NCBI RefSeq assembly: GCF_000760515.2
Contig: NW_013546634.1
Span: 1 to 63,074 of the forward strand
Direction: 5' to 3'
DNA: 63,074 nucleotides
Source: Mitosporidium daphniae
Taxonomy: Eukaryota > Microsporidia
In this document: piece after piece, positions 1 to 63,074 of the stretch
Layout: the number at the start of each line of letters is the position of its first letter
Numbering within the stretch: position 1 is the stretch's first letter
The notes under the pieces: generated by a model
What the model was told of the DNA's origin: nothing
The model's database searches: none
What the model saw: the letters and a program-made list of their open reading frames with translations, nothing else
Made by a program: the position numbers and the translations under genes

Positions 1-539
1 AGGAAAAATACTTTGATGGTGGGATCTATCTACAATTTGATCCCACATCAATTGTCGATAAGAACCCCGAAGTTGTATTTGAGATCGCCTTTACACACGA
101 GCCATTCCATGTGCTTTTCTACGAATGCTGCCACTTTCTGACTAGATACGTCTCAGATACTATCTACTCTATTGGGATCTATATTCGCCCGTCTACTACT
201 ACTTTTGAAATGAGATTCTTCGTTCTTCGAAGAATTTGTCCCTATAATGCGAGCGATGCTCTCTACATCGGTGATTTGTACATACGTCGCAAAAAGGATC
301 CTAATCTGTGTTTATCTACCTGGGTAAAAATCCCGAATCGTCTGACGAGGCCATTTTGTGCCAAATTCTTTAACACAAATCTTTGCTACTCGCGACTTTT
401 AACTCATGCCGATATCCTCAACGGAGCGTTCATTAGATTTCGCTTAGATGACCTCGTATTAGATCAAGAGATAGAATTGTCTAATGAGATGCTTCTGGCA
501 TTGTACGGACTATGGGACGAATGGAGAGGAAACCAATAA
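1..539 (+). CDS. Hypothetical protein, 5'-truncated by window edge
   Basis: An open frame runs from base 3 to a TAA at 537-539 with no ATG near the window edge, so the gene starts outside the window. The visible part is about 178 residues, rich in Phe, Tyr, Cys and Arg, without an obvious membrane segment, signal peptide or motif I recognise. It ends in an acidic stretch (LDQEIELSNEM) followed by WDEWRGNQ. No intron is needed inside it. I cannot name a family; codon use resembles the neighbouring genes, which supports it as real. Confidence 0.55.
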   Translation, partial: EKYFDGGIYLQFDPTSIVDKNPEVVFEIAFTHEPFHVLFYECCHFLTRYVSDTIYSIGIYIRPSTTTFEMRFFVLRRICPYNASDALYIGDLYIRRKKDPNLCLSTWVKIPNRLTRPFCAKFFNTNLCYSRLLTHADILNGAFIRFRLDDLVLDQEIELSNEMLLALYGLWDEWRGNQ

Positions 540-1353
540 TTTATTAACAAATTGATGGGGCAGAATTTTAAATGTTTTTTTGTCATAACGGTATGGTTTA
601 AGATCAGTTCAGTATGGAAACACCACATTGAGAAAACAGTGGGGCTATAAATATGTTTATTTGTCCAGAAGTAATCTAATTCCATTTGGGATTTACACAA
701 TTGAATGTTTTGGAGACTCGTTTGCCATAATCTGCATCTTTCGTAAATAAAAGCTATAATAAGATAAAGCCCGTACTCTAAGAAGAATGGATAGAGTTAA
801 GTTTGCTTTTCCAAAACCGTTTTCAAAAGCGTACTAAGGACATTTAATTGAGTTTTGAATCTTTTTTAGATAACCCCCAGCAGAGCTAATCCGTAAGCGA
901 TAAAATCTGCCTTATAGGGTAGGGGTTCTTTGAAGCATTTCAAAAATTCAACGATTAGTTTAAAGATTTTGTGCATGCTGAAAGAGCCAAGTTGATGCCG
1001 GATTGAATTGCAGAAAAAATGGCACAAATAGCGGAGCCTTTGTTTCGTGATAGGTTGGCTGGGATACTGGATCGATCAATCCTTTTCAGAAGTACATAGT
1101 TAGTGTCTCGTTTTTGGCCTGAACCATCAAGGGCTTAAATAAATCGGTTGGTTTGAAAATAGCATACATTCTCTACGCAACTTTTGGAGGGTTCCGGGTT
1201 ACGTTGCAGCATGGCTATCACCGATTTGGCTTTTTAATTTTTAATGATCTCCTTTAAAACTAAACAAGATGCTCAAGTACACCGATTTCCTTTGTTATAC
1301 TTTTATAGGAATATTCATCCCTGTCCCACAAGCTAAAATGTATCGATCGGGAG
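540..1353. other. 814-bp spacer, no confident gene
   Basis: No frame gives a convincing protein. It holds intron-like strings (for example a GTAAGC...TTATAG segment at about 893-917) and a short frame at 1020-1099 encoding 26 residues starting MAQIAEPLFRD, but I could not chain these into an open reading frame. It could be a decayed gene, a gene with very small exons, or non-coding DNA. Confidence 0.35.
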
Positions 1354-1755
1354 ATGAATTCTATTGGCCGTTCCCTTAGATCGCATGCCTCTCAAGCCAA
1401 AATTGCATCATTGACGATCAGTGAATTGGAAAGGCTATCTCAATCTGATAAGCCGCCGGCTGCTGTATTTTCTTCCGTTGGAAAGACGTTTATCAAACGA
1501 AAATCTTTGGGTGACGTAGTTGACCGCTTAACTACAATTATCAACTGCTCTCAAGGTTCTATCAAAGAAATTGAACAGAAACTTGGGGCATTGCAGATTT
1601 CCAAATCGTCCTTACAAGAGGCATCCGAAACCTTTTTAAAAAAGTCTATGACATCATCTTCAGCGCCGTCACCATCGGCACAATCGGCACAATCGTCACC
1701 ACCGTCACCACCGTCACCACCGTCACCACCGTCAGCACCGTCACCATCGCCATAG
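1354..1755 (+). CDS. Prefoldin subunit 1-like protein
   Basis: 133-residue single-exon protein. Residues about 36-100 have the prefoldin beta-type pattern: a helix, then a hairpin-like AVFSSVGKTFI segment, matching the family's V-x-x-S/G-V-G-R/K-x-F-I motif, then a second amphipathic helix. Prefoldin 1 is one of six subunits of the cytosolic chaperone that hands actin and tubulin to the CCT chaperonin. The in-frame ATG at 1354 follows an in-frame TAG at 1306-1308, so no earlier start is available without splicing. The C-terminus is an unusual Ser/Pro tail made by a trinucleotide-like repeat, absent from typical prefoldins. It converges on the DLD gene, with 47 bp between stops. The family call is moderate because the N-terminal helix is short. 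Confidence 0.55.
   Translation: MNSIGRSLRSHASQAKIASLTISELERLSQSDKPPAAVFSSVGKTFIKRKSLGDVVDRLTTIINCSQGSIKEIEQKLGALQISKSSLQEASETFLKKSMTSSSAPSPSAQSAQSSPPSPPSPPSPPSAPSPSP
1679..1752 (+). repeat. CCGTCA/CCACCGTCA simple repeat in coding sequence
   Basis: Imperfect tandem CCGTCACCA units inside the 3' end of the prefoldin-like gene. They encode alternating Ser and Pro residues (SPPSPPSPP), so the tail length is probably polymorphic. Confidence 0.8.
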
Positions 1756-1802
1756 TAGATGTTTTCAAATACTGCTAATAAAAATGCCAATTTATTAAAC
1801 AG

Positions 1803-3392
<1,590 letters not shown>

Positions 3393-3479
3393 TGAAAGTG
3401 CCAACGCAATCTAATTGAAAATTGCAACGGATTTACTTTTTTAATAGGTATAAAAAATTTTATTAAGTCAGTTTTTCCA

Positions 3480-3561
3480 GACACCTTGTCCGAGTGGTTA
3501 AGGAGTATGACTAGAAATCATATGGGCTTCGTCCGCGTAGGTTCAAATCCTGCAGGTGTCG
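3480..3561 (+). tRNA. tRNA-Ser (anticodon AGA)
   Basis: 82-nt cloverleaf with acceptor pairs GACACCT/AGGTGTC and discriminator G, D-arm region CCGAGTGGTTAAGG, anticodon loop CTAGAAA with AGA, a long variable arm as in type II tRNAs, and T-arm GGTTCAAATCC. No intron. The long variable arm and AGA anticodon identify serine. Confidence 0.96.
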
Positions 3562-3653
3562 AATTTTTACATTATTTTGAGGCCTTGATTTACAATTTAA
3601 TTGCACTATTATTATTAGTTATCACTACCTACCTACCTACCTACCCATCTGTG

Positions 3654-6600
3654 ATGACCTCTATTGGCGATTGTTTGCTTTATCTTCCGACTGATCTTTT
3701 GATAGAATCGCCGCATAGCGTTCAGGAGCTCAAGTATTTTCTTGAACGGGGCAGTGAGACCGAAAAAATCAAAGCTCTACAAGATATAATTTACGTTTTA
3801 GCCAATGAATCCTCCAGTGCCTCAATCAGCTCAGAAGTCCTCATGCACATTATCAGATTTGTTCTTCCTTCTCAGAAAAACAAGCAAATTAAGAAGCTGC
3901 TGTTACTATATTTTGAGTTATGCCCAAAACTGGGGGCCGACGGAAAACTGCTTCAAGAAATGATACTGGTCTGTAACGCATTGAGAAATGATCTGCAACA
4001 TCCCAATGAATTCGTTCGTGGCTTTACTTTGAGGTTTGTTGCAAAGATCAAGGAGCAAGAAATATTGGAGCCTCTTCTTCAATCCATTCGTTCGAACCTG
4101 GTACGTCTTCAATTGCATTTACATGCTAGTCGCACCCGCATCCATACGTCAGGAGAAATGCACTTGTCGCAATAGCTTCCATTTCACTCAATTTGGAAAC
4201 TTTATTTCCAGACTCTACAGCATTGCTGAGGGAGGCCTTTTTTAATGTATGATTCTTTGCTGGTCCCACTATAGGAGTCTGATCGTCAATGCAAGCGGAT
4301 TTCTTTCATGTGTTTGAGCAAACTAGACTGGGGCGCTTCTTTTGAGCTGCTCAACTTTCTCTTGCCCACATTTGAATCTATTGATGAATACATGCAGCTT
4401 GCTGTGATCCACTTTGTAAATTTGAAACCGCTCGATAATTACTCGAAGGAAGAAAAGGTTTTTGAGCTTTTTTATGGCTAGGTCATATTTTCGGAATGTC
4501 TCATTTTGGTGCTCGAGTCTCCGACCGTAACTCCGACGATAAAGTTTGCCGCCTGCGATGTCTATTTGAGGCTTGCTTTCCCCAATCAGACGATGACGGC
4601 ACAGAGGGTGTTTCCAACCATAATTGATTTGATCCTAAAAGAATCCGATAATAACATCAAGCTAATTATTTTGGGAAAGCTTTCGTACGTTCTTTCCGTG
4701 GCAAGCAATACGCTGGATAGCCAGCTTTTAGATTTGTGGAAAGTGTTTTCGAGGTATTTGCTTGCTCGCTTACGCGCATTAGTTCTGATATTGAAATTAA
4801 AAGAAAGTCGCTGTTTTTGGTGCTTGACCACTGCACAGAGTCGACTGCAACAACCCTTTCAGACTATTTGGGCCAGGAAATATTGCAGCTTTCGCTTGCG
4901 CCATCTTCGGCTTCAAGTGATGATTTGAAGGTCTTGGTTTCTTCACTTTCAAAGTGTGCTCTTTACTCGCAATCAATTGTGAGCAAGGCGATCCCCATTT
5001 TTAGCCGTTTGGTGGTAGATAGACTTGGACCAAGCCCGTCCGCGGGAGCATGCTCAACTCAACTTAATAGCTACCCTTTGGAGTGCGTCGAGTTTTTCAA
5101 GTATCGTCACTTGTTTTATTTTCAGAATCGCCTTGATGAAATATCCGGCCTTGAATGGCATACTGATCCCTGAAATACTTTCTGTCATGCCCCAGATAAA
5201 GTCTGCAAAATGCTTCAAGGCCATGATGTGGCTGGTTGGAGAATATGGTACTTTGCAATTTTTTTACCGCCCATCATAGGCACTAGCGCCGAGATTGACG
5301 CCATTTTCAAGGGGCTTTCCTCGTATCTCGACGAATTATCAGAGCTGATCTCATCAATACTTGTGGATATTAAAGAGGGTGACAACGATCTTCTCTCATC
5401 GAAAGTCTTTGAAACATTCAAAGCCAACAGCTGGAAGTTGCAGGTTTTCCTCGAAAATGGGTGTCTAGGTTCTTGCGCCGCCATTGCCTTTTCAACGCTA
5501 AAATTGCTCGCAAAGGCGAAGGCATGTGACACCGAGGTGCTTCAAGCCCGGGCCATTCTGATCGTCATTGATATGCTGAAGATATTGAAAAATGTCCTTT
5601 CCAACCAGTCTCTTTTTTTTCCATCGACCGAGCTCAGAATCAATTTCGATGCATTGGATAGGCTCTCTATGTGTCTGAAATTTTTGTCTGGATCTTCTGG
5701 CGATGATGGTGCCGCTACCTTATTATCGTCCATATTCACCGGCTCCAAGGAATATTCTGTGCGGCCGTCATCCTTTACCTCACCAGCCACTGAAGCAAAG
5801 GTTTGCTTATTTAACCAACGTTATTGTAGAAGGTCAAAGAGAATTGTTTCGAGTTTGCCAACATCCCTTCGTCGATGCTGCTGAAAGTTGAAAATTCCGC
5901 CTCATCCAGCTCGCGCTTGTCTTTGCATGGCAACAAAAAGAACATCCAGGAGGCGGAGCTGGCCAAGCTGTTCAATTCTGAAGCTTTAAGCATGCAGGAG
6001 TCTCATCGCATTACGAAGCTTGACAGCGTATTCCAATTTACAGGTCCGTTTTATCTGCCGATCGTTTATAGGCTTTTCGGACCCCATATATGCAGAGGCA
6101 TATGTTAGCTTTTCAGAGCTCGATGTTATGCTGGACATTCTGATCGTCAACCAAACCCCTGAGACGATCCAGTCAATTTGCTTGGAGTTCATTTCGGATT
6201 ACGGATGCGGTAGTTCTGGCTCGTCAAGTAGCAGCCAAAGGCTATTGTTGAAGCCGCTCCAGCCATCACTTCCGGCGTTTGGATTTACTAATGTCAAGGC
6301 CTCAATCAAGGTGCGCCGTGTCTATTAACGTCGGCATAGATACACAATGCCGAACTTGGGAGCATCTATGGATACCTCTCGTTTGACCACCATCCTTTTC
6401 TTTCGGTGTCGTATATTGCTTTCAACCCCATTTCCGTCGATATTCTGCACCTGATCACCCCCAACCCGAACATTTCTGATGAGGAGGTATTTTGAAAAGG
6501 GTACATTTTTCTTTCTCGTAGTTTGCCTCAAGCTGGAAGGTCTTAGAATGGGAGAACAAGGTTACCCTTAAGCCTTGCTATTCGTAAGCAGCTCCTTTTA

Positions 6601-6910
6601 TTCGCCTTAGAACATTTTCGGCCATCATTTCTCGCTTGGCTCAATTGACCGGTTTTAAGTGTATTTATCCAAAAAAAGGGGACAACATTGCTCTTTATGA
6701 CCAAAGCCTTGTTTTCTCGGCCAATCTGTATGCTAGAAGCAAATTTGGTACGTTTGAAGCGCTCGAGCTAATCGTTTAGATGACGATATCCTTGCAAACG
6801 TAAGTCTGGAGCGTCAGAAGGATTCTTCCATTGCGGGCCATATTAGAATCCGCTGCAAAAGCAATGGGCTTGCCTATTTGATGGGAAATCGAATCACCAA
6901 GGCCCTTTAG
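3654..6910 (+). CDS. SEC26: Coatomer subunit beta (beta-COP)
   Basis: Large core subunit of the COPI coat that buds Golgi-to-ER vesicles. Twelve introns of 24-35 nt give about 969 residues, the usual length. The N-terminal adaptin-like solenoid holds the family signatures IIRFVLPSQ, LLQEMILVCNALR and DLQHPNEFVRG; the C-terminal appendage has TGFSDPIYAEAYV and WENKVT followed by SANLYARS, all strong beta-COP landmarks. The start ATG at 3654 gives MTSIGD and lies just after an ACCT tandem repeat (about 3627-3646); longer frames upstream would run through the tRNA-Ser. All exon junctions keep phase, and the stop TAG is at 6908-6910, 59 bp before the eL18 start. Confidence 0.96.
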
Positions 6911-6969
6911 TTGGCATTTCAATAAATTTTATAAAATTTATTTCTAAATTTAATTCTTTCACAGTACTA

Positions 6970-7627
6970 ATGGTATGTCAACGTTCATGTCCATTGCTTG
7001 ATCGTTATTCATCGGTCTATTTTCGGTGCATTACTGGATCTTTCATGCTCTCTTTGCGTTTCCTTTCTTATTTGCAATTTTGTAACTTTGTAGGGTATCG
7101 ATCTGAAGCGTCATCACGTAAAGTCCGGCAACAGAAACGCGCCTGCTTCAGAGGATGTGTATCTCAAACTGTTGGTCAAAGTGTACCGCTTTCTTGCCCG
7201 TCGCACAGACTCAAACTTCAACAAGGTCGTTTTAAAGCGTCTCTTCATGAGCAAGGTCAATCGCCCCGTTGTCTCGCTGTCAAATATTTATTCGCAGCTG
7301 AAGAGCAAAACGGCGGATGCCCCTGTTGCCGTTATCGTTGGCAAGGTTGTAGATGACGAAAGACTGCAAAGCGTTCCCAAAATGATCGTTGCTGCGCTCA
7401 AGTTCTCAAAAAATGCAAAGGCTCGCATCCTTGCTGCTGGAGGCGAGACTCTGACCCTCGATCAACTTGCCCTTAGAGCTCCAAAGGGATCAAACACCGT
7501 TCTTCTGCGTGGAGTGAAAAAGTCACGAAAGGCCGTCAAGCACTTTGGTATTCCTGGCTCCAAGACCAATCCTGCTGTTCCATACACGCGCGGAAAGGGC
7601 CGCAAATTCGACGAGTTGAAAAGATAA
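6970..7627 (+). CDS. RPL18: 60S ribosomal protein eL18
   Basis: Cytosolic large-subunit ribosomal protein, 178 residues. The ATG at 6970-6972 is an exon by itself: a 121-nt intron (6973-7093, GTATGT...TTGTAG) follows directly, and exon 2 starts [13 protein letters not shown], the eL18 N-terminus. Conserved blocks [22 protein letters not shown] and the basic C-terminus ending GRKFDELKR are present. The intron is four times longer than the local norm. In microsporidia and yeasts, ribosomal protein genes often keep an intron at or right after the start codon, so the placement is familiar. Confidence 0.97.
6973..7093 (+). other. Long intron directly after the eL18 ATG
   Basis: 121-nt GT-AG intron with donor GTATGT and a T-rich 3' end (TTTGTAACTTTGTAG). 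I looked for box C/D and H/ACA elements inside and saw none. Confidence 0.9.
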
Positions 7628-7701
7628 TAAATTTATGACGCCTCACCATGGTTTTGGCAAGCAAAAAAGAAATTGTCGGCGCTGCGCATGCGTGTACTTT
7701 C

Positions 7702-8471
7702 TCAGCGTTGGGGCTTTATTTCTAATGCATTATCGAATGCTTGGATGCAAATCTCATCGGGCGCTGGCTCTCCCTTGCAGCGGTGGCTGAGCCACCATTT
7801 GTCCAGCAGGCCGCTTTCGACCATCAGCCTGAACCAGGGTGTAAATTGAGCAGGATCGTGCGCAAACATGCGGTTTAGTTGGGAGGGGGTGACCCATTGT
7901 ACATGGGCAACTTCATTTGGATTTACCGACAATTGAGGATCGGTCAGCGTCAAAAGAAACACATAATCAACTAGCGACATTAAAAGATGTGCAGGTACGT
8001 TCGTTTTCTGACCACAGGGCACATGATGGAGCAGAATATTTGATTTTGTGAAATAGCCTTAGATCGTCCAGGGAATACTAAAAATTACAACCCAGAGGCA
8101 CGAACCGTCGACGGGTCGAGGCCCAGCTCGTGCTTGAGCTTCCTCATTGCAGCGACTTTGGTGCCCTGTACGGGGTGGTCCATTTCGTTTGGAACATATT
8201 GCGGATGGCTGCAGCATGAGTTTGTCTTCAGCAGCGGAAATGTAATCTTGAATGATGAGCGCTGCTGGAGCAAAAGCTCGTCCCTTTCATTGAAAAGAAA
8301 AACCGAAAAGGCGCGATGAAGCGAGCCTTGTTTCCAGTGCGCATCGTGCTTCGAAATGGGGCCCAAAATCTTGTCATCGTCGTCTACCAGAATACAGGGC
8401 TCTCTTAAATAGCCCACTTGTGTCGGATCGTATTTAGCAGGACACGCGGCGGCAGGTGCAACTTGATCCAT
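7702..8471 (-). CDS. IDI1: Isopentenyl-diphosphate delta-isomerase
   Basis: Interconverts IPP and DMAPP, the step that starts isoprenoid chain building for sterols, dolichol and protein prenyl groups. Type I Nudix-fold enzyme: the catalytic cysteine motif TNSCCSHP (family TNTCCSHP), basic Nudix-like helix AAMRKLKHELG, and WSENELDY with the catalytic Glu pair. Two introns (34 and 28 nt) give 235 residues, near the family length. I chose the ATG at 8471 (MDQVAPAAACPAKYD) over the one at 8543, since the extra 24 residues are low complexity (made of AATTCAATTGAAATG repeats) and absent from homologues. It converges on RPL18. The FNTB and RCE1 genes of the same window use its downstream products. 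Confidence 0.95.
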
Positions 8472-8704
8472 TGATAAATTTTGCCAATTCAAATGAAATG
8501 AATTCAATTGAAATGAAATGCAGACCTTTAACGCCAAATGCACGGTTTGGTCGGCTTTATTTGCAAAATTTCAATAAAGCCAACTTTACATGCAACGCAT
8601 TGCCATTTTATTGACCCCATAGACCCCCCCTTTGAGCGATACTTTTGTGTACTTTGGCGGGGCAGCCCGCACTTGCGATCTTTGGGATGGAAAAGAGCCA
8701 AAAT

Positions 8705-9919
8705 TCAGCTTTCCGCTGCAGCGGGAAGGATGGCAGAGAGAATATGGGAAATCTTTGCTGGAGGCAGCTGAAGATTGATTTGAATTGCCCTGGAATCCCT
8801 TAGAAAGCCTAAACAAATAATGAAATATAAGAGTCGCAACATACATAATTGGACGCCAGATGAGGCCAGAATGGCCGAACTAAACAGCCTGGCAAGATCC
8901 TTCGCGTAAAAGCTGGTGTAAACGTTTGAGAAGCCATTGGATGGGGCAGAAAGGGCCACCAAGTATTCTAGCTTGCATTCGATCTGAGAATCGTGATTTT
9001 GATGGCGAGACTCCATAAGAAAGCCGCCAGTGTCTTCCTTCGTCAACGAAAGAGTTATAATACTTTTCTTTGATGCGGTGCATTTAGAAAGGGAGCATAT
9101 CTTTGAACAAAATGCGAACAGGCTCCGTTGCATAGGGCTTGACAGCTGGACAGCTATCCATGATTCGTGCTCAAAAGGGGGAGCAAAACAATAGATGCTC
9201 CTTTGGTCGAACAGCACCGTCGTACTGGCGATCGGAATCGCCTGCGAAAGCGTGAACGTCGTACCGGAGGAGGAATTTGTTTTAATTGCACTGATTGCCG
9301 CCGTTAACGTTTCTGAACTTGAGCAAGCAAGCAATTTGTGCCCATCAGGGGAGAGCTTTCCGGTGATGGAAAACACAAAAGGGCTACTCACGAATGAGCA
9401 AATGTATTTGAAAAACAGCTGAAATTCCATCTTGAGCGAAAAAAACGAGGGCGCCTCGCCATCGATGCCGGAGAACAAAATGGGCCCAAAGCACGAATCC
9501 TAGTGGTAAAACAGACGCAAAGACGCTACAATTGGCCACTGGAAATATGAAAACGAAAACGACCCGTCCGACGCATAGTGGAGCGTGTTGGGGTTGGGGT
9601 TGGGGTTGGGGTTGGGGTTGGGGTTGGGGTTGTGGTTGTGGCTGTGCTTTTGGTTGCTGCCGGTTGTTGCCGGGGTGAAAAATTTGCCCTGCCCCTCGAT
9701 GCTTGCTCTGAATTGCTGGCTGCAGATCGCAAACTCAAGCACAATGTGGCAGGCAGAAGGCGCAAGCGCTCGAAGCAGCGAGTGCGTGCACTCTATTTCC
9801 GATAAGGGAATCCAAAATACTCTGCAGCAACATGGGGTCGGACACCTCAAACTGAATGTTGAGCATAAAATTTTTAACATTTCATGGCCTGTGGCATCAA
9901 TATTTACAGGCGGCTTCAA
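8705..9919 (-). CDS. Uncharacterised protein with Asn-Pro repeat
   Basis: Two exons joined by a 30-nt GT-AG intron (about 9504-9533) give 394 residues from the ATG at 9919 or 381 from the in-frame ATG at 9880. An (NP)n stretch near residue 100 is encoded by a CCCCAA-type hexamer repeat. Before it lies a hydrophobic block (SEIECTHSLLRALAP, QFRASIEGQGKFF) and after it several beta-rich segments. Order and texture faintly resemble a Rad1/Hus1/Rad9 sliding clamp, but I see no diagnostic motif, so this is only a guess. The 9880 start would leave 3 bp between it and the divergent nucleoporin ATG at 9884; the 9919 start would overlap that gene by 36 bp. Confidence 0.5.
9588..9631 (+). repeat. (TTGGGG)7 hexamer repeat inside a gene
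   Basis: Seven perfect TTGGGG units followed by degenerate TTGTGG units. On the minus strand the same bases encode the (Asn-Pro)n run of the uncharacterised protein. The motif equals a Tetrahymena-type telomere unit, but it sits within a coding exon. The G-rich strand could form a G-quadruplex. Confidence 0.9.
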
Positions 9920-10980
9920 TGGTCCACCAGAGTTTCAAAGTTATGCAACGAAAATCTTGGGTGCGATCCCTCGTTTAGCTTCTGCATTTGCTCGCACACC
10001 GGCGATTATCTGTACATCATATCAAGAGACTGCCTGGTAATGGTCGACCTGATGGCGGCAAGAATCAGCCCCCCCTTGCCGTCGGAAAAGATTCTCCGCA
10101 AATTTACACTTTCCATCCAAATAAGCGGTACAACAATCCATAAGGCTGTTTTGGAGGAGCGATTCAAGCTATTTATTGCGGTGCTTTCCACCGATGGGCT
10201 CTTTATCATTTATTTGCTGATCGGAGAAAAAACAGCCCTTCATGAAAACACGGCCAAGGTTCCCATTTCTAGGCCCGTTATTTCTGACATCGCATGGGAC
10301 ATTCAATCAAAAACGGGCTCTTTGCTTTTAATCCTGTGCAAGGACAGCTACTTGAGGTATCGTTGGTTGTCCCTATTATCGCCTTTAGAATCTTTGATGC
10401 CAGCAGCGAAGAGAAATTGGAAATTTTGATTCCTCATCCTGACGACATCGATGATTCCACGTGTGCAGTCACTTGTGCGAACTTTCGTTGCACGGCTGGA
10501 ATTACCCTGTGGGATGACGAGCCCCAGAAGTTGCTTCTTCCCCCTTTGGTTGAATCACTGCACGAGGAGGGAGACGCTGGCCTGTCCCATCTTGCCGGCA
10601 ACGGAGATCCCAGCCTTTTTGCCTCTGTTTTCATTTGCAGGAACGGCGGGTCGATTCAGCGCATATACCCAACCTCAGAAAGTATTGAAAACTATGCCTC
10701 CTCTTTGAATTGCGAAACGATCCGCTTGCAGCAGACATCTTCTATTGTCGATATCCGGTTTTTCCCAACGTCCATTTCAGACGGCGACGAATTGAAAATT
10801 ATCGGCTGCAGCATCCTTGACGCGGAAAAACAGCTTTTCATTTACGGATTGTTGAGAAGGTCGCCTTTGACCGTTGACATCCAATCGGTATGCAGATGCT
10901 GCTCATTTTAGAAATGGACCCTGCTAAAGAAAGTGGACATAAAATCCACATTGCCTTCTTCTTCTTCTTGTTGTTCCTCT

Positions 10981-11015
<35 letters not shown>

Positions 11016-11982
11016 ATGGCCCTCCGTTTCATTGCCGGTGTCCGCTTTTAGCTGTCAATTTGCTTGGGGACCCTTTTTGTTCTTGTTGCTAAAAGACTCC
11101 ATTTATTCTGTCAATTTATGCGGGCCCGATTTGCTTCGCAAGGTCGTTTCGTGGAATTCTCCACCGTGGCTAGATGAAAAATCAAACTGGACATTTATTC
11201 CGCCAAGTAGGCTGCTGCGGCATACTGAGCCGATCGAGTTTCTAATCAAAGGAGGGCCCTCTTTTGAGCTGTTACAGTTAGATCCGCATTTAAAAACGTC
11301 CCTTCCGCTTTGTTCTCTTTCGTCAAAACTACCTTGTTGGAAATCGCTGCTTCATATTGCTTCGTTCAAGTCTCCGTTGGAGAGTTTCCCATTTGCCCAA
11401 ACGGCCAGGGAAATGGTGAGAAAGATTGAACATTCAGTGGAGCAACAGGCGAGGCTTTTGGCGAACATGCTGGAGCAAAAGAGCTCGGTCCAATCCTTGC
11501 TGGAGATATTCAAGTTCTGGAGAGCAGATGTCTTTCCATTGCTAGTGGACGTTGGAGAAACACTCCACAACCGGAGCACAATTGTGAAGCAAGAATACGA
11601 GCGGCAATCGCTGATTTTGGATTCCATTTGCACAAAGAAAGGCGCCCTGAACTTGAGAGACAGGATCACATCGATCTGTTCGGGATTATTCGAACTGAAA
11701 AAGAGAATGGACTCCATTGTGGCGCTCTCATTAACCGACAATGTGGATAGTAAAGACAGATTCCTCAATGCATCGCAAAGCCTCTCAAGGGATTTCATAG
11801 TGCAATATCAGGCAAAATACGAAGAGCTGGAAAGCAAGCTTTGCCGGCTGAGCGGGCTTTTACATCAAAAAATCACGTCTCTACATGTCAAGGAACAGCG
11901 CGACGTTCCTCTTCATATTTTATTTGACGAACTAGGGCTGTCCGAAAGGTACCTTTTTGGAAACTTTAATGGCCATTTGTAG
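9884..11982 (+). CDS. NUP88/NUP82-like nucleoporin
   Basis: Two introns (10357-10388, 32 nt; 10888-10911, 24 nt) give 680 residues. The N-terminal half reads as a WD-like propeller (CSHTGDYLYIISRDCLVMVDL; KDSYLRIFD after splicing), followed by a Ser-rich run and more beta strands; the C-terminal ~200 residues are strongly helical and coiled-coil (QARLLANMLEQK, YEELESKLCRLSGLL). That architecture, with a strand-plus-RIFD motif, fits NUP88/NUP82, the cytoplasmic-side pore protein that anchors the NUP214 complex for mRNA export. No single motif is decisive, so another propeller-coiled-coil protein is possible. The start ATG (MACGINIY) is almost back to back with the divergent gene. Stop TAG at 11980-11982. 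Confidence 0.5.
10968..11018 (+). repeat. Ser-encoding TCATCG/TCTTCT simple repeat
   Basis: TCTTCTTCT followed by six or more TCGTCA units in frame, encoding an interrupted poly-Ser tract of about 17 residues between the two halves of the nucleoporin-like protein; a likely flexible linker and a slippage-prone site. Confidence 0.85.
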
Positions 11983-12060
11983 ATTTCGCAACCGAACCGA
12001 GTTGATTAGACACAAGCTTCATGCCCTGGATGAGATGCTCTCCAAAATTCAAATTTGACG

Positions 12061-12150
12061 GAAACTACAATTAAAATGAAAGCTAAAATGAAACTAAAAT
12101 GAAAATTAAAATCAAAATGAAAATTAAAATTAAAACTATAAAACTTAATG
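12061..12150 (+). repeat. AAATGAAA/AATTAAAA low-complexity repeat
   Basis: Imperfect repeats of AAAATGAAA and AAAATTAAA just upstream of the TM9 gene. The repeat is technically open (Lys-Ile dipeptides) and joins the TM9 frame, but it is better read as upstream non-coding sequence because a signal peptide starts at 12180. Confidence 0.75.
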
Positions 12151-12179
12151 ACAAAAATGCGTCGCAGATTAATTGCGTT

Positions 12180-14285
12180 ATGGGGCATCTGCTTGTAAAC
12201 TACATCTTGGCTCTGGTCGCCACTTGGCTTTGCCTTTTTGCTAGCCATTCCGAGTCAAGGATTTTCCCCTTCAATGTTGCCATCACAATGCAGAATTTGA
12301 CATCCTCAGATCCCAACTTCCCCCCCATCTCGATGTTCGATTACAAAATGGGGTTCTATCCGACACATAATCTCTCCATCGCATCGTCAAGTGATAAAAA
12401 TGGAGAAAAGTTTTACAGCCCCTCGTTGTTTCCCAGGCTTAATTTGATGAATTATCCGGCCTATGCTAGAGTTTCCGCCATCCGCCGTGCCGAAGTGTTC
12501 GTTGAAGGGGAGCTGATGCTTTCCCAGGCGCGCTTCATCAACCAATGCATGCAAAACAACTACGCTTACAACTGGTTCGTCAACGATCACATCCGTGTGA
12601 TCGATGTCAGCTCTTCGCTTCAAGTGTTCAGGGAACTTCTTTTAGAAGAAGAGTCGGCGTTTGACGACTTTTTCACCTCTCTGACTTTGAGCGAATCGTC
12701 GCATGACTCCATCCCGATTGGCAATAAGACGAGCGGAAAATTTTACAACCATTTTTCGTTCATTTTTGTGCTGGAGGAGACATCGACGCCACAAACGGGG
12801 TCCATTAAGGGGATTTTCAAGCCAAACTCGTACCTTACGCTGTTGTATGCCTTTGTGCTTCCAGAGAGGTTTGGCGTTGCACTCATTTTCCGCTTTTAGT
12901 ACCGCCACGACCTCCTTCCAAGAGGACATTGATTTTGGAGATACATATGGCTCCGGAGTCCCCATAAAGATGACGTTCAATGTGCAAACGCGCGTGGTAA
13001 TTTTTGCGGTTGCTTTTTTGATAGCTTTTTGAAAAGGACTACCATTTCACGACGTGGACCGTATGGATCAGGTATTGGCTTCAACGTTGCTCATCCGCCG
13101 TAGCGTGTTTTTTGCTTTTGCCGTGGTGATCCTTCTGTCCCTGATTGTGCTCTTTATTATCCATCAGACGGTTTCTGGGGACATCGAAATGTACAACAAT
13201 CGGCCCCGCTACGAGGCGTTCATGTCCGACATGGATGGCTGGAAATCCCTGCATGGAGATGTATTTAGGCGCCCCTCAAACCCGCTTGTGCTCAGCGTGC
13301 TGGTTGGCGTGGGCGTCCATTTCATCGCCACACTGGCCTTGGCTTTCGGTAAGACACGTCACCTTTGATGCCGACATAGTTTTGCTTTTCTTTGGGCTTG
13401 CTTCGGCCACACAAGACCATTCTTTGGCGTATGTGTTTTTGATTGGCTACCTGTTTCTGTCCTCCGTGTCGGGATACGTGTCATCCAGGTTTTTCAAGCT
13501 TCTCGGGGGCCGGTCCAGCATCAAGTTATTCATTTCCTCTGTTCTTTTCTGCCCCTTGACGGTGTGCATGATATTCACGCTGTTTTCTCTGTTTTTGTCG
13601 TCGTCTTTTGTGTCGCTCAGCTCTGCATTCTATTTTGTATTTATTTTATCGCTCTTTTGTGTTCCTTTGCACGGAATCGGGGCATACTTTGGCGTCAAGG
13701 CTCCAAAGCTTGATGTTCCCGTGCCCACGATGGAGATTCCACGGCCCATTCCTCGCCCCTCCGGATACAAAGTGTTCAGGCCGCTGTATTTGGCAATCAT
13801 TTCTGGGTTGTTTCCAGTTGCTGCCCTTTGGCTTGTCGTCAGGCTGCTGAATTTGGAATTCTGGATCCGTCAAGCGTATTCGACCCTTGCTTTTGTCTCG
13901 CTGGCGACGACCGTCTTTTTCGTGACTGTAGCCGAAGTATCGATCATTTCGACATACATACAGCTGTGCAAGGAGGTATGTCTGTCATTGATCTTACAAA
14001 CATCTAGGACTACCGCTGGTGGTGGAACTCATTTTTGAGTGCCGGTGCCACCGGTGTGTATACGCTTCTGCTGTCATCGGCGAAGCATTTACACTTCATG
14101 TACAACCATGGAATCACCTCGACCAAAATGGTCTATTTCTGCTGGTGCTTTATGCTCTCGCTTGGGGTTTCCATCGTTTCGGGTATGTGTATCTGGTTGG
14201 CTTATTTTCGCAAATAGGTGCCGTTGGGACGCTCGCTGCCTTGTTCTTCATTCGGTATTTGTATTCTTCTGTGAAGCTAGAATGA
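12180..14285 (+). CDS. Transmembrane 9 superfamily protein (EMP70/TM9SF)
   Basis: Six introns (28-35 nt) give 638 residues, typical for the nonaspanin family, which works in Golgi/endosomal sorting of membrane proteins and metal homeostasis. The start at 12180 begins a signal peptide (hydrophobic LLVNYILALVATWLCLFA). A lumenal domain of about 240 residues follows, then nine membrane spans. Family landmarks: DGWKSLHGDVFRRPSNP before the spans, SGYVSSRFFKLLGG, PLHGIGAYFG, IPRPIPRPS, and the cytosolic end YLYSSVKLE, matching the usual K-x-D/E coat-binding tail. The lumenal ectodomain is divergent. The upstream in-frame extension is repeat-encoded and was rejected. Spans 198-bp spacer to the nucleoporin-like gene. 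Confidence 0.93.
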
Positions 14286-14366
14286 TCCAATGAATAAACA
14301 TTGCTCATTGACACCCTTCTCGTCGTAGTAGTGATCGATTCCATTGCGATTGCCGTAAAATGTACC

Positions 14367-14434
14367 GGTCCGCGGACCAAATACTGTCCGCGGGCCAAAT
14401 ACTGTCCACGGACCGTCCACGGACCGTCCACGGT
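14367..14434. repeat. GC-rich minisatellite with 12-bp palindrome
   Basis: GGTCCGCGGACC at 14367-14378 is a perfect palindrome. It is followed by CAAATACTGTCCGCGG and then CCAAATACTGTCCACGG units, ending in three GGACCGTCCAC units. The block is far richer in G+C than its surroundings and lies between two genes; it can fold into nested hairpins. Function unknown. Confidence 0.85.
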
Positions 14435-14555
14435 TGCGCCAAAACTTTCCATACACTTAACCCTAGCTCACATTTGGCTGATACGAAAATGATGCCTCGA
14501 GATTTCTGAAAATAGGCTTGATTTAATGGAGATTTAACCGCCATTGATCCTTCAA

Positions 14556-16495
14556 ATGTTGGCTTTCGTTTTTACACTCGCCCTTCTTGTTTCAGCATTT
14601 GCTTCAAATGTCTCCCATCAAGACATCCAAATCATCACCTCGACCGCTGCGTTTAACGAGTTTATTTCCACACATCAAGAGTGCCACGTTGCATTCTTAG
14701 CTGATGGATTCCACTTGCACGCAAGTGGAAGCAGGATCTTTGCTCAGCTTCCCGGGATCAAAAAAGGTTTGTCTCCATCTTCCAATCAGGTTCGTTAGGA
14801 ATTTCGGCGCCAAGGCGCGACAACATTGCTTTCGTCGTTTGCTCATCAGAGTCCTCCAAGTATTTGTGTCAAAACTGGATGGAAGACTCGCCCCACACAA
14901 ACTTTGTCGTGCTAACGTTTGAGAACGGAGTTGAGACCCAGCGGAACATTCCAGACAAAGCCCATGCCCCACAACCCAGTCCCAGGAAGCCTTTACATGC
15001 GAGTACAAACACTTCAGGTGCAAACGTGAGCGAGTTAGCATTGGTGCCGAGCACTTTCATTGGCGTAACTTGAGCAAGGTTTTATTGTAGGCCACAGGTA
15101 ACGGCTCAAATTGGATGGTAAAGTTCTTCTCCCCATCCTGCACGCATTGCCAGAAATTCGAGCAAGAATGGGCCCATTATTGCCAGCTTTTGCGTGTTCA
15201 CGACATCCCAATGATTGCTGCCAGTGTTGACTGTGTGCAGAGTAAAAGGCTTTGCAGGGAGATGGATATTCACACCCTCCCAACGGTAAAATACTACATC
15301 GCTGGCAAGCCGGTAGCTTTCCACCTCTTTACATTGTAGGATTGGGGTTCGCTTGGCGGCAAAAAAACAGCAGAGGCTCTCTTTGCGCTTGCCATCTCCC
15401 AGACCAGGTTATTGGCGCGGTTTGCTTATTTTAGATATCTGCCGCTGTCTGTGACCAGCTCTGAGGTTCTGGAGGCTTTCAAATTTAATTTGCAGCAAAA
15501 GATTTCGTCAAAATCATTCTTCATATTTCCGAGCAACACGGATGGCGTTGCAGAGGGGACAAAGCCCGCCGTTCTCGATTCGCTCTTTATGCTGTTTCGA
15601 CATTTCTTCAACCGAATATTTCCGGTATTCCGAGTGGAGGGGTCGCTTTTAACCGGTTCTGCATGCACTGGAGATATTTTGTTTTTCCATTCATCGAAAG
15701 AAAGTCCATCTTCTTTTAACGTTACGGGCCCGTCTTTTTTTAACGCTACGGGCCCGTCTTCATCAGCTACCGCGGAAAATGTGACTGCTGCTGCTTTCAA
15801 ATGGGCCCTTGGGCGTATATTTGGCCCCCGATCTCAACCGGTGGCGGTCACGCAGATCATTGCGCAAATTATCTTCACAGAGTCCCTGATCAAGTATTAC
15901 GTTGAAAAAATAGTGCTGGTCATGATAGATGGAAACATGGCCGATAACATGCCTGTCTCCAATTCGCTCCAATCGTTCGCAAAGGATTCTAAAATCATGT
16001 GCAGCGATGGCGACACAAGGTACTGCAATTTTCTTTTTGCTGCCGTTGATTACCAAAAATTTGGGATCCATCTGGACGAAGCCTTTGGCAAGACAAATGC
16101 CGCAACATTGCCGCGAACGGTGGTTTTGAAATACATTGAAGATCACGCGATCGCGTACGACATTTTGCAGCTGGGAGGGCAATCGTTTTTCAATGCGAGT
16201 CTATCGCTATTGGGAAACATCATGGGCGAAATTGATGGCGGCATTTTGGAGGTACGTACACGTTGCGGCAACATCTTTAACTTAGGGTTCCTTGGTAAAG
16301 AGCTACAAATTCAAAAATATCATCTTCGAATCTTCCAGCGGCGTCGGTGTGCATTCAGCCCCAGTGCCAAGCTATAGCTCCACTTTTATTGTCTGCATGT
16401 TGGTTGCCATTGGGATAGTGTTTTTCTTGACCATTGCTGCATGTTATGTCTTTTGCCCCCGCGAGAAGGTTAAAGGGCATAGTTGGCTCAAATAA
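14556..16495 (+). CDS. Transmembrane thioredoxin / protein disulphide isomerase-like
   Basis: Five introns (26-34 nt) give 597 residues. An N-terminal signal peptide (MLAFVFTLALLVSAFA) is followed by a thioredoxin-like block, a second thioredoxin domain with the active site FFSPSCTHCQKFEQEWAHY (CTHC, close to the CGHC of PDI), a helical region with several N-glycosylation sequons (NVT, NAT), a third thioredoxin-like fold perhaps, and one C-terminal membrane span (FIVCMLVAIGIVFFLTIAA) with a short basic cytosolic tail. This is the layout of ER membrane oxidoreductases of the TMX/EPS1 type. The start is the ATG at 14556; an upstream TTG frame is not needed. Substrates cannot be inferred. Confidence 0.75.
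15708..15764 (+). repeat. Duplicated coding unit with N-glycosylation sequon
   Basis: Two copies of TTTTAACG(T/C)TACGGGCCCGTCTT lie in tandem in frame inside the PDI-like gene; each encodes FN(V/A)TGPS, so each copy adds one Asn-x-Thr sequon. Confidence 0.8.
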
Positions 16496-16496
16496 A

Positions 16497-16735
16497 AACT
16501 CCAAGAGGGTTAAAAATGGCTCCAAGACGGTTAAAAATGGCTCCAAGAGGGTTAAAGAGGGTTAAACAGGGCTAAACAGGGCTAAACAGGGCTAAACAGG
16601 GTTAAAGCAAAGCTCAAAATGGCTCAAAGAGGGTTAAAGAGGGCTAAACAGGGTTAAAGCAAAGCTCAAAATGGCTCAAAGAGGGTTAAAGCAAAGCTCA
16701 ACATCGCTCAAAGCAAAGCTCAAATAAAGGCCCAA
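16497..16735 (+). repeat. GGTTAAA / GGCTCAAA minisatellite
   Basis: About 240 bp of interleaved short units: AGGGTTAAA, CAGGGCTAAA, AATGGCTCCAAG and GCAAAGCTCAA. A longer composite unit (AGGGTTAAAGCAAAGCTCAAAATGGCTCAAAG) recurs. It starts right at the stop of the PDI-like gene (TAA 16493-16495) and ends 77 bp before the TOG gene. Confidence 0.9.
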
Positions 16736-16811
16736 GTTGTGCACCCAATTTTTGGCGCCATTTTCATCCAAAATCTGAAATTATAATCAATTCTGCATTT
16801 GTTGCCGACCA

Positions 16812-19800
16812 ATGATGGCAAACTCCCCAGCTGTAACGGAGGAATCTCAACCAAATTATTCGGCGCTTGCCATAGAGGATCTTGTTCGAGACAAAGTTTG
16901 GAAGGCACGTGTATCCGGCTACGGGCGGCTTGCTGAAATTCTATCTTCTCTCTCTTCCGCGTCTTCGCCAATTGAAATTGTGCGGAAATATGCAGACTTA
17001 ATGCACCTGATTCCTATGGATTATAATGCTGCCGCCTTGGATGCAGGCCTGGCCCCGCTTATCTTTTGGATCAAAGCATCCAATTCAGATCCTTTTTTCA
17101 GGTATGCATGCCACTTTTAGCTCTCCTACACACGTGTCATTTATTGAAGCAATTAATGCCCTTCCATAGGTCTGTCCGTCGCGATTTGATCGGCCCTTTG
17201 GTGGAGAAAGGGCTAAATTCATCAAGAACATCCACGAAGGCGCAATCGCTCGAATCGCTTGTCGAAATTGCCGTTAAAGACGGGACATCGGTCCTCTTTG
17301 TAAGTTTTGGATGTCGGATTTTATTTCAGGATGCGCTTTCAGAATTGTTGACGCACAAAAATGCCAAGGTGGTTGCATGTGCAATTTCTGCAGCCTCCTC
17401 CATCATTCAGGAGCTTGGCACTACACACGCGCAATGTAAGGGCCTTTTGAGCTCCCTCTCGAGGCTCTTTTCAGAAACAGACAAGGGCGTCAGAGCAGAG
17501 GTATTTCCCTGCACAAACATTCAACTTAGTCCTTCATATTGGCAAAGGAGCTTTATAGATGGATGGGCCCCTCGCTAAGTGCATATTTATGTTCGCTGAA
17601 GCCCGTACAATTGAAAGAGCTTTCTGAAGAGTTTTCCAACATCGACAAAATGGTCGGTTATTTGGTTTTTGATATCTTTAGCCTCCTGTTGCTCCCAAAA
17701 GGAGATTGGCTAGTGAAAAAAGTGCACCCGTCATCTCGGTGTCGGCGGAAGAAAAACCTAGTGTCGACGCTTGTGACGACGAACCGTCCTCTTTGGATTC
17801 CATAGAGTATGATATATGGGAATCAGCTCCGGAAGTAGAAATCTCGGCTCTTTTTCATTCAACAACAGAAACCCTGCTGGCTTCCGCTTGGAAGGAAAAA
17901 AAGGCGCTTTTGGATGCGCTTGGAGATGCTTTAAACCCCTCTCCAAGGCTAAAGCTCGCCAGTGGCAGGCTTTTGGAGGAAATCATCTGTGCTCTTGGCC
18001 GTCTGATATCTATAGATGTGAACATTGCCGTGGTGCTCTCCTCCGCCAGATGTGTTGAGCGGATTGCACATGCAACAAGAGCCAATTTCCCTGCCGGCAA
18101 GCATCCGGTTCTTATTTTGCACGCTTTGCTTGGTCGCACGCGTGAGAAAAAAAGCTCCGTCGTCGATTGCTTGATGGCAGCGGCACAGGCAATCCTATCG
18201 CGGTGCGCTCCTCCCATAACGTTCCAAAGCATCCTTGAGGCTGTTGGCATTGGGACCGGCACATCTCTGCTCGGAAACAAGGTATCAGCAGCGATATTTT
18301 ATTGGACTCTAGGTGCCAACTGTAAAGATCGAGTCTTTACGATTGCTCCTATGGTCACTAAAAAAGTATCGGCTTGTGCCGACCAAAGGCGAGCTTTCTG
18401 CGCTTCTGTCGTCCTCAGACCCACCGCTGCACTCGCTCACTGCCGATAGTGCAGGTGAGGTCCGAGATATCGCGTGCGAGGTCTTTGGAGCATTATTACT
18501 GCGATGCGGGAACAACAATCTTATCCTTCAAAAGGCGTTGGAAACCATTGGCGACAAGCTCAAAATATCGAAAATACAAGCATTTTCCAGAGACGACACT
18601 TGTTCATCCGAAAATGGCGTCGCCCCCAATTTATTGTCCACCGCTTCAGGCTCAACACTGAGCACGCCAACCCAGCCGACCAAGCAGATGGCAACGGCTC
18701 CTCGGTCTGCAAGCCAGGCAAAGCCTATCAAAATTGGAGCAAAGCCTTCTCATACTTCTGTGAAGCCATCGACCATTGGTGCTTCCAACCAAAAGGCTGC
18801 TCACGACATCGATAAGAACTGCCTCACACTTCCGGAGCCTACTATGTCCGAGTCGACGGCAAAAGACATGATAGGTGCAATTGTGCCAACGTTGCTGAAT
18901 CCCAGCAGCAATTGGAAGGAACGGTTGGCTACGGTGGAGCGGTCGGTTGATCCCCTTTGTGCCGCTGTCAAGGGAAAACAAATTACCCTTGAAAGCCTTG
19001 TGATGGCTACGTCATCAAATATTTCATCCGAATCTGTCGTGGCGGTAATCTTGGCGCAGTTGAATATGCTTGAGGCCACGATCGCATCGATCGAGTCGCA
19101 GGCCTCCCAATTTTGTGTCGATGCCCAACGCTCGTTGTCTTCTCTGCTTACCATTGCCATGAAGTGCCTCGGCGATTTGAAGGCATCTGCGCCATTTTCA
19201 AAATTGGTTTTAACCATCGAGCGCATTTGCAGTGAGCGAAACGGCAAGACTGCAGAAATATTAACGTGTTCGCTTATAAACGCACTGGGCAAGGCCTCTT
19301 CGTTTCCAAAGGCAACAATGGGCGCCTTTTCGCTTTGCTCTTTACTTGTTCCGCGCATGTGTTCTAAAGCTTCGCCTCTGGATCACTCTTGCGTTGAGCT
19401 GATGAAAGGATGGATTTCGTCGCACATGGCTTCGGCTCAACCGGCACTGAGAAATGCAGCGCTCTCCTTTGCAGGCCTTGTCTTGTCGCATCATAATCTG
19501 GCTCCTATGGGCTATGCTTCTCTGGGGCTTTCAAAGCCTCCCGAACTGTCTACATGTTGTTCCCATCCTTGCTCGCGAGATTCTCGAGACATTCATCCAC
19601 CCGCACCAGGGTCATCAGCACCAGCCAACAATATGCCATTTACGGCAAATGTCGTTCCGCAGACACAACCCGATGTTGAACTTCCCACCGCGCTATGCAC
19701 AGCTGTTTCTGCTTCTTCTTCTTCTGCGCCCCATGCAATACTCATCAGTCCGTGTACGATGGCAACACTGTGCTCTTCGGCTTGGAAAGAAAGGAAGGCA

Positions 19801-22800
19801 GCTTTGGATGCGATTTCGATGCAAATTTCGGAGTTGCCCGAGTTTTCGATTACCGGGACGGTCTCCTTTGCAGACCTTGTTGAGCAGCTAAGTAAACGAT
19901 TTGAGGACTCGAATAAAAACATCGCAGTGCAGGCGCTCGAGCTGTTCCGATGCCTGATTTCTCGGATTGACCTGGACTTTTCAAACTGCTTCCGCACCAT
20001 ATCCAACGTGTTGCCTGTGCTGATCAACTCGCTTTCGGACTTGAAAAGCCCTAATAGAGTGGCGGCACATGCTGCGCTAACGTCTGTTGCCACCTTTGCT
20101 GGGGAGAACCATATTGCGGCTCTTATTTCCGAGGTGCTGGGGCGTGTCGATGGCCATCCTCAAATGAAGAAGGAAATCCTGCTTTGGTTGGACAGCAACC
20201 TTCCTACATCCAATTCGGATGGCCGTCTTGAGGACGTTGGTGCAACCAGTCTTCCCACAAATGATCGGGGAGCAGCTTATTCGCTAGAGATGGCCAACGC
20301 CCTAGTTGGTGCCGGGTCGACATCCAAATTTTTCCTCGCATCCTTTCTTCCAAGCATGCTACAAGATCGCCTTCCAGAGTGTCGTCGGGCAGCCCTCTCC
20401 ATTTTAGGGAAACTTGTGTTGGTGCTAGGAATGGACGTCGTTAAAGCTTCTATTTTGCAGCACTCTCAAAAAGGGTCCCCTCTTCTACCGGCAATTTCTA
20501 GTTTGATGGGGACAAGTCTATCATGCTCGACATCAATGGGCTCCTCGACAAACATTCCACAACTGCCCTCTGCATGTCGTACGACACCGCTCAAAACGCT
20601 TGGGTTAAATTCGCCAATGCAGAACGGATCGCTTCAAATGGGCGTCTCCGGTAAAGGTCCCCTCAGTAGTTCTTTTGATGGCATCAATCGCTCTTGTTCC
20701 CCTGCTCCTTCAAGTCGAATTCCGACAGTCCAGCCGGTTGCATCATTCCCTTCCATCAATTTTCCGTTTTCCGCAGCGTCAGTACCAGCATTGCCTTCTC
20801 CGCCGTTTTTGGCAGACCTTTCTAATAGTGTCCTTGTGCAAAGACTGGTCTCCGTGCTTGATACCTCCATAAACAATGGAGCGCCTCTTTCGATCATCGA
20901 ATCTCTTCGTAGCCAACGAATGCGGGACAGCACCCCGCAGGCAGATATGATTGCGCTTATTGGAAGGCAATCGGTGCCCATGCACATCCAGAACCCAATC
21001 TCCCCGCAATGGCGCGCTGCCGATTCGCTTCTTGAGATTGGGATCTTTTGTCCCTCATGGGTGCGCTCGCTGCTGCTTTCAGATGAAAAGGTGCTTTTGG
21101 CGGCACTGGAGGCGCTTCGGACAGCCATTCCATCACATCTGCTCTCCAAGGCCATTGTTTCAGTGATGGCAGAGCCACTTCTCCGGTCAGTTATGATGTG
21201 CGTGATTGGGAGAGGCGATTTCACGGACACTTTATCTTCAAAATCAATGGAAATGTCGTCAAGGGCGCAGATATCATCGAGTGCTGTAATGCTGTCGGCT
21301 CTAGATGCTATTGAGGAAATATCTGGGACCCTTGAAAGTCATAGTGGCCGCTTGGCAGCGTCCGAGGCCACTCACTTGGCCCTATTCCTTATCTCGCTCT
21401 CGACACTTGATCCCAGAGAGGCGGTTCGCCAGCGAGCACGAAGGTTCCTCACAGATGGGTTCCTGCGGATTTATCCTGCAAGCAAGCTATTGAGCCCCCT
21501 TCTTATTGATCTTGTTGAGGCAACTTCCGCTGGCATGTCGATGCAGGAGTCATCAAAAGAGGTGGCTTCTGATCCCTCAGGCCTGCTTGCCTTGGCGTTG
21601 CCGCTTGCTGCATCTGTAAGGGCTCGGTCTGAGCTTGCAGATCTCGCATCTACGGTCATCCAACGCGTGGGTCCCATCCTCCTTGCTTCCAATAGTTCAG
21701 ATACCGAGTCTAGGGTTGGGCCAGAGGCAACCTCTGGATTGAGGCCAAAGTCAGACTCCAGGCCAGACTCCAGGCCAGAATCGAAATCGGTCCCAGAGTT
21801 TGACATTTCAGAGCTCTCTCGGAGAATCGTAGATGTTGCTGCCATGGCCCTGGCGTGCAATGAAAGCGATTCACTGGTACGGAGATCTCTAATCGGAATG
21901 CTTTCTGCTCTTGCCTCTGCCATTCCGGCCACTCAACTAGTAGAGCTTCTTAAGGGAAAGTTTGGAGAATTTCTCTCCTGTGGACGAACTATCATCGGAG
22001 GGGATGCGGAGCTTGCGTCTATCATAGAAAAGATCATAGTATCGACACAGAGGGTTTTGCCAAATTCCCCAAGACCCTTTCTACACGCGGCAGCTTTGGG
22101 CTCGCCTTTGGCACAGACAAAACGAGCAGCAAATGCCATGGGCGGTTCGCCATTGTCAGCCCACCTGCGGCAGCGGAAAAAAGATTTGCTTGCAAAGCTT
22201 GATGCGGCGCAAGACGACGAAGAAAGACTCCCGGCTTCTCTTGCAGATCTCTCGATGGATAATATTTGCGTCAATCCGGAGGGAATGATAGAAATTGTTG
22301 ATGGGCACCAATCAAGCGATAGCTCTTGTGCAATCAAAGGTCATGGCGATCCTATAGAAGCGAATCTTGCCCACGATCCAGTTGATGTCAACATTGAGCT
22401 GCTTTTGCAGCAAATATCATCTCCAGAGAGCGCGACGGCCCTTGAGGCTGTTGGGGTACTTTCATTCAAGCTTCCTTCATCTACGGGAACGGGTTCTCGC
22501 TCCGATGCCGCAGAGTGTTCATTACTTGCCCCATATACCCAAATGCTCTGTGTAGTACTTTGCCGGAGAATCAAAAAGGCTCTTTCGTGCAAGCTTTCAA
22601 TGGAAGAAACTCGGGTTGCAGAAGAAGCGCTCGGAACTCTGCTAGCAGTGGCTCTCAATGCCTCTCTGCTGGAAACTGTTAGGCGCCCAGGAATCGAGGC
22701 CCTGTTTGATCTGCTTCTCTCTTCAGGCCTATTGCAAGTTGTGGAGGCAGAGAGCTCCTCTGCCACGTTGCCGCTTATTTCAAATCTGGTGCTAAAGGCA

Positions 22801-23574
22801 GTGATCTCGAACGCCCATCCGGGCCATGTAATTGGTCTGCTCATAGAGTGGTGCTCAACAGTCGTGTCGACCGGTTCGCCATCCCCCAGTCCATCCATCA
22901 CGGGAGAGACAGTTCTGCAATGTCTATGGCGGGCATCGAGGAACTTTGAGATCTTTCTAGGAAAAGGAACCGGATCTCCATATCAGCACCGAGACGTGCT
23001 TGCTGAGATTCTGTCCTCGTGTCTCTACTTTATCCGGCGAAATCCGGTTTCTGCTTGGAGCTCCTATAAAGGCATCAATGAGACCACGGTTCGAAGCATC
23101 AAGACGATCCTGCAACAAGTAGCAAGATGGGCAGCCTGCTCAAACGTATCCCTCAATACTGTTGTTCCACCTGTTCGAAATGTCCCCAATGAAGGCGAGG
23201 CTAGCGAATCCCTTCATCTGCTACTTTCGCATCTGACTGGAAACGACAAGTCCGTCTCTGCCAATGACGTGGGTGGTATGGATACAGCCAATGACCATGG
23301 CTCGGGTGATGCGGATGCAAGTTTTGACCGTCGTCCCAACAATGATGGCGGCAGTGGAAATGCAGAAATGACCATCGATGCATATCGAAGTCGACTCTCC
23401 GGGTACACAAGTGAATTTTATCGGTTGACCGGTGCAGATGGATCTATCGCCACGAAGCCCGTGGACTCTCCTGTGAGCGAAATGAAAAAAGCAACCCTTT
23501 TGGCATCTTCTAATCTGTCTATCCAAATCTCATCGATCAAAGAGAGGCTTGCTAAAATTAGGGACTCGCGCTAG
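16812..23574 (+). CDS. XMAP215/Stu2/Dis1-type TOG microtubule polymerase
   Basis: Largest gene of the window: five introns, all in the first 1.5 kb (68, 30, 29, 29, 31 nt), then one 5.3-kb exon; 2191 residues. TOG repeats open with the tubulin-binding W-K motif: DKVWKARVSGY (about residue 19), SAWKEKKALLDAL (about 300), SNWKERLATVE (about 635), SAWKERKAALDAI (about 920), so at least four TOG arrays, more like animal XMAP215 than yeast Stu2 (two TOGs). Between and after them lie HEAT-like helices and Ser/Pro linkers; the C-terminus (YRSRLSGYTSEFYRLTG) resembles the family's terminal helical domain. The protein adds tubulin at microtubule plus ends and spindle poles. The first intron (17102-17169) is unusually long. 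A short repeat at 21748-21780 encodes SRPDSRPESK. Confidence 0.92.
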
Positions 23575-23668
23575 AGGTGAACAACTTTGGCTTTTTCAAT
23601 TAAATTTCCAATTTGTTTTTATTTGGCATACGCGCATCATACCATCATACTGCCATACCTTGCGAAGG

Positions 23669-24340
23669 ATGCCATCGTTGCCGTCATCCCAAGCCTTTTC
23701 GCCCGAAAATGGCAATCCTAGCTGTGAAAAGGTTGAATTGCAGTTGGCCGGTGCCGGCGCGATGGCGGCAGCAGAGGCCGATTCAAAGCCCGAAATGGGA
23801 TTGATTGTTCCGAAAAGGAATGTTTCCGACCTTTCGTCGCTTTTTGACCGCCTGTCGCTCGAAAAAAGTGCTAACCCTCCATCCCATATGGTCGAAGTGA
23901 GATTCTGCAACGCTCTGCCAACCGCAGATGAAATCAAAGCCCATATTTTGGCCAAATCCAAAATCCATGCCTCAACATATTCCATCGTCGATCCGGATGC
24001 AGAGGCCTGTCGGATCACACTTGTCTTCAACACACTTGCTTCGGCTGCCTCTTTTGTCAATGCAAATATGCTTTCATCCACAGCAGACGCTGGCCAAATA
24101 GCGGCCACCTCTTGTTCTACAAGGCCAACAGGGTGTGATCATATCGGAGAGTCACGCTCCAACTTGACCACAGATGTGATGGAACCAGCTGCAGCGACGT
24201 TGAGCATCCCGCCCCCGTATTCCCTTATGGTGAAATCAGCAACTTATGTGACCAAGGCCAGTAGACCTGTAGATAGACCGAGAACATGCGCAGTAGCATC
24301 GAGGATGATTAAACATGCCCTTTCAAGAGCCCCAAAATAG
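23669..24340 (+). CDS. Hypothetical protein, RRM-like segment
   Basis: Single exon, 223 residues from the ATG at 23669 (MPSLPSSQAFSPENG). Residues about 70-130 show a beta-alpha-beta-beta-alpha pattern (MVEVRFCNALPTADEIKAHI ... RITLVFNTLASAASFVNAN) reminiscent of an RNA-recognition fold but without aromatic RNP residues. The rest is Ala/Ser/Thr-rich and likely disordered, ending basic (RMIKHALSRAPK). An upstream extension of the frame overlaps the end of the TOG gene and was not used. Family unknown; the fold assignment is inference. Confidence 0.5.
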   Translation: MPSLPSSQAFSPENGNPSCEKVELQLAGAGAMAAAEADSKPEMGLIVPKRNVSDLSSLFDRLSLEKSANPPSHMVEVRFCNALPTADEIKAHILAKSKIHASTYSIVDPDAEACRITLVFNTLASAASFVNANMLSSTADAGQIAATSCSTRPTGCDHIGESRSNLTTDVMEPAAATLSIPPPYSLMVKSATYVTKASRPVDRPRTCAVASRMIKHALSRAPK

Positions 24341-24417
24341 CCACGGCCTGCAGTTTGTTTCTAAAAAAATTCACAACAGCAATTTTGGACACAACATTTT
24401 ACAAAATTTATCAGCCT

Positions 24418-25960
24418 ATGGAGCCTACAGATGCACATGCTGCGTTGCAGCCTGCAACTCACGACGCTTCGTCGCTGTGCATATTGGGGGAGGGCGGACC
24501 TGCCAACAACGCAGTGCAGTATATGGCCTTTTTAATTGGTAGGATTCGTCCAAGGCCCTCTACCTGTTCATCGGCCCGTGCCGGCCCGCTTGCACAGCAG
24601 TTTTTAGCAGGATGCCCCACATGTGGACGCCCTTTTTTCGACGACCGCGCATATTCGGCATCTACGTTTGAGAGGAACTACTTTGGCACGCTTTTGAGGC
24701 ATTTGATAGGCACTTATGCGTAGGAAGCTCTTGCGCGGCGGTGCTCGGGATTCTCCGTTGCGGATTAGCTTTGAAACCGAAGTCGGATTGTCAGATTCAT
24801 CCTTCAACCAGGGCTACTATGCTCGGTTTTTTAGGGAGGGCAAGCGACTGGGGCATGGACTTCGTGGCACCGTCTTCATTTGGTTAGTCGATAGCCCCTG
24901 CTTATTTCAGTCAGCACGTGCTGGACGATGTGGAGCTTGGCATGTACGCAGTGAAGAAGATCCCAATCGGTATTCGCTGTTGAGTAATCAAAGGGAACAA
25001 CCACCGCTGGCTCGTGGCTATGCTCAACGAGGTCAATGCGTTGGAAAGGCTTTGCCATCCAAACATTGTCTCGTACAAGCACACATGGATCGAATATCAT
25101 CAAGTCTCTGATTTTGGTATCGCAAAGGCCATTTGGCTAACCATGTAGGCCCTGAAGTCCCCTCGCTTTTCATGCTAATGGAGCTGGCAACGGGCGGATC
25201 CATCGAGGACTGGCTTGTCAAAGTGAACTCCAATCAAAATCGCGAGGCAAAGGGAAAAGAACCCGCTCCAAGGCTCGATTCGCGCTTTTTCGAAGTGGCC
25301 TCCAGAATCATGATCGAGTTTGCCACCGGACTCGTCTACGTGCATTCGTGTGGGATCGTTCATCACGATTTGAAGCCCTCAAACCTGTTGCTTCTTGATG
25401 GATCGTCATGGCTGCACCCCGGTCGGCTCGTTATTAGCGACTTTGGTGAATGCTGCAGCTCCTCCAATTTCGGGGCCGCCTCTGATGCGTTCAAGGAAGT
25501 CTCGCCAGAATATGCGGCGCCCGAGGTTATCGCCTCGTTTCCAATTGAGATCAACGCGTCGTCAAGCCGCGCCTATATGGAAGCTGGAGACATTTGGTCT
25601 GCTGGGGTCATCATTTTCGAGCTGGTCACGGGGCAGTCGTTTAACTTGGTCCAGTGGGCAAAACACCCTCGACCGCCAAATGCAATCTCGTCGATTTATT
25701 GGGGAGCCATTTCGCAGTGTCTCTCTCTCGATCCAATGGATCGGCCTTGTGCTACCGAATTGCTTGCCCAGCTTATCGCTGCTCGAGGCGATGGGGTGCT
25801 TTTGAGGAAAGGTTCGCCACCGCTGCCTATTAGAGGGCTCTTAGAATACAATAAGAAGCCCCTTCTTTCCAGTAGAGGCCTGTCTTTGGGTTTCTTTGGT
25901 GCACTGGCCCTGGGGTCCGCTGCAGTCGCTCTGGCTCTTGTGTACAACTACATGTTGTGA
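24418..25960 (+). CDS. IKS1: IKS1-like membrane-anchored protein kinase
   Basis: Four introns (49, 28, 24, 32 nt) give 469 residues. Near residue 56 an N-terminal CPTCGRPF pair of cysteines precedes a short motif region, as in fungal Iks1. The kinase domain (about 110-400) has the Gly loop GHGLRG, VAIK-type Lys in YAVKKIP, C-helix Glu in MLNEVNALERL, a catalytic loop HHDLKPSN (HRD changed to HHD, Asp kept), DFG in ISDFGE, and AAPEV. A hydrophobic C-terminal helix (LGFFGALALGSAAVALALVY) suggests a tail-anchored protein. Iks1 orthologues are putative Ser/Thr kinases of poorly known function. Start ATG 24418 (MEPTDAHAAL); residues before it lack an ATG. It converges on FNTB, 18 bp between stops. 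Confidence 0.85.
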
Positions 25961-25978
25961 ATGGGAAGCGTGCAAAAA

Positions 25979-27293
25979 TTACAACGACCTTTTTATTTGG
26001 AGGAACCAATTGCGCATTTGGGTAATCTTGGCGGCAGGTAAATTGAATGCAGCATCGATGGCCGTCTAAATAAAAAATGGCGACTTACCAATGGGTGTTT
26101 TTCCTCACCGTTCGGTGAGCCGCTTTGAAGCAGGGAAAGCGCAGCCAAGGAATAACATGTGTGGTACAGATCGGGAGCCCTATGACATCAGTGATGGGCG
26201 CTACTTTGGAGGCTTGTCCCTGATTCCTCCGCTCGAACATTGACAGGCCTTGAGGAGGTAATTCCTCAGTAACCCAACATCGATATACTCCTTTGTGGGG
26301 CGGTTTAGCAGTAAGGGAATGGCTCCAACCCAGAATGAATAACAAGCATCGACAAGCTTGCCAGTTCTCCCTTGCAAACCACCAAGAAGGGTAGATTGCA
26401 GACCACAAGTCCAGGCCAGTAAACGCGTCATTTTTGATTCGGGCAACAATGTGTCGATTGACGCGGATGACAGTGTCCATCTGTCTATGATTACAAGAGC
26501 AGCTAGTCCACAGTATGTATACCCGCCATGGGCTTCGGTATGGCTCCATGGTATGGCACCGAAACCACCTTCGTACGACTGGGCCGAAATTATGGACTGC
26601 TGGATCCTCTCAAGCGAACAGGGGTCGTGGAAAAATTCCTTTTCCAATCCAAGCAAATGGATGATTGCAATTGCCGCATACACCGAACGGAGATCAGACT
26701 CACCGCCATCAAGATGAACAGAAAATACTCCTTTTTCTGGTGAAAATAGCCGAGAAAGCCATGCAAGTAGATTCTGGGTGTTGATTTTGGACCAATCGTC
26801 TGGACCGCCTATCAGAGCAAGTGAGCACAGCGAAGCAAAGGTTGTTAGAATGTGTGAGGAGGAGCAAGAAGAGGAGCCTCCATATGCGCCCTCTTGCTCG
26901 ATATAATATTCGTTGTGTAGTTGAGACAAACACCTAAGCAATAAAAGAAACGGCAACTCCATACAATTTCTTCACATTATCAGGAATTGGCATCTTTAAA
27001 AGCGTTAAAATTGACAGCGACCAATATAGCAGCCACGGTCTGCTAGTGTCTAATGCAATCGAGGCGAAGGGCAGCGAGTTTTTGAAAAGATTCAAGGCAA
27101 AGTTGACATGCCCCTCAGAGTTCAATTTTCCCGGACACTTGGACAAAAGGAAGGGTTGAATTTCTCTAATTGACGAGTTCTATGTAAAAGGCTATAAAAA
27201 TACAAGGAGGTGGGTTGAATCCTGGTTTTGCTGCAAAAACTCGTCAAAAGAATCCTGGTCACTTTCTAAAATGCTAGCTTCATTTGCATCCAT
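25979..27293 (-). CDS. RAM1: Protein farnesyltransferase subunit beta
   Basis: Catalytic subunit that attaches farnesyl to the CAAX cysteine of Ras-like proteins. Four introns (24, 31, 25, 23 nt) give 403 residues. Landmarks: DTSRPWLLYW, EGAYGG, GGFGAIPWSHTEAHGGYTYCG, the zinc ligands Asp and Cys in KLVDACYSFW and His in DLYHTCY. Exon 1 starts at MDANEASILES (ATG 27291-27293), needed because the longer open frame has no ATG. With IDI1 and RCE1 in the same window it documents a working prenylation route. It is tail to tail with IKS1. Confidence 0.95.
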
Positions 27294-27370
27294 CTTGAAA
27301 AATTGTGTTTTAACCATAAAGTCGATATGAATGATATACAATGTATTAAGCTACTTTTGCATTTGCATGT

Positions 27371-27452
27371 GCTATCTTGGCCGAGTGGTCTAAGGCGTGT
27401 GACTTAAGATCTCATCTCTGTGGAGGCGTGAGTTCGAACCTCACAGATAGCA
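27371..27452 (+). tRNA. tRNA-Leu (anticodon TAA)
   Basis: 82-nt type II cloverleaf: acceptor GCTATCT/AGATAGC with discriminator A, D-arm GGCCGAGTGGTCTAAGGC, anticodon loop CTTAAGA (TAA), long variable arm CTCATCTCTGTGGAGG, T-arm GAGTTCGAACCTC. Discriminator A and the variable arm support leucine. No intron. Confidence 0.96.
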
Positions 27453-27549
27453 GTTTTTTACTTTTGAAGGCAACATGATACAAATTACACAGTGTCAATT
27501 TTAATAATTAGCCACAGGTGATGGGTGGTGATATCACTTCGGAGTTATC

Positions 27550-28292
27550 CTAAGTCGAGCCAATTTGGCTCATTTCACCTTGTCGCTGCTCTATTTGGAT
27601 ATCTACAATATTTGAAGAAGGATCCTGTGATTTCTGGAAATGCTGTGTAAGAACCGTAGGAGAGATACTAATAACCCCTGGCGGGTAGAACCCAGGTGGC
27701 GTTGGATAGAGTATCGGTCCTAAGGCGGGGTTATTACCCTGAAGCATTCCATTAAGTAAAATACCGTCAGGATTGTTAAACGTTCCTGGGGGGAAAAACC
27801 CAGTGGAAATCGGAACTTGGCTCTAATGAAAAAGTACAAAAAGATTACCAATATTCCCCCGGAGTAAATAGGATCTCCCAATACATGGGAACCCCGGGGT
27901 CCGGTCACATTCCCGGCCTGGATGCCTTTAGGGCCCTGAACTAGCTCAAATTCAACCTTTTATAAGAGAAACGCAAGTTACCAACTCATGCTCGGTAAGA
28001 CTTTTGAACCCAAGGCCCTCAGTTATTATTGCCGAATGGTGAACAAAAACTATGACGAATAAAACCACGAATCTCTACTTTCCGAAGGCACAATCTTATA
28101 ATACAAGGAAAGATCCTCGGTGGGAATAATGAATCCATATCCCTTTTGGGTATTAAAGAACTTTACAAAACCGGAAAACCGAGGAGTGGGCTGCGTTTTT
28201 TCTACATAGCATTGTTCAGATTTGCTAGACATTGCAGCGGATATGTTTTCGTCAATCGATGGATTAACAGAAGAAGAGCAAGAGGCGACCAT
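27550..28292 (-). CDS. Cold-shock domain RNA-binding protein
   Basis: Three introns (29, 25, 26 nt) give 220 residues. After a Ser-rich head, a cold-shock domain (about 38-115) shows GFVKFFNTQKGYGFI (RNP1 KGYGFI), an insert, then IFVHHSAI (RNP2) after splicing, and VEFELVQGPKGIQAGNVTGP, as in Y-box/LIN28-type proteins. Such proteins bind single-stranded RNA or DNA. The rest is Gly/Pro-rich with two related GFFPPG / GFYPPG motifs, a possible recent internal duplication. Intron 1 falls between RNP1 and RNP2. Start ATG 28290-28292. It is 97 bp from the tRNA-Leu. Confidence 0.85.
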
Positions 28293-28568
28293 TGAATGAT
28301 CAGGTAATTAAATGGGGAGAATTGTGATTAACAATAAATTTAAAGATTATCTACCGATTAGTAAACTTAATTTCTTGATACTGGAAGCTTCTCTATATAT
28401 GGCGTACGCATAGACAAAATGAGTCACTAAATCACCAAATAGGCTCCTATTGGAAGGAAACGGTCATATTGTCTGAAAGTTTATCAAAGAGGCCAAAATT
28501 TAAAATTTAGGCTGGGCGTGGCGTGGCGAATGTGTAAATGTAAGCTTGAAATTTTGAAGTTTACTTTA

Positions 28569-30194
28569 ATGCCCTCTTTTCCAGCATTTCCTTATTTCAG
28601 CAATTCATCGGCAGCACCGGCGTTTTTTGCGCCAGATGGCGTGCCTCCAAAGACCCATTTTGCACAGCAGCCCTCAAACATGGACGAACTTCATTCTGTG
28701 ATTATGCGGTTCCACCAATACCTGCGCTGCTACCGTGACGACAGGTACTGGCTGTGCCGTATTTAGTTCCCTTTTAGCGGGAGGACCATTTCTGAACAGT
28801 TTAAAAAGCTTCCATTGCGGGAAGAAGACCCAGAGTATTATGAAATCATCCGACATCCCATCTCGTTCCTGATGATCCGAAATCGGATCGACAAGCTGAA
28901 GTACACGTCACTCCATCAATGGCTTTCTGATGTGGAGCTGCTTTTGGCCAATGCTCGCGTGATTGCCTCAAAAAGACCCTCTGCCATAAATTCAGCTTTA
29001 ATGTTCAAGGACATCGATGCGCTACAAGTTAGCTACCCAATTTGCGTACCTGTTCAATAGAACCTGCTGGACGTCACCATTAAGCCACAATTATTGGGCC
29101 TCTCTGCTACTTCCGGCTCGCCTGCCCACAAAATCGACGTGGTCCAGCAAGCGCCATATCAATTTAATGTTATCGACGGGATGGGCCGGCTCCCCCTGGT
29201 AGGGCTCTGTGGATTTTAACTGTCAAGGTCCGTTTTGTACAGTCGCTAGAGATGCCAAATTCAAACACACAGCTGCATATTGGCGATTCGGTGTCCTTTC
29301 TTCTCCCATCATCTGATGGGTTTGGGGCCGGGCGGTTTGTCGGCTGGATTGTCAAGCTGTGGAAGTCATCGGCCGTTTCTGGATGTGTTGTTTCCATTCT
29401 GCTTCAGGTTTGGAAATGTGTTTTTAAGGTTAGACGGAGCAAGTTTCAATGGACGTCAGGCCACCTGCTTCTTCCGAAACGAAGGAACTTTTTGCGACAC
29501 CGATTTTAAAGCTGGTCCTTTTGTCTGCAATTATCCAGAAAGTTTCGATTTCGTTGTTTGGAGCACCGAACATTGTTCAGCAGGCAAATTCGTCCGGCAG
29601 CAATTTGTACCACTGCAGCTATTTATTTGACACCGGCTGCAACCGCGTATATCCTTGCAACTTTTCGGCAATGGCTCAACTGAAAGGTGCGACCGTGTTA
29701 TCCGAAAGGAGAGACGACACCTTTTCCATTCTTCCGTCCCTGCAGAACTCTCTTCAATCGAGGAAGCGTGTCGGGGAAAGTATCAAAGTTGGATGCACGT
29801 TTTCAACGGCCTGCTCGCGGTACGTTTGGCTTGCCCGTTTACTTTTTCCAGGACGTTTAATTTGCTTGAAGGATTGTGCAGACATGCTTCGGACCACATC
29901 ATCCAGCTGCCAGAGCTTTTATCTTCCGGCATGGCGACGCCAGCGAAATCGGCATTTAGGCAGATTTCAGAGCCGTTCCAAATGCATGTCAACACCCACT
30001 GCCAAGCTTTTGAAAGTGCACACGCGGTGATGCCGAATCTACCTGCGGAGCTGGCATCTTGTTTTTCCAGAGACAAGGCGGGAAACGTTGTTTGGTACCC
30101 CACACCGCCCATCAATCCTGTTCAAAAGGAGGCTCCTGTGCACTCTGCCGACTACATTTTGTGGAAAGAAAATTTGCAATCTGTTAGCCGATAG
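28569..30194 (+). CDS. Bromodomain-BAH protein (RSC1/2 or polybromo-like)
   Basis: Five introns (33, 33, 29, 26, 32 nt) give 490 residues from the ATG at 28569. A bromodomain (about 40-145) has FKKLPLREEDPEYYEIIRHPI and a C-terminal acetyl-lysine pocket region (LLLANARVIA; the usual Asn is within this segment). It is followed by a BAH domain (about 195-320): IGDSVSFL, GRFVGWIVKLW, RPPASSETKELF, as in the bromodomain-BAH part of fungal Rsc1/Rsc2 and animal polybromo. The predicted role is a chromatin-remodelling (RSC/PBAF) subunit reading acetylated histones. The C-terminal 150 residues are unassigned. The start is uncertain: 28680 (MDELHSVIMRF) is a second choice and an extra upstream exon is possible. 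Confidence 0.75.
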
Positions 30195-30267
30195 CAGCGG
30201 GTGGGGCTGGGATAAATTTCGATTTATTAAATTCTTGTAAAATATTCGCCTCACTTGAGAGGAGCTC

Positions 30268-31695
30268 TTAGCTGTTGTTGCTGAGATCATACAGGGTGCT
30301 CAGGGCGGACTCGATGTTTCTTACAGCATTGAAATCCATGCCCATGTGATGGATGTATTCGTCATCTATCTCCTGTGGCAGGCGAAGCTTTGTAACATCC
30401 TGCCTATCGAGGGAGTCTGGGTTTCTACCCTCAATAAGCGCCTTGTCAAAGGAGAACATCTTTTCAAAAAAATTGGCATCCCTGACTTGAAGGGCAGACT
30501 GGGGCGATCCAACTATTGCGTCGAGGATCGAGTATGCCAAAGCCACGGCTGACTTGTTTGCCGAAAATACGGCGCTCGAAATAAGAGTCCCATTTGACCC
30601 AAGCAGAAAAGTTGCTGAAAAGTTGAATTTTGAAACTTCATTTCTCTCTGAAGTAATTACGGTCCTCGAACTAGGCGCGTTGACATCAGACGCAACGCTG
30701 CCATTTTGAGAATTCAAATCGGGCCCAAAAGAAGTCGTCGCCGCGAATGGGCGAGAAGCCGGCCCGGATCGGGCCGAGGGTTCTTGATATCTATAGCAAA
30801 GCTGAAGAGGATCCAAAACGGAAGAAACCGGCGTGTTAAATGGGGCCAGTATATAATTTCGGTTGATGTTTGGGTTCGTTTCCGAATCGAAAGCATAGAA
30901 GAACGACTTGTTGTTTTTCAATTGAAACGAATACCAGACTTTGTCCACATAAGCATGATGCAGATAGAAAAGAGGGTCGTTTGGCGAATACATTGTCCGC
31001 ATATCACCGCCGATGTTTATATGCGGAGCTGCATGTGGAGTGGATTCAATGGCCTGTCTGAATGCATCGAAATCGTTTGATTGCGAAATAATCAATGCCA
31101 AAATAACGGGGGCAACAAATGAGGAAATCTTGGTCCCTCCGTTGAAAGAGCGCGCAAGACAGTGGGTTTGTGGAATGGACACATTCCAATTGGCATATGG
31201 CCCTGTACTAAGACATCCCCCGTTAGATGGATCCCCATTTCCTCCAAAATAGGCATCGCTGAAAACGATCGATTGCTCCGGCGCTTGAGAGTCAATGGAC
31301 CAATCCTACAATTAAAATTAAAATTAAACACAGCAAACCCAATATGGAATCGTTATAGTGGGGTCGATTTCTCGGAGAATATTCTCCACGTACCAGACAA
31401 AGTACCTATGCCACGGCAGAAATGCTGGCAATCTAACGGAAATCAGCACCACTTGTTACCCATGAGCAAACGGCACATTTGACAGGTGTAAATTGGTCAC
31501 CAAGTCCCATGTGGAGCGCATTTGGCCCGCCGTTCTTGTATTTAATGTCTTGATGGCAGCATGCAGCCGGCTTAATTCGTCAGGAGAAAGATCCCTAATT
31601 TCCTTTCTAACTCTAATTTCTGCACAGGCCTCAATCAAATTCAAGCAGAGAATCAAAGAAACTCCAAGCAAAACGGCCAAATAAACCTCTTTCAT
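30268..31695 (-). CDS. Secreted tyrosinase-family copper protein
   Basis: Two introns (27 and 33 nt) give 455 residues, beginning with a signal peptide (MKEVYLAVLLGVSLILCLNLIEACA). CuA site: His in FAHG, then FLPWHRYFVWYVE. CuB site: PHAAPHINIGGDM and NDPLFYLHHAYVDKVW with the paired histidines. IPYWDWS is the classic tyrosinase motif. Six copper histidines are plausible from these segments. Tyrosinases oxidise monophenols to quinones, for melanin or cross-linking of walls; here the protein is probably exported and could harden a spore or cyst wall. The ~150 C-terminal residues have no recognised domain. The second intron contains AATTTTAATTTTAATT repeats. Confidence 0.9.
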
Positions 31696-31873
31696 GGCGA
31701 AAAATTAATTCGGGCGCGCCATCATTGCATGAACAAAAACGGAAACCGGAATTGGAATTCTTAAATTTTACTCCGCAATTAAGCTCGCCGTGCAAGGAGA
31801 GGGGCGCACCAATCAAATGACAAGCCACCATTACATTCTTCTGGGGACGGCTTTACATTTAGATAGTTTACTC

Positions 31874-33098
31874 TCAAAAAATGGGCACATACTTGTTAAT
31901 GGTTGCCCTCTGCTTGTGCGCAATGCACTCGGCAATCCAGAGGATGTTTCTAATTTCCTGCTCCTTGAGCTTACAAAACGAGTAGAAATTTGCATAGTGG
32001 AACTGCCCAAAAAAGGAAAATCGATGCAATTCTACCTCCATGGCATAGAGAAGATCATCCATCGATGCGGAGGGACGATTCGCGTCCGATGTGCCTCCAA
32101 AATCGAACGAATTTGCCGATTTCAGCGAGTCTACCACTTTCCTGAACTCTGGAAATGCAGAAAGGGCGGACTGTATATCCGAAATTTCTTCTGCATTTGA
32201 GAGCTTTGCACTGACCTCAAAAGTTCCGAGCTGCCCAAGCCCCGGAAAAAGAGCCAGCTTTTCATCTGGAGACAGGCCGGTTTTGATAGAATTGACGGCA
32301 ATTTCTATCGTGGCTCGGTCAGACTCAAACTCCAGCAACTTTTTCATCTGCGCTCGAGTTACACTGTCCATTTCGGAGGCTTTTGAGCTGGAGTTGCCCC
32401 CCTAATATTTACCGCAATCACACCATACTGGAACGGGACCGACGGAAAACGAGTAAAAGTCTTCCAAATACGCCTTGTACAGAACGTTTCTGATTATTTG
32501 CAGGTCCTTATCGTTCAGGTCTTTTGCAGATACGCACAGTTCAAAGTATGGTGCTACGGGTTAGTGCAACCAAACGGATCCAACCTAACGGGGTGGCAAT
32601 AAGCACGGTCTGATACAGCTCGAACGGGTTGGTGCTTGTCGTTAATGCCTCAATGCCGTCAAACATACCAATTGGGTGGCATTTTGACAGCAGCTCGGAG
32701 ATGTCTCTTTCGTGCAGGGTGCCCGAAATTATAAGAATCACATTGTCGATCATGTAGCCATAGCTAAAGATAACAAGCGATGGCAAACCTAATGTAATCC
32801 AGAAGCTTGGAGAGACATCCTGACGAATTGAGTCGGATAAATTCAAACTGCTCGTAGTAGAAATCCAGACACCTTTGGTAGATGCCCGAAGTAGTAAGAG
32901 GCTGAGAATCCTGCTGGAAGTATGGAGCATAATCGGTGGCCAGCATTTGTATCCTAAGCTCTTATTATGAATTGAAGCATGCAAACCCTCCAAATTGCTG
33001 CATTGGATTAGCGACGAATACTGGCGCTTTGTAATTAGCCCCAACTTGTACCCGCGAATGATGCCATCGATAAATCCGCTATCAATATTGTAGGTAAG
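31874..33098 (-). CDS. VMA6: V-type ATPase V0 subunit d
   Basis: Membrane-sector subunit that links the proteolipid ring to the central rotor stalk. Four introns (26, 25, 31, 27 nt) give 371 residues. Signatures: [61 protein letters not shown], and the highly conserved end [23 protein letters not shown] with the terminal YVPIF. Start at 33098 (MLTYNIDSG), aligned with the family N-terminus, rather than the earlier ATG at 33176. The last intron has two in-frame donors; the 27-nt version is favoured by length. Subunit D is at 56.4 kb. Confidence 0.96.
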
Positions 33099-33197
33099 CA
33101 TTGAGCTAGCAAAGTTGGAAAAAATTAAATTTTTATTTGGCGAATATTTTTTATATGCCCGAGTGATCAGGTCCATCCAAGTGGTCTTGTGTGGCGG

Positions 33198-34892
33198 TCA
33201 TTTTCGATGCGCAACAGAGCTCGGCTTGAAGTGAGCAACGCTTGCCGTTTCGTCGACATCAATAGACTTTTTTCTTGGTTCCGGCCTGAGCTTTTCTTTG
33301 AGGATTGATATAAACAATGGTCTTTTCATAAACGGAACCCGGTCTTTTCCCAAGATGCGCTCGTACTCGTCCTACAATCAAAGAATGAGGATCATACCTT
33401 GTCCCAAAGATCCAAATATGCATATCCTTTGAACGACCCGTTTGGATTGCATACAAGCCTGAGATCCTTTATCGAGACAATGCCTAGCTCCTATTGTTGT
33501 AAATGGGCATGGTAGTACCGAATTCAAAAATGAAATGAGCTGGGGCTTTTCCATCGAAAATGGCAGATTGGATAGGAATGCAGTGTAAATGCCTTGCTTT
33601 CCATCGGGACTATGTTGAGTTTCAACGTCCATCAAAGCAGACGGCTCATGATCGCCACGGTGTTTCGGCAAAGTAGACTCGACATGATCTTTGTGGGTTT
33701 GTTCAGCGTCGTGGGTTTTTTGGTCGTCATGAGTTTCTTGATCGGCATTTTTCTCGTGTGAAGCGGGTCCCTTTTGATGATCCCGAAATTCCAGCAACGG
33801 GGGCCGTTTTCCCTCATCCTGATGGGCTGCTTTTTTAAACTTGTCTTGGTTTTCACGGTCTGATTTTCTCTTTTGCGATTTTCGCTCTTTCTGGCGATCT
33901 GCAAGAACCCTGCATCTGCAATCTATCAGCAGCTCCAAATCATCTCCAAACGTCCGCTCCCAGTTAACCCATTCCGATACCAGCTTCTCTTTATCGGCAG
34001 ATTCGACGTTCGAGATAGCCCTTTTGTAGAGCGATCTTATTTTTTGGTTGTTTGGATCGTAAACTCTAAAGTTGTGGTAAAGAAAACTCGAGTACCTCTC
34101 CATGCCAATGTAATCGAGCCATGTGGTGATGCTCTTTGATTCTCTTTTGCACCGCAGTATTGTATCTTCAAACAAAGTTCGTATGTGGGACACATCCACC
34201 ATACATGGTGCACCCTTTTGCGCCAAAAGCAGCCAGATCTTTCTTTTTTCAAGCTGATAAAATGATGGCGAATGCGCCGAAAACAGAGCGCTAGACCCGT
34301 ATGGAAAAGAAATGCCATCCGCTATCGGCTTACTATGAGGATCAGCACTTGGCATCCTAAACCGCTTCAGCTCAATCATTTTGTCGATGTATGAAATGGC
34401 AGTTTCGAGCGAAAAAACCTTTCGATTCGACATTCGTATCAGAAGATCCACAACGGCATCATACGTTGTTATCAGGGAAGAGATTAAATCAGGTGTCGAA
34501 TAGACATCTGACAGCTTGTCAATAACCTTTGTGATCATCGCAAGGTCAAATGTTAACTTTGATCGCAGCTCTATCAGCTCAATTTGCAGTATCCACAAAT
34601 ATACATTGGTTGGATGGAATTCCAAGGCACGATGGGAAATATCTTGCAAAGCCTCATATCCAGAGAACCCCTCTTTCAAGCAATACTGGTAATAGTCGAC
34701 CCAAACCAAGACATCTTCGCCAAGGTCGTTGGCCCTTTTTTCGTAGATCGATATGATCACTTCCCTTGGAGATTTTTTCTTTTTTTCATAAGATAAATAC
34801 CACGAATATACATCATTGAGCTCCTCAGAGAGCTCTGCATCGCAAAGCGTATCCTTTGCCTTTACAATTCTGGCCTCAAACGCGTTGGCCAT
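33198..34892 (-). CDS. SART3/PRP24-like U6 snRNP recycling factor
   Basis: Two introns (28 and 26 nt) give 546 residues. About 330 N-terminal residues are HAT repeats (WYLSYEKKK, WVDYYQYCLKEG, WLDYIGME, WVNWERTFGDDLE), followed by a charged linker (KSQKRKSDRENQDK and repeated HDDQKTHD) and one RRM (AFLSNLPFSMEK ... GYAYLDLWDKDEYE). The basic C-terminus ends FKPSSVAHRK, like an LSm-contact tail. This order is that of SART3/Prp24, which anneals U4 and U6 snRNAs after splicing. Most family members have two or more RRMs; only one is visible here. PRP39 or another HAT protein is the alternative for the N-terminal part. Confidence 0.75.
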
Positions 34893-34905
34893 TAAAATTT
34901 AAAAT

Positions 34906-37555
34906 TTAAATTTTATTGTTGAACGAGTTGGTCTCCACATTTTTTTCGCGTTCTTTGTTGCCGCTCTTGTTTTGAGTCTTTGTCGGGGTGGCATAGCAAA
35001 TGGGAAGTGCTGGATTCCATGCTTTTGGTTGGCCTGTGACATTTGTGCCGGTGTTTGCCTGATTCGCCCCTGATGTTTGAGGATTAAAGGTGCTCTTAAA
35101 CGATTTCGGGGGGTTCGCATCGTTTGGTTTGGGAGATGCACTTGAAAGACTTCCGGTGGGTTTTATGCTCCCAGAAATATCTTTGTTTTGGCTGCCCCCG
35201 ATTGCCTTGCAAGTGACATTGGCATCTTGGCCTTTTACAGCGCTATTTTGTGCCGATAAATGCCTATAATGAAGCGCACTATTGTACTTTTGCAGTTCGG
35301 TTGCCTCCAACTTTCTTGAATAATTAAAATCCAATGCTTCCGACTCTAACATTTTCAATTGATGCACCAAGTTGGCCAGGACGCTCTTTTTTTCGCTAAT
35401 TGTACTTTGCAGGGGTTGGAGTTTGGAATATGTCGATTGCAGAAGGTCGATTTTTTGAACGAGCCCTAGTCCGCTAGGCACTTCCGTGTCCTGTAGCGCC
35501 TATGGAATTTTAGTGCTCCACGCATACTTTCATCTGACTCAACAACACGTGAATCTTATGTGTGGCGGTTGAAATCATCGAAGAATGGTCGCCGTATTTT
35601 TCCAGCGATTTTTCTATCAACTCGTCCTGGTCCCTTCGGGAGTTGAGCTTCTGTAGCTCATGGTTTAGGTCATCTTCTTGTGAGATGCTCTTGATTTTTA
35701 AAACAAGCGACGTTCTTTCTTCAAGTAGCTTTTTAATCTCCGATATTAAAGGGTACGCTTGCAACTTTGACTGCTGCAAAAGAAGCATATTTCCTGCCTT
35801 CGAATATGCTTGCACGTTTGAATCCAACAGGGAAGACAAATCTGAATCTCGAAGCTGATTGAAGGCGTTTCCAATGTCCAACATCGAAAAATCCAACTGC
35901 TGACACGCCGAAAAAAGGCCATCTAGTTGTAAATTCATGGAGACATTGATATTTGAAGAGGGCTCCCTGATCCATTGATGCTTGTGTTGCTGTCTCAGCA
36001 GCATGTCTTCTTTTTCTTCATCTGAAATCACCTGCTTGATCTGGCAATAATCGACCCACGGCTTACCGTTGACATGCGGGCAAAACAAGACCTTAGTGCT
36101 GAGAAAATGCTGTCCCTTTCAAGCTCAAATGCTTTCGCCCCGGTTTTCACGTCGACATACATTTTCTCCAGGTTTTCCAGCACTTCGGGATTGCTGTACA
36201 ACTTTTCGTACAAATTCAAGTTGCTACTTTTAAAGGAAAACGCGCCGTACCACCTGATGGACTCTTCACTCTCATTGACATTTGAAGTCGCCAGTGAAAT
36301 GATATTTTGCTTCTTCTTTGAATACATGTCAGACAGCAGTTTGATGCCATAGGGAAGCAGAGAGCGAAAAAGCCCCAGTTCTGCTTTATTGCTTTGCAAC
36401 AAGAAGGCTGGAAAACTGGAAACAGCCAATGTGGCTCTTGGAAGAATCGATAAGGAATGATACTCGGGCACCCTTTCGTGATAAATGGTGCTATTGTCTT
36501 TGGTGGCCGATTTCAGCGCAAGCTCAACCCGGCGCAAGTAAATAAGAACTTCGTCAGAAAATTCCAGTGGAAATAGCTTTACACTTTCTTTTGCCTTTCT
36601 TGCAAGGTCAAACGACAGACCCAACCTTGCAACCTCCTCGCCATAATGGGACGTTTCATGGAGCTCCTGGGATTTATAGAACTGCGCAAGGCTAAAATAA
36701 AGCAGGGATTTCGCTCTGATTCGCTCAAGAAACGTCTCTCCGTAGCATAAATCCAGGGGCGGAATGGTCAGATCTTCATATGCCGACTCATAATAATCGG
36801 CCGTGGACACCGCTATTTTCAGCAGCAACGCGGTCGTGGATGAGTCTGTGGAAAATAGCGTCAAATACCTTGTAGAGCCTTTTTGTAAAAGCATTCTTGG
36901 GCCAATGAAAGCATCAGCTTATAAAGGCCACAAAGCGACTTTATGGACAGGTCGCAACACTCGGGGGCCGCATATTCGCCTGCATACTTATCCGCTATGT
37001 GCTGCAGGATCCCGGCAGCGGCCTAAATCAAACATCAAAGCAATACTGAAAAATGAGAGCAAGCGATCTTAATGCCATCTGAAGATATGGAATGCAGGCT
37101 GCTCTGCCCCATTTTGTAATAAACAATGGCGCAATTGTATAAAACAGCCGCCTTTTCAAATTCAATTGCATTGGAAGAAACTACAAACGTCAGTCTGCAA
37201 ATGGGCGCTACTGATTCGCCTGTCTTTTGGCATTGCATTGAGCCAGACAAAGCCGATTTTGACCTAAAATATTGGCAAACATCGTACCCCAGTTGCTCGT
37301 ATCGGAAACTTTGGCTCGATCTCGTTGAGCGAGCCATAGTATCTATCGGTTTTGAAATGCCAATTACTTTGACAAGACCTGCAGGCTGGCTGTGGTTGCA
37401 TCGAACGCCGAAATGGCATCCCTCCTAAGGGCCTCGAGCACGCCAATGTCTGTGGAAAATTTTTCTGCATCGTCCCTGTAATAATTTGTGATGAACGACC
37501 GCAAGGGGCGCTCAAGCGAAACCAAATCAGCATGCTTCAATTCCAAACTAAACAT
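34906..37555 (-). CDS. Bro1-domain protein (BRO1/RIM20/ALIX family)
   Basis: Seven introns (23-35 nt) give 819 residues. The Bro1 domain (about 1-395) shows LERPLRSFI, LNEIEPKFP, FEKAAVLYNCAIVY and LAQECFYKKAL, the latter two in the ESCRT-III-binding fold. A long helical V-like domain (about 450-690) follows, then a low-complexity Asn/Gln/Pro tail ending in KNVETNSFNNKI. Family members bring ESCRT-III (Snf7/CHMP4) to endosomes; BRO1 also recruits the deubiquitinase Doa4, while RIM20 serves pH signalling. I cannot decide which one this is. It abuts the SART3-like gene with 13 bp between start and stop. Confidence 0.9.
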
Positions 37556-37782
37556 TTGCCAAAAAATGTTTGATGCTTTAAAATGGCAAATGGGATGATC
37601 AGTGCCCAGTGCATTTGGGTTGAAATTTTATTTGCAGCGGTGGCAATAAATTTGCCAATGTCGCATTTCAAGGTGTAAAAGTGCGGCCCAAAATATAAAT
37701 TTGCTCCATTGGTCGAATTGTTTCATCAAGACATGATGGCAAGGCGTGGCTTTGTGGCGAGCCCGCATCTTTCTTCGGCCGT

Positions 37783-38682
37783 ATGACGATCGCCCAAATG
37801 CCCGGCTCCAAAAAATGGAATATCTTGCAGGCGACAGTCGGAAATCTTGCAAAGCATCTGGAATCCCTTTCGCCAACAAAATGTGTCATGTTGGAAAAAG
37901 AGCGTTGCGCCAATAACTACCTGGCCGAATGGATTGATCACCAGTCTAAATTCAATAAGGTTTGAGCGTGCCGTTGATTGTTTATAGATCTTCGTCAGCT
38001 ATTGCAGATTTACAGGTAAGCGAACACCATAGCAAATGGCGTAGGGAAATCTTTGGAAGATTGCTTTCAGCAGCTCCAAGGGCTAAGGGTACGCTTTATT
38101 TTGTGTGTTTACCAAAATTTCAGGACAAGGCCGTTCAATATAGCAACATCGTTTCTGCCTTGCAGGAGCAATCAGCATACAATGAAGCGCGTATTGTGGA
38201 CCTGGAGGGCTCGGCCGTCAAATCGTCCACCGAAATTTCTACTTTGGATAGAAAATTGTCCGAAACGACAGACCAAATCTGCCAGACATCAATCAAGATC
38301 CTGGCTCTAGACGAACAGGTACTTTTTTTGCTAACTTTAGAATTCGAGAACAGTCAAAGAGGTGGAGTCTAAACTCCAATTGCTTCAAGTAAGAGTGATA
38401 TGATGCACCTGATTTCTAGGACAATTTGGTTCGGAAATCCCACTCACGAGCGTCCCAAATAAGGTTTGGTTGGCAAAAGCCGCTAACATATACAGGGCAT
38501 TCATCTTTGCATTGTGCTTCGTCATCCTCGATGGCCGTTTCTTTTTGATTCAAAAGATTTTGAAGATATTGACACATGCGATTTTCAGCGGCAAATCGCA
38601 CAGGGATTTGATTGACCGCTCAATCCGAATGGCCGTTTTGGCGCTGGCATTTTTGGTTGGCAAGTATAAATTGTTCGCCTAG
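37783..38682 (+). CDS. Coiled-coil protein with C-terminal membrane segments
   Basis: Six introns (22-35 nt) join small exons into 240 residues. Residues about 80-160 are a coiled coil (QEQSAYNEARIVDLEGSAV, STLDRKLSETTDQI, VKEVESKLQLLQ), followed by one hydrophobic stretch (AFIFALCFVILDGRFFLI) and a second near the end (MAVLALAFLVGKYKLF). It looks like a tail-anchored tether or scaffold. I do not recognise a family. All six junctions keep phase and show consensus ends, so the model is likely real despite exons as short as about 30 nt. It is divergent from the Bro1 gene. Confidence 0.65.
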
Positions 38683-38764
38683 CCTGGGGTGGGTGCCATT
38701 TGGATTCCAAATTTTACCCAATAAATAAATCCAAGCAAATTCAATTAATTTACAATCAGGATAG

Positions 38765-40355
38765 ATGATGGCGGTGCCGCTGACTTTGATTTTCCTTCTC
38801 ATGCTGTGCCTTTCCGTCTTGCATGCGGGAAGGCCTAAAGAACTTTTGGAAATACAGCAGCTCGCAAGCGGAATATTTTGCAAATTTGGGGTTTCCTTTG
38901 AAATTCCTGTGCCTCCTGCCCAAAATGTACTGACATTGCCACAAGGTATGCATGTCTTTGACCTTTGGCATACTAGACGTTGAGTTTCCTCTGCCCATAT
39001 TGCGACTGTTTCGCTCGATCTCTAAAATGGACTCTCTTGTATTTTCGATCACAAGTGGGCGCCACCCAAATCTTGCGGTCAATCCATCTGGATGCTTTAT
39101 TGAGACCGTATTGACAAGCGAAAGCCAAATAGTGTGGAGGGATTGGAAGATGATAACATCCTCTCTATCCTCTTTGTTTAGTGTTTCTTTGGAAAATATG
39201 ACCGCTGCCAAGTCTAATCGGGTGGCCATTTTAGCGGATGCAACATCGACGAAGCTAATATCTCATTTTCCCGCCCAGGTCGTTTGTATAGAGAACATTG
39301 AAAAGCTATTACAACTGTCTAGAACCTCCAGTTATGAGTCTTCCGTTAGCTGCCTGCTGAATGTAAAGTCGATTATGAAGAATTCGTATTTTTCTATCGG
39401 CATCACCATGCAGAGAGGACCGACCCTGAAGGTAATTTGTTGCGGCCTTTTTCATAGTTGGATACATTTATGCATGTCCATCTACCTTATTTGCTTGAAA
39501 GCTACTCTACCTTTTCCACTCAACGTTTCTTTACCCCATTCAAATTTGACGACCTGTCCCCGAATGATAACAGTGCAAGTGAAGCATTAGAAAAAGTTAC
39601 CCTCCTTCTCGGTGGGTCGATTCCAAGCACCTTTGACAATGCGTCAATTTTAATTGACGGGGAGCCGCTTTCATATCGAGGACTGGTGTCGGGGTTTGTT
39701 AAAAAAGACAACGAATGCACCTTTTGTGGCGTTATTTCCTTTGAACGATATTACATTCCGTACTCCATTTACAAAGGAAGATTTTCCTATGTGATTAAAA
39801 ACACCGATTTATTTTCTTCCTATAATGTGTCTTTGTTGGACATTATTCCCTGGGAAATAAAATGCTGGTATCATACGCTCGGATTTGATACCCCAAGGCC
39901 ATTTAGCGAATTTGTTTCCAAAATGTTCTCGCGAAAGTCATCCCTTTTTTCAAATGTGAAAATCCATCCCTCTAGCGTTAGGGAATATCCCTCGATTATA
40001 GAAATCAGCGACCTCCTTGTTCCTGCAAATACTACCATTAGGATAACAATGGAAGCAGACAAAAGGTTCTTAAGATATACCGAGTTTCCTTTGGACGCAC
40101 ATAGAGGTTTAGAAATCGGGTTTGGCTATTTCAACTAATCATCGATGTAGGTCAGCTCAATTGAGGGTGGAACTGGATAAAGAAACGCCCTGTTCCATTT
40201 GGTCATCCCCGCTAATTTTGCAATTGCCAGTTCCAGACTTTGCGATGCCCTTCAACGTCCCCGTTTTTATTTCTACCGTTTATGGGATGCTTGTTGTAAG
40301 CATTTTTAATCTCTTCCAAAGGCCAACACTGCGAAAAGTAGCGTCTAAGAAATAA
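38765..40355 (+). CDS. GPI16: GPI transamidase subunit GPI16/PIG-T
   Basis: ER membrane subunit that stabilises the transamidase adding GPI anchors to proteins. Three introns (31, 26, 31 nt) give 500 residues: signal peptide (LTLIFLLMLCLSVLHA), lumenal domain with VVCIENIEKLLQL (the conserved Cys-x-Glu-Asn segment, whose Cys links to Gpi8 in other species), YNVSLLDIIPWEI, and after splicing LQLPVPDFAMPFN just before the single C-terminal span (VPVFISTVYGMLVVSIFNLF) and a basic tail. The PTPDFSMPYN-type motif is diagnostic. Two adjacent ATGs are possible (38765 and 38768). Confidence 0.93.
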
Positions 40356-40425
40356 AAAATCACAACATTCCTCGGCTACTCCTTAAGTATTTATTTATCC
40401 ACCGATCCATCGGTTCATTTCACGC

Positions 40426-42582
40426 TCACGATTTTTTCTTGTGCTGGTTGATGGCGAGAAATGCCTCCTGTGGCACCTCCACATCGCCAATCATCTTGAG
40501 TTTTTTCTTTCCCTCTTTTTGGTGTTCCAAAAGCTTCATCCGACGAGTTGGATCTCCGCCATACTGCGGGATTAGTAAAAATAACAAATACCAATTTGGC
40601 GGTCACATCCTTTCTATATGCCTTGACATTATCTCTTGATATCACGTGCCCCCCTACAGCTGCTTGTAGGGCCACTTCGAATTGCTGCCTTGGAATCAGT
40701 TCCTTTAGTGTTGAAATCAAAGTTTTTCCGATCCCTTGTATTTTCGATCGGTGGCATATCAAAGAAAGGTCAGGGACAACTTTTCTGTTCACAAGACAGC
40801 TAATCTTGACCAGGTCGCTTTCTTCATATCCATCCTCCTCATAATCAAAGCTAAAGCGTAAAGGTCATTCATAATATACGTAACAAAACCGGACGAGATA
40901 CTTTGCACAGTGTCGAAGAAATCAACTATTATTTCTGCTAATGGCAATCGAAAGCCGATCAGCGTTCTGTTCGAATCGACCATGGACATTTGTTGGTGGA
41001 CACCTCGACGCCCCAGCAACAGGGAAAGAATAGGCCCAATTGCCTCTTGTTGTACAATTAATGTAAGACGAACCATCGGCTCCTCGATGCTCAAAATATC
41101 GGGAGATTCCTCGATTCCGGGAAATTCAGAGGTCGAAGATATATATTGAGTCCCCCTGGAGCCTTTGTAATTTATCTGAATCAACGGAAACTCCATGACG
41201 TACCTTATATAGCACGGTGGGCGAAGTAAAAATTACTTCGGCCCCAAATTCCTGCAGTAGTCGCTGCTGGAATACATCCATATGCAGGGATCCTAAAAAC
41301 CCAAGTCTCCATCCTCTTCCAAGAGCGTCACTGGTGTATAAAATACAAAATCTTACCTTGCATCGCAGCAAATCGATATGCTAGAATCATTCAAAAGCAG
41401 CTTTTCGATCGAATCTTTAAGCATATTATATTCGGACGGCTCCTGTGGATATAGTCCAGCGAAAACCTTGCTCTTGGCCTTTTGAAACCCCGGCAAGGGC
41501 GTGATTAGCTTTGCAGAATGGGGATGGAAAATGGTATCTCCAATGAAGCATATCTCGCGGGGGTCCTTTATTCCTAGACATACATATCCGACTTGACCGG
41601 TACTCAACTTCTTTCCTGAGACAAGTTGAGGGGTTATAAATCCAAGCTCCAACACTTCGAATTTCTTTCCATTGGAAGAAAATTGAATCTGTTCGCCTGG
41701 GCTGTTAGCAAAGGCTCGATACTTACCTTTTTTTAAAGAACCATCGACAACAAATATATGACAAACAACGCCCTTATAAGAGTCATATTTTGAATCAAAA
41801 AGAAGTGCTCTTAGCGGTGCATCTGGATTTCCGGGAGGACAAAAGTAAGATATAGCCCTTTACCATGGTACATCGGTTAGGATCCGATCTATACAAGTTA
41901 TCACATTTTCCCCTGTCTTTGCTGAAAGGGGGATGATGGAGTTCCGAGGAATTTCAAAATTCGCCTCAATCTGGTCACCAATAGACGCCAGATTAGCTGT
42001 TGGCAAATCGGTCTTACAGAAAGAAGCGCTCAAATTTACCTTATTAGCAATTGGAATAACACAAAGGCCCTGGCTGAAAGCCAGCCAGAAATTGGCAACC
42101 GTCTGCGCCTGTACGCCCTGCGATGCATCAACAAGGAGCAATGCTCCTTGGCAGGCTGCTATGGCACGAGAAACTTCATATGAGAAATCAATATGTCCAG
42201 GGGTGTCAATAAGATTAAGAAGATATGGCACGTCGTTTTCACCGGACGAACGATATATAAATGAAGCAGTCTAAGGGTTAGGGGTGAAAAAACCTGGGCT
42301 TTAACGGTAATCCCACGTTGCTTTTCAACTAGCAGTGTATCCAAAGAGGGAGTTGAGAGGCCATATTGGTTTGTCTCTACAAAGTAAAATAGAGCCAAAA
42401 CCTCCGTTACAAATCTCTAATAGTCTGTCGGCAAGCGTAGATTTTCCATGGTCAACATGCGCGATAATGCAAAAATTTCGGATTCTTTCAATGGGAAATT
42501 CCATCGATGCCAATATTGAGGCCGAAGCGGTACAAAATTTCCTGAACGGCCAACCATGTCGAATGAGATTTTTAAATTTCAT
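40426..42582 (-). CDS. GUF1: Mitochondrial translation GTPase GUF1 (LepA/EF4)
   Basis: EF4-type GTPase that back-translocates stalled mitochondrial ribosomes. Seven introns, 657 residues. Basic presequence ([13 protein letters not shown]), then G1 AHVDHGKS (about 41-48), RGITVKAQ, G3 DTPGHIDF and G4 ANKVNL, EF4-specific [20 protein letters not shown]-like [25 protein letters not shown] and the C-terminal YGGD and [16 protein letters not shown] blocks. Six introns are canonical (23-29 nt). The third, at 41840-41863, holds an in-frame stop and keeps frame and homology only if it ends in TG rather than AG. Its start codon is 14 bp from that of divergent TAD2. The gene implies a mitochondrion that still makes protein. 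Confidence 0.95.
41840..41863 (-). other. Putative non-canonical GT-TG intron in GUF1
   Basis: In coding orientation the 24-nt segment begins GTAAAGGG and ends CTTACTTTTG. It contains the only in-frame stop (TAA) between two well-conserved GUF1 blocks (ILTDVP and [15 protein letters not shown]). Removing it restores the expected sequence; no AG is available at a suitable place. Confidence 0.6.
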
Positions 42583-42596
42583 TAAAATTTTTTAAA

Positions 42597-43211
42597 ATGG
42601 ATGTCAATGATGACGACGTAGAAATTATGTCCCATGCCTTTGCATTGGCCGAACAAGCATATGAAAATCTCGAGGTCCCTATTGGGTGTGTTATAGTATG
42701 TCCTGTAGCCAAATTTCCTTCCTTATTACCGTCCAACGGAAGGACCTTGGAGGCAGTATGCAAAAACACCCTTCTTATCATTGGAGCAGGCAGAAACAAC
42801 ACCATGGCATCATGTAACGCCACTCGCCATGCAGAAATTGAGGCTATTGATCAAATTACAAAAAGCTTCTGTGACACCATACCGTGGCACCAATGCTCTC
42901 TATATGTGACCGTTGAGCCTTGTATTATGTGCATTGCTGCATTGACCGATTTGGGTAAATTTTGCCGACCTAACTCTTTATGCTTAGGGATTAAAGAAAT
43001 CATATTTGGATGCCATAATGACCGATTTGGAGGGTGTGGTTCTGCCATGAAGCTACCATCGAGTTATTCGGACAACCCCCCAATTACCATCAGACACGGG
43101 GTCTCAGCAAAGGAAGCCATAACACTTCTTCGCCGATTCTACATCAGGGAAAACAAAAGCGCCCCGAAACCAAGAAAAAAAGACAATAGAACACTTAAGG
43201 ACTGCTTCTAA
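42597..43211 (+). CDS. TAD2: tRNA-specific adenosine deaminase catalytic subunit
   Basis: Intronless, 204 residues. Converts A34 to inosine in the wobble position of cytosolic tRNAs, with Tad3. Cytidine-deaminase fold: zinc/catalytic HAE in ATRHAEIEAID and PCIMCIAAL (PCxxC), preceded by VPIGCVIV. The FGCHNDRFGGCGS motif is ADAT2-like. The basic tail (KPRKKDNRTL) fits RNA binding. Such activity is needed for the tRNA-Ser(AGA) of this window, whose A34 is a normal substrate. Start ATG 42597, head to head with GUF1. Confidence 0.93.
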   Translation: MDVNDDDVEIMSHAFALAEQAYENLEVPIGCVIVCPVAKFPSLLPSNGRTLEAVCKNTLLIIGAGRNNTMASCNATRHAEIEAIDQITKSFCDTIPWHQCSLYVTVEPCIMCIAALTDLGKFCRPNSLCLGIKEIIFGCHNDRFGGCGSAMKLPSSYSDNPPITIRHGVSAKEAITLLRRFYIRENKSAPKPRKKDNRTLKDCF

Positions 43212-43278
43212 CCCTAACCCAAAAGCAACTATTTTTATAGCTTCAATTTTGCCTTTATTTAGTAATGATGATGCGCCC

Positions 43279-44943
43279 CTATGATAGTATCTCTGCCGCT
43301 TTGTTGGTCATCGTAGGGACTGGTTTTCCGATCAGCGAATGCTTATATCCATAAAATATGTATATAAGAACACCGATAAATATCCAAGATAGCAGCTGGA
43401 TCCATGTAATTATTTCTACTGTTGACATAATAAATGTGTTCCCCACAATGCTTAGACAGGGAATAAGAGGCATCCATGGACAAAATGTCGACGAGTTTTC
43501 AGATCCGTATCCAAGATTTGTTGGGTTTTTCGGCCCACCTTTTTGTGCATAGAAGATCCAGATTAGTCCAGCAAGGGGCATTCCAGTGAAAACGACTCCA
43601 ACTATGGCAGTCAAAATTGCGGAGTAAGAGGACTGATACAATAGCCATGTCAGTAAATTTCCACACACAAAACAAGGAACCAAGAAATATTTTCTAGAAT
43701 TGTCCGATTTTGCTATAATAACGGAGGAGGCGTTCGTCGTAAATACCAACAGAGCTCCGGTGGAAATAATTTCTACCAGGGAATAAACATTGAAAAACGT
43801 TGCCAACAATGCAGACAAGGTGCAGCAAATCAGAGAGTTCAGGACAGGGACAGATCCTGTCCCTTCCGATCCGGCAGAAAATATTTTTGGAAGCAGTCCA
43901 TCAAGAGAAATTACTTGAAAGATTTTGGGCTGGCCCAGTAGGCAAGCCAAGAGCGTGGCCAATAGCATACACAAGGCACAAACCTTAATAACTATATGAG
44001 CACCATAAAGGCCAGAATCCAAAAATGCAGAAGAAAGAGGAGTATTGACATCGATCATAGAAATCGGAACCATCCCGGTAATGATTAGAGCAACCAGCAT
44101 ATAGAGGGTGGTGGCCAAAGCAAGGGTGCCTAGAACAGCAATTTGCACATGTCGAGGAGAAATTGCATCGGCCACAAACACACAAATGGTGTCAAACCCA
44201 AGGAAAGAATAGATCATTATCAAGGCTCCAGAAATGACTTGCTCGCTTGCAGAGGTCACTTGCTTGCCAGAGGGATCTGTCAAGAAAAACGGAAACCAAT
44301 TGGCGGGGACAACATAAAAACATCCAATTGCCACGATGCAAGAAAGGACAGTGATGTTGATGGTAGCCATCACATTGTTGGTTTTTGTGCCAAAGGAAAT
44401 TCCACACAACACAATGGGGCTAATTAAAACAATAATTAAAAGGGCGACAAAATTGAATACCAGTATGTAGTTGTCTGGATTATCAGAGCCACGAAGCAAA
44501 GGTAATGGATCCAAATAGGGCGACAAAGAAGAGATATACTGAGAAATCGCTACTGCCGTGCACGAGCCAGCAAACGCATACTCCAGGGTAGAGATCCACC
44601 CAAGAAGCCAGCCTATGCCCTCGCCGAGGAAAGTAACCCCCCAGCTATAGGAAGATCCAGATGCGGGAACGATATTCGATAGCTCCAGGTAACACAATGC
44701 TGTCAGACAAGATAGTGCTCCAGCAAGAAAGATGGAAAGCAGCACAGCAGGGCCAGTTACATCCCTTGCTGTCAATCCAATGGTGACATAGATACCACTT
44801 CCAATGGTAGCGGAGATTCCATATGCAAGCAAATGGAACCATGAAAGGTTTTTTTTGTTGTTATTCGAGCTTTGTCTGAATGATTCAGAAAGCGGTTTTC
44901 TGGTAAGTAAGCCCATTAAAATAAAAAATGGATCCCTCACCAA
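43279..44943 (-). CDS. Cationic amino-acid transporter (APC/SLC7-type)
   Basis: Intronless, 554 residues with about 13-14 hydrophobic spans. The N-terminal GSGIYVTIG and the following TGPAVLLSI are the APC substrate-binding signature; ELSNIVPASGSSYSW and FLGFDTICVFVADA match the CAT (SLC7A1-4) branch, which moves arginine and lysine. The C-terminus (KPVPTMTNKAAEIL) is cytosolic. Start at 44943, with an alternative at 44913 (MGLLTRKPL). The absence of introns in a 1.7-kb gene stands out here and could reflect recent acquisition or retrocopying, but base composition looks ordinary. It probably imports amino acids, useful to a parasite. Confidence 0.88.
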   Translation of the reverse strand: MVRDPFFILMGLLTRKPLSESFRQSSNNNKKNLSWFHLLAYGISATIGSGIYVTIGLTARDVTGPAVLLSIFLAGALSCLTALCYLELSNIVPASGSSYSWGVTFLGEGIGWLLGWISTLEYAFAGSCTAVAISQYISSLSPYLDPLPLLRGSDNPDNYILVFNFVALLIIVLISPIVLCGISFGTKTNNVMATINITVLSCIVAIGCFYVVPANWFPFFLTDPSGKQVTSASEQVISGALIMIYSFLGFDTICVFVADAISPRHVQIAVLGTLALATTLYMLVALIITGMVPISMIDVNTPLSSAFLDSGLYGAHIVIKVCALCMLLATLLACLLGQPKIFQVISLDGLLPKIFSAGSEGTGSVPVLNSLICCTLSALLATFFNVYSLVEIISTGALLVFTTNASSVIIAKSDNSRKYFLVPCFVCGNLLTWLLYQSSYSAILTAIVGVVFTGMPLAGLIWIFYAQKGGPKNPTNLGYGSENSSTFCPWMPLIPCLSIVGNTFIMSTVEIITWIQLLSWIFIGVLIYIFYGYKHSLIGKPVPTMTNKAAEILS

Positions 44944-45247
44944 TTATATGTGGCTAATTCCCGATGACTAATTAAATTCGCTGAACAACCAAAACACACC
45001 CAAGTACAAACTATTTATTCGCCCAAAGTATCGGCTATTGCTAAGCAAATGGAATCTCATTTCAATAGCAACTATCTTGTATGATAGATTTTCCGAAGAG
45101 GGACCATCTTGACCAGGAAATGAGGAGAACTATGGAATATAATTAATTTTCACCCCAAATTTGAAAGCCGAATAAATTTGAAAGCCGAAATAACGCCGCA
45201 ACACAACCTAAACTGTGTCATTGCCAAATTATAATTTAAAAAAATAG
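44944..45247. other. 304-bp spacer upstream of SF3A2
   Basis: AT-rich. It holds two copies of AAATTTGAAAGCCGAA (about 45159-45195) and must contain the missing start of SF3A2 if that gene has a first exon; I could not find one. Confidence 0.4.
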
Positions 45248-45915
45248 ATTTCCAACACAGAGAAGGAGCAACCGGTTCTGCTGGCATAGCCAGCATTTCC
45301 GAGACCAATGTTGACAGACGTGAACGGTTAAGAAGACTTGCCTTGGAGACAATAGATCTAGAAAAGGATCCCTATTTTATGAGGAATCATCTTGGCTCCT
45401 ATGAATGTAAGCTTTGCCTTACCATCCATAATAACGAAGGATCTTATCTCTGCCATACCCAAGGGAAAAAACACCAGGCCAACCTTGCAAGACGAGCCTA
45501 CAAGGAAGCAGCTTTGGCTGCTGGAACATCTACCGGAACAAATGTCCCTGTTTCTTTTTCCAGAAAGCCAGCAGCATCAATTCCAAGAATCGGACGTCCC
45601 GGGTACAGATTGATTAAAATGAAAAATTCCGTTGAAAATACTCTTGGGCTTTTAATCCAAATCCATTTCCCTCATATTCTCCAGGATCACTCCTCACCTG
45701 TTCTACAAAAGCCTATCTATAGGTTTATGTCTTCATATGAACAACGGATCGAGGTTCCAGACAAAGATGTCCAATACTTGGTGATTGCAGCGCTTCCATA
45801 TGACACGATATCGTTTAAGATTCCGGCCAGAGAAATCAATCTCTCCCCCGATCTATTTCTTTCCCATTGGGATTCCGAAACCTTTCTTTACACCCTTCAA
45901 TTTTTTTTTAAATAA
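45248..45915 (+). CDS. PRP11: Splicing factor 3A subunit 2 (PRP11), start unresolved
   Basis: U2 snRNP component. The sequence DFQHREGATG, then RRERLRRLALETIDLEKDPYF and NHLGSYECKLCLTIHNNEGSYL with the C2H2 (matrin-type) zinc finger CKLC...H...H, is nearly identical to SF3A2. The C-terminal half has RPGYRLIKMKN and the FRVPDKDVQYL-like block (VPDKDVQYLVIAA). About 220 residues, one exon. No ATG is in frame; the codon where Met should stand is ATA (45244-45246), and AATAG/ATTTCC here looks like an acceptor, so a tiny first exon ending ATGG may lie upstream. Confidence 0.9.
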
Positions 45916-45996
45916 ATTCAGAATGTAACCGAGATGGCGGCTTCCCTAACAAATGTGGTCGTGTGTGGCATTCAAAAACTTGGTATATTTACAAAT

Positions 45997-46464
45997 TTAC
46001 TTGGACACAAGGAACCCGCCCTCGGAAAGACTATAATGTACAAGAAAGGAAATCAGCAGCACGCAAACAACCTTCAGAAGGAATCGAATGACCGAACCAA
46101 ACATCTTGATGATCCGAGCTGCCAGGGAGAAAACCAATAACCCGATCAGTAGTGAAAATAGAATCAAGCCATAATCAACATTGTGGCTTTGGAACCATTT
46201 TGAAATGAAGGCCTGTGGTGAGCCCGTCAATCCAGGCGCATATTTACCAACTTCTTTATGAAATTCTCGGGCCCGCTCAAGTAAAGAATCTGGAAGATGG
46301 ATTTGGATCCAATCGACAAGCGAACATTTTATCCTCTCCATCGATTTGAGTTTCCTTTCAAAATTAAACTTTCCCTGATGCAAAGAAAAGTTTTCAAAAA
46401 TGGCCCTGTAATGGTCCATCCATTCAATTATGGCCAACACATACGCCATCGTGGTTTTTGCCAT
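45997..46464 (-). CDS. Hypothetical membrane protein
   Basis: Single exon, 155 residues from 46464, or 140 from a second ATG at 46419 (MDHYRAIFE). The N-terminal half is helical and charged; the C-terminal half has two close hydrophobic spans (GLILFSLLIGLLVFSLAA and FLLKVVCVLLISFLVHY). The layout suggests an ER or nuclear-envelope protein with a hairpin. No family recognised. It is convergent with SF3A2 (81 bp). Confidence 0.5.
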   Translation of the reverse strand: MAKTTMAYVLAIIEWMDHYRAIFENFSLHQGKFNFERKLKSMERIKCSLVDWIQIHLPDSLLERAREFHKEVGKYAPGLTGSPQAFISKWFQSHNVDYGLILFSLLIGLLVFSLAARIIKMFGSVIRFLLKVVCVLLISFLVHYSLSEGGFLVSK

Positions 46465-46591
46465 TGAAGCGGGAAGTGTCTGCTAAACGATTTTAAATGA
46501 CAACCGAAATCATGGCATCATCCAAGCAACCAATGGAATTTATGGTGCATAATAATAAATTTATTGGAAAGCAATTGGATTTTATATTCCG

Positions 46592-47581
46592 ATGAATGGC
46601 GGAGACCTAAGGGAGCTTTCTTATGCCACACTTGACCAGTGGATCCATAAAGAGTGCCATGTCGTATGTGAAAGTTTGACCTAAATCGCCCTAGGTCACC
46701 ATCAATGCACTTCGAGCGTCATTTCCCTCAATTTCCAGGGCACAGTGTAGACAGTACCGCTGATATGTTGCCTTACAATTACAGGATCATGCTCGATTAT
46801 TACGATTTGAATTCATCTTCGACCTCCTCAATATGCCAGGAAATTCGATCTATCATCAGCAATGGAGCTATTGTCACCTCTCCGCTTTGCACGCCGCAAT
46901 CTTCATATATGGTTTCACCTACCTGTTTGCCTACATCGGCATCGACCATAGAGGTACCATCTTTTTCGGTTGAATTTGTTTTAAATGCGAAAAGTTCCTT
47001 GATTGCGTTGTATCCTAAAGATCCACCCAAATCAATGGTATGGCCATATTTTGTATAACCGCTCCATAGGAAGACCTGAGGAGGGGAATGGTTGCGTTTG
47101 AAAAGAAACGGGCATCTTTACCGCCGCTACATAAAACCGGTTTGCAAAACATAGTTCTTCCCCTCCAGCCTAAGCAGATACCCTCTACGGTTGATCCAGC
47201 TATCAATAGAAGCTCGTGCATGCATGAAACCATATCCTCATCTCCTGCAGTGCACGACGACGATCCACTAGAAATATTCTTTTCATCTTCAGATGAAGAG
47301 AAGATTGAGATTTGTGATGCAATACCTCCACCAATTGTGCCTCAAAAAAGGAAAAAACTCGTTAGCCGCCCAGTGCAAGTCTTCCAAAATGGATATCTCG
47401 GTACTTTCATCTTTTAACTTTAGTCACCGAAATAATCACCGAAGAGGTTACCGATGAAGAATCTGAGAGTATTCCACCAGCCCTCATCGGCGTGGAACGA
47501 ATAAAATCGTCGGGTTCAAGTTCCCAAAAAAAACCGACCCCCAAACAAGGCTCGTTAATGAGCTTTTTTAAACCAAAGTAA
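46592..47581 (+). CDS. POL32: DNA polymerase delta subunit 3 (POLD3/Cdc27/Pol32)
   Basis: Four introns (31, 31, 32, 23 nt) give 290 residues. The N-terminal winged-helix region (LSYATLDQWIHKECHVV, ISRAQCRQIMLDYY) fits the p66/Cdc27 domain that binds the second polymerase-delta subunit. The middle is acidic, Ser-rich and probably disordered, and the last residues form a PCNA-interacting peptide, QGSLMSFFKPK (Q-x-x-L-x-x-F-F), in the C-terminal position used by all Pol32/Cdc27 proteins. Start ATG 46592 (MNGGDLREL). The short length is normal for fungal members. Confidence 0.88.
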
Positions 47582-48120
47582 ATTTTATTTCCTATTGTCT
47601 TTTTAATAATAATTCGCTCGCTCAGCAGATGAATATAATCAGGTGTTCATGGCTTGACTCTATTTCATCTCATCATGGCAATTGAATAAATAATTTTAAA
47701 ATTAGCGTGCATTTATATTGTGTAAAGGCATCCCATAATTATTTTTATTTGCCAAATAATTAAATTTTAATTTCTTGCAGAGTAGATTTTATCCATTAAA
47801 ATGTACTGGGAGGCTCAAGTAATACATTGCTAGCATCAATCGAACCGTTAACCGGACCCGACTGATGCTAGCAATACCATTCATTGGGTATAGTTCCCTT
47901 CAAGATGTGGTAAAGTAACAGGTTATTTCGCCATTGGCTTGAGATTTCCTTCTCTGCATATTCTGTATCGTTCTCAAGAAACTATGTTTCCATGAGAGTT
48001 GGGAGAAACCATGCAGTGTATATTTATTTGACCATTGTAACAATTCGCCATAAAGTAACGGCCCGAATCCTTAAAGTAACGGCCCAATTAGATAAGCCAA
48101 CAATTCAAATTCACTTTATT
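47582..48120. other. 539-bp spacer with hairpin and short direct repeat
   Basis: AT-rich, no gene visible. It contains the inverted repeat at 47827-47874 and two copies of TAAAGTAACGGCCC at 48051-48064 and 48072-48085. Confidence 0.5.
47827..47874. repeat. Perfect 12-bp inverted repeat (hairpin)
   Basis: TTGCTAGCATCA (47827-47838) and TGATGCTAGCAA (47863-47874) are exact complements around a 24-nt loop containing CCGTTAACCGG. It could be a transcript end structure, a small RNA stem or a protein-binding site. Confidence 0.8.
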
Positions 48121-49007
48121 TTACTTGGAGCGAGGGGACGCACCATCAAGTACCTCCAAGCACTGGCGATGGTATTGCTTCAGTGCTTCAATCATGTCTT
48201 TCAGTGCCGAGATCAGAATTGGACTTTCAAGAACAGCTTGCATGGAGGCTTTTGCCTTGGATAGGGATGCCTCATATTCTTCCTCAACTTTTTCAAGATC
48301 TTCCGGTTTTACCTCGGTAGATCTTTTTAAGGAATCAAGCGAAAGTCTAGCCAGAAAAACTTCCTTTCTGGCAGAAGATGCTTGCTCAAAGAGGACATCA
48401 AGAACATTTCGCAATGGACGACGAGCCTTCACTTGAATACGTTGTGACAATAACAGACGGGCATCCCCAAGGTCTTCCATAAGAGAGCCATACCAGGCAA
48501 GGGTTTTTCCCAACTCGGCATTTTCCATCGATTGAGATGCTGAGAGAGAAATTTTGGCTGCAGCATGTTGGTTTGTCGGATACTGAGCGTTCATTGCAGA
48601 ACTTGGAGGAGGCGAACCAAATGAAGAAGATGATGATGAAGCTGTTTGGGCGCTTGCTTCTATTTTCGCAGATGCAAGTTTCTCCTGAAGCTTTCCAAAC
48701 ACCCCCTTGACCTGGTCACCCACAGGCGTAGTATAGTCATCTGCCTGAGCCAATGCCTTGTGTGTCTTCATTAGTTGCTCATAAGTTGCTTTTAGAAAGT
48801 CACAACGCTATTGAATTAGTGAAAATATAAAACGCACCTGCTCCATCTCCTTAAAGTCTTCGGGCAAATGCGTATGCTCCGAAGCAGAGCCGAATTTCTC
48901 CTCTGCATACTACGAGATAAGTAAATGCATGCCTGAAATACCTGTTTTGCCTGTCCAAAACGCACCGATAGTCTTGATGAAATATCAGATAGATTAAAGT
49001 TCACCAT
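48121..49007 (-). CDS. BAR-domain protein (GVP36-like)
   Basis: Two introns (32 and 30 nt) give 274 residues. After SDISSRLSVRFGQAKQ, the spliced EKFGSASEHTHLPEDFKEMEQRCDFLKATYEQLMK opens a long alpha-helical bundle (KSMENAELGKTLAWYGSLMEDL, SLDSLKRSTEVKPEDLEKVEEEYEASLSKAKASM in pieces), typical of an N-BAR dimer that senses or bends membrane. The LPxDF-x-ELE-x-R motif is like yeast Gvp36 and related fungal BAR proteins in Golgi/endocytic traffic. No SH3 domain follows. Start ATG 49007 (MVNFNLSD). Confidence 0.8.
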
Positions 49008-49229
49008 TTCGTTCTACAGCGGTTAGAATAAAAAATTTCTATACAAATAAATTTGAAACAAATTCTATAGAAAAATTTCCGTAAATGGAATCCATTAATT
49101 GGCCTATCAACGAAACTAAAATTTTTTTGGAAACCGATTGGCTTATAATTGTAAATTTATTAATGCGCCACAAACCCTGCTTATTAAACGGACACCCAAA
49201 TCAAGCGAAACCAAGCCAAATATGTCGCT

Positions 49230-49818
49230 CTACTGATTGGCCAGAAGATCATAGTCATCAGCCTTGTTGTGATATTCCAGGATTTTTCGTTTAATTTTGG
49301 ATGCGTCGACCCAAGTGATCAGCTCCTCCATGTGTTTGGAGACAAAAAAAGAAGGGTCCCTAATTGTGTTAACCCCGACCCGGATATCTAAGATAAATCA
49401 CCAAATTGCACTTACGTCCTTGCTCGATAAACGTTGTGGCTTCTTGCAGATTTTCCGCCATTTTCAGCCTCATCATTACAGCAGGGAGTCTTCGACGATA
49501 AAATGCGGATACGGTGAGTTTTTCGCACTGGCCAAGATCTCGAACAATCGGGATTAGCCCCAGCTGATAGAGCTTGTTTAATAGCAGTTTAGACATTTTC
49601 TGACGACCCGGGTCTTCAGGAGCCAATTCGGATGAAAGCTTATTTGCCAGCTTGGTTATCAATCCGCGAAGCTTGTTAAGGTGATTGTAGGAATCTCTGT
49701 CGGTGATGTGATATCTTCGAAGGACCTGATTTTCGTTGGAATTGTCTTTGGTTTTCCAATGAAGCAGGTCGACTTTTTTCAAAAGCTTTTGTTCATGATG
49801 CTTGAGCTTTCTCATCAA
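49230..49818 (-). CDS. IMP3: U3 snoRNP protein IMP3
   Basis: uS4-like protein of the small-subunit processome that pairs U3 snoRNA with pre-18S rRNA. One 28-nt intron, 186 residues. N-terminus MRKLKHHEQKLLKKVD, VLRRYHI, LLNKLYQLGLIP, the S4 RNA-binding motif AFYRRRLPAVMMRLKMAENLQEA and, after splicing, GHIRVG, SFFVSKHMEELITWV and KIKRKILEYHNKADDYDL, all characteristic. Two adjacent start ATGs (49818, 49815). Confidence 0.97.
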
Positions 49819-50103
49819 ATAACAAACGGGAAAAATATTAAAAACCCGTGATTTTACACAAATTAATTAATTAATTGGCGATTTATTTGATTCGGTATTT
49901 ATTTTAGCAATCTAGAGATTGAATGATCAGACTGTTGTTATTGAAAGTTTATAAAATGGACTACTACCCCGGCGCTTGATCAAAAAGGCTACTAAAAATG
50001 ACCTCTGATGCTTGCCTCATCGATGGAATGTATTTGCTTCGAATAAAATTCGAGTTTAAATTGGATGTAAAGTTTAAGGGAAAAGGATGCCGATTTTTTG
50101 AAA

Positions 50104-50553
50104 ATGGATGAAAGGATGCCGTTGCCCCACAGCAGTGTGTCGTTGTCGAATGAGTTAATTCCAATACACAAACTTCACAAATATTTGCAGCTTTTCGCCC
50201 CTACAGAAAAAATCGACTCTTCGGTACTATCAACTTTGGCAGAATTGGGATATGAGTTTGTAGTCTCGATCATAGAAGAGGCGTGCCAATTGGCGTCGCT
50301 AAAAGAATCCCGAGCGCTTGAACCAAGAGACATCCAGTTTGTAGCAGAAAACTTGCACGATATTCATCTGCCATCTACTCTTTCCGTTTTTTCCGGGAAT
50401 TCAGAGGCCATGGATCCGCTCTCGGCCTCCATTACATCCAGCATGGCTTCGGGATCCCTGTTGGCCAGAGATGACGCACATTTGCGAAGGATGGCACAGA
50501 TTAGGCACATCGTCTTAAATAGCAACCCTTCAGAAGATGGAAAGCAAAAATAA
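50104..50553 (+). CDS. TAF12: TFIID/SAGA subunit TAF12 (histone fold)
   Basis: Intronless, 149 residues. An H2B-like histone fold (about 22-95): IHKLHKYLQLFAPTEKIDSSV, LAELGYEFVVSIIEEACQLA, LEPRDIQFVAENLHDIHLP. The pattern of helix, A-C-Q-L-A and the L-E-x-x-D-I-Q/V-loop is that of TAF12, partner of TAF4/ADA1 in TFIID and SAGA. The tail is Ser/Ala-rich. Start ATG at 50104; the codon at 50098 is TTG. Stop lies 12 bp from the convergent RCE1 stop. Confidence 0.85.
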   Translation: MDERMPLPHSSVSLSNELIPIHKLHKYLQLFAPTEKIDSSVLSTLAELGYEFVVSIIEEACQLASLKESRALEPRDIQFVAENLHDIHLPSTLSVFSGNSEAMDPLSASITSSMASGSLLARDDAHLRRMAQIRHIVLNSNPSEDGKQK

Positions 50554-50565
50554 AATGCATCCACC

Positions 50566-51245
50566 TCAAGCGGTCATAAGCCACTCCAATGGTTGTGTCA
50601 ACATAAGGGGAAGCCCCCATAAATTGCAAAAAGCATGGATAAAAATGCAGCAAAAAAGATTTCCACCTAACAAGATGAGAGCAATTATTTACTGGAGGCG
50701 TGATAAACAACACTAGACACCACACTGAAAATAAATGTGTAACCAAATTTAAGCAAAAGCTCCGGCGTAGGCGTGCAGCTGTCCCAATGTGAAAATGAAA
50801 ACAGCAGGCCAATCAGGAGGTGCACAATGTGCTGATTATTTACAAAACCACAAACCAAGCACGATAAAATGCCTCGAAAAATTATTTCCTCGCAAATAGG
50901 AGAAACCAGGACCGATTTGACGATGGCAAAGAATTCGTCCAAGCTCAGCTGCGAAGAGGCTTTAAATTTACTTTGCTCCATGAGGTTTGGGATTAAACTG
51001 ATGAATTCTTGAAAATAGATAAGGAACAGCATGGCGAAACAATAAAAAATGTCGTTTACACCGGAAAGCCAGTGCCAACAAAACGGAACATACCCGTAAA
51101 AGTAGCAGCATGCAAGCGTGTAAAGAACAAAGAGAACAATCTTTATCAGCTCATGATGTTGGGATCTTTTTTCGATCCGTTTGCATGCAAACACCATCGT
51201 TCTCAGCGAGAGCAAAAGGATACCAATGCTCACAATGGGGCTCAT
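50566..51245 (-). CDS. RCE1: CAAX prenyl protease 2
   Basis: ER intramembrane endopeptidase that removes the -AAX residues after prenylation. One 26-nt intron, 217 residues, several hydrophobic spans. Catalytic motifs: paired Glu in CEEIIFRG, His in FSFSHWD, and the final HAFCNLWG (His and Asn). Shorter than yeast or human Rce1 at the N-terminus. It acts after FNTB. Start ATG 51245. Confidence 0.92.
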
Positions 51246-52237
51246 TTATATGTGTAAATGTGCGCAATAATTTCAGTTAAAATGGCTGGTTTTAAATTTA
51301 ACGCTTTCCGTTCAAAGTGTGCGTACAAAGCATTTTTATGCCGCCGTATTTTGAAAGTTGCACATGTCCCTGTGCTCGTTCTTTCATGGTGTTTGTGCCA
51401 TGACGGTGGCCTCTGGAATTCTCTTTGCCGCATCCATGGGCTTCTTTGAAAATATTTTTGTGCACCATATGAAGCTTGAATGATCGTCCATAATCTACAT
51501 CACATATCAGGGGCTCTACAAGAAGCTCATATGCCTGCCATTAATCGGGTAAAACAGGACTTTGGTAAATCTTGTACGACACATGATGCCATTGCTCGCC
51601 TCTGGGCTAGCTAAACCCTTTTGGTATATGCTATGGTGATCGCCCTGCTTTAGTGGACGAGAACATTAATGCCAACCGTGCCAACAACTTAAATTTTACC
51701 AAACTTTTCGAGCCAATAACCAGCTTGGGAGGTGTGTATTTCCCCTTTTCAATTCGCTGTCTATTTTCTACACCCTCATACGTCGATATGCGATCATCAA
51801 AGACCACGGCGTTCTAATAACATGCTGAGAAAGTCTACATTTTGGGCTGAAATTTAAAATGTACGTCAAAAGAGCCTGAAAGTTGTATTCCCCTACAAGG
51901 GAAACAAATTTGGAGCTGCGCTCTTGCTTTCGAAGACCGAAAGGTGCCCTGCCATGGCGCTGCGCAGCAACATTGCGATTAATAAATTAAAGGCATCACA
52001 TTATATTAGCGATCTACAATAAAGAATTCTCATTGAACTGAATAATCCCTTAACCAATGATGCTATCACTTTAAGCTCCATATTTATACGATTTTCAGCA
52101 TTCAAATCATAAGGTAAGAAGAGCTTGCAATATCGACACCGATCGCTTGGACTTTTATTTTTTCAATTAAATATTTGCAATTATGGGTTACATTCTTCAT
52201 TAAGGGCCAAATTAATTGCCTTGGTTTTATAAATTTT
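51246..52237. other. 992-bp region with only coding-like fragments
   Basis: Between the RCE1 start and the adaptin start. The plus strand has a 55-codon frame from ATG 51286 (MAGFKFNAFRSK...) and a shifted frame just after it encoding a hydrophobic segment (TVASGILFAASMGFFENIF, stop at about 51481), then fragments such as EAHMPAINRVKQDFGKS (about 51523-51573), GDRPALVDENINANRANN and KVVFPYKGNKFGAALLLSKT (about 51880-51940). I could not join them with plausible splice sites. It may be a degenerate gene, a gene with several very small exons, or non-coding. Confidence 0.35.
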
Positions 52238-54466
52238 ATGAACGATAAATTGAAGCAATTCGCCCAGGCTGCCCTGGCTGCGGCAACTTCATCTTCGCCC
52301 AACTACTTTGTTGCATCGAAGAAAGGTTCTCATCATGGTCCCGTTACTTTTAGGTGAAAATTTAGAGCTCAAACAAGAATTAAATTCCGACAGTGTATTT
52401 GACAAACGCGAGGCGCTACGCAGGATCATTGCAAACGTCACCCTTGGAAAGGACGTTTCGTTTTTATTCCCCGATGTCATAAAATGCATCCAAACCGAAG
52501 ATCTTGAGATAAGGAAGCTCGTCTATTTATATTTAATGAATTATGCAAATTCACACCCGGATTTGGTTATTCTTTCCATCAATTCCTTTTGCAAGGTTCG
52601 TTTTGGCGTTTGATGTTCTTTAGGATATAGAGCATCCAAATCCATTAATAAGGGCGCTTGCCATCAGAACAATGGGGTGTTTAAACGTCGATACTGTAAC
52701 CGATTATCTGTGCATTCCACTTAAAAAGTCCGTATTGGTAAGCCTAGTGCCCATTATTTCGTTTCAGGACAAATCGGCATATGTTCGGAAAACGGCCGCA
52801 CTTGGCATTGCTAAGATTAATGCGGTCGCACCCCAATTGATTGAGGACCATTCCTTTAAGGAGATACTATTGGATTTGATCTTCGACCCCAACCCCAATG
52901 TACTTGTGCTTTGCTATCCAGCTAGGTGAATGCAAATGCAATTTCTGCGCTTTCTGAAATCTCTGAAGCCAGCCACGAAACCGGGGGGATTGATCTAAAT
53001 TTTTCGGCGCTCTCCAAGCTTCTTTCATCTCTGAATGAGTGTACCGAATGGGGCCAAATCGGGATCCTAGACGCGCTTACAACATTTATCCCATCTTCAG
53101 ACGTTGAAGCTGCCTCGATTATTGATAAAGTATACCCAAGACTGCAACATTCAAATCCCTCCGTTGTCATTTCAACGATTAAAATCCTACTGGTCCAGCA
53201 GTCATTTATTAAGGATGAGGCATTGTATGAAAATACGCGCGACACGACCAGAAAGAAGTTGATGCCAATTTTAAAATCGCTTCTCAACCACTCGTATCCC
53301 GAAATCCAATATTTGCTTTTCACAAACTTGTCTGTGATTTTGAACTCCATTTTTGCAAAAGGAGAGCTTGCCATTGATTTTCGCATCTTTTTCTGCATGT
53401 TTAACGACCCGCTTTATGTCAAATTTGAAAAGCTTTCAGCCCTGATCGCTTGTTCCGCAGAAGATAACTTTTCATCCATACTTGATGAATTGGAAGAGTA
53501 TTTTTTTGGCTAAACTTTTAATAGATACTCAAAGGATATTGACCAGCTCTTTTCCCTGAAAGCAATCCAGGCAATTGGCAGCATTGGTTGCAAATCGGAA
53601 AAGGTCGCTCCAAGGTGCATCTCGTTTTTGATATCCCTTTTAAAACCAACACAATCCCCTTCCCCATCAATTGTTGAGCAAAGCATTGTGTCTTTAAAGG
53701 TAGAATTACGGAAATCTTTCCGGTAGAATATATATGAGAAATACCACACCGAGATGCTGTATTTACTTGACCTTGAATTTTTATTTTCCTATCTCAATAC
53801 GGTCCTGGACCCAGAGGCCAAAAATGCACTTGCCTGGTTTTTTGGTGAATTTTGCTATTTGGTCGTTAATATCGAACATTACTACACGCTTTTCCTTTGC
53901 CAGTTTCTTGAGGAAACGCATCAGGTACGCGTATGGGATCATTGACCAAGGTGTTAGACCCAAGGCTATATCTTGGATGCCTTTGTAAAGGCATCTCTAT
54001 TGTTGGGAGATGAGAAAACATCTTCAGGATACTTGAAAGATTTGTTTGAAATCGTTTTGAACAACGTTGACGTTCCCTCCATTAGAGACAGGGCGTTCAT
54101 TTACTGGAGAGTCCTTTCTTTGCACCCCGAATTGGCAAAAGTATGTTGACAATTCCGCATAAGCTTTAGGAGACCTTTTTGGACAGCAAGCAAGCGCTAG
54201 ACAAAATGTGCAATGACTTGCCAACAGAGCACAAAGCGGCGCAATGCAAATTGATAGGATCGATCGCATCCATGTTGCCTGAACAGGATTTGAAATTTTC
54301 GGCATTCTTTGCGAGATCTGCCGTGTTCGCTGGGCATGCGAACAGAGACTCCCAATCTGAGTTTAAGATCATCGATGTAGACTCTGTTGTAAATTTAGAC
54401 TCTGTCGAGTCGGCAAGCAGTCTGAGGCCTTTGCGACCAGATTCAATTAAAAATTTGTTGGATTAA
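52238..54466 (+). CDS. AP-1/AP-2 beta adaptin, trunk only
   Basis: Clathrin-adaptor large subunit. Eight introns (26-33 nt) give 666 residues with a typical adaptin trunk: ELKQELNSD, DVIKCIQTEDLEIRKLVYLYLMNYA, RALAIRTMGC, YVRKTAALGIAKI, NECTEWGQIGILDAL, FNDPLYVKFEKL, DRAFIYWRVLS. The match is to the shared beta subunit of AP-1/AP-2 rather than AP-3 or COPI. The protein stops about 100 residues after the trunk, at IKNLLD, so the usual Pro/Ser hinge with clathrin box and the C-terminal ear are missing. The 5' end (MNDKLKQFAQAALAAATSSS) is an extension before the conserved start. Confidence 0.93.
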
Positions 54467-54490
54467 TTCCGGCGCGCCCCTTTTGTCGAT

Positions 54491-54700
54491 ATGCGATTGC
54501 AGCAACAAGCTGCCTGCTTTCAACTTTTAACAAATAAATTTGCCAATCGCATCTGTAATCGCATTCGTCCCATCGATGTAGCATCACCAACTGATCTCTT
54601 AGTTCGTCAGTGGCGAAAACAGAATGCCATATTTAAGTGCATCAGATGTGGCTTGCAATTTGACACAAAAGCTGCCAAACCCTTGAAGCGCCAAGCATAA
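54491..54700 (+). CDS. Small basic protein with CxxC
   Basis: Single exon, 69 residues, strongly basic, with a CIRC pair near residue 50 and KPLKRQA at the end. The basic N-terminus (LLTNKFANRICNRIRP) could be a mitochondrial presequence. It may be a small mitochondrial or ribosomal factor; no family recognised. It lies 24 bp after the adaptin stop and 30 bp before the apyrase ATG, so as a gene it would be very tightly packed. Confidence 0.4.
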   Translation: MRLQQQAACFQLLTNKFANRICNRIRPIDVASPTDLLVRQWRKQNAIFKCIRCGLQFDTKAAKPLKRQA

Positions 54701-54730
54701 AATTAAGTTTCCAAAGCACCTGTTGGACTG

Positions 54731-56217
54731 ATGGCTAATTTTCCTCAATATGGATCTCCTGGTTCCTTTAAGACCCATTATGCGCTGTTTTTCATATTTT
54801 TCTCCTTTTGTTTTCTACTTTATAGAATTGTGAAGGTTTACGATGAGAAGGATGTTGACGCCCTCAATGCATATCATCTGTACTCCTACTCAAACAAAAG
54901 TTTCTATCAAGAGGAGGTCAAATATGCGATTGTCATCGATGCTGGATCATTTGGGACCAGGATTCACGTCTACTCGCTCAAGTATGTTAACAATGCGGTA
55001 CATTCTCTATTGGATGAAGTGTTCGTAGAAATCGCAAAGCCACTTTCGGCCTTTGCTGGAAGGGAACATGAACTGGAGGATGCGATCTTTGATCGCCTAC
55101 TGCGAGTGGCAAAAGAAAGCATTCCATCCGAATTATATCTATCCGTTCCTGTGTCGGTAAAGGCTACCGCTGGGCTTCGACTTTTATCGCAAGAGTCTGC
55201 AGAGAAAATTCTAGCCACCGTTCGCTCCATATTGGCAAAATGGCCATTCGTCCCTGAAAAGAATAGTCTGGAACATGCCGTTTCAATTATACAAGGCCGA
55301 GATGAAGGTAAAGCATGAAATCAAATTATGCAATAGGCATATGGGCATGGATCACTTTGAACTTCTTACTCGGAAAGATTGGCGGCTTGGCTGACAAATC
55401 TTCCCACCCGGAGGTCAAAACAGCCGCATCGATGGATTTGGGCGGTGCTTCTGTTCAAGTGGTATTTGAAATTAGTCCAGAGGAGGCTCATTCCCTGTCA
55501 TCTTCGTCCCAAATGGTGCTTTCAGTGGTTCATTTTGGCGGAAAGGCATATCATCTATTCCAGAATAGCTTCCTTCGATATGGCACAAACGAGGCTAGAA
55601 AAAGAATACTCAAGTCTGAAGTCGAGTCTTTCAGGCCGTGTACTTCTAAATCGATAATTGACGAAGACAATAGCGAAGATGGCCCAGTTTTGCTGAAGCA
55701 TCGCATTGATGTGGTTGGGTGTCTTCGACAGGTTCGGAGATATTTGAATCTTGACATTGACTGCCTTCATCCAACGTGTTTCTTTGCTGGAATTCCATCA
55801 CCTTCGCAAATTCCCTTTAAAAACTTGAACTTGTTTGCCTTTTCAAACTTTCAAGAAAAGCTCCATCCATTCCTGCATCAGACAGAAAATGCGGGAGAAA
55901 ATTTTGAGCTCAGTATTGAGGAAATTTGGAAACATGTCTTTCTTCATTGTGATAACATTGTTGGCGAAATAAAGGACGATCAATCGACTTTTGTTCTTCC
56001 ACGGCCGCCATATTTGCCGCTAAGAGACGCACTAAGAAAAATGCCAAACTTTTGCCTGGACAACGTGTACATCTACTCGCTGCTAACTGATGGCTTTAAA
56101 ATACTTCGATCCGACTTTAAAATCAATTTTGTAAAAAAAATCAATGGAATTGAAGTTTGCTGGGCATTGGGCGCTGCAATCAAGATGATTGAGGAGCAAT
56201 CTTTATTTGTTAAATAA
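54731..56217 (+). CDS. Golgi apyrase / nucleoside diphosphatase (GDA1/CD39)
   Basis: Hydrolyses GDP/UDP in the Golgi lumen so that nucleotide-sugar import can go on. One intron (29 nt, after IIQGRDE) gives 485 residues. Type II topology: short N-tail, membrane span at 17-33 (YALFFIFFSFCFLLYRIV). Apyrase regions: ACR1 IDAGSFGTRIHVY (69-81), ACR2 KATAGLRLL, ACR3 GRDEGIWAWITLNFLLG, ACR4 MDLGGASVQV; ACR5 near the end is WALGAAI. ACR1 has Phe where most have Ser (GSSGT). No second C-terminal membrane span, so it is more GDA1-like than YND1-like. Confidence 0.9.
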
Positions 56218-56424
56218 AATTTAAAAAACAGGACGCATTGCATTTTAAACTTGAAGTATTTGTTCTCATATTTGGACGCTCTTTGCAATGGTGGTGTCTT
56301 TTGCTAACCTGAACGATGTGCTTCTGACATGGTCCAAATCCAGCTCCACATTTCAGTCCATTTATTAATTAATTGAAGGCTGCTAATTTAGATTTGTATT
56401 AAATTGCTGATTTTAATTTTACTA

Positions 56425-57363
56425 ATGTCTTCGTCGGGCGGTGGTAAGCAACGCCTTGCTATATTCCCTACTCGTATGGCCTTGACCAACATGAAAAATA
56501 AGCTGAAGGCAGCTCAAAGGGGCCATATGTTATTAAAGAGAAAAAGTGATGCTTTGACTCAGAAATTCAGAGTCATTCTCGAGCAAATTAAAGAGGTAAT
56601 TGATTGAATATTATCGCCTCTCAATTCTCACCATTGACTTTGTCTTTTCGTAATGTGTGATTTCCCCTTTGTGAATTTCGTTTTTATTTCAAGGCAAAAT
56701 TGAAAATGGGCACTTCTATCCAGTCTGCCCTATTTTCTCTGGCTCAATGTAACTATTCAGCCGGAGATATCAGGTAACGTCCGTTTTTACATGTTAGCTT
56801 CTCTGTCAAAGAGTCTGTGACAACTGCCACTCTTCAAACTACCTCCAGAAGCGACAACGTCTCCGGAGTAGTCATCCCCTTCCTTAATCTCAACCATGAA
56901 CATTCATCAGACAGACTGAGTGGTCCGGCCCAGTCTTCAATGGACTACACCGGATTGTCCAGGGGCGGTCTTCAAGTACAGTCAACCAGAGAAAACTGGA
57001 CTTCATGCATCGGCGATTTGGTTGCACTTGCCTCCTTACAGGTACTTCATACACTCTTTTCGGTTTCCAGGCAGCTTTTTTTATTCTTGATGAGGTTATC
57101 AGAGCAACCAATAGACGGGTCAATGCAATCGAACATGTGGTGATTCCAAAGCTTGAAAACACCATCAATTACATTATATCTGAGCTTGACGAACAAGATC
57201 GAGAAGAGTTTTTTCGTCTCAAAAAGGTCCAAGGGAAGAAAAAAAGGACGCAATGCTTCTGACTGCAGAAACAACAGCAAAAAATTCCGTGGAAGTAGAA
57301 CAAGCAATTTTTTGCACCGGAAATATCCTCAGCGTTGGCGATGATGATGACATTATTTTCTAA
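56425..57363 (+). CDS. VMA8: V-type ATPase V1 subunit D, with 3' frame change
   Basis: Central-stalk subunit of V-ATPase. Introns: 98 nt (56596-56693), 24 nt and 29 nt. Landmarks: [54 protein letters not shown] and [30 protein letters not shown]. After RLKKVQGKK the frame must change to reach the acidic end [13 protein letters not shown], which matches the family's C-terminus. Either a 20-nt GT-AG segment (57227-57246) is removed, or there is a one-base change or slippage at the A7 run (57239-57245). Product about 255 residues. Start ATG 56425 ([10 protein letters not shown]). Confidence 0.9.
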
Positions 57364-57496
57364 CAGGTATTTATATGCTAAAATAAGCAAGCAATAAACT
57401 GGAAATTGAGCTTCCTTATGGCATTGAAAACCCCCATCCATACTATCGTTGCACGAAATAGTCTCATTTGTTGAATCAGAATTTACCATACTTTCC

Positions 57497-57586
57497 ACTA
57501 CACTATCGGAAGAGAATTTATTTTGTACTACGCTATCGGAAGAGAATTTACTTTGTACTACACTCCGAGAAGAGAATCCACCACAG
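57497..57586 (-). repeat. Three 30-bp tandem repeats over the SRP101 stop
   Basis: Copies at 57497-57526, 57527-57556 and 57557-57586, each starting ACTAC(A/G)CT and containing GAAGAGAAT. On the minus strand copy 3 carries the last codons and stop of SRP receptor alpha (SLLGV-stop); copies 1 and 2 are downstream duplicates of the same end. Confidence 0.9.
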
Positions 57587-59374
57587 AGGTCACATTCAAT
57601 CTGCGAAGATCTAAATAGGTCTGGCCAACTCCGACAAATAGAATCGGTGCTCCCGATATGTGTGCCATCGATACTGCGGCACCAACCTAATGGGGGAAGA
57701 GCTATCACAAACCATCGGCCTACCTTATCATCAATGGTGTCAAATTTTGTCAGAACGATGCCGTCGATTATCCTCGGTCTACTTGTGGGCGAGGATAGCG
57801 GTGCATCTTTAATCAAAGATGCATTGAACTTGAGCAGCTGATCGACTGCTTCATTTCCCACAAGGGCCTCTCCGACGAAAATAATTCTATCCGGATTGGC
57901 GATTGAGATTAGCTACAAAATTAAAACAAGCGACTTCACTTTTGCCAAAGACTTCATAAGCGGCGTATTGTCTTGCATGCGACCAGCTGTATCGATAAAG
58001 ACGACATCAATTGCATTTGCTTTGGCATGTTGTATTGCTTCTTTTGCCAACGAGGCAGCATCCTTTCCGTATCCACGCTCAAACAGAGTGACAGAACCCA
58101 CTTTGGAGAGATTCTTAACGTGAACGGAAAGCTGCTCCACAGCCCCGCTTCGGAAAGTATCACCAGCGACAACCAATACTCGAAATCCCCTTTGAAGAGT
58201 CCAGTATACAAGCTTCGAAAGCGAAGTAGATTTTCCAACCCCGTTTACCCCAACAAGGGCAGCTACAAAAGGACGTCCTTGCTCTTTTGCCTCAGCCATT
58301 CCGAGGAAAATGTCGTTGGAAAATCTACTGTCGTCTGATGGTGTAAGTATTTGCTGGATAATTAGGGAGGTGGCATCCCTTATGATTGTATTTAGGGATC
58401 CTAAAGATATCAAGCAGTTAGCCAAGTACCTGAAGCCGAAAATGCAGAAAGCTCTTTTCCTACTAATTTCCTCTCTACGGCAGAGCAAACCTCAGAAGCC
58501 ACAGACTCGGCAACATTTTTTGCAATTAGCGATTCCTTTAGGGTTAAAAGAGGGGAGGCGAGGTTTTCGTGGGAAAGGCATTTTGAAATTCCGCTGATTT
58601 CATTTATCTTTCCCCACAAGGAAGACAGTATTCCAGAATTTGGGGATAAAGCTTTTGATGAGGCCTTCCTAAGTTCTGGAACTTCCTCCCCGATACCGGT
58701 CAATGAAATCATCGAGGAGGTTTGAATATTTTGGTCCGTCTGATCCTCAGAGCCAAAATTCAGCTCGGAAAGATCGTTATCTTCTCCATTATAATAAGGA
58801 TCGTCCCATTTTCGATTAATTTTCTTTGACCTTCGTAGCGGTTGTTTCGCCTGTCGATTGGCAGGGTCTGAGGAGGGTTTGGGTTCTGCATCTTGTAAGC
58901 AAATTGGAGTTTCTATGCACTCGATTTGATCCCCGGCACAGGATACACTCGATACTTTCAATATATTATAAATGGATTCATTTAAATATTTCTGTACATA
59001 ATCTGAAATGGCTGGATAGCCTTTACTACCGATTCCAAAAGAATCGATAAGCTCCAGATTTGAAATTGTAGACAGGGCATTAACATAGGTACTTTTACTG
59101 GTATCATTGGATTTACCAGTATACGAAATCTAAAGTGATAAGGTCGTTGATACCAAAATACCAAAAAAATGAGTTTCCTTTTCTCATCAATCAGCCACTG
59201 AAATGCCTGCTTATTGTCGGAAGTAATGTAATGCTTCTCGGATGTTGAAATTGTAGATTCGATAAGAACCTTGCGGATGAATTCGCTTGTATAATTCAGG
59301 TATGTTTTACAAAGCGGTCCGCTGGTCCAATAAAGCAGCCCTCCAAAAGAGACGATCGCTGCAAAGTCAAACAT
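57558..59374 (-). CDS. SRP101: Signal recognition particle receptor subunit alpha
   Basis: ER docking GTPase for SRP-ribosome complexes. Four introns (32, 29, 27, 37 nt) give 563 residues. N-terminal SRX longin-like domain ([16 protein letters not shown]) for binding the beta subunit; a charged linker ([15 protein letters not shown]); NG domain with G1 [30 protein letters not shown]3 DTAGRMQDN, the [15 protein letters not shown] block, G4 [11 protein letters not shown] and the closing [15 protein letters not shown]. The linker is shorter than in animals. Its last exon ends inside a 30-bp tandem repeat. Spacer to VMA8 stop, 194 bp. Confidence 0.96.
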
Positions 59375-59412
59375 AAATCAGCAATTAATTTTATTAATTA
59401 AATTATTAAAGT

Positions 59413-60496
59413 TTATATACAAGGAATGTCGTTCAATGCAACCGATATGATTCCCTTTTTATGGCCAGCATATTCTTTAAGCGTCAACCCAGTGGAGAGC
59501 TCCCACAGCCTGGCTGTTTGATCTGTGGAGACGCTTATTAAGAATGCCGAGTCAATTGAAAATACACCATCCCAGACCCATTTTTGATGTCCCGAGAGGG
59601 TGCATGTCAGCTGAAAGGATGAAGCATCCCATAGCCTCAAATTTGTATCGGATGAGAATGTAGAAATTCTCCTAAACACATAAATGATTGAGGAAAAAAT
59701 ACTTTCCATCAGGACTCAACAGTGCACGAGTGAGATACTTCCCCTGTGCCTTAAAGGATGATTGAGGTGAGCTTTGGATTGAGCCATTATAATTGATTAG
59801 CTCCCACTTGTAAACGGAGCCCTATTGTATGGGTTAAAAACCACAGTGTACCAAGTAGCTTGAGACAATCAAGCTAGATGCATCTAAAGAAATAGATATC
59901 GAATCCAAGGAATGTGGAACCACTGCCTATAAATAGTTACATACCGATCATGATACAATGTTTTCTATACAAGAATTAGTGGACAGGTCCCATGTTCTCA
60001 AATGGCCTGTAGACGTTACATACAAAATCTCGGCCTTGAGATGAGCGGAAATGATGTACCTGATTGGGATGGAGTATTGCTTGGTTGATGGCGCCGTCTC
60101 CTTTAGCTCCAAAATGACGTTGACATTTTGATGTTCTAGTATCCCAAATTTTAAGAAGCCCATCCTCTGCTGCGGTAAATAGCCATTTTGAGTCCTTTTG
60201 AAAACCGATAGATTTGATATTTCCTGCATGGTCTTCAAAGCCAATGAGCGGATCTGTATGTTCGCCGGTAATATCGAACAATTTAATTACAGAACAACCT
60301 GCGGCTGCCAGACACTTTTTATCCCGGTTAATGGCTATAGCATTTACTTGCTAAATGATAACGTAAGTCTTGAGAATACCGAATCAGTAAATGGGATCGT
60401 TAAAAGGCAAGTTGTGTATAACACGTCCCAAATTCGAATTGTGTGGTCATATCCAGCAGTAGCCAAAACAACTGACTGGTTCAAATAGCTAGACAT
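59413..60496 (-). CDS. LST8: TOR complex subunit LST8 (WD40)
   Basis: Seven-blade WD40 protein that binds the TOR kinase domain in TORC1 and TORC2. Five introns (29, 25, 30, 30, 31 nt) give 312 residues, the family length. Blades: ATAGYDHTIRIWD, after splicing DSQVNAIAINRDKKCLAAAG, WLFTAAEDGLLKIWDTR, LHPNQAEI, GHQKWVWDGVFSIDSAFLISVSTDQTARLWE (in pieces) and GHKKGIISVALND, which match LST8's first, second and last blades closely. Start ATG 60496 (MSSYLNQSVVLATAG). Gene order with SRP101 is head to tail, 38 bp apart. Confidence 0.94.
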
Positions 60497-60897
60497 AAAG
60501 GCTTTTAAATCTGGTTGCGTATTGATATATTACAATTAATTTTGGGTTTGAAGCAAATTTTGGTTGCATTCCGCTGCCCTTCCCCCAAACCCTAACCGAA
60601 AACACCGGAATTACAACTTTGCCGCAAGAGCGACCAATAAGTGCGCTCCACTGTTTGTCTTGAGATTCTCAGTAGTCTTATCTGATTTCGGTGCTATATA
60701 TTTAAGGCTTGCAAATTTATGCTTGAAAAGCTACTGATGTCTTTATTGCCAACAAATACGAGGATGGGAAGCCTTTTCGCTTCATAAACCAAATCAAGTA
60801 TTTAAATGCTCAATATTCCATTTTGACATACTTTGATGCTAATGGAACTTTCAATCGCTATTGGGAATGATGGGACTAAAAATACATACTTTCTATC
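60497..60897. other. 401-bp spacer between LST8 and APS kinase starts
   Basis: Divergent promoter region. No frame or RNA gene recognised. It contains CCCAAACCCTAACC at about 60586, which is short and not tandem. Confidence 0.5.
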
Positions 60898-61518
60898 ATG
60901 TATTGCATTTGGTTCAGCGGTATCCGCCGAGCTGGGAAGACAACGGCAGCAATTGCTTTGAAATTATGCCTTAAGGAGCAATACAACATGCATGCAGTTC
61001 TGGTTGACATCGATGATTTAAAAGCAACGCTAAATGAAGACCTGAAATTCTCCAGAAACGATCAAAGAGAGAATATGAGGAGGATAGCACATGTACCTCC
61101 ATCGTATTTTCACTTATATTTTGGAAGGTTGCAAGAATTTTCTGCAGCGAAAATATCATATCAATCGTAACATGCATATCCCCGTTCGCTGAGGATCGAA
61201 GAATGACGAGAGAAATTTTTAAGCGAGAAAGTATAGAAATGATACACGTATACTATTCTACTCATGAATAGATCTTGCTGGACATCCCAATACATGTAGC
61301 GAAAGAACGAAATCCAAAGGCTCTGGATGAAAAACAAGAACAGGGGATAATATCAGGTGATGATGATGAAGTCTTTCTAATACGTAGAGATGTTTAGAAT
61401 AGACGCCCCGTTTGAGAGACCAGATAACTGTAACTTGGCTATTCGAACGGATCAATTTTCTATTCCAGAAACGATGGAATTGGTTCTTAAAGCATCAGGC
61501 AACATTGGGCTTTTGTAA
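60898..61518 (+). CDS. Adenylyl-sulfate (APS) kinase
   Basis: Makes PAPS, the sulfate donor, from APS and ATP. Three introns (35, 24, 31 nt) give 176 residues. P-loop GIRRAGKTT (usual GLSGAGKTT), then DIDDLKATLNEDLKFSRNDQRENMRRIAHVA, the APS-binding arginine-rich block, ISPFAEDRR, LLDIPIHVAKERNPKAL and the C-terminal IDAPFERPDN. Two of the introns contain the only stops in the frame; each junction restores homology. A stand-alone enzyme like yeast Met14, with no ATP-sulfurylase domain. The two arginines replacing Ser-Gly in the P-loop are unusual. Confidence 0.85.
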
Positions 61519-63074
61519 AAACAGCCAGCCAGAAAGAAACCCTGATATACCGGGCTTAATAAAACCTCACTAAGCACAATTCCTAAATTGATCGTCCATT
61601 GTCCGCTGAAGTATCTCAGCATTTTCACAAGTTGAAGCTATTTTTAGGGTAAGAGTGATGACTTTTGGTAAATTTTCAATGCAAAACATATTGGCGGTCG
61701 GTGGTCAAGTCAAGTGTCGCTGTTGTCTGGTCATTTTATCTTTATTGTAATGTGTGCCTGTCCACAGTTATAGTTACCGCGATAAGGTTAGGGGGTTCGT
61801 CTCCTTCATCACTGGGGGATCCAGCAATATGACACGCATTAAAAGAATCGATGATGAATAAAAGCGGCATGCATCATGTCCCATGTCTTGGGTGTCTGTT
61901 GTTGCCTATATTTTGTAAAGAAAGACTCTCTGAAAAGGCGAAAATTCATGCTCTATTNTTAAAAAAGCTGTGGCTGACATTTATGCTGAGGTAGTTCTTT
62001 AAATTCAAGCTTACTCGCGGCTATGCAGCGTATTGCGTTGCAAAAGCTCGCGTAGCTCTTCAAACACCGATAGATATTATATATGTTGTGATGGCTCTCT
62101 TGCATCGAATCTGGTGTACTTTAGGTGTCCCCTAATGCTAAAGCCATATATCAACGAGTCTAAGACTGAAGGCTAGATTGCACAATAGGGTTAGATCCAA
62201 GCTAAAATGGACTACCATCAAACGGAGGAGGTGCCAAATTCCAGCTTTAAATTTAACGCCGAGCTGTGGAAATATACTGAACATTAGTTGTCAATTTGAT
62301 TTAAAACATTTAGGCACAACAGCAGATCAACCGCGAACAAATACAATAAGTTCATAAGTGGCCGGTGCACGAGAAACCCACCCAGGTTTAAAACATGGGT
62401 CTAAACCAATAATCTTGATGCGGGTTCGAAGGATCAAAAACTATGGTGCAATATACATGGTCCAAATTTATCACCAATCTGGCGATAGGCCTAGTGTAAA
62501 TTAGAAACTTGAAAGGACAAAAATCCGTGGCATTTCCTTGATCGCTATTGGCTAGTCAATATATCAAAACGCAAGGCTTAGTTATTCAGAATAGGCAATG
62601 GATAGTGCTTCGATAAATGCATCCCACAAGCGATATTTCTCTCTTTTGTTCGAGCTATGCATGCATATATACATATGTATCTCAAAAATAGTTTCTTTAG
62701 TCCAGCTCTGATCCTGCTTCTAGTAGGGATTCCATATTTTAAAATATTCAATGTTCATTTTTTCTTAATGGCGCGAGCATCAGTAAGATGAACTGCAATA
62801 TAGCCCACCTAAACTAAGATAACCTAACCTTTAACAACTCGAGTGCTCGGAATTATCTCTGACGCCATATCTTCCGGTGCCGTGCCCATTCGGGAAAAGG
62901 CCCAGGTGCCTGCTCTGACAGGATAGTAATTATAGAGCGGATTTCATCGATATTTTTTACATTCTGAAGTATCAATAACTAGCTCCCAGAGCCTTGGGNT
63001 TCTAATTGAAATATATTATGTGCTTTTAGGAACCCAAACTTTTAAATCTCAAGCCTATAAAATCACCTTTATTT
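61519..63074. other. 1.56-kb terminal region, no gene recognised
   Basis: AT-rich, all frames short. Two ambiguous bases (N) at 61958 and 62999 indicate weaker sequence quality. A GGGTTCGAAGGATC string at about 62412 resembles a tRNA B box but no cloverleaf forms around it. Nothing else seen. Confidence 0.5.

Follow-up and report, generated by a model that had tools for sequence, protein, structure and literature searches.

Probable GT-TG ultrashort introns in the GUF1 and MCCC2 genes of Mitosporidium daphniae

A 24-nt segment of the GUF1 gene of Mitosporidium daphniae is probably an ordinary U2-type ultrashort intron with TG as its only usable 3' splice site. A second probable intron of this kind has been found in an unrelated gene, MCCC2 (methylcrotonoyl-CoA carboxylase beta). 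Both are taken here to be nuclear genes for proteins acting in mitochondria, and retention of either TG intron would bring a stop codon into frame. If this reading is true, stand-alone TG acceptors in introns of 24-27 nt would bear on how little 3' signal the spliceosome needs when the branch point lies nearly at the splice site, a question of minimal splicing signals that has been approached with yeast mutants.

Results

The GUF1 gene

The window (the whole stretch of 63,074 nucleotides that was analyzed) is a nuclear contig (C57) of an M. daphniae assembly (4.66 Mb, 147 contigs), in which GUF1/LepA is encoded on the minus strand (Table 1). The assignment to M. daphniae comes from the best protein matches of GUF1 and MCCC2. 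The gene contains nine introns of 23-30 nt, eight of them GT-AG and one GT-TG, and their removal yields a full-length LepA/EF4 protein of the LepA/GUF1 (EF4) family, with the LepA_C domain (PF06421) matched in the exons. The best protein match was the deposited M. daphniae GUF1 (P0001), which corresponds to a shorter start at 42504 and is identical to the protein encoded here at every aligned residue. The gene is otherwise intact, with eight canonical introns, a frame open to the end and no other lesion.

An Rfam scan of the window revealed only two tRNAs over threshold, and a sub-threshold match over GUF1 was taken as chance. Only 14 bp (42583-42596) separate the GUF1 start codon (minus strand, 42582) from that of a divergent gene (plus strand, 42597), which presumably resembles tRNA adenosine deaminase 2. 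The telomere-repeat-like sequence GGGTTAGGGTTAG is located internally in the window (43208-43220, minus strand), past the 3' end of a permease-like gene.

Table 1. Features of the GUF1 gene in the window.
Feature	Position	Strand	Remarks
GUF1 gene (LepA/EF4-type mitochondrial GTPase), start to stop	40426..42582	-	nine introns
Intron 1, GT-AG, 25 nt	42377..42401	-	
Intron 2, GT-AG, 23 nt	42271..42293	-	
Intron 3, GT-AG, 27 nt, stop-free	42013..42039	-	splits the NKxD GTP-binding motif
Intron 4 (putative), GT-TG, 24 nt, phase 2, in-frame TAA	41840..41863	-	
3' terminal dinucleotide TG of intron 4	41840..41841	-	AG in 433/437 called introns (323 kb)
Branch-like CTTAC in intron 4	41845..41849	-	best branch match; branch A 6 nt from 3' end
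Intron 5, GT-AG, 30 nt, stop-free	41697..41726	-	found via P0001 and homolog comparison
Intron 6, GT-AG, 26 nt	41331..41356	-	
Intron 7, GT-AG, 28 nt	41176..41203	-	
Intron 8, GT-AG, 29 nt	40851..40879	-	
Intron 9, GT-AG, 28 nt	40564..40591	-	
Nearest AG downstream of intron 4, ends at +17	41823..41824	-	

Homology evidence for a TG junction in GUF1

Intron 4 reads GTAAAGGGCTATATCTTACTTTTG (minus strand, 41863-41840; 24 nt, 0 mod 3), with TGG TAA spanning its 5' boundary and CTTAC upstream of its end. The initial annotation had described a 24-nt segment with an in-frame TAA, a GTAAAG donor and CTTAC between conserved GUF1 blocks, all of which was confirmed in the sequence, as conserved GUF1/LepA blocks flank the intron on both sides. 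It had also proposed that frame and homology are restored by a TTTTG end only, and this agrees with the length of the linker SAKTG-ALLFDS. Among the 119 best homologs listed besides M. daphniae, 84 matched both anchor motifs, and the linker is 37 residues long in all of them (84/84). GT-TG splicing was the only junction tested that yields this length; retention gives 45 residues with an in-frame stop, GT...GT 34 and the deposited model 21. On a profile built from 10 homologs, GT-TG also scored best (839.1 bits), followed by the retained form (825.1), the 33-nt GT...GT form (823.8), the deposited 72-nt intron (799.1) and a 41-nt AG form (274.2). The junction codon after TG splicing encodes Cys, which occupies the same place in 9 of the 84 homologs, and retention of the intron leads to an in-frame stop after residue 215.

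The absence of any AG nearby, claimed in the same annotation, needs only a slight correction: the end of the closest AG lies 17 nt downstream, and its use with the same donor would give the 41-nt intron and an immediate stop. P0001 joins this AG to an upstream donor, forming a 72-nt intron (41823-41894) by which the GUF1 linker would be removed. This public M. daphniae model uses GT-AG, but it deletes 16 residues of a constant-length linker (21 vs 37), loses the conserved GQVGY strand, scores 40 bits lower on the profile and has an intron far longer than those called in this genome (99th percentile about 53 nt), and it is very improbable that it is correct. The gene finder labelled the site GT...GT (33 nt, from an upstream GT) when all non-AG dinucleotides had equal weights; however, this form and retention with stop readthrough both give the wrong linker length and lie 15 and 14 bits, respectively, below GT-TG on the family profile, so that use of another 3' dinucleotide or retention of the segment has a very low probability as well.

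Regarding motif strength, GUF1 intron 4 without its last two bases scores 12.8, which corresponds to the 73rd percentile of 433 GT-AG introns (323 kb) and exceeds seven of the eight other introns of the gene. Equally high scores occur by chance in 31 of 10,190 GT..TG stretches of 20-35 nt in predicted coding sequence, and homology must therefore decide. The case for intron 4 is made by the in-frame stop together with the exact homology, motif strength alone being no proof.

A second probable GT-TG intron in MCCC2

The second GT-TG intron is located in MCCC2 (G000:C69:39250-39276, minus strand) and is 27 nt long, GTAAGT...TTTACCTTTTG (in full, GTAAGTTCCATCCGCCTTTACCTTTTG). Its retention produces a stop at once, and the first AG beyond it is at +40. 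Splicing at TG gives MLPRDRIAALLDANSSFLEL, of 20 residues, and RIAALLDANSSFLELSPLAG, a gap-free match to homologs; the spacing from the LLPRDR-type anchor to FLEL, 20 residues here, is also 20 in 82/82 anchored homologs (of 119). With the 851-base MCCC2 locus, the gene finder found no gene when only AG was permitted (score 0) and scored 12.6 when TG was allowed; with 2,401 bases around the locus, the scores were 51.0 and 68.7, respectively. The MCCC2 model was made by hand and agrees with the deposited M. daphniae protein (P0121), the best protein match, at the introns compared. The hand-made protein ends early, because a C-terminal intron was left in and the last exon is lacking, and P0121 runs about 45 residues further; the TG site is unaffected by this. 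An automatic model differs from the hand-made one at two introns.

P0121 was modelled without the TG junction, by removing an upstream stretch and reading through the TG intron as ...VPSAFTFC/SSFLELS. The Cys in this stretch can be encoded only by TGY, and the DNA from which P0121 was translated therefore very probably carries the TG acceptor. In the motif SG[F/V]TDH, Phe is encoded in this assembly, whereas P0121 and 10 homologs (11 other rows) have Val; since P0121 differs from the DNA at this residue, it was apparently derived from a different set of sequence data, in which TG at the MCCC2 site is thus very probably present too.

These data bear on two explanations that the initial annotation had raised beside a TG acceptor, a base error and a pseudogenising mutation. 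In the first, the genome truly has AG at the GUF1 site, the intron is ordinary and the TG is a base-call or assembly error. In favour of this, the reading of the GUF1 base comes from a single assembly, P0001 bypasses the site and is unable to confirm it, and among the 437 called introns of the sample 433 end in AG. However, the same case occurs independently in MCCC2, and because TG is implied there by P0121 too, random base error becomes an unlikely explanation for MCCC2 and a less likely one for GUF1. In addition, the 72-nt detour of the deposited GUF1 model would be needless if AG were present, which is a weak point because the annotation taken as its source was fed UGP3 transcripts, as described in PMC12449221. 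An error at the GUF1 site is thus considered unlikely. In the second explanation, a recent mutation destroyed the GUF1 3' splice site, leaving the gene impaired or on its way to becoming a pseudogene, as the stop after residue 215 on retention might suggest. Nevertheless, GUF1 carries no other lesion, which speaks against an old pseudogene, its sequence and P0001 coincide at every aligned residue, and the MCCC2 pattern is apparently common to the deposited protein, as expected of a working intron; a lesion is accordingly judged quite unlikely. Both explanations are conceivable at GUF1 but are disfavoured by the MCCC2 case and the intact gene, and the reading of TG as an acceptor has gained support from a second such intron in an unrelated gene.

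Two further features of MCCC2 were observed. The Phe of SG[F/V]TDH could be a base error or a variant in this assembly, and intron 1 (G000:C69:39429-39483, in L030; 55 nt) consists of two canonical-looking introns of 26 and 29 nt placed end to end, possibly a twin intron with no exon between its halves.

Frequency of TG endings

An intron census was carried out on 323,074 bases (the window and 26 other 10-kb stretches, 7% of the assembly), to which 20 targeted sites were added. After replacing a first setting that over-called introns (5,531 in the last round), an unsupervised gene finder trained on these bases settled on a set of 153 genes with 430 GT-AG introns. With all endings competing, AG was found in 433 of 437 introns at a 0.5% prior and in 435 of 442 at a 2% prior; the non-AG calls (four, GUF1 among them, and seven, respectively) included none labelled TG. 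The 433 AG introns have a median length of 28 nt (5th-95th percentile, 23-36 nt) and end in TAG (347), CAG (48), AAG (36) or GAG (2).

When non-AG endings were allowed singly at equal weight in the 323 kb, 6 introns were gained with TG and 2-13 with each of the other 14 endings, and the score gain for TG (47.4) fell within the range of the others (12.0-63.3); TG thus showed no ab initio excess. At the GUF1 intron 4 site, an intron was called with 13 of the 15 non-AG endings, which indicates that the finder demands an intron there and that the choice of TG comes from homology. The GUF1 intron is the only homology-supported non-AG intron in the 323 kb, against 433 AG introns, and TG introns are rare in this genome. 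The MCCC2 case came from a TTG-directed search, which is not a bias-free comparison of TG with other endings, and therefore no preference for TG over other endings can be claimed.

That pattern search gave 167 matches genome-wide, and 20 of the 100 listed, chosen for strong donors and branches, were fetched. The MCCC2 locus (L030) alone gained from TG. At L042 the TG path was taken, with a score below that of AG only; a canonical AG follows closely at L031, L035 and L039, an overlapping AG intron is present at L047, and in the other 14 no TG was used by the gene finder. Among 11 intron calls read by eye, L003, L018 (7851), L024 (563), L027, L012 and L018 (5998) look like canonical introns with a nearby AG or like plain coding or start regions, a judgement based in part on the protein families concerned. 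Coding-potential windows alone were also discarded for intron finding, as AG showed no excess over other dinucleotides and stricter limits found nothing. Genome-wide motif counts compared with reversed controls were 167 vs 322 for GTAA..YTNAC..TTG, 165 vs 442 for the same pattern ending in TAG, 86 vs 351 for TGT and 165 vs 178 for GTAT..TTG; they were not used as evidence, as the TAG positive control lies below its reversed control and the T-rich tracts of ordinary introns match TTG. A long gene in L028 (G000:C147:10001-20000), which we take to resemble DOP1/Dopey, has an in-frame TAG at 3974-4001 (minus strand), where no canonical intron was found by the gene finder.

Splicing signals

Both introns carry U2-type donors, GTAAAG in GUF1 (according to a donor matrix from 430 introns) and GTAAGT in MCCC2 (read from the sequence), and U2-type branch matches, CTTAC 5 nt before the end of the GUF1 intron and TTTAC 6 nt before that of MCCC2; for 356 of the 430 introns, the best branch match is likewise located at 5-9 nt from the end. 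They share the ending YTTAC-(C)-TTTTG/T. The 3' end is TG in place of AG in both, so that their U2-type membership rests on the GT-TG subclass and not on GT-AG. U12-type introns have ATATCCTTT or GTATCCTTT donors and TTCCTTAAC-like branch sites; by eye, the donors (GTAAAG/GTAAGT) and branch matches (CTTAC/TTTAC) found here do not correspond to them.

Discussion

The 3' splice site of the GUF1 intron would be fixed mainly by a short branch-point distance, a T run and the terminal G. The branch A would lie 6 nt (GUF1) or 7 nt (MCCC2) short of the intron end, in keeping with the modelled distance of 6-10 nt in 356 of the 430 introns, and with the spacing, T run and terminal G in place, the A at position -2 may be dispensable, allowing exon ligation at TTTTG. 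In spliceosome structures, the -1 G contacts the first intron G and the -2 A contacts the branch A; a TG end would keep the former contact and lose the latter. The MCCC2 intron presumably works alike. Our proposal is that 3' splice site choice requires no more here than the spacing, the U tract and the terminal G, the role of distance being deduced from the sequence, from which we also infer the removal of both TG introns from the mRNA and its efficiency. A broader proposal, advanced tentatively and with less than even confidence, is that M. daphniae, an early-branching microsporidian, defines its 3' splice sites chiefly by means of a 6-10 nt branch ruler, a U tract and a final G, with the -2 A optional; there would be a small class of introns with TG as sole acceptor, and such a weak site, with an in-frame stop when retained, might serve to switch mitochondrial function on and off.

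GT-TG introns are already known elsewhere, mostly beside an AG, with reports from human (PMC2374985), Drosophila (PMC4528330), Ganoderma (PMC11590231) and Micromonas (PMC3879977), whereas the GUF1 and MCCC2 introns lack a usable AG. In the literature searched, no report of non-AG introns in Mitosporidium was found. Human TG 3' splice sites (GNAS type) have been described as alternative and dependent on an adjacent AG, constitutive ones not having been found in that study (Szafranski et al. 2007, PMC2374985, in the portions consulted). The introns described here resemble them in being U2-type, ending in TG and keeping the -1 G, but differ in their length of only 24-27 nt and, unlike the human TG-AG tandem acceptors, have no usable canonical AG nearby (GUF1, +17 with an immediate stop; MCCC2, +40). 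FlyBase 'Rule-Benders' include 23 annotated GT-TG introns of Drosophila, 19 of them with RNA-seq junction support; 22 of the 23 are reported to have a similar alternative splice (PMC4528330), whereas GUF1 and MCCC2 have no usable alternative. GT-TG ends have also been reported for the Micromonas introner elements IE-B and IE-D (PMC3879977), although IE-B and IE-D are inserted elements that form families of 25 and 6 members (100 to 6,494 nt) and the cases in M. daphniae are single ultrashort introns. The fungus Ganoderma lingzhi has 22 GT-TG introns (0.024%), for which no tie to tiny introns or branch spacing is drawn in the sections seen of PMC11590231.

With respect to annotation, errors are visible in both deposited gene models, P0001 and P0121, and it is of practical importance that the public protein models of two conserved M. 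daphniae genes are wrong around TG sites; the public annotation of this organism may hold more such errors. A 10-contig M. daphniae assembly of Swiss isolates has been described, for which ab initio prediction was guided by protein hints and by transcripts of Rozella and several microsporidia, M. daphniae UGP3 among them (PMC12449221, as far as consulted). P0001 and P0121 may come from that assembly, and ab initio annotation with such hints would explain models restricted to GT-AG.

According to the part of PMC10711555 consulted, U tracts lying upstream and contact with the first base of the intron promote the use of non-YAG sites in yeast, Prp18 and Slu7 are dispensable when the distance from the branch to the 3' splice site is short, and the shortest natural distance in budding yeast is 10 nt. 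BG sites (including UG) near the branch point, helped by U tracts, are used in prp18-delta cells, as proposed here for M. daphniae; however, prp18-delta is a relaxed-fidelity mutant (PMC10711555), and M. daphniae has a Prp18 domain. A search for the U2AF large subunit gave 30 matches, none over the cut-off and most confined to RRM-like stretches. U5 snRNA and the Slu7 and Prp18 domains were all found in the M. daphniae genome, and the presence of both domains gives no support to the idea that TG usage stems from a loss of the fidelity factor Prp18. The Prp18 domain was matched three times with equal score and length (G000:C56:50046-50384, C80:2158-2496 and C118:10369-10707), which may represent near-identical copies or redundant contigs.
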